Below, in pieces: positions 1 to 24,744 of a stretch of DNA of 24,744 bases. Numbering within the stretch: position 1 is the stretch's first letter; each line of letters starts with the position of its first letter. The notes below the pieces were generated by a model, which had not been told where the DNA came from, did not search any database, and saw only the letters and a program-made list of their open reading frames with translations. Both the position numbers and the translations under genes were made by a program. Source of the stretch: Candidatus Baldrarchaeum yapensis (GTDB lineage Archaea; Asgardarchaeota; Baldrarchaeia; Baldrarchaeales; Baldrarchaeaceae); contig JAEOSH010000029.1 in NCBI GenBank assembly GCA_016840465.1, positions 1 to 24,744 on the forward strand, given 5' to 3'.

Positions 1-51
1 GAGGGGTGGGTTTCACGAATAGGGGAGGGCGTGAGGGTCGAAAATGCCTGA
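1..51 (+). CDS. 3' end of an upstream gene (partial)
   Basis: Reading from base 1, the frame is open and ends at TGA 49-51, giving a 16-residue tail ending GEGVRVENA. The stop lies just inside galT, whose ATG is at 44, so the two genes overlap by 8 nt. That is typical of a co-transcribed archaeal pair. The product cannot be identified from this stub. A galactokinase or another Leloir-pathway enzyme would suit the galT neighbour, but that is only inference. Confidence 0.4.
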   Translation, partial: EGWVSRIGEGVRVENA

Positions 52-1042
52 GATAAAAACTCTAAGGTTCGCGATGGAACTTCGATGGAACCCCGTGCTT
101 GGAGAATGGGTAATAGTCGCAGCCCACAGGCAATTCAGACCGTGGCAACCGAAGACGGGGTGTCCCTTCTGTCCAACTGGGGATGAAATCGGAAAATGGG
201 AAGTACGCGTTGTTAAGAACAAATACCCCGCACTGGTCGAGGAGCCACCGCCGCCGTTCTCCTCACCAAAACCACCTTACGAGGTAAGAGAGGCGCGCGG
301 GATCTGTGAGGTTGTGGTGGAAACGCAATCTCATGAGGGCGACCTCTGCGACCTGTCAGCGGAAAACATGAGAAAGGTCATAGACGTGTTTGCGGAGAGA
401 TACCGGGATCTCGGGTCCAAGGACTTCGTAAAATACGTTTTCATTTTCAGAAACAAGGGCACCGTGATAGGGGTCTCCCTGCACCACCCCCACTCTCAGA
501 TATATGCGTTGCCCTTCATACCCCCTAAGATAGGGAGAGAGATGGAAAATGCGCGAAAGTACTACGAGAAGCACCGGAGATGTCTCTTCTGTGACATTAT
601 TTCCGCCGAGATCGAAAGCGGCGAAAGGATAGTATATGCCGACCGGGAAATGGTCGCATTCGTCCCGTACTCTGCGATGTGGCCATATGAGGTCCACATA
701 TACCCAAGGAGGCACGTGCAGTCCCTCTTAGAGATGAAGGATGATGAAAGAGATGCCCTCGCAAGGGCGTTGAGGGTGATAACCGCCACCTATAATGCTC
801 TCTTCGATTTCAGCATGCCCTACATAATGGTGATACACCAGGCGCCGACGGACGGCGGGAACTACGAATATTATCACATGCACGTGGAGTTCTATCCACC
901 GTATAGGGACAAGGAGAGGTTAAAGCATCCCGCGGGAGTGGAATGGGGCGCCGGAACCTTTACCTATGATGGGGTCCCAGAAATTCGGGCAAAAGAGCTG
1001 AGGGATGCATGCAAAAGGGCGCTCAGGAACCTAAAACTATGA
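44..1042 (+). CDS. galT: Galactose-1-phosphate uridylyltransferase (HIT superfamily)
   Basis: GalT exchanges the UMP of UDP-glucose onto galactose-1-phosphate through a uridylyl-histidine intermediate (Leloir pathway, cytoplasm). The 332-residue protein has the family landmarks in order: the N-terminal WNPVLGEWVIVAAHR segment, a CPFC zinc pair near residues 40-43, the catalytic HPH in SLHHPHSQIYALP (about 145-156, nucleophile about His150), a second CLFC pair at about 180-183, and HMHVEFYPP at about 278-286 in the C-terminal HIT-like half. The length fits archaeal GalTs. ATG 44 overlaps the end of the previous frame and has GAGGG about 8 nt upstream. ATG 74 (MELRWNP) is a possible internal start. 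Family assignment is firm; strict galactose specificity is inferred. Confidence 0.9.
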   Translation: MPEIKTLRFAMELRWNPVLGEWVIVAAHRQFRPWQPKTGCPFCPTGDEIGKWEVRVVKNKYPALVEEPPPPFSSPKPPYEVREARGICEVVVETQSHEGDLCDLSAENMRKVIDVFAERYRDLGSKDFVKYVFIFRNKGTVIGVSLHHPHSQIYALPFIPPKIGREMENARKYYEKHRRCLFCDIISAEIESGERIVYADREMVAFVPYSAMWPYEVHIYPRRHVQSLLEMKDDERDALARALRVITATYNALFDFSMPYIMVIHQAPTDGGNYEYYHMHVEFYPPYRDKERLKHPAGVEWGAGTFTYDGVPEIRAKELRDACKRALRNLKL

Positions 1043-1070
1043 ACGGAATATCCTGAAGTGATGTGCAAGA

Positions 1071-1090
1071 ACCTCAATTTTTCTTGAGGT
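1071..1090 (+). terminator. Hairpin downstream of galT
   Basis: The arms ACCTCAA (1071-1077) and TTGAGGT (1084-1090) pair perfectly around a T-rich six-base loop, about 30 nt after the galT stop. A third ACCTCA copy follows at 1095-1100. It may be a termination or processing structure. Archaeal termination usually depends on U-tracts rather than hairpins, so the role is uncertain. Confidence 0.3.
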
Positions 1091-1180
1091 GCCCACCTCA
1101 ACCGGAATAGAACTGAGCGCTAATAAATCCGACATTATAATCCTTATTCTCGAGAAATGAGCAATCGGTGGTGATCGACC

Positions 1181-1522
1181 TTGAAAGACGCGTTAAAGCC
1201 GATAATAGTGACAGAGTTGATTCTCCTGTTGCTGATCAACGTCGCAGTTATAATGGCAGTGGCGCGGGCCATGCGCAATTCCCATCCGATCACACCTCTC
1301 TCCGGAGATGACGAACACGAGAAGGAAGAGGAGCATGAAAAGGAGGAAGTAGAGATAAAGGATATGGAGGAACAATCCGAGATCACGATGAAGGTGGGGG
1401 AGGACAAGATTTCCATAGAAAGTCCCGACAACAAGATACTCTTCCGCACGGACAGACTGAGGCTTAAGTTCGAGTACTATTCCACATTTTGTGACGGATC
1501 CTCGCCATATGCAGGTGAATGA
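1181..1522 (+). CDS. Small membrane-anchored protein, unknown function
   Basis: A 113-residue protein with one hydrophobic segment at residues about 8-28 (IIVTELILLLLINVAVIMAV). It is followed by a highly charged linker rich in D, E, H and K (about 43-66), then a short beta-like region with two basic stretches and one Cys. I do not recognise a family. TTG 1181 is the only usable start because a stop lies just upstream in frame. It is preceded by GGTGGTGATC (1169-1178), matching the archaeal anti-SD, and a TATA-like TTATAAT at about 1134-1140. The stop overlaps the next small gene in an ATGA, so the two are probably translationally coupled and act together at the membrane. Confidence 0.6.
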   Translation: MKDALKPIIVTELILLLLINVAVIMAVARAMRNSHPITPLSGDDEHEKEEEHEKEEVEIKDMEEQSEITMKVGEDKISIESPDNKILFRTDRLRLKFEYYSTFCDGSSPYAGE

Positions 1523-1683
1523 GATGCTGTCGATGGCGGTTAACAGTATTACAGGTATGCGGCCTGTGGATACTGATCGTGGGAATAATAGCGAGCGCCG
1601 GAATCTCTAAAAGAAGGGCGGCGCTGCCTCCACTCATAATACAGTATCTTGGTGCACTCCTCCTGCTGTACTTCTTCCCATAA
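1519..1683 (+). CDS. 54-residue two-helix membrane protein
   Basis: A short frame starting at ATG 1519, whose ATGA overlaps the stop of the preceding gene. It encodes 54 residues: a basic/Cys N-terminus (MRCCRWR), a hydrophobic helix (LQVCGLWILIVGIIASAG), a basic turn (ISKRRAALPP), and a second helix (LIIQYLGALLLLYFF) ending at TAA. The helix-turn-helix hydrophobicity with a positively charged loop is what a small integral membrane protein shows and is unlikely by chance. The overlap with its partner supports coding. The function is unknown; it may be a subunit of the preceding anchored protein. Confidence 0.55.
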   Translation: MRCCRWRLTVLQVCGLWILIVGIIASAGISKRRAALPPLIIQYLGALLLLYFFP

Positions 1684-1748
1684 TGAGTCTTTAATGCTCA
1701 TGCAGGCATATCTTTTGATCATATATGCATTTTCTCCTTGTAACCTTC

Positions 1749-2285
1749 TTAAAGTTCCTCCACAACAATTCCGTTAGTCCGGAGCGCAAGCGTTACAATC
1801 CTCTTTACCTCCTCGGCCATGACCCTCCTGAACGTAAATATAGTCCTTCCCTCGCGGTCCCTTATGCGCACCGTCGAGAGTCTAGGGGCCGCCGCCGTGA
1901 GACCCTTTGTTATCCCGGCAATTATCCATCTCAATATTGTCCTTTTACCTGCCTTTTCCTCTTCTAAGAATACGCGCCTCGGAACTGCACTTATATCGAC
2001 GACTCTCACCACTCTGCCCCTCCTCACCTCGATAAGCCTCCTGTTCGTTACGAGATACGCACTGAATTCGCTGACACGACGCATCCCCTTCATCATCAGA
2101 ATGAATCCCAGCAGGAAGAATAAAAGAGCATACATTGTGTACTGCAAGAGCGCCACGCCGAAGAACATGAGAAGTGCCGATATTATCATTATTACGAACG
2201 CTAAGGAGTTGAAAATGCTCTCCCTGCCTTTCCAGATCACTTTCTCTCCGGGAGCCAAGGAAAGAATTCGCATTTTTGACGCCAC
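1749..2285 (-). CDS. Bacterial-type PH-domain membrane protein
   Basis: A 178-residue protein. An N-terminal strand (LAPGEKVIWKGRES) is followed by two closely spaced membrane helices at about 25-67, then a cytoplasmic PH-like domain with the typical SAYLVTNRRLIEVRRGRVVRVVDIS signature, a basic stretch, and RIRDREGRTIFTFRRVMAEEVKRIV. This layout matches the YdbS/DUF304 bPH2 group. These are small membrane proteins of mostly unknown role, sometimes linked to membrane stress or secretion. The start is GTG 2285 or the in-frame ATG 2273; no strong SD separates them. It is convergent with the small membrane gene pair. Confidence 0.75.
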   Translation of the reverse strand: MASKMRILSLAPGEKVIWKGRESIFNSLAFVIMIISALLMFFGVALLQYTMYALLFFLLGFILMMKGMRRVSEFSAYLVTNRRLIEVRRGRVVRVVDISAVPRRVFLEEEKAGKRTILRWIIAGITKGLTAAAPRLSTVRIRDREGRTIFTFRRVMAEEVKRIVTLALRTNGIVVEEL

Positions 2286-2443
2286 AACTTATTCGTAAAA
2301 TCCTGCTTTTAACCTTGTCATATAGGAAGTTTGAATGAGAGAAAGGAAGAAAGAGCGGTTTCTCTTAAATCCTCATAAGCAGACCCATAACCTTCGTCAA
2401 CAGGAAACCTGAATCTCAAGAAGTTCAGAACCATTATGAGCTT

Positions 2444-2457
2444 CGATATTTATATCG
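2444..2457. promoter_or_regulatory. Palindrome upstream of the HTH-PIN pair
   Basis: CGATAT and ATATCG flank TT, a perfect 14-bp dyad that itself looks TATA-like, about 75 bp upstream of the HTH gene. Two further TATA-like stretches follow at about 2477-2485 and 2497-2506. The dyad may be an operator for the HTH protein, but an AT-rich palindrome this short can arise by chance. Confidence 0.25.
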
Positions 2458-2529
2458 GGAATCCGCATGGACAACGATTATATTTTTCTATTTTCTCTTA
2501 TTTTATGAAATTGTGAAAGGTGGATAGAA

Positions 2530-3042
2530 GTGCTCGTGAGCCATATTCGCTCAATCCCTCGAGTGTTGGAGATGATTTTCGAAAGAAAGGGTGCAATTAA
2601 GGTGCTAATGCTATTAATGATAGCGGAAGACGGAGCAAACGCGTTGGATATTTCTAAGAAACTAGGGCTACCCCTCGCAACCGTTTACAAGTATCTTAGG
2701 GAGCTGGAGGAGATGGGACTCGTAAAAAGGAAGAGCGTGGGCGGCAAGAGGGTATTTGTGAGCAAAGATTTTAGATTGAGAATTCAGTGGAGGGCGGATG
2801 GGGAGGAGCTTGAGTTTATGATATCCCCGAAGAACCTTGTATGCTTTCTTGCGATGGAAAGTCCCGATGTCTCCTATTTCATTGAGAGAAGGGGTCTGAG
2901 AAAGTTTCTGGAGTTTACGAGGCTGTATGAGGATTACGTTGACGGCAGGCTCACGCTCTCCATGATGGCGAGGATCCTCGGCGTGACGACGATGGAGGTT
3001 GCCGTTTTAATCGACGAGGTAGAGGCGGTTGCAACAGTATGA
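2530..3042 (+). CDS. Winged-HTH regulator/antitoxin paired with a PIN protein
   Basis: A 170-residue DNA-binding protein. Residues about 20-75 form an ArsR/MarR-like winged helix (ALDISKKLGLPLATVYKYL, then LEEMGLVKRKSVGGKRVFVS as the wing). The C-terminal part, YVDGRLTLSMMARILGVTTMEVAVLIDE (about 137-164), resembles the helix-turn-helix of UPF0175-type antitoxins. It therefore looks like a regulator fused to an antitoxin-like tail. GTG 2530 has AAAGGTGG just upstream. The gene overlaps the downstream PIN gene by 14 nt, so it is probably the antitoxin and autorepressor of that toxin. The HTH is clear; the antitoxin role is inferred from context and the C-terminal resemblance. Confidence 0.75.
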   Translation: MLVSHIRSIPRVLEMIFERKGAIKVLMLLMIAEDGANALDISKKLGLPLATVYKYLRELEEMGLVKRKSVGGKRVFVSKDFRLRIQWRADGEELEFMISPKNLVCFLAMESPDVSYFIERRGLRKFLEFTRLYEDYVDGRLTLSMMARILGVTTMEVAVLIDEVEAVATV

Positions 3043-3523
3043 CTATTTAGTTGCGGATACGAGTTTCCTGGTGCATTTGGACAGAAGGGGGAGGGAGAAG
3101 CTAAGAGATCTTCTGATGAGAATTTTACGTGAGTTGAATGTGCGTCACGAGAAGATCATAATACCGCCAGTTGTAAAGCTAGAACTCGTGGATCAACCTC
3201 TTGAGCGGAGGATATATTTAGATTCGGTCGGCAGGTTTCAAGACCTCATAAATGAGGGCATTATTGAAGCGAGACGCATTGATTATGGGGATCCAAGAAT
3301 TTCCAAAGTTAGTGACGAGGCTCGGAGGTATCTAGCTAAGAAGGCGGGAAAATACGAGCACCTCGTTGAAAAGGCAGATATCGAGGTAATTGCACTGACC
3401 TTCAATTTGGTCTTCGAGGGGCACAGCGTCGTTGTTGCCGTCAGGGATAAGGCCCTTAAGGAGGTTCTACAAGCATCACTCAGGGTTCATAAACTCGCTA
3501 TTAAGGTTAAAATATTCGACTGA
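3029..3523 (+). CDS. PIN-domain ribonuclease (VapC-like toxin)
   Basis: A 164-residue PIN-fold protein. The acidic active-site residues are visible in order: VADTSFLVHL (Asp about 10), KLELVD (Glu about 52), EKADIEVIAL (about 114-122) and VAVRDKAL (about 138). PIN toxins are Mg-dependent endoribonucleases acting on tRNA or rRNA. It is longer than a usual VapC (about 130 aa), with a helical insertion between the first and second acidic motifs. The only reasonable start is TTG 3029, inside the end of the HTH gene and behind purine-rich GAGGTAGAGG. The weak start would keep toxin output below antitoxin. An alternative is a housekeeping PIN nuclease under the adjoining HTH regulator. Confidence 0.75.
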   Translation: MQQYDYLVADTSFLVHLDRRGREKLRDLLMRILRELNVRHEKIIIPPVVKLELVDQPLERRIYLDSVGRFQDLINEGIIEARRIDYGDPRISKVSDEARRYLAKKAGKYEHLVEKADIEVIALTFNLVFEGHSVVVAVRDKALKEVLQASLRVHKLAIKVKIFD

Positions 3524-3632
3524 CAGCGTATGACCTCACTTAAACCAAAGTTTCAGCGGTTTAGAGCCTTATGAGTGAACGAATTACCGCTATCAAAACA
3601 TTAATGACAACGATCATGCCGATTTCGATCCA

Positions 3633-3643
3633 AATTTTATAAT
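3633..3643 (+). promoter_or_regulatory. TATA box for the M24 gene
   Basis: AATTTTATAAT is centred about 25 nt upstream of ATG 3661, the spacing expected for an archaeal leaderless transcript. A nearly identical AATTTTATAT (4791-4800) sits at the same distance before the gene at 4820. Confidence 0.45.
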
Positions 3644-3660
3644 GTTCAGGAAGTGTGATC

Positions 3661-4767
3661 ATGCCCGAAGGTGGAGTCTTCAGGAAGAGAGTGGGGGAAT
3701 TCCAAAAACTGTTGAGAGAAAATGGTATCGACGCGGCCATGATAAGAACGCTTTCATCCTTCATCTACTTTACCGGCGTTAAGTGGCTCAGGCCAGCGCT
3801 GCTGATACCCGCCGATGGAGATCCGATTGCCTTCATTTTCGAATATGAGGCGGAGGAGTTCCGTGAGAGGACGTGGATAGAGGATGTGAGAACGTGGAGG
3901 AGGACCCCGGAGCTCATGAAATCCGTCACGGGAACAATAAAGGAGAGGAAGTGTAAGAGAGTTGGTTTCGACTATAGCGTGGAGCGGGACTCCTACGTCC
4001 TCTTCTTCGAACTGTTCAAGACGCTCAACCCGAGGGTGGAAGTGGTCGATGTGCACGGCCTCATCATGAAACTCAGGATGGTAAAGGATACCACGGAGAT
4101 TGAATACATACAGAAGGCATCAAATATCGCGGTCAAAGGGATGTCCTCGGCCGTGGATGCAGTCGATGTCAATGTGAGCGAGGTGGAAATTGCCGCCGAG
4201 GCCTACTATGCAATGATGAAGAGCGGATCGGAACATCCTCATGTTTACGTAAATATTGGACCGAGACCGAGGGTGCATGCGGAGCCCCGCGCCGACATTA
4301 AGGTAAAACCTGGAGACACAGTCAACATAGTGGTCGGTGCGGACTATATGAACTATCACAGCAACATGAGCAGAACGGTATTCGTGGGTTCTCCCTCCAA
4401 GGATAAAAGAAGGGCTCTTGAGGCGGTTATCGAGGCGCAGAGTCTAGCAATGGAGTCGCTCAAGCCGGGGGTCAAGCTTATTGATGTCGAGAAGAAGATA
4501 AGGGAGTTAATTGAAGAAAGAGGGATTGGAAAGTACTATGTGGAAGGATTTGCACACGGAGTCGGACTTCTCGTGGAGGAGGATCCAATAACAACAATTG
4601 TTGTCAAGCACCGACAGTATGAGGTCGTTGAGAACATGGTTCTTGCTTTCATACACGCGCCGCTGACAGTTCCCGGCGTGGGCTCCGTAAAATGCGAGGA
4701 CACCTTCGTGATAAGGGCCGATGGCACCAAGAGGTTCGTGGAGTACGATTATGAACTGATAAAGTAA
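3661..4767 (+). CDS. M24-family 'pita-bread' protein, metal site degenerate
   Basis: A protein of about 368 residues with the creatinase/prolidase architecture: an N-terminal creatinase-N domain (about 1-125) and a C-terminal M24 fold (KVKPGDTVNI... onwards). In active prolidases two Asp, one His and two Glu bind the metals. Aligned by eye, the first Asp position is Val (VNIVVGADY), the second is Asn (NYHSNMSRT), the His is kept (AHGVGL), the first Glu is His (AFIHAPLTVPG) and the last Glu is kept (KCEDTF). A two-metal peptidase is therefore unlikely. Metal-independent creatinase is a known precedent, and a hydrolase of that type or a non-catalytic protein is possible. ATG 3661 is preferred over GTG 3655 because it fits the TATA spacing. 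Confidence 0.8.
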   Translation: MPEGGVFRKRVGEFQKLLRENGIDAAMIRTLSSFIYFTGVKWLRPALLIPADGDPIAFIFEYEAEEFRERTWIEDVRTWRRTPELMKSVTGTIKERKCKRVGFDYSVERDSYVLFFELFKTLNPRVEVVDVHGLIMKLRMVKDTTEIEYIQKASNIAVKGMSSAVDAVDVNVSEVEIAAEAYYAMMKSGSEHPHVYVNIGPRPRVHAEPRADIKVKPGDTVNIVVGADYMNYHSNMSRTVFVGSPSKDKRRALEAVIEAQSLAMESLKPGVKLIDVEKKIRELIEERGIGKYYVEGFAHGVGLLVEEDPITTIVVKHRQYEVVENMVLAFIHAPLTVPGVGSVKCEDTFVIRADGTKRFVEYDYELIK

Positions 4768-4819
4768 CAACGTTTTTCTCCTTTACTGCCAATTTTATAT
4801 AGACCAGCCCGTTGGTGTG

Positions 4820-5113
4820 ATGGGACCCATGTCGAATATCAAACCTAGGGATGTAACTGGCCTCTTAGAAAAACTGAGCAGGGCCGGATATGAGATCAGG
4901 AGGCACTGTTGTGACCACTACATCGGCGATGGTGAGAGGTTGATATGTGCATTTGCAATCTATCCCTGCTGGGGCGAAATCAGAATATACGATCTGACGG
5001 AGGGAAATTTGCCCAAGAAGGTCACCAAAATCTTCAAAGAATTCGCCGATAGCCACTCATTAAAACTGATAATTAAGGGCGTGAGGCGGAGTTTCGGGAT
5101 ATTGCGCTGCTGA
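4820..5113 (+). CDS. Small alpha/beta protein, unknown function
   Basis: About 97 residues, no membrane segment, alternating helix and strand. The N-terminal half reads like a short helix-hairpin (VTGLLEKLSRAGYEIRRHCCDHY) and is followed by strands (LICAFAIYPCWGEIRIYDL) and an amphipathic helix. There are several Cys (CC, then single residues), but no CxxC zinc motif. I do not recognise the family. The TATA box AATTTTATAT at 4791-4800 places transcription start near ATG 4820, implying a leaderless mRNA; GTG 4817 is an alternative. It is convergent with the HTH-AAA gene. Confidence 0.55.
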   Translation: MGPMSNIKPRDVTGLLEKLSRAGYEIRRHCCDHYIGDGERLICAFAIYPCWGEIRIYDLTEGNLPKKVTKIFKEFADSHSLKLIIKGVRRSFGILRC

Positions 5114-5188
5114 AGACCCGGAACTCCTCTAACACTTTATTTCCAAAGCCTTTGATGAGAGCTGAGGTTGCAGTTTTGCAGCATCGAG

Positions 5189-6541
5189 TCAACTTATCTC
5201 CGAGGAGGATTCCTCATCCCCGCCTTTTGCCTTCTGATCCTCCGGCTTTAGGACCGATAGAAGATTCAGGAGCATATCCACCATCGGTCCGACCTTTCCA
5301 TCACACTCCTTCACAAATTTCGTGATGGTATCCCTCAGGGGCTCATCACTCCTCCCCATAACCTCTGAGACTATTTTTAGCAGTAAGGTCGTGGCGGTGT
5401 ACTGATCTAAGGGTTTAAGGTCGATGATTCTTGCATTCGCTCCAAAAATGTAGGGAAGCTCCGAGGACAATTTCTCGAACGTCGATGGGGTGGTCGTTAT
5501 AACGAGCGACGTGAGGGGGACCCGCTTCCTGATAATACTTTCGATGAATTGGAGGATCTCTCTCACCTCTCCTTCCGACGATACCGGAAGTTCAAGGAAC
5601 TCGTCAATCATCAAAACCAAGCGCCTTATGGCTCTCGCCCTCACAAGTCGCCCCATTAGCGCCCCTAACCCCTTTACCACACCCTCAACGCCGCTGACAG
5701 ATCCGTAGCTTTCCATGAACTTCTTGACGAGATCCTTTATCCTGTCGTGTTTTGACATTTCACCCAATATCCGATAGTACATGTCGGATAAACTCTGACA
5801 AGTGGACGGTGAAATGTAAACGGCCACAACATCTGGTATCTCTCTCAAGATCTTCCAATACGCGTAGAATAGAAGATAAGACTTCCCAGAACCGTAAGGT
5901 CCCCTGATAATTAGTATGCGCGGTTCCCTCCCGCCCGGCGCACCTTTCACAAGAGCGAGCAGTTCCCGTAAGTGTTCACCAAAGAGGGCATCAAAAAATC
6001 CACCCACTTTGCCCCACTTCTCCATCAAAACTCTGGTAAATATGCTTAGTAAGTGAGCGTGGAAAAGTGCATAAGCCTCAGACTCCGGTAGCGATCTGCC
6101 AATCTTCCTCATACCTTCCTCAAAGAGAATACCCTCACGCCTGCGGTTTTTGACGAATTTCAAAGGGAGCATCTTGCTAAAGGCAGCGACGGGGATTATG
6201 CGAACTCTGTAGGGTAGCACCTTGAGGCCGGGAATCTCCTCCCCCATTTCTTGGGAGACCCTGATGGCCTCCTGAAGCCCGCGCTCTGTCAGTTTCCAGA
6301 GATACTGCCGTCCCTCGATGAATCTCTCAACCCATCCCATCTCCACGAACTTATTCAATCTCCTGAGCACTCTTCTAAGATCAGCGGTACCTCTCTCGCG
6401 TGATGCAGTACTCATGCCGAGTGCTGTGAGAATCCTCGTAGTGGGGACAAGTTTCGGCTCCGGGGTCGAAAAAGATAGTAGAGTCTCGAGTATTCTGCAA
6501 GATAGCATATCTAATCTAATTTTATTATTAGTATTGGCCAT
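5189..6541 (-). CDS. HTH-AAA ATPase, divergent from the MoxR/VWA operon
   Basis: A 450-residue protein. The N-terminus (about 10-95) is a winged-helix-like region (ILETLLSFSTPEPKLVPTTR, LRRVLRRLNKFVEMGWVERF, then LWKLTERG). A basic linker follows, then a P-loop ATPase: Walker A GPYGSGKS at about 214-221, Walker B RLVLMIDEF at about 307-315, and a sensor-1-like VITTTPST at about 347-353. The acidic Ser-rich tail is unstructured. ATG 6541 is preferred because GGTGG lies 5 nt upstream; GTG 6577 has no SD. The layout resembles archaeal DNA-associated ATPases such as the Orc/Cdc6-like and KAP/STAND groups, but I cannot assign one. Divergence from the MoxR/VWA operon suggests a regulator or an extra motor of that system. 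Confidence 0.7.
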   Translation of the reverse strand: MANTNNKIRLDMLSCRILETLLSFSTPEPKLVPTTRILTALGMSTASRERGTADLRRVLRRLNKFVEMGWVERFIEGRQYLWKLTERGLQEAIRVSQEMGEEIPGLKVLPYRVRIIPVAAFSKMLPLKFVKNRRREGILFEEGMRKIGRSLPESEAYALFHAHLLSIFTRVLMEKWGKVGGFFDALFGEHLRELLALVKGAPGGREPRILIIRGPYGSGKSYLLFYAYWKILREIPDVVAVYISPSTCQSLSDMYYRILGEMSKHDRIKDLVKKFMESYGSVSGVEGVVKGLGALMGRLVRARAIRRLVLMIDEFLELPVSSEGEVREILQFIESIIRKRVPLTSLVITTTPSTFEKLSSELPYIFGANARIIDLKPLDQYTATTLLLKIVSEVMGRSDEPLRDTITKFVKECDGKVGPMVDMLLNLLSVLKPEDQKAKGGDEESSSEIS

Positions 6542-6787
6542 ACACGCCACCGATCCGCGCTCTGCTCGAAACCCCACGTTGGCAATTGGTGTTGTCTCTC
6601 GTCACCCATCAAATCTATAGCATTTATACCGTTTTTAAGTATTGTTCCACAGTAATATAAGCTTTGAGAGGATAGAAAGTCGTTATAAAAACGTCATAAG
6701 TGGGACGGAAAGCATAATGGAAGTATCGGAACTCATGGAACAATATTTATAAATGATATTGGACATATGGATTAGTGGGGTGATCGC
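6542..6787. promoter_or_regulatory. Divergent promoter region with 10-bp inverted repeat
   Basis: For the rightward operon, ATATTTATAAATG (6743-6755) is a good TATA box and GGGGTGATCGC leads into ATG 6788. For the leftward gene, GGTATAAATG on the minus strand (6621-6630) fits a start near 6600. TATTGTTCCA (6640-6649) recurs inverted as TGGAACAATA (6736-6745). The second copy touches the rightward TATA box and the first lies close behind the leftward one. This is what a shared operator pair would look like. Boxes are seen; regulation is inferred. Confidence 0.45.
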
Positions 6788-7996
6788 ATGAGCGCAAGGT
6801 CAAGGAGGGGGGTTCACCCAAGTTTCCCGGTCTCGGAAGATTACAGGAGATCGGCAAATATAACGGTCGTCAGAGTGAATCATAGGGCCCTGGAGCGGTT
6901 GCTTATCCACAATTACAATTGCGGGAAAAACGCCATTTTCATATGGGGAGGAATAGGCATAGGAAAGAGCACGACGGTCAGGAGAACCTCACAAAAGCTT
7001 GCATCCCTCACGAGAAGGGAATTCATCGACTGGAACCGCGCCAACGGTTGTCTCAAGAAGAAGGTCATTGAGGACCCAGGTGAGTACTTTGTCTTCATCG
7101 ACATCAGGCTCTCGCAGTACGACCCCAGCGACCTCAAGGGGTTACCGGATCTGAGATCCGAGTTCGTGACGTGGCGCCCCCCGATGTGGTTCTACATTCT
7201 CACGTTGCCCCAAAGTGCCGGCATCCTTTTCCTCGACGAACTCAATCACGCCCCTCCCATGATACAGTCGGCGGCATTCCAACTGATACTGGACAGATGC
7301 CTCGGTGAATATAGCCTCAGCGACGGGGTAATGGTCGTTGCCGCGGGTAACAGACCTGAGGACAGCACCGCCGTCTTCAAGATGTCCAAGGCTCTCGAAA
7401 ACAGGTTTCTGCACGTGGAACTCAAGGCTCCTACCTTTGAGGAGTGGGAGAAGTGGGCCCTGGAGAACGACATCGACCCGAGGATAATAGCGTTCCTGAG
7501 ACTCAAGCCGGATCTTCTTTACGTGGAAAACGGATCAGGCCCCGCATACCCAACTCCCAGGGCGTGGGAGTTCGCAAGCAACTTAATAAAGGGCGTCGAG
7601 GATCCCGACGATGTTGAGATGTATGTGGCCTCGGCGGTGGGCTTTGGTGCCGCCCGTGAGTTCCGCGAGTTTCTGAGGTTTTCCCAAATAAGGATCGAGG
7701 AGATACTGGAGAATCCGGAGATTCTGAACGAATCTAGATACAGGCGAATGGACGTGAGGGCGGTAATAGCGTACAGCCTCGGGTCGTACTTCAAGATGCA
7801 CAAGACTAGGGATGTCCTGAGGAAGATCATCAGGGTTCTCCGCTACTTCAACCCCGAGTTCCGGATGGTTGTGATAAAGCACCTCAAAATTGTAGATGAG
7901 GGGATGCTCGAGGAGGAGGCGATGGGAAACCCCGAACTTGTGCGAATGCTCGAACTTCTCAATGAGGCGATGGAGGGGGATGGGTATGAAGGTTGA
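6788..7996 (+). CDS. MoxR-type AAA+ ATPase
   Basis: A 402-residue AAA+ protein. Walker A is GGIGIGKS (54-61), Walker B is ILFLDELNHA (146-155), the sensor-1 loop is VVAAGNRPED, and the arginine finger is probably in ALENRFLHVEL (Arg about 206). The order and the Asn in Walker B (DELN) fit the MoxR/AAA_5 group, which works with VWA-domain proteins to remodel or load cofactors onto target proteins. About 190 residues of helical C-terminal region follow the core. It heads a five-gene unit in which every junction overlaps: its stop lies 11 nt inside the VWA gene. It is almost certainly the motor of that complex; the client is unknown. Confidence 0.85.
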   Translation: MSARSRRGVHPSFPVSEDYRRSANITVVRVNHRALERLLIHNYNCGKNAIFIWGGIGIGKSTTVRRTSQKLASLTRREFIDWNRANGCLKKKVIEDPGEYFVFIDIRLSQYDPSDLKGLPDLRSEFVTWRPPMWFYILTLPQSAGILFLDELNHAPPMIQSAAFQLILDRCLGEYSLSDGVMVVAAGNRPEDSTAVFKMSKALENRFLHVELKAPTFEEWEKWALENDIDPRIIAFLRLKPDLLYVENGSGPAYPTPRAWEFASNLIKGVEDPDDVEMYVASAVGFGAAREFREFLRFSQIRIEEILENPEILNESRYRRMDVRAVIAYSLGSYFKMHKTRDVLRKIIRVLRYFNPEFRMVVIKHLKIVDEGMLEEEAMGNPELVRMLELLNEAMEGDGYEG

Positions 7997-9269
7997 GGAG
8001 TTTGAGAGGAGGATCCTGCGGGCAAAGCTTAGGCTGATACGCGACCACCCCTTCTTCGGCTTTCTGCTGACGGTCATCGAAATAAAACCGGACAGTTCCG
8101 TCAGCAGGGTGCTAATACATCCCGACTTCGTGGTCAGAATGAACCCCAAATGGGCGATGAGTCTCAGTGACGAGGAATTGGAGTTTGTCCTCTGTCACGT
8201 CACCCTGCACTACGTGTTGGAGCACACCTCAAGAATGGGGCTGAGGGATCCACGTGTCTGGCATCTCGCATGTGATATTGCAGCCAACAACATCCTAGAG
8301 TTCAACGGCATAATGGTGCCTTCTTGGTCCCCCTACGTTCCAGAGTTCGGGGACAAAAGCGCCGAGGAAATTTATTACCTATTGTACAGCAAGAATCAGC
8401 AGATGTGCCTAGGATCTCCTGACCGCCAGTGGGGTGAGGGTTGCGGAGGATCGATGGGGACGGGATACAAGGGGTTTGGCGGAGATTTCGGTGGAAACCT
8501 CCACGGTATGTGTGAGCCATTCGATGAATGGGCGGAGAAAAGTTTTGGGGAGGCTGACGGTTGCAGGAAAGGCGATTCAAATGCGCATCAGAGGGGTATG
8601 GATCTGAAAGGGTTGCTGGTTAAGGCCTACAACTTCGCAAAAGCTCATGGGAGGACGCCACTAGGGATAAGCGAAATCGTTGACGTGGGAGAGAAGAGGG
8701 TGCTCGACTGGAGGGCTATGCTCGAAAGGCTCATCTACAAACTGATCCCGTGTGACTACGCGTGGCACCCTCCGTCAAAGAAGTCCTACTTCTTGGGCGT
8801 ATATCTTCCCGGCGTGAGGAAAGAGATCTTGGACATCGTGGTCGCGCTCGACACCAGCGGATCGATAAGCAACAGCGAATACGGCTACTTCCTGAGGGAA
8901 GTGATCGAAATTTTCCGAAACTTCGAAAATGTGAACATTACGGCGATCATGTGCGATGCGAAAGTGCAATGCGTTGTGGAGAACCTAACTAGGCCGGAAG
9001 ATGTACTCGAACACCTCAGGACAAGGATAGGTTATGGCGGAACCGACTTCCGCCCGGTCTTCGAGTGGGTCGAGAGGAACAAGCCGAATTGCCGTCTCCT
9101 GATATACTTCACCGACGGGATGGGGGACTACCCTCGCCGAGAACCCGGCTACCCGGTCATCTGGGTGATCGTGGGTGATGAGTATAGGCACTACGGGCGC
9201 CGCTACCACCCGCCCTTTGGGCACGTAATCAATGTGGATCGTCGAGAGCTCTGGGAGGTGGTTTCATGA
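7986..9269 (+). CDS. DUF2201-type VWA protein with altered HExxH
   Basis: 427 residues. The N-terminal domain (about 1-150) matches the DUF2201 putative metallopeptidase: LSDEELEFVLCHVTLHYVLEH, then RDPRVWHLACDIAANNIL and SAEEIYYLL. The usual HExxH reads HVTLH here (71-75), so the catalytic Glu is replaced by Val. A Gly-rich linker leads to a C-terminal VWA domain with a complete MIDAS: ALDTSGSIS (Asp289, Ser291, Ser293), GGTDF (about 351-355) and FTDG (Asp377). It is the usual partner of MoxR ATPases. The start is ATG 7986 with GGAGG at 7972-7976, rather than an earlier in-frame ATG that would overlap the MoxR gene by 100 nt. Confidence 0.85.
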   Translation: MKVEEFERRILRAKLRLIRDHPFFGFLLTVIEIKPDSSVSRVLIHPDFVVRMNPKWAMSLSDEELEFVLCHVTLHYVLEHTSRMGLRDPRVWHLACDIAANNILEFNGIMVPSWSPYVPEFGDKSAEEIYYLLYSKNQQMCLGSPDRQWGEGCGGSMGTGYKGFGGDFGGNLHGMCEPFDEWAEKSFGEADGCRKGDSNAHQRGMDLKGLLVKAYNFAKAHGRTPLGISEIVDVGEKRVLDWRAMLERLIYKLIPCDYAWHPPSKKSYFLGVYLPGVRKEILDIVVALDTSGSISNSEYGYFLREVIEIFRNFENVNITAIMCDAKVQCVVENLTRPEDVLEHLRTRIGYGGTDFRPVFEWVERNKPNCRLLIYFTDGMGDYPRREPGYPVIWVIVGDEYRHYGRRYHPPFGHVINVDRRELWEVVS

Positions 9270-9631
9270 AGACGGATTTCGCCTCCTCACTTGCCAAGAA
9301 ATTGTGCGAACTCATGTACCAGCATTCCCCCGGCACCGTAAACTACGAGTATATTTGCTCGATAGAGAGAGGCGCGCGCACGCTACTAAGAATATTAAGG
9401 GGTCTTGTGGAAATCGTAAGACCCGAGTTAAGGTCAAAGGATGTAGAGAAGTCCATAGAGGAGATCGTGAGGAGATTTTTGAGGGAGGTTGAGGGGGGAG
9501 GAGATCCCGTCGAATATGTAGATTTCGTGGTCACGGTGTGCCACGAGGTATTCGAGAAGTTTTTCCTCGATGTTCTAAAAACTGAGCGGTCGAATGAAAA
9601 TCCAGAGGGGAGGGGGAACTCCAATGTCTGA
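9266..9631 (+). CDS. Small helical protein of the MoxR/VWA operon
   Basis: 121 residues, almost all predicted helix, no membrane segment. Two amphipathic helices carry alternating acidic/basic faces (ERGARTLLRILRGLVEIVRPE and VEKSIEEIVRRFLREVEG), followed by VEYVDFVVTVCHEVFEKFFLDVL and a short polar tail. It starts at ATG 9266 in an ATGA overlap with the VWA stop, so translation is coupled. I recognise no family. Its position directly after the VWA gene suggests an adaptor or small subunit of the same complex. Confidence 0.7.
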   Translation: MKTDFASSLAKKLCELMYQHSPGTVNYEYICSIERGARTLLRILRGLVEIVRPELRSKDVEKSIEEIVRRFLREVEGGGDPVEYVDFVVTVCHEVFEKFFLDVLKTERSNENPEGRGNSNV

Positions 9632-10595
9632 CTCTTACCCGGGCATTCCGTTACCGGGCATTCTCGAAGAAAGCCTGAGGTTTGGCGTGTCCTATTCCCC
9701 GGATATCTCTAAGAGGGCAGAAGATATCGTCAAAAGGTGCGAGGTGGAGGTTTGGAACATAGAGAACCCCAGATTGAGGGCCCTAACGGCCTCGCGACTG
9801 CTGATTTTCTACGGTGCATCTTATACTTCGATAGCACAGAGGATCCTGGAGGATGAGGAGATACTAGCCGATGACATTGCAGTGAGGGCGTTCGCCTCCG
9901 AGATATACCTCACTTCCCTAATTTCCGGGTCGCGCCTCATGAGGGGCGTGCTTTACAAACTCGCCAGGAGGTTAAAGCTGAGGGGGTTTAGAGAAATTTC
10001 CAAGCGTGTTACGGTGACCGGGACTCTAAGCATCCTAGATGTCATGTGCGCCAACACCAACCTGCTGAGTTACTTCTTGAGTTGCTACGCTCTTCCTTCC
10101 CATGAAAGGGACTTCCGGTTTGTGTACCGGTGGTCGAATTACATGACGGCCCAGAGGGTGACGTACAAGGAGGATGATCCGCACCAGAAGCTACTAAAGG
10201 AGAGGGCGGCTGCCCTCCTCCGGGGGATTATTCCGATAGCTGTTGGCAACCTCTATTATACCAAGCACTCGAGAAGATTCAGTGAGTCATGGAGATTGTT
10301 GCTGGAGGAGTTTGCAATATTGAGAGAAGCAACCCACACGATGATCTCGCTGGTTAGGAGAATAAATGACTCGATCTTCGTAGTAGAGGTGCTATTGACT
10401 CTTGCAGAGGCGCTTGCCAGTAGCGGCAGGGTCGTTCCACTGATATCGTCTCTGAGAGAAGTTGCGAGGTTTCTAAAAGGCGGGGACGTTCCGGCGCTCG
10501 TAACTATAGCTTTTGATATGTATCTCGAGGGTTACAGGCAGGAGCGGAGATACCTGAAGTGGACGTTTCTGGAAAAGGTGGGTGAGCTGTCATGA
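9624..10595 (+). CDS. Unrecognised all-helical protein of the MoxR/VWA operon
   Basis: 323 residues, soluble and largely helical, with Arg/Lys-rich helices such as SKRAEDIVKRCEVEVWNIE and YKLARRLKLRGFREISKR, and long hydrophobic helices that look buried rather than membrane-spanning. The pattern recalls an alpha-solenoid, but no clean repeat is visible by eye. The N-terminus has a Pro-Gly doublet (PGIPLPGILEES). ATG 9624 lies 7 nt downstream of GGGGAGGGGG (9607-9616) and overlaps the previous gene by 8 nt. No catalytic motif is seen. A scaffold or client role in the MoxR/VWA complex is inferred from operon structure only. Confidence 0.7.
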   Translation: MSDSYPGIPLPGILEESLRFGVSYSPDISKRAEDIVKRCEVEVWNIENPRLRALTASRLLIFYGASYTSIAQRILEDEEILADDIAVRAFASEIYLTSLISGSRLMRGVLYKLARRLKLRGFREISKRVTVTGTLSILDVMCANTNLLSYFLSCYALPSHERDFRFVYRWSNYMTAQRVTYKEDDPHQKLLKERAAALLRGIIPIAVGNLYYTKHSRRFSESWRLLLEEFAILREATHTMISLVRRINDSIFVVEVLLTLAEALASSGRVVPLISSLREVARFLKGGDVPALVTIAFDMYLEGYRQERRYLKWTFLEKVGELS

Positions 10596-11398
10596 GGGCG
10601 GTGACGCTTTTCAAGGATCTGGTGCTGAAGGTTGCAAAGATATTAGAACTGAGGGAGGAGATTTTGAAAGAAATCGGCACGCTTATCAAGATTCTTCGCG
10701 GCAGAGTGGAGCAACTGATGAGAAAAATTGAAGAACTGCAGGCTGAGGAGCGGGAACTTCATTTTCTGTGGGAGATCCGAAGAGAGTTGGAGGATCTCAA
10801 TAGCTACATAGGGTATAGGTATCACAACCCCGGATCCCTAGCACGGATGATTCGTAAAGAGTTAAGAAAGTACATCAGTTATCTGAAGGAGCGGGATCAT
10901 ATCTGCAAGAGGATACATGGGGCCATGAAGCGGGCGGAGGAGCGGGCATCCGAAAAGGACCTGAAGGCACCTGATCATGTCATGGAAAATGTGCGTAAGA
11001 TTGCGGAGGAGTTGAGTCAAGAATTGGCGAAAATTGTGATATGCGGCGCGAAAAGCCCCCATAAGCCATCTGTTGTAATGAGGATTACGGCCATCAACGT
11101 CTTAATTGCCTGCGCGGCTGTGCTAATAGGGAGGTTATCTGTCGCTTATCCGGCGTCGTACACGATATACGTGAAGGATATCTTTGAACTGATCGAAAAT
11201 TCCGCCATAATACGCGATAGACTGAAGCGGTACTACATTCACGATTTTGTGATGATGTCGCCAGTGGATCTAGAAATTTTGCTTGCATTGTTGAATGGCA
11301 TCGCGGACGAGGTGCTGAGGTCCTGCAGGCTGACATATCACATAATCATGGAGATAAAACGGGAGATAAAGCCGATCTTCCTCCTCAAGTCACTATAA
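10592..11398 (+). CDS. Coiled-coil protein closing the MoxR/VWA operon
   Basis: 268 residues. The first 65 or so form a strong coiled coil (EILKEIGTLIKILRGRVEQL, then MRKIEELQAEERELHFLWEI), followed by a basic helical region and a more hydrophobic stretch at about 165-190 (MRITAINVLIACAAVLIGRL) that could be a buried helix or, less likely, a membrane helix. The C-terminal third is helical (VDLEILLALLNGIADEVLRS). ATG 10592 overlaps the previous stop as ATGA. No known family is recognised. A coiled-coil subunit at the end of an AAA-VWA operon could provide oligomerisation or target tethering. Confidence 0.7.
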   Translation: MRAVTLFKDLVLKVAKILELREEILKEIGTLIKILRGRVEQLMRKIEELQAEERELHFLWEIRRELEDLNSYIGYRYHNPGSLARMIRKELRKYISYLKERDHICKRIHGAMKRAEERASEKDLKAPDHVMENVRKIAEELSQELAKIVICGAKSPHKPSVVMRITAINVLIACAAVLIGRLSVAYPASYTIYVKDIFELIENSAIIRDRLKRYYIHDFVMMSPVDLEILLALLNGIADEVLRSCRLTYHIIMEIKREIKPIFLLKSL

Positions 11399-11454
11399 CG
11401 AAGAAGATTGATGCCGCGGCAAAAATGCAATTTTTATGTCAACGTCATCTTTTA

Positions 11455-11471
11455 TCGAGACATTGTCTCGA
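11455..11471. promoter_or_regulatory. 17-bp palindrome upstream of the antitoxin gene
   Basis: TCGAGACA and TGTCTCGA form perfect 8-bp arms around a single T, next to T-rich CTTTTATC. It lies about 60 bp upstream of the antitoxin ATG at 11530, where an autoregulated toxin-antitoxin operator is expected. Confidence 0.45.
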
Positions 11472-11529
11472 GAATACGATAGTCGTTCTTGCCATGGCAA
11501 GTCATAGTTTTAATGATGCGGTGGTGAAA

Positions 11530-11814
11530 ATGGCCACGTACACTGCCATTGTGGTCCGCCAAGAGACAAAGAGGCTACTGGAGCGGGAAAAGGGAGATAA
11601 GAGTTGGGACGACTTCCTTCTCGAACTTCTTCGGATCGCGAAGGAGCGAGAAGTGAAGGAGGCAATAAAGAGAATACAAAACAGACTAAGGGTTGTGGAA
11701 AGGGCAATCATGGAATCCGAGGAGAGCATGAGGAGGGAGTTCAAATTAAGGGGTGATTCTGGACACGAATTACGTGATACATTTGTCGAAGAGCGGGAGG
11801 CTCGAGGAGGTTAG
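11530..11814 (+). CDS. VapB-type antitoxin, partner toxin broken
   Basis: 94 residues. The N-terminus MATYTAIVVRQETKRLLERE followed by KGDKSWDDFLLELLRIAKER resembles archaeal VapB antitoxins of the UPF0330/DUF217 type (a beta strand, then a helix with KSxxDxLLxLL). A long basic/acidic helix follows that would wrap the toxin. ATG 11530 has GGTGA 3 nt upstream; longer versions starting at 11425 have no SD. The last 62 nt overlap the VapC frame, far more than the 4-14 nt seen at the other modules here, so its C-terminus may also have been shifted. Since the toxin is wrecked, this is probably an orphan antitoxin. Confidence 0.65.
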   Translation: MATYTAIVVRQETKRLLEREKGDKSWDDFLLELLRIAKEREVKEAIKRIQNRLRVVERAIMESEESMRREFKLRGDSGHELRDTFVEEREARGG

Positions 11815-12129
11815 AAAACGGAGGATCCTCTACATCACGTTCATAACTCTATATGAACTGATGAGAGGGGAAAGCTTTTGCCGGATTTTATGTGGACGAG
11901 GCGAAGCGAGATTACGAGAAGGTTTTCATGATCTTGGATTTTGATAATGAGGCCATTAGGGGTGGTATCGAAAAATATGGGCGATACTCAGGGCGGAGGC
12001 ATGCTCATCGATGAGTGAGACCTTATGATAGAGGCCATCTGCATAGCGAACTCCCTTCCGCTCGCAACCTTAAACAAGAAGCATTTTAAGAGGCTTACAA
12101 AGTTCGGCCTAAGACCGGAAGACTTATGA
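11753..12129 (+). pseudogene. vapC pseudogene (PIN toxin, frameshifted)
   Basis: A PIN toxin can be read only by changing frame. GTG 11753 starts MILDTNYVIHLSKSG... to ELMRGES (Asp4 and Glu of a PIN active site). A one-base slip in TTTT near 11877 is needed to continue as AGFYVDEAKRDYEKVFMILD and NEAIRGGIEK. A second shift in the A-run near 11973 gives IWAILRAE. A third near 11998 gives MLIDE, then an in-frame TGA (12016-12018), then DLMIEAICIANSLPLATLNK and a tail ending GLRPEDL at TGA 12127-12129. The joined product matches the full VapC order with all four acidic positions, about 125 residues. Several independent lesions make it non-functional. Confidence 0.75.
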
Positions 12130-12224
12130 TCGTGCGTAATCAGAAAATCCTAGTTAACATGCCTGAAATTCACCGTGTAGCGAAAATCTTCTGCTTACCT
12201 GGATAAAAACGTTAAAGCGGATCT

Positions 12225-12248
12225 CAATGCGACCACATACTCGCATTG
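12225..12248 (+). promoter_or_regulatory. Hairpin upstream of the dehydratase gene
   Basis: CAATGCGA (12225-12232) and TCGCATTG (12241-12248) are perfect 8-bp arms around an 8-base loop, in the 224-bp gap between the vapC remnant and the dehydratase. It could be a terminator for the upstream unit or an operator. The likely dehydratase promoter element is the AT-rich CAATTTAAG at about 12328-12336. Confidence 0.3.
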
Positions 12249-12353
12249 TTATGATGACTTTAAACATCGATTGACAACCACATCTGGCTTTTGACCGTGC
12301 AAAGTTTTTGGGATCATCCGGCAAATTCAATTTAAGGGTGGAGTGTGATCGAG

Positions 12354-14033
12354 ATGTGTGCGCAGAAGTTGGCCCCTCTTCTCACAAAGGTCAAGGTGAG
12401 CAGGTTCTTCTATAAGGCATGCGGTTACACAGATGAGGACCTTAAGCGTCCGATCATAGGAATAGTAAACAGCTTTAACGAGGCCTGCCCGGGTCATATT
12501 CACCTTAAGATGCTTGCGGACGCCGTAAAGGCAGGCGTGTATGCGGCGGGTGGGACTCCGATAGAAATCAACGTCATCGGACCCTGTGCTGCTTATTCGA
12601 GGAATTACAGATACGACCTGCCAACGCGAGACACAATAGCCAACAGCATGGAGATACAACTGATGCAGTCCGTATGCGACGGCATTGTATGTATGTGCAC
12701 ATGCGATAAAATAGTTCCGGGGATGTGGCTCGGCGCCGCGAGGCTCGATCTTCCCACCATATTCGTAACCGGAGGGCCATCCCTGCCCGGAGAGTTCAAG
12801 GGGGAGGAGACGTGCTTCCCGCTTGATGCGCTGGTCCCCATAATCTCAGATTACGCGAAGGGTCTCATTTCCGAGGAGGAGTTGTGGAGAGAAATAGGAG
12901 TTGCCGAAGAAACATGGATAAGGACCTACGGCGCGTGTCCCGAAATGACTACCGCGAACACCGTGCAGATGCTGACAGAGGCGATGGGTCTCGCGTTCCC
13001 ATATTCGACAACAACTCCTGCTCCATACTCGCTCAAGTTGAGACTTGCGAGAAGGAGCGGAATGTGCATCGTGGAAGCCGCGAGAAAACGCCTTAGCTTC
13101 AGGAAAATAGTAACGGAGAAGTCTTTGGAAAATGCCTTGAGAGTTCTATGCGCTGTCGGTGGCGGGACAAATGGGGCATTGCACGTATTCGCTCTCGCGT
13201 ACGAACTTGGCCTCTCCGATAAAATAAACCCGGACAGGCTGGATGAGATCAGCAGGTCGACCCCGTTTCTCTCCGCAATTAGGCCAAGTGGGCCCTTTAC
13301 TGTGGTCGACTTCCATGAGGCGGGTGGGGTTCCGGGCGTCATGAGGGAGTTGGGCGACCTGATCCACAGGGATGCCTTGACCGTAACCGGAGAGACGATA
13401 GGTGCGATCATCGAGAGCGCGTCCATAAAGAGAAGAGATGTAATAAGATCGCGGTCGGATCCCGTGTATCCCGAGGGGGCATTTGCGGTACTCAAGGGCA
13501 ACATCGCGCCGAGAGGGGCGATATGCAGGTACACCGCCGTGAAAAAGGAACTTCTCCAATTTGAGGGAGAGGCGAACGTATGCAACAGCTTGGAGGAGGC
13601 GGTAATAAAGGTCGTTACGGGAAAGGTCGAGGCCGGACAGGTGCTGGTGGTTAGATATGAAGGCCCTCGGGGAGGCCCCGGGATGACAGAGATAGTCATA
13701 GTGCTATTCCTCCTGAGAATGCTTGGTATAGAAAATATAGCGGTGGTTACGGACGGAAGGTACAGCGGCACGGCGGAAAAAGTTCTTTATATCGGACATG
13801 TATGTCCGGAGGCCGCCGTCGGGGGACCAATAGCGGTCGTGGAAGACGGAGACGTGATCGAAATAGACGTACCCGCGCGTAAGATAAACGTTAAACTGCC
13901 GGATAAGGAGATAGAGCGCAGGTTGAAGGAGTGGACAAGACCGAAACCGAGGGTGAGGAGGGGAGTACTTGCAATATGGGCGCAACTTGCAGAGCAGGCG
14001 GATGTGGGCGCAGTACTTCGTTCAAAGATCTAG
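12354..14033 (+). CDS. IlvD/Edd-family dehydratase, divergent
   Basis: About 559 residues, the usual family length. Enzymes of this family dehydrate dihydroxy acids or sugar acids using an Fe-S cluster. The three cluster Cys motifs are present: NSFNEACPGHIHL (Cys45), CTCDKIVPGM (Cys117) and GACPEMTTANT (Cys195). DGRYSG with IGHVCPEA near the C-terminus supplies the catalytic Ser region. The stretch that in dihydroxy-acid dehydratase supplies a metal Asp (SDGISMGHEGM) is instead GPCAAYSRNYRYDLP, and the third Cys motif has PE where GG is usual. The gene may therefore act on a sugar acid or other substrate. ATG 12354 has GGTGGAG 10 nt upstream and fits the TATA spacing; GTG 12345 is too close to that SD. 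Confidence 0.85.
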   Translation: MCAQKLAPLLTKVKVSRFFYKACGYTDEDLKRPIIGIVNSFNEACPGHIHLKMLADAVKAGVYAAGGTPIEINVIGPCAAYSRNYRYDLPTRDTIANSMEIQLMQSVCDGIVCMCTCDKIVPGMWLGAARLDLPTIFVTGGPSLPGEFKGEETCFPLDALVPIISDYAKGLISEEELWREIGVAEETWIRTYGACPEMTTANTVQMLTEAMGLAFPYSTTTPAPYSLKLRLARRSGMCIVEAARKRLSFRKIVTEKSLENALRVLCAVGGGTNGALHVFALAYELGLSDKINPDRLDEISRSTPFLSAIRPSGPFTVVDFHEAGGVPGVMRELGDLIHRDALTVTGETIGAIIESASIKRRDVIRSRSDPVYPEGAFAVLKGNIAPRGAICRYTAVKKELLQFEGEANVCNSLEEAVIKVVTGKVEAGQVLVVRYEGPRGGPGMTEIVIVLFLLRMLGIENIAVVTDGRYSGTAEKVLYIGHVCPEAAVGGPIAVVEDGDVIEIDVPARKINVKLPDKEIERRLKEWTRPKPRVRRGVLAIWAQLAEQADVGAVLRSKI

Positions 14034-14066
14034 GTGAAGAGTATTTCCGGATGGGCGGATGTTCAC

Positions 14067-15461
14067 TTAAAAGCCTAAGTACATTTTTGTTTTTCTCTGA
14101 ACGTCCCTCAGTTCCTTTGCCGTCAGGAGTTTTATTCCATGTTCTCTTACTTCTTGGATTTCATCTTCCCTCAGCTCGTATCCGAAGTACGACACTAACA
14201 CTCTTTCTCTAACCCTTTTGCCGTAGTCTCTTGCGAACCTCTCCGCGTTTCTGATGAGTTGCTCGACCTTGTCGAATTTCGCACTGCCCCAGAAGTGCAC
14301 CTCAAATACGTATGCCTCATCGTTCAGTAATCCCACGGCGTCTATCTCATAACCACTTCCCCTCAGATCGAAAACCTCTCTAAACGGAGGTATCACCAGC
14401 TTCTGCCCCAACGCGTCCCTCAATTCTATCTCCGTGGTTATGGCTCTCAGCATCTCCCGAAACAACGCCTCAAACCCCAAACTCGAAATGTAAATTGCTT
14501 TCCTTGAGATCTTCCCCAAGCTTGGAATCTCCTGATTCAATAACCACGCCTGGAACACCTTATCACATATAAAGTACTCGGAGTGCTTCTTCCCCTTCTT
14601 TATCTTCACTAATAAGCCATTCTCCTCCAATCTCCTCAGATAGGGGCTCGGATCTTTATAAAGCCTATTCTCTATCTCGTAGAAGCGGTTACTCCCCCTC
14701 GCCACCAGATGGAGAATGTACCTCTCCTCCGCCTGCAGGCTGTCCATCAGCGCGGAGAAGTACACGTCAAGGTCGCCCCTAGGATTTATAAGTCTGAATA
14801 GGGCCTCACGCGGGGAAAGTCCACTCGAAATTACCTGCTCAATTATCTTCTTCGCGTAAAAGGGATTCCCGGCGGCAATCTCCGCAACCTCCCGCGCCCT
14901 CTCTTCGTCCAGGCTGTGCCTGAGTGCCAACTCGAAAATAGCCTCAAAACTCATAGGCCCAATGAATAACAGCGTAAACTCGCGAAATAGAGGCGCAAAG
15001 TACTTCATGGTCGATCTTCTCACGAAGCCGACCGCCGACGAGGAGAGTATCACACTTTCCCCTCCACGCCCCCTCCTAGCCTGTATCTGAGACCTAACGT
15101 ATCTGGCAACCTCCTCCACTTTCCCGAATGGACGATACCTCGCCAGCGTCTGAAGCAGAGACGAAAACTCGTCTATCATGATGATGTGGTCATCCATTTC
15201 GAATAGCGCCCTTATGGCGTACCGAGAATCGGCAACCGGTCTTTCCCCCATGAGAACGAAAACGTCCTCCGGCGATAGTACCTCATAACCATCGATAAGA
15301 AGAACTCTTTTCCCCTCACTTACTAGTATATCTCGAACTCTCTCTAATAACGTTGTTTTCCCGATGCCCCTTAGCCCATAAATGAGCAAATTCGATTTCA
15401 TCTTCACGTGATTGAGGATTACCTTGATCTCCTCCTCCCTATCCACAAAGTGATCACTCAT
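14067..15461 (-). CDS. Archaeal ATPase with DUF234-like C-terminal domain
   Basis: 464 residues. The N-terminal archaeal ATPase domain has FVDREEEIKVIL, Walker A GLRGIGKTT (29-37) and Walker B HIIMIDEFSS (92-101). A winged-helix region follows at about 240-300 (YEIENRLYKDPSPYLRRLEE, NGLLVKI). The C-terminal domain (about 345-455) has YEIDAVGLLN... and YVFEVHFW, the core of a PD-(D/E)XK-like fold, but with His389 where the catalytic Lys is expected. These genes are abundant in thermophilic archaea and are often found in mobile or accessory regions; function unknown. The start ATG 15461 lies downstream of a TATA box and a 21-bp inverted repeat, so it is probably repressible. It is convergent with the dehydratase. 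Confidence 0.85.
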   Translation of the reverse strand: MSDHFVDREEEIKVILNHVKMKSNLLIYGLRGIGKTTLLERVRDILVSEGKRVLLIDGYEVLSPEDVFVLMGERPVADSRYAIRALFEMDDHIIMIDEFSSLLQTLARYRPFGKVEEVARYVRSQIQARRGRGGESVILSSSAVGFVRRSTMKYFAPLFREFTLLFIGPMSFEAIFELALRHSLDEERAREVAEIAAGNPFYAKKIIEQVISSGLSPREALFRLINPRGDLDVYFSALMDSLQAEERYILHLVARGSNRFYEIENRLYKDPSPYLRRLEENGLLVKIKKGKKHSEYFICDKVFQAWLLNQEIPSLGKISRKAIYISSLGFEALFREMLRAITTEIELRDALGQKLVIPPFREVFDLRGSGYEIDAVGLLNDEAYVFEVHFWGSAKFDKVEQLIRNAERFARDYGKRVRERVLVSYFGYELREDEIQEVREHGIKLLTAKELRDVQRKTKMYLGF

Positions 15462-15480
15462 GCCATAACCCCATATTCAT

Positions 15481-15501
15481 TAGCCTATTCAAAATAGGCT
15501 A
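15481..15501. promoter_or_regulatory. Operator-like inverted repeat and TATA box of the ATPase gene
   Basis: TAGCCTATT (15481-15489) and AATAGGCTA (15493-15501) are perfect 9-bp arms around CAA. On the minus strand ATTTATAACC (15511-15520) is the TATA box, which places transcription start near 15490, in the middle of the dyad. A protein bound there would block initiation. The dyad is seen; repression is inferred. Confidence 0.5.
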
Positions 15502-15701
15502 TCATGCATAGGTTATAAATCTTGCTCAAGTAGTTATATGCTTAAGTAAAATTTCCGACACTATCCGAAATGATCATATAAACTGTTCATGCTCAATGCC
15601 TTTAAATATAGAACCTATCGATGTGCTCCACTCATAGAACTCGCAAAATAAACGGTAAAAATGGGCATAATTTTCCACGAAAAATAAAAATGAGGTGGGA
15701 A

Positions 15702-15717
15702 AGGAAGCATGCTTCCT
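15702..15717 (-). terminator. Palindrome plus T-tract after the surface-protein operon
   Basis: AGGAAGCATGCTTCCT is a perfect 16-bp palindrome about 18 bp past the stop of the leftward gene. Reading leftward it is followed by CATTTTTATTTTTCG. A hairpin with a U-rich tail suits transcription termination of that operon. Confidence 0.45.
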
Positions 15718-15734
15718 GTTGAGAGCCGAGCACA

Positions 15735-17057
15735 TTAGTGGTAAAGGTATGTTGGTCTTGCGGGGATCGCCATGGCAGGAATGGCCTTTGTTTTCCCTTT
15801 TCGGGTTATTGCGGCAATAACTCCAATTATTATCGCGACAATTACAGCAATTACACCGATACCTAGGACAAGGGCTCCGTATCTTGATGGGATGGTCATA
15901 TGGAACTCCGTGATGGCAACGCTCTGTGATGCGACGCTGACATCTATCTGCTCACTTCCTCCGGCCTGTTTGGTCACCGCCTTCATCAAGCGGCCGACAG
16001 CAACCCTCTTGAGCATCCACGACAGCTTAAACGTCAGGTACCTCTCTATAGCTTCCAGCAATGGAGATACGAAATACTCCTTTATGAACTCGGTAACGAG
16101 CAACTCGACCAGTGATGGCACGTCAAACAGGTACTCCTCAATTATCTTGAACACCCAATCCGTGATCTTGGATGTGAACTCGGCATCATCAATGTCCAAC
16201 CGCAATTTTATGTTCGAGAACGTGACCTTCAGGGAATCAACGTCCTGAATGAACTTCAAACTCATCGGCTTGTCCACGAGCGCCTCTGCGTAGCCCGAAA
16301 CATTGATTTTCTCCGTTCCTGGTGCCGCCCACGTGACCTTATCCATCAAAGCCCCATCCACGTACAACTCCATTACAATGCTACTGTCAACGTTGTAGTT
16401 CACGACGAAGTCTGCATAAAGGTCGAAGTCGACCGATCCCTCAAATAGCACCTTGTCATCCATCAGGAACCTCAGCAGAAATTTTCCGTAACCAACTTTT
16501 GTCGACACGTTCTGCTTGCTCGTGTAGCTGTAACCTTCATTAGCGACCGGAAGGATCTTTGAACTGTTCAGGTTGAACGTCAGCGATGCAATGCCCGTGA
16601 AGTTGACTCGCTGCTCCCCAATCCCAGCATAAAAGTTGAAAATGACCGCCCACGCCAAAACCCCGGCCATAGTCATGTTTATGTAGTTGTCGGTGTCTAA
16701 AACCACCGTCAGCAGGTAGTTGCCCCGATCGAAGCTCGTAGTGATGTTGCCCTCTTCTCCCACACCCCACCATGACGACGTGTTTATCGTGCGATTCGCG
16801 GTCAACTCGGTACCGAGATAAAGCATGGTGCCCACTATCGGTATCTCGTACGATAGGTCTAGGTCTATTAGCTTCATTGCATTGCTTTGAACGGTTCCCG
16901 CCTCCCGATACCACCACAATGCAATGCTCCTAGTGTGGGTCTCGACGCCTTGCTCTAGGGGCATTGCTTGGAAGCAAATGGAAGTTAATGGCATCAACAA
17001 CAGTCCTGCGATCAGCAATAACGTGATCATCAGGGAGGTACTCCCAGCCATCCTCAT
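15735..17057 (-). CDS. Secreted surface protein with C-terminal membrane anchor
   Basis: About 440 residues. An N-terminal signal peptide or anchor (MRMAGSTSLMITLLLIAGLLLMPLTS) leads into a large beta-rich ectodomain with at least eight N-x-S/T glycosylation sequons. A helical region follows (about 300-370; VPSLVELLVTEFIKEYFVSP, YLTFKLSWMLKRV), then a C-terminal membrane helix (GALVLGIGVIAVIVAIIIGV) and a short basic tail. No family is recognised. ATG 17057 forms an ATGA overlap with the preceding gene and has GGAGG 4 nt before it; ATG 17051 is equally usable. Coupling to the next entry suggests a two-protein cell-surface complex. Confidence 0.75.
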   Translation of the reverse strand: MRMAGSTSLMITLLLIAGLLLMPLTSICFQAMPLEQGVETHTRSIALWWYREAGTVQSNAMKLIDLDLSYEIPIVGTMLYLGTELTANRTINTSSWWGVGEEGNITTSFDRGNYLLTVVLDTDNYINMTMAGVLAWAVIFNFYAGIGEQRVNFTGIASLTFNLNSSKILPVANEGYSYTSKQNVSTKVGYGKFLLRFLMDDKVLFEGSVDFDLYADFVVNYNVDSSIVMELYVDGALMDKVTWAAPGTEKINVSGYAEALVDKPMSLKFIQDVDSLKVTFSNIKLRLDIDDAEFTSKITDWVFKIIEEYLFDVPSLVELLVTEFIKEYFVSPLLEAIERYLTFKLSWMLKRVAVGRLMKAVTKQAGGSEQIDVSVASQSVAITEFHMTIPSRYGALVLGIGVIAVIVAIIIGVIAAITRKGKTKAIPAMAIPARPTYLYH

Positions 17058-17623
17058 GCCCCCTCCTGCGAGCCCGTCGGTGTGGTGACCGTTGGCGGTG
17101 TGACAGTCGGCCGGGCCGCCTTGTATCCTCTGTATATCCATAGACTATAAACAGCACTTCCGAGAATCAGGATCCCGATGACTATCATTGCAATGTCGCC
17201 AGCAGCGGGCCTGAAGGCATGCGCCTTATAACTCTCCTTAGCGATGATACCGAACTCTACGTGCACATCATCGATCCCTTTGTTGAGGATCCTCACCTCA
17301 TATTCCCCGGAAACCTGAGCGGTGAACGTTCTCGTAATGCTAACAAGATCGATGTCCGCCCAGACGATGTTCCCATTCGGATCCAATATCAATACGTCGA
17401 AAACGCTACCGCTCGCGTTTATGTAAAACTTGTCCCCCTCATTGAGTTCCGGCCACCACGTCCACTGGTAACCGGGCTCTATGGTTCTTGTCCAAGGCCC
17501 GTGCTCCACCCATATGTACTCCTCCACTTCCTTCACTGACAGCACTAGGCCGCCTATTATGCAACAGAACCCGATTACAAAGAGAATCACGCCTAGCCCT
17601 AAATATTCTTTCCCCTCCGGCAC
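17054..17623 (-). CDS. Membrane-anchored beta-sandwich surface protein
   Basis: 189 residues. Membrane helix at about 8-29, then an ectodomain of about 110 residues, a second membrane helix at about 142-164, and a Pro/Thr-rich cytoplasmic tail (RPTVTPPTVTTPTG). The ectodomain's GDKFYINASGSVFDVLILDP, then NGNIVWADID and SGEYEVRILN, reads like a GOLD/emp24-like or PKD-like beta sandwich, but this is only by pattern. GTG 17623 follows GGTGAGGGGAA, and AAAATATT (minus strand, about 17646-17653) is a possible TATA box. It is the first gene of the two-gene operon. Confidence 0.7.
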   Translation of the reverse strand: MPEGKEYLGLGVILFVIGFCCIIGGLVLSVKEVEEYIWVEHGPWTRTIEPGYQWTWWPELNEGDKFYINASGSVFDVLILDPNGNIVWADIDLVSITRTFTAQVSGEYEVRILNKGIDDVHVEFGIIAKESYKAHAFRPAAGDIAMIVIGILILGSAVYSLWIYRGYKAARPTVTPPTVTTPTGSQEGA

Positions 17624-18349
17624 TTCCCCTCACCTTATGCTCCCTAATATTTTGGCTTCACCATTCTCTTTCGCCACTACCATTTTTATCCTTTTCTATT
17701 GGCCAGTAGAGAGGCCTCTGACCCTCAAAACTGTACCGACAAATTATGTAAGTTCAACAACAAGAAGAGTCCTAATACGAATATCAGAAGGTATGAGGAT
17801 GCTATGCACGTAGCATTCTGATGCCAGAAAATGCCACGATGCGCCTAGCATTCACAGGTGCAGATTGTCCAAAAGCCCCGATACCGGCGTAACTCATTCA
17901 ATTTATTTAACGACTCTTTTTAGAACGATATCTGTAAATCAGACATAAATCTCCAAATGCAAATTTGATATATAATATTCCGGCTTCTCGACCCTTAATG
18001 AGAAAATTAAAGATATTTGCGACGAGATTTCTGAGAAAAAGAACACCCCTCAACGCAGTTTTCTCCCAACGGAGAAAGAACTTAGGAGATTACTTTGAGA
18101 CAAAAATAAAAACTTGATTTTTATCGCCTCCTTTATCGTCGGGCATGCTACGACAGCTCCTATCGCAATCGTAATAAAAATTTAATTTATTGAACGATAA
18201 GACCGTCACTCAAAAATTATACATCCGCACGAAGAATAGATGATTTTTATCGCGACGATCGGCAACGAGACTCGCGGTTCCCTCCATGACAAAATATAAG
18301 ATGCATAATTGCAATTATAATTACAGAAAATGTGTCTGTTGGTAGGGTG
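17624..18349. other. AT-rich gene-poor stretch
   Basis: No convincing long gene on either strand. There is a perfect hairpin ATGCTA (17799-17804) / TAGCAT (17811-17816) and a 13-base direct repeat TGATTTTTATCGC, once at about 18115-18127 and again at about 18241-18253. A possible leaderless small ORF at 17998 is listed separately. I see no tRNA or CRISPR repeats. Confidence 0.4.
17998..18117 (+). CDS. Possible 39-residue basic protein (leaderless)
   Basis: ATG 17998 lies about 25 nt downstream of TTGATATATAATA (17965-17977), a good TATA box with leaderless spacing. The product is very basic (RFLRKRTPLNAVFSQRRKN). It lacks an SD, a neighbour or a known motif, so it may be chance. Confidence 0.2.
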   Translation: MRKLKIFATRFLRKRTPLNAVFSQRRKNLGDYFETKIKT

Positions 18350-18871
18350 ATGAACTGTGGACTCCCGATAGCCCTCTTCGTGTTACTCCTGATAGGAATG
18401 GGGGCTCTCATCGGGGTGCATGAGTTACTTGTCCGAGACCGTGATCAGTAAACTCGAGATAGATCTAATAACAGTCGTGGGGCGGTTGCCAACTAATGCT
18501 GGTATTTAATGTTTGCAACTCGACAGACCACGACACTCGGTCACTCCTAATATCATACAGCACCTACGTCGGGGAAGAGAAAATAGGAAGTAGATGCTTC
18601 GGACTCTAGGTGATGGCGCACTCGAAAGAGATCGCATCCTCCTACATTTATGTGCATTTCACACATGTTCCTAGGGTTAGCGCAACAGGATCAGGGAAGG
18701 AACTCGGCAATGCTAGAAAACGATATAATCTTATGGAAAGGAGAACACATAAAATATGGAAAGAGGATGACGGTATTTGGAGAGAAATTTTATTATTCTT
18801 TTAGGATATGTTTAAAATCCGAAGATGACGAGGTTTACTCGCAAATTTTTCAGGTTATGACTGCTTTTTAA
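18350..18871 (+). pseudogene. Probable decayed membrane-anchored protein gene
   Basis: Four open stretches on one strand join into a plausible protein. ATG 18350 gives a signal-anchor (MNCGLPIALFVLLLIGMGAL) and stops at 18451. A shifted frame continues ISKLEIDLITVVGRLPTNAG. A third frame reads MLVFNVCNSTDHDTRSLLIS and STYVGEEKIGSRCFGL, passes a TAG (18607-18609), and goes on VMAHSKEIASSYIYVHFTHVP. A last frame gives GKRMTVFGEKFYYSFRICL and ends at 18871, 17 nt into the MFS gene's 3' end. That implies two or three frameshifts and one nonsense codon. Only the first 33 codons are surely open, behind GGTAGGGTG; they could instead be a real small membrane peptide. Confidence 0.4.
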
Positions 18872-20027
18872 AGAACAACAAGAATGTTACAATACAGAGC
18901 GATACTAACAGTAGGTCTAGAGAGACGACACCATTGAGACCAAATAGTATGAAGAGGTAATAGGGAGCCACGGGTCCCAAAGCGTATCCGACAAAGCGGA
19001 AGAATCCATAGATGGAAGTTGCTGTGGCCCTAAGTTCGGGGTTTATTTCTATGGCTAGGGTGTTTAGCGGGATGAAGGTGAAGGTTATAGATGATCCCAT
19101 TGCGAATAAAAGTAGGGGGAGATAAGTGAACCAGTCAATGAACATATACATTGATATTATCACGGTTAGGCTTAGAACTCCGACGATCACAACTCTTTTG
19201 CGTCCAAGTTTATCGGTCAGATAGCCGCCGACGAGACTGGCACAAATCCCGCCAAGACCCGCTATGAATAAGTAGAATCCCCATACGTCGGATGTGAGAT
19301 TGTAAGGGGGATATAAAACTATATTTGATAAGAATGTGTAAATGCTCATTCTCGTAAAGAAGAGAGACATGCCTATCATTCCCAATATGACGAGGGATGG
19401 ATCGAAGAGCCCCCGCTTTAATGTTTCGAATGCGTATTTTCTGTCAAATCGTCGAGATTCTTTTTCTTCTAATTTCAAAAAGAACGTTGTAAATAATAAC
19501 GTCAAACTTAAGGATAGTATTACCAAGAATGCGTACCTCCAGCAAAGAAGACCTAGAAATCCCCCAACTAGAGGCCCTAAGGTCGTTCCTAAGGTCGTGA
19601 GAAGCGCACCAACTCCCATAATCTTCCCCCTTTTACTTGCTTCGAAAATATCACCTATCAATGCCATGGAGATTGGAGTTACGAACGCCGAGCCTACGCC
19701 TTGTAATGCTCTAGAAAAGAGGAATATTGTGATATCTGGGGATAGATACGCAAGCAGAGCCCCAAGTGAGTACATTATTGCGCCAATGAGGAGTATTTTT
19801 CTTCTTCCATAGAATAGATCACTTAACAGGCCGGAAAACAACTGAATTGCACCAAATGGTACCATGTAAAATGTTATAGACAGATTGACATATAACATTC
19901 CGACATTAAAATCGCTACTAATGTGTTTAAAGAGGGGAAGAATCATGTTGCCTGCAAAAGGACCGCTGAAAACTGCAATAATGAAAATGAGCATCACAAC
20001 TATTTTTGTTCTCTCTTGCGCGAGCAT
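18855..20027 (-). CDS. MFS transporter, drug-efflux type
   Basis: 390 residues with 12 predicted membrane helices. Motif A appears after helix 2 (GLLSDLFYGRRKIL) and again in the second half (GYLTDKLGRKRVV). The helix-4 region RALQGVGSAFVTP and the helix-5 GTTLGPLVGGFLG motif C mark it as a drug:H+ antiporter (DHA) type exporter. The substrate cannot be inferred. The start is ATG 20027 after GGCGTGAG. It is the only intact gene between 17624 and 22026. Its 3' end overlaps the convergent decayed gene by 17 nt. Confidence 0.85.
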   Translation of the reverse strand: MLAQERTKIVVMLIFIIAVFSGPFAGNMILPLFKHISSDFNVGMLYVNLSITFYMVPFGAIQLFSGLLSDLFYGRRKILLIGAIMYSLGALLAYLSPDITIFLFSRALQGVGSAFVTPISMALIGDIFEASKRGKIMGVGALLTTLGTTLGPLVGGFLGLLCWRYAFLVILSLSLTLLFTTFFLKLEEKESRRFDRKYAFETLKRGLFDPSLVILGMIGMSLFFTRMSIYTFLSNIVLYPPYNLTSDVWGFYLFIAGLGGICASLVGGYLTDKLGRKRVVIVGVLSLTVIISMYMFIDWFTYLPLLLFAMGSSITFTFIPLNTLAIEINPELRATATSIYGFFRFVGYALGPVAPYYLFILFGLNGVVSLDLLLVSLCIVTFLLFFKKQS

Positions 20028-20079
20028 GAGTTCTCACGCCTCGCAACCGGAAGCTTTCTATTCTCCTGATAATTCTTGA

Positions 20080-20382
20080 TAAATAAAAAGTAACATCCTG
20101 TTAGTACTTCTGAAACTTTCTGAGGAATGGACATTTATAGTCTATCCATCCATTCACGCCACCCTCACCCTGCGGCGAAACGCGCACCAGCGGGCGCAAC
20201 ACTAAGCAATATCATGCAAACACAAAACACCAGCCAAGGACGGGCGCGTATCAACCATCCACTCGAAGGAGAGCATACCAAGCGCATTGAGAAAACGCAT
20301 GTGACCCGTCGGGGGCCGAAGCATAGCGCGAAATAAGGTAAACATATGAAAAATAAGTAATCGCAGAAATAGGTAACAAAAA
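20080..20382. other. No supported gene; GC-shifted segment
   Basis: About 20150-20335 is clearly richer in CG and GCG than the AT-rich DNA on both sides. Both strands have short open frames of 60-70 codons with no recognisable features. It could be a remnant of foreign DNA. I see no terminal repeats, transposase motif or RNA gene. Confidence 0.3.
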
Positions 20383-20654
20383 CTATCTAAGCGCAACGCT
20401 GCGCGAGCACGTCCGCACCCTTCGTGCCCCTACCATCTGATTGCGCATCTCAACGCCCATCTCCGCCAGTACTCTAAAGTATCATCCAATGATAAGCCGT
20501 GACGTGCAATCACAATCTACTTCTCCCCGCGCCGGTAAACAATGAGATCAACCCCTATCTGCCACCTCTCATTGCCCGCTCTCACAACGTACAGCGCATC
20601 GTTGATATTCTCTGCATTTTTCTTAAGCTGAAGTGTTACGAAGTCAAGGAGCAT
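20383..20654 (-). pseudogene. Decayed small soluble protein gene
   Basis: On the minus strand ATG 20654 opens MLLDFVTLQLKKNAENINDA then LYVVRAGNERWQIGVDLIVY up to a TAG (20517-20519). The same frame continues sensibly past it (IVIARHGLSLDDTLEYWR), and a shift near 20460 joins MGVEMRNQMVGARRVRTCSR to a final stop at 20383. One nonsense and one frameshift would restore about 95 residues. The family is not recognised; the C-terminus is Arg-rich. Chance cannot be excluded. Confidence 0.35.
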
Positions 20655-20924
20655 GTGAGGGGTCAGATGATGACGGTCATGAAGTTATTAGAGACCGTGG
20701 CCTTCATCAGGGATCTAGAAGAACATCGCTCTATTGAGTTTGCGGTTGCTAGCGTGCTAAAATAGGATACTTGCCGTGGTGTATCTCGGTTACCTGCTAG
20801 TGCGCCAATATTCCATGCTGTTAAGTGCTGGTAGGCGCCCTAAATCCTTCACATTCTTTAAGAAAAAGATCAGAAGCACTAACCAACATTCATTTTATTA
20901 GAGCGACATAACTGTAGTTTATGA
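20655..20924. other. No supported gene
   Basis: On the plus strand a 32-codon frame from ATG 20667 (MMTVMKLLETVAFIRDLEEH, ends 20765) follows GAGGGG and looks like the tail of an antitoxin-type helix, but it overlaps nothing recognisable. The rest is AT-rich and featureless. Confidence 0.25.
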
Positions 20925-21698
20925 TTATGAAATTTGCATAGGTGTGAAAGTAGATACTATGTTTACCGAGATACTGTCTATTCTTATGCCCTGCTTCTGT
21001 AGCAATACTCTTAGGTTAACAATAAATTTTCGGTGAGGCTTCCAAAAGTAAAGAACTGTTATCAGGAAAATTGGCCCAGTACTCATTAATAGTATTACTA
21101 TCAGAAAAACTATGGTGTCAATTAACTGTACTCTCGTAAATAAGGTTATCAGAAAGCCCGTGATGGCACCTATTCCTGCAAACCCTCTGATATATGTTAA
21201 TAGGCGCTCACCAATGTTAAGCACCCTGTCCCTACCTTCAGCATAAAGAGATCAGCCGCTATCAATGATAATCCAGATCATGGGGGAATCACAACAACTG
21301 CAGGTGCGAATACAATTATGAATATTATGGCGGTACTATTAACGATGTCATCCATTGTACGGAGGTTTAACTCCTTAAAGAGAATGTTTAAAATTCCAAA
21401 AAGCATGAGGACGAGACATACCGATTTGTCCATTGCCTTGGGAATTGTTTTCTCGACAGCGGTGGCACTCAGTATTCTGCCGGATATGAAGCTTCGACCC
21501 CTTTAGAGACTCTGTGTTTTTGCATCCAGTTAGCAGTGCTATGATTGGCATAAGTATCTTTAGAAAATAAGAGCTAGAGATGAGCTTACCTATTATGTAC
21601 CAGAATGCAGAAAGAAACTGCCACCGAGGCTATTAGTATTGGAAAAACATAGAAATTACGAGATATATGAGTATGGAACCTAGATCATGAGCGCCCAT
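20925..21698 (-). pseudogene. Decayed integral membrane protein gene
   Basis: Read leftward from ATG 21698, hydrophobic segments appear one after another in changing frames: MGAHDLGSILIYLVISMFF, then PILIASVAVSFCI, then WYIIGKLISSSYFLKILMPI and IALLTGCKN, then a 75-codon stretch (about 21505-21279: FISGRILSATAVEKTIPKAM, CLVLMLFGILNILFKELN, AIIFIIVFAPAVVVIPP). A further shift gives MIWIIIDSG, an in-frame TGA (21252-21254), and SLYAEGRDRVLNIGERLLTY followed by GFLITLFTRVQLIDTIVFLI, ILLMSTGPIFLITVLYFW and a polar tail. Four or more frameshifts and one stop break a protein of about 250 residues with six or so helices. The last 99 codons (GTG 21224 to 20925) stay open. The family is unknown. Confidence 0.65.
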
Positions 21699-22026
21699 AG
21701 ACCTTTAAGGACACCTATTCCTTGCATTGACGTCCACCACAATTTTGGTAGTCCATCCCGATCTCTGTATCATTAGCAATCAAATAATCAAATAACGCAA
21801 ATTTCATGCCGTCATGATTAAAAATTAAACATCCATTAAAAAGCCCTCATCTCCATTGCAAGTCGTACGGAGCGCGACTAGGCGTGGCGCACTCTCTTGT
21901 GGTTTTATGTTAGCGGTATTACGATGTCGGATGCACTTTTCTATTTTCCGCCCACTTGTAATAGGTAATCATTATGCTGACAAATGACAACCTTTTGGTA
22001 AGTTCACAGATTCGAAGATTTTAAAA
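21699..22026. other. Intergenic, nothing supported
   Basis: AT-rich, no open frame with coding features on either strand. Its right end carries the AT-rich ATTTTAAAAG (22018-22027) that serves as the likely TATA box of the following vapBC operon. Confidence 0.4.
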
Positions 22027-22048
22027 GAACATGTACATGTACATGTTC
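22027..22048. promoter_or_regulatory. Perfect 22-bp palindrome, vapBC operator
   Basis: The arm GAACATGTACA is followed directly by its exact inverse complement, so ACATGT occurs three times in register. It abuts TTTTAAAAG on the left and ends 11 bp before the antitoxin ATG at 22060; another ACATGT overlaps the start region (22053-22058). The position covers the likely transcription start, as expected for autorepression by an AbrB-type VapB dimer. Confidence 0.65.
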
Positions 22049-22059
22049 AGGTGACATGT

Positions 22060-22305
22060 ATGGAAGAGTACGTCGTGAGCGTCACGAATCGGTACATGAT
22101 AACAATACCCGCCAGGCTGAGGAGAAAGTACGGGATAGAGAAGGGGGCAAAACTCCTGATAAGGGATGTGGGGAACGGAATACTGATAGTTCCACCAAAG
22201 TCGTTTGAGGAAATGTTCGGCATCGATAAAAATCATAAAGAGGTGCTGCTGGAAGCAATAAAGGAGTTGGACCGCGAACACCGGGAGGAGGCTACCCACG
22301 ATTGA
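22060..22305 (+). CDS. vapB: AbrB/SpoVT-type antitoxin VapB
   Basis: 81 residues. The swapped-hairpin DNA-binding motif is clear at the N-terminus: VVSVTNRYMITIPARLRRKY, then IEKGAKLLIRDVGNGILIVPP. The C-terminal helix (about 50-81, acidic) would bind and neutralise the toxin. ATG 22060 has GGTGA 6 nt upstream; GTG 22051 is less likely. The stop overlaps the toxin's TTG start as TTGA. It would repress its own promoter through the palindrome immediately upstream. Confidence 0.85.
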   Translation: MEEYVVSVTNRYMITIPARLRRKYGIEKGAKLLIRDVGNGILIVPPKSFEEMFGIDKNHKEVLLEAIKELDREHREEATHD

Positions 22306-22700
22306 AGAAGTACGTCATCGACGCGGGAGTCCTCACGCTCTACTTTGTGGGCGACGAAAGAGTAAAGCCGTACATAAGTGAGGTGTTTTCAGGGTCTGCA
22401 ATCGGGATGATATGCCAGGTCAACCTCGCAGAATACTACTATAAAACCTGCCAGAAGCTGGGAAAGGATGTCGCGAAGACCCGCTACCACTGGATACTCT
22501 CCTCACCCATCAGGATTGTTCCGACAAATGACAACCTGACAATCACAGCCGGAAACCTGAAATGCAAATACCGAGGATTACTGTCACTGGCCGACTGCTA
22601 CGCTCTTGCCCTGGCAATCCTGAACAATGCAACCCTCCTGACAACCGACAGCGGCCTCAAGGAGACTCAAGAGGTGCCCGTTAAGTACTTTAAGGTATGA
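22302..22700 (+). CDS. vapC: PIN-domain toxin VapC
   Basis: 132 residues, standard VapC length. Active-site acids are in order: YVIDAGVLTLYF (Asp7), QVNLAEYYY (Glu44), LLSLADCYALALAI (Asp97) and LLTTDSGLKE (Asp115). It is a Mg-dependent endoribonuclease toxin that cuts structured RNA when free of VapB. It starts at TTG 22302 in a TTGA overlap with the antitoxin stop, so the toxin depends on antitoxin translation and a weak initiator. Confidence 0.85.
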   Translation: MKKYVIDAGVLTLYFVGDERVKPYISEVFSGSAIGMICQVNLAEYYYKTCQKLGKDVAKTRYHWILSSPIRIVPTNDNLTITAGNLKCKYRGLLSLADCYALALAILNNATLLTTDSGLKETQEVPVKYFKV

Positions 22701-22741
22701 TCAACGCGTCATAGGATATTAAGACTTTTTGACAATCTTCA

Positions 22742-22888
22742 CTATACAATCATTTTCCTTTTTAGGGCCTCATTTCGATTAATCGGATCCTCGAATAATC
22801 TATACCCGCCAAACCCGCCGAGCCTTACCACCCGCCCATCAATCGATATAAATACTGGATTTTTCTTTATATTTTCGTTGCAAAACAT
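22742..22888 (-). CDS. Possible 48-residue protein between two vapBC modules
   Basis: A minus-strand frame from ATG 22888 to TAG 22742. The product begins MFCNENIKKNPVFISIDGRV and continues VRLGGFGGYRLFEDP, then a basic tail NRNEALKRKMIV. Its composition looks like real protein, with a hydrophobic strand, a Gly turn and no low complexity. It may be the surviving C-terminus of a longer gene, since a TAA lies just upstream in frame. No SD is visible. Confidence 0.35.
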   Translation of the reverse strand: MFCNENIKKNPVFISIDGRVVRLGGFGGYRLFEDPINRNEALKRKMIV

Positions 22889-23091
22889 GCAACCTTAACG
22901 AACTAACAGCCGCTAAGACTTGAATAACCGATGAACAAACGCTTAAACTCAAACACGAATCAGGATACTCGTACTCGGAAGGAACGACTTTTATCTCCCC
23001 GTCCCGTTCACCGCATTAATTGTGCAACGATTTTTACGTCATCGAACACAGCAGTGAACAAACTTGATTCGTCATACAAAGATGTATTTAA

Positions 23092-23101
23092 ATTCATGAA
23101 T
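23092..23101. promoter_or_regulatory. Palindrome at the promoter of the second vapBC
   Basis: ATTCATGAAT is a perfect dyad joined to a TATA-like GTATTTAAA (23084-23092), about 30 bp upstream of the antitoxin ATG 23129. TGATTC at about 23065 and GAATCA at 23098-23103 add a wider inverted pair. It is a plausible operator for the ribbon-helix-helix antitoxin. Confidence 0.35.
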
Positions 23102-23128
23102 CATCATTCATCATTGATGGTGATACCG

Positions 23129-23368
23129 ATGAAGGTTGTTCAGACGAGGCTTAACAGCATCGAGTACGAAATGTTGCGGAAGTACGCCGAAGCCAAGGGG
23201 CTCACGATCACCGAGGCGCTCAGGGAGATCATCAGAAAAGCGGTAATGGAAGAAGAAATCGACAAAAATGATCCCATATTTGTGGAGGGACCGGCCGCTA
23301 AAAGGACAGGGCAGGTCGATAGAACCTCGGAGGAACACGATAAGGTGCTCTACGGTGATAGGGATTGA
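23129..23368 (+). CDS. vapB: Ribbon-helix-helix antitoxin VapB
   Basis: 79 residues. MKVVQTRLNSIEYEMLRKYA then AEAKGLTITEALREIIRKAV is a ribbon-helix-helix (CopG-like) fold: one strand, then two helices. The acidic tail with YGDRD at the end is the toxin-binding part. ATG 23129 has GGTGA 5 nt upstream (23119-23123). Longer in-frame starts up to 22931 have no SD and read low-quality sequence. The stop overlaps the toxin TTG as TTGA. Confidence 0.8.
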   Translation: MKVVQTRLNSIEYEMLRKYAEAKGLTITEALREIIRKAVMEEEIDKNDPIFVEGPAAKRTGQVDRTSEEHDKVLYGDRD

Positions 23369-23772
23369 TATTCGTAGACACCACCGCATTCTACGCCCTC
23401 GAAGTCGAAGATGATGTCAACCACGAAAGGGCCCAGTCCTTCCTTTTGAACGAAATACGCACCGGGAAGTACGGAATCATGATAACATCCGACTACGTGG
23501 TCGACGAGACGCTGACACTATTAAGGATGAGACGGGGAGTACAGATGGCCCTGAAATTCTATGATAAGATAAGCAGGAGCAGAAGCATCCGAATAGTATG
23601 GATAAACGAGGAAATATTCAATGAGGCGCTGGAAATCTTCAAGAAAAACGGAAAACTGAAGTGGAGCTTCACCGACTGTACAAGCTTCGCCATAATGAAG
23701 GCCCTAAACATACGCTTCGCATTCACGTTCGACAAGAACTTCAAACAGGCCGGATTCATTAAACTCCCATAG
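23365..23772 (+). CDS. vapC: PIN-domain toxin VapC
   Basis: 135 residues. MIFVDTTAFYALEVEDD has the first Asp (Asp5), ITSDYVVDETLTLLRMRRG the second acidic pair, WSFTDCTSFAIMKA the third (Asp about 107), and FAFTFDKNF the fourth. Typical VapC ribonuclease layout. It starts at TTG 23365, four bases before the antitoxin gene's end, the same arrangement as the module at 22060-22700. The two toxins are only distantly similar, so they are separate acquisitions rather than a recent duplication. Confidence 0.85.
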   Translation: MIFVDTTAFYALEVEDDVNHERAQSFLLNEIRTGKYGIMITSDYVVDETLTLLRMRRGVQMALKFYDKISRSRSIRIVWINEEIFNEALEIFKKNGKLKWSFTDCTSFAIMKALNIRFAFTFDKNFKQAGFIKLP

Positions 23773-23930
23773 TAGCACTCCAAGGAAGAAAGGACTTTCT
23801 GATTCGTCGTTATCCTTTTCTTAAGTTGGCTTCTGCTGGCAGTATTATAACGCTAAAATACCTCATCCGTCTCCAACTATCAGTCCTAGATCCACCTGGG
23901 AGTAAATCGTAAAAACTCCCATTAAAACGG

Positions 23931-24725
23931 CTACTCTTCCTCCTTCACTATCTTGTGGGCAATAAGGGCGATCTTGTTCTGCTTGCAGAACTCCCTCGCG
24001 AGGTCCGTCGCCTCCGCCGCCACTATGACCCTGTCCGCCTTTATCCCCAGTAATTCCTCTATACGGCGCGTCTTCGCCCAGAACCACTCCGCATCATCTC
24101 TCTCCACGTAAGCCTTAACCTCTATGAAGACCTTACGCTCGTCCGTTATGAAAACGTCCACCTCCAAAACTCCCCCCTTCGGAACAACCTTCCCGTCCGG
24201 GTCCGTAACCTTCAGCCCCCGAATCTCCTTTATCTCGACCCCGAACCTCCGCAGCGCGTCCTCGTAGGTCTCGAGGATGAGCCTCTGGAGACCCCGACCG
24301 AGTCTACGCCCCACCGCACCCAGCTCTATCCTTATGTTCCGAACCTCCACCGCAAGCTCGTTCACCCTCCGCGTGAGGTCCGCCAGCCTCTCTTCAATAC
24401 TCGCGAACCTCTCATCGACCCTCGCAAATCGCTCATCGATTTTCACAAATCGTTCATTGTACTCTCTCCTCATTTCCGCGATGCTTTCCTCAATCCTTGC
24501 AAAACGCTCATCTATCTTCGCGAAACGTTCGTTATACTCCCGGCGCATCTCGGCGATACTCTCTTCAATACTCGCGAACCTCTCATCGATTTTTGCGAAC
24601 CTCTCGTTGTACTCCCGGCGGATTTCCTCAAACCTCTCATTAAATTCCCTCCGGAGTTCCTCGAACCTCTGGTTCATTTCCCTCCTCAGTTCCTCGAACC
24701 TGCGGTTGTACTCCTCCCTTATCTC
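23931..24725 (-). CDS. Coiled-coil protein with PD-(D/E)XK nuclease-like domain (5' end missing)
   Basis: The C-terminal 264 or so residues of a larger protein. The first part is an extremely regular coiled coil: three 11-residue units like RRFEELRREMN, then 25-residue units beginning NERFAKIDERFASIEESIAE, then a last degenerate unit. The C-terminal domain (about 155-264) has VLEVDVFITDERKVFIEVKAYV, with the Asp and E-x-K of a PD-(D/E)XK nuclease, preceded by GLQRLILETYEDALRRFG. This matches the DUF3782-like proteins common in thermophilic archaea. The real start lies beyond the contig. Any apparent N-terminus MYKRQ is adapter-derived and must be ignored. Confidence 0.8.
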   Translation of the reverse strand, partial: EIREEYNRRFEELRREMNQRFEELRREFNERFEEIRREYNERFAKIDERFASIEESIAEMRREYNERFAKIDERFARIEESIAEMRREYNERFVKIDERFARVDERFASIEERLADLTRRVNELAVEVRNIRIELGAVGRRLGRGLQRLILETYEDALRRFGVEIKEIRGLKVTDPDGKVVPKGGVLEVDVFITDERKVFIEVKAYVERDDAEWFWAKTRRIEELLGIKADRVIVAAEATDLAREFCKQNKIALIAHKIVKEEE

Positions 24726-24744
24726 CTGTCTCTTATACACATCT
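24726..24744. other. Nextera/Tn5 mosaic-end adapter (assembly artefact)
   Basis: The last 19 bases are CTGTCTCTTATACACATCT, exactly the transposase mosaic-end sequence used in Nextera libraries. It is not genomic. Translated on the minus strand it produces the bogus MYKRQ N-terminus seen in many database proteins. Confidence 0.97.

Follow-up and report, generated by a model that had tools for sequence, protein, structure and literature searches.

The window, the whole 24,744-nt stretch of DNA analysed here, carries an operon in which a MoxR-type AAA+ ATPase and a VWA protein, a motor–adaptor pair that is real and known, are followed by three genuinely orphan partners, U1, U2 and U3 (Table 1). 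We give an even chance to the reading in which the five genes specify both a dedicated MoxR/VWA remodelling chaperone and the complex that this chaperone acts on; in this reading it is a NorQ/NorD-like remodeller for a lineage-specific complex, probably with an accessory or defence function. New here are an HVTLH motif alongside an intact MIDAS in the VWA protein, an insert within the MoxR domain of four Asgard MoxRs, and three cousin MoxR–VWA–X operons, two of them beside type I-A cas genes. The genome that holds the window measures 2.27 Mb in 100 contigs. A search of 29 genomes found EAP30 (ESCRT-II family) in 25, the source genome among them, and from this marker we infer an Asgard assignment.

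Direct reading of the open reading frames and junctions bears out the gene layout given in the preliminary description, five overlapping genes and a divergent ATPase: along MoxR–VWA–U1–U2–U3 the overlaps measure 11, 4, 8 and 4 nt. The VWA/U1 and U2/U3 junctions are 4-nt ATGA overlaps, and at the 8-nt U1/U2 junction a purine-rich stretch precedes the U2 ATG. We place the VWA start at ATG 7986, which gives the 11-nt overlap with MoxR; a longer ORF from 7896 is unlikely. TATA-like stretches were seen by eye at ~6745–6752 on the MoxR side and ~6621–6629 on the ATPase side. When codon usage was compared with that of the own genome, the annotated frame came out on top of the six frames for each of the six genes, which argues that U1–U3 are real coding frames. 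Overlapping junctions are ordinary in co-transcribed operons and occur elsewhere in the window too (3029/3042 and 23365/23368); the overlaps thus indicate an operon and nothing beyond it.

Table 1. Features of the operon region in the window, and cousin cassettes in other Asgard genomes
Feature	Coordinates	Strand	Description
Divergent ATPase	5189..6577	-	462 aa; wHTH-like N-terminal part + AAA_22/NACHT-like P-loop ATPase; orphan
Intergenic region, common to ATPase and MoxR	6578..6787	.	210 bp; TATA-like stretch each side
MoxR-type AAA+ ATPase	6788..7996	+	402 aa; AAA_5; phrog_1297
VWA adaptor	7986..9269	+	427 aa; DUF2201_N + DUF2201; phrog_1314
U1	9266..9631	+	121 aa; acidic, pI 5.5; no family
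U2	9624..10595	+	323 aa; basic, pI 9.2; helical in low-confidence model; no relatives found
U3	10592..11398	+	268 aa; basic, pI 9.3; helical; N-terminal long helix/coiled coil; no relatives found
MoxR–VWA–306/309-aa cassette	L236 3676-7050 (G007:C4); L048 9397-12839 (G044:C22)		adjoins type I-A cas genes
MoxR–VWA, then two overlapping paralogous genes	L047 1679-5889 (G057:C4)		292 + 281 aa; BLASTP E 5e-9

The identities first proposed for the motor and the adaptor are upheld by Pfam, which finds an AAA_5 domain in MoxR and both DUF2201_N and DUF2201 in the VWA protein (83.4 and 80.4 bits, with cut-offs of 23.2 and 26.4). Both proteins also give near full-length profile matches in PHROG, MoxR to phrog_1297 (E 2.3e-77) and the VWA protein to phrog_1314 (E 6.6e-77). 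The label of the latter family, "HNH endonuclease", looks wrong and was set aside: Pfam gives the window member DUF2201 metallopeptidase/VWA domains and no HNH. With its Walker A (GIGIGKS) and Walker B (LFLDE) motifs intact, MoxR is apparently a competent AAA+ ring ATPase. The VWA protein retains an intact MIDAS motif (DTSGS, residues 289–293), and its metallopeptidase motif reads HVTLH (residues 71–75) in place of HExxH, with the catalytic Glu lost. Across the family, HExxH is retained in only 28 of ~70 aligned members; it is not a universal feature, and loss of the Glu is recurrent. In the window protein, the metallopeptidase domain is probably degenerate and non-proteolytic. The best solved-structure relatives of the MoxR subfamily profile are midasin AAA modules. 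Those modules function together with a VWA/MIDAS domain, and their pairing of a motor with a MIDAS is comparable.

In the window MoxR an insert of ~28 residues follows the Walker A helix, ahead of the next strand. The distance from GKS to Asp is 55 residues in this protein and 55, 47 and 47 in the MoxRs of the Asgard genomes G057, G044 and G007; most sequences sampled (36 of 40 cellular, 34 of 35 viral) have a distance of 27. Within this sample, the insert is common only to these four. In a tree computed without the insert columns, from which four wrong-ORF extra Asgard rows of the insert alignment had been excluded, the four insert-bearing MoxRs lie on one side of a branch whose weak support (42/66) makes the grouping suggestive only. 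A quick tree computed before, insert included, had parted the window protein from two of the others, and the origin of the window MoxR is not resolved by either tree.

The pair itself is widely distributed. By tblastn, 124 plasmid and 796 phage records contain a relative of MoxR and 83 plasmid records one of the VWA protein; none of these relatives reaches 60% identity. Using an automatic gene caller, we scored loci for a VWA gene no more than two genes away from MoxR. Such a gene was present in 52 of 86 cellular and plasmid loci, mostly bacterial and most of them drawn from the MoxR search, and in 54 of 78 viral loci; both counts are lower bounds, since frames are misassigned by the caller in GC-rich contigs, among them L078 and L079, which do contain a VWA gene. 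MoxR–VWA machines are widespread, and few of their clients are known. In the window, the adjacent MoxR ATPase and VWA genes mark the pair as one of the DUF2201 type. A pair of MoxR and a metallopeptidase-fused vWA protein has already been described in jumbo phages (PMC7824862), and this description, the phage and PHROG families and the wide occurrence make the pair an already known one. The group 2.2 jumbo-phage pair (PMC7824862) and PHROG 1297/1314 have the same DUF2201_N plus VWA architecture and MoxR partner, whereas the window VWA protein lacks the HExxH Glu and the window MoxR has the additional insert; relative to the jumbo-phage pair, the window also adds three overlapping orphan genes, in an archaeal chromosome.

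For U1–U3, comparison with Pfam, NCBIfam, PADLOC and PHROG gave no credible family match. Credible relatives were found neither for U2 in 59 phylum genomes nor for U3 in 227; close-relative scans of viral contigs for both, and of genome contigs and plasmids for U2, returned nothing, and neither protein had a relative among solved structures. A single weak phylum match to U3 was rejected as it crosses six stop codons, as were weak U3 matches to LytB/IspH, LmuB and similar proteins, which fall far under the cut-offs and fit coiled-coil composition. Models built from single sequences, without alignments, are all-helical for U2 and U3, with mean pLDDT of 43 and 46, respectively; both are below 50 and too poor for fold comparison. 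Their sole moderately confident part is a long helix at residues 1–40 of U3, consistent with the coiled coil claimed earlier for this protein. Of the preliminary picture of three all-helical proteins of unknown family, the lack of a family thus stands for all three, and helicity is seen for U2 and U3 in low-confidence models only. The searches run, in genomes for U2 and U3 and in the family libraries for all three, showed neither a wide occurrence on their own nor an unrelated family. The roles of client, adaptor and scaffold suggested for them are not assignable, there being no detectable relative for any. U1–U3 are tied to the MoxR–VWA pair by operon structure alone, and a conserved linkage cannot be shown with no relatives in the data searched.

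The cousin cassettes set this arrangement in context. In G044 and G007, MoxR–VWA is followed directly by a co-oriented, abutting gene of 306/309 aa; the two third genes are 42% identical to each other and match no family. The type I-A cas operon of G007 comprises csaX, cas3'', cas3', cas5a, cas7/csa2 and csa5, with cas1 and cas4 upstream. Neither the insert-bearing MoxR nor the third gene was detected in the two other, incomplete, genomes of the G044/G007 genus. The cousin VWA proteins show weak likeness to the window protein (35–43 bits), the MoxR insert being common to both. Like the window, the G007 and G044 cassettes are Asgard loci with an insert-bearing MoxR, a DUF2201 VWA protein and a co-oriented abutting third gene; unlike it, they keep HExxH in the VWA protein, have type I-A cas neighbours and lack U1–U3. 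Judged from these gene neighbourhoods, a pair plus a partner is a recurring arrangement. The partners in G044, G007 and G057 differ and none resembles U1–U3 in sequence, so the partner of the pair appears exchangeable. The occurrence is sporadic, the partners are orphans and cousins are linked to CRISPR, which together make an accessory, defence-type role likelier than housekeeping.

Any defence link of the operon would be by analogy, and the window showed neither a CRISPR array nor a cas gene. MoxR-vWA ternary conflict systems carry as third component VMAP, iSTAND, an FtsH pair or a beta-propeller (PMC7159879). These systems resemble the window in having a MoxR–VWA pair with extra operon components (PMC7159879), but the window VWA protein carries DUF2201_N, and VMAP, iSTAND, FtsH and beta-propeller had no Pfam match in U1–U3 or VWA and none in PADLOC. 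Membership of the operon in these systems is accordingly not supported. The curated anti-phage defence models of PADLOC gave no convincing match for the operon.

In NorQ/NorD and CbbQ/CbbO, a MoxR hexamer works with a single VWA protein; the client is bound by the MIDAS of this protein, through which ATP-driven force is passed on (PMC9976466, PMC13036017, PMC4660213). A NorQ/NorD-type remodeller is marked by a VWA finger in the pore of the MoxR ring and by client binding that depends on the MIDAS. Both resemble the window in combining a MoxR ring with a MIDAS-bearing VWA adaptor, whereas the N-terminal domain of their VWA proteins differs from that of the window protein and their clients are known. 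If the mechanism may be carried over, the window MoxR hexamer would bind one VWA protein, the MIDAS would grip an acidic residue on the client, and ATP hydrolysis would pull or twist the client into another conformation. Gene order suggests that the client may be a complex of the small, acidic U1 with the basic, helical U2 and U3, and that the presumably dead protease domain of the VWA protein could act as a docking module.

Four other readings deserve weighing. We regard it as somewhat unlikely that the pair serves an enzyme encoded elsewhere, as a general or metal-insertion chaperone of the kind of NorQ/NorD, CoxD/CoxE and CbbQ/CbbO, with U1–U3 as lineage-specific accessory subunits or transcript passengers. 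Many bacterial loci with the pair do have unrelated neighbours (e.g. Synechocystis pSYSA), and U1–U3 have no conserved linkage, but all junctions from MoxR to U3 overlap, pointing to tight co-expression, and no metalloenzyme gene was recognised beside the operon. A broader proposal is unlikely in our estimate, namely that Asgard archaea possess modular defence machines built from an insert-bearing MoxR, a protease or pseudo-protease VWA protein and exchangeable third parts, these being the 309-aa protein with type I-A CRISPR-Cas and the U1–U3 complex here. Very unlikely, finally, is an origin from a virus, with the operon as a module for virion or tail assembly that resides, or has been domesticated, in the chromosome and is of the kind that Acidianus two-tailed virus reportedly has. 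The flanks are of chromosomal type, with a GalT-like ORF and, by eye, Xaa-Pro-peptidase-like and dihydroxy-acid-dehydratase-like ORFs; composition and codon use are like those of neighbouring genes; no capsid, terminase or integrase family was found among those tested; no close viral relatives were found; and the window MoxR sits in the trees on a long isolated branch outside any viral clade. These observations stand against the matches of both proteins to phage families (E ~1e-77), the presence of the pair on many viral contigs and the virion-assembly role proposed for the jumbo-phage MoxR–VWA pair (PMC7824862).

The fourth reading concerns the divergent HTH-AAA ATPase, which the preliminary description had joined to the operon as the second ATPase of one machine. 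Such a six-gene, two-ATPase system, with the ATPase as regulator or second motor, is decidedly unlikely: despite the adjacency, the common intergenic region and an ATPase that is likewise orphan, no such gene was detected beside the G007, G044 and G057 cassettes or the bacterial and viral MoxR–VWA loci examined, and the full-length protein has no relative in the 227 phylum genomes searched. Another archaeal STAND/ATPase_2-type gene lies near the operon (14067–15461, minus strand), hence such genes are not special to it. The divergent ATPase may possibly act as a regulator of the common promoter region.

Other genes of the window are recorded here in their own right. Just downstream of U3, 11530–11814 holds a VapB-antitoxin-like gene (PF02697, just under the cut-off). 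From 11753 onward it overlaps with a PIN-like reading (VILDTNYVIH...) that runs into stops and was recognised by eye, with no Pfam match; the two are possibly a decayed VapBC pair. The minus-strand gene at 23931–24743 contains 33- and 75-nt repeats; its coiled-coil product has a PD-(D/E)XK nuclease domain (PF07788), and PIN-domain genes lie nearby at 22302–22700 and 23365–23772. The dehydratase-like gene at 12345–14033 has a second, similar copy at L241 (G000:C83:14380-15849) with three in-frame stops, a possible pseudogene. An order search that included this flanking gene yielded one distant copy only (43% identity).

Returning to the proposed dedicated remodeller and its complex, the recurrent loss of the protease Glu suggests that the metallopeptidase domain of these VWA proteins is often a binding module. 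With cousins lying next to CRISPR genes, one may ask whether a Cascade-type complex is the target of an ATP-driven remodeller. Asgard operons in which overlapping genes encode the motor, the adaptor and a putative client would provide defined complexes to reconstitute.
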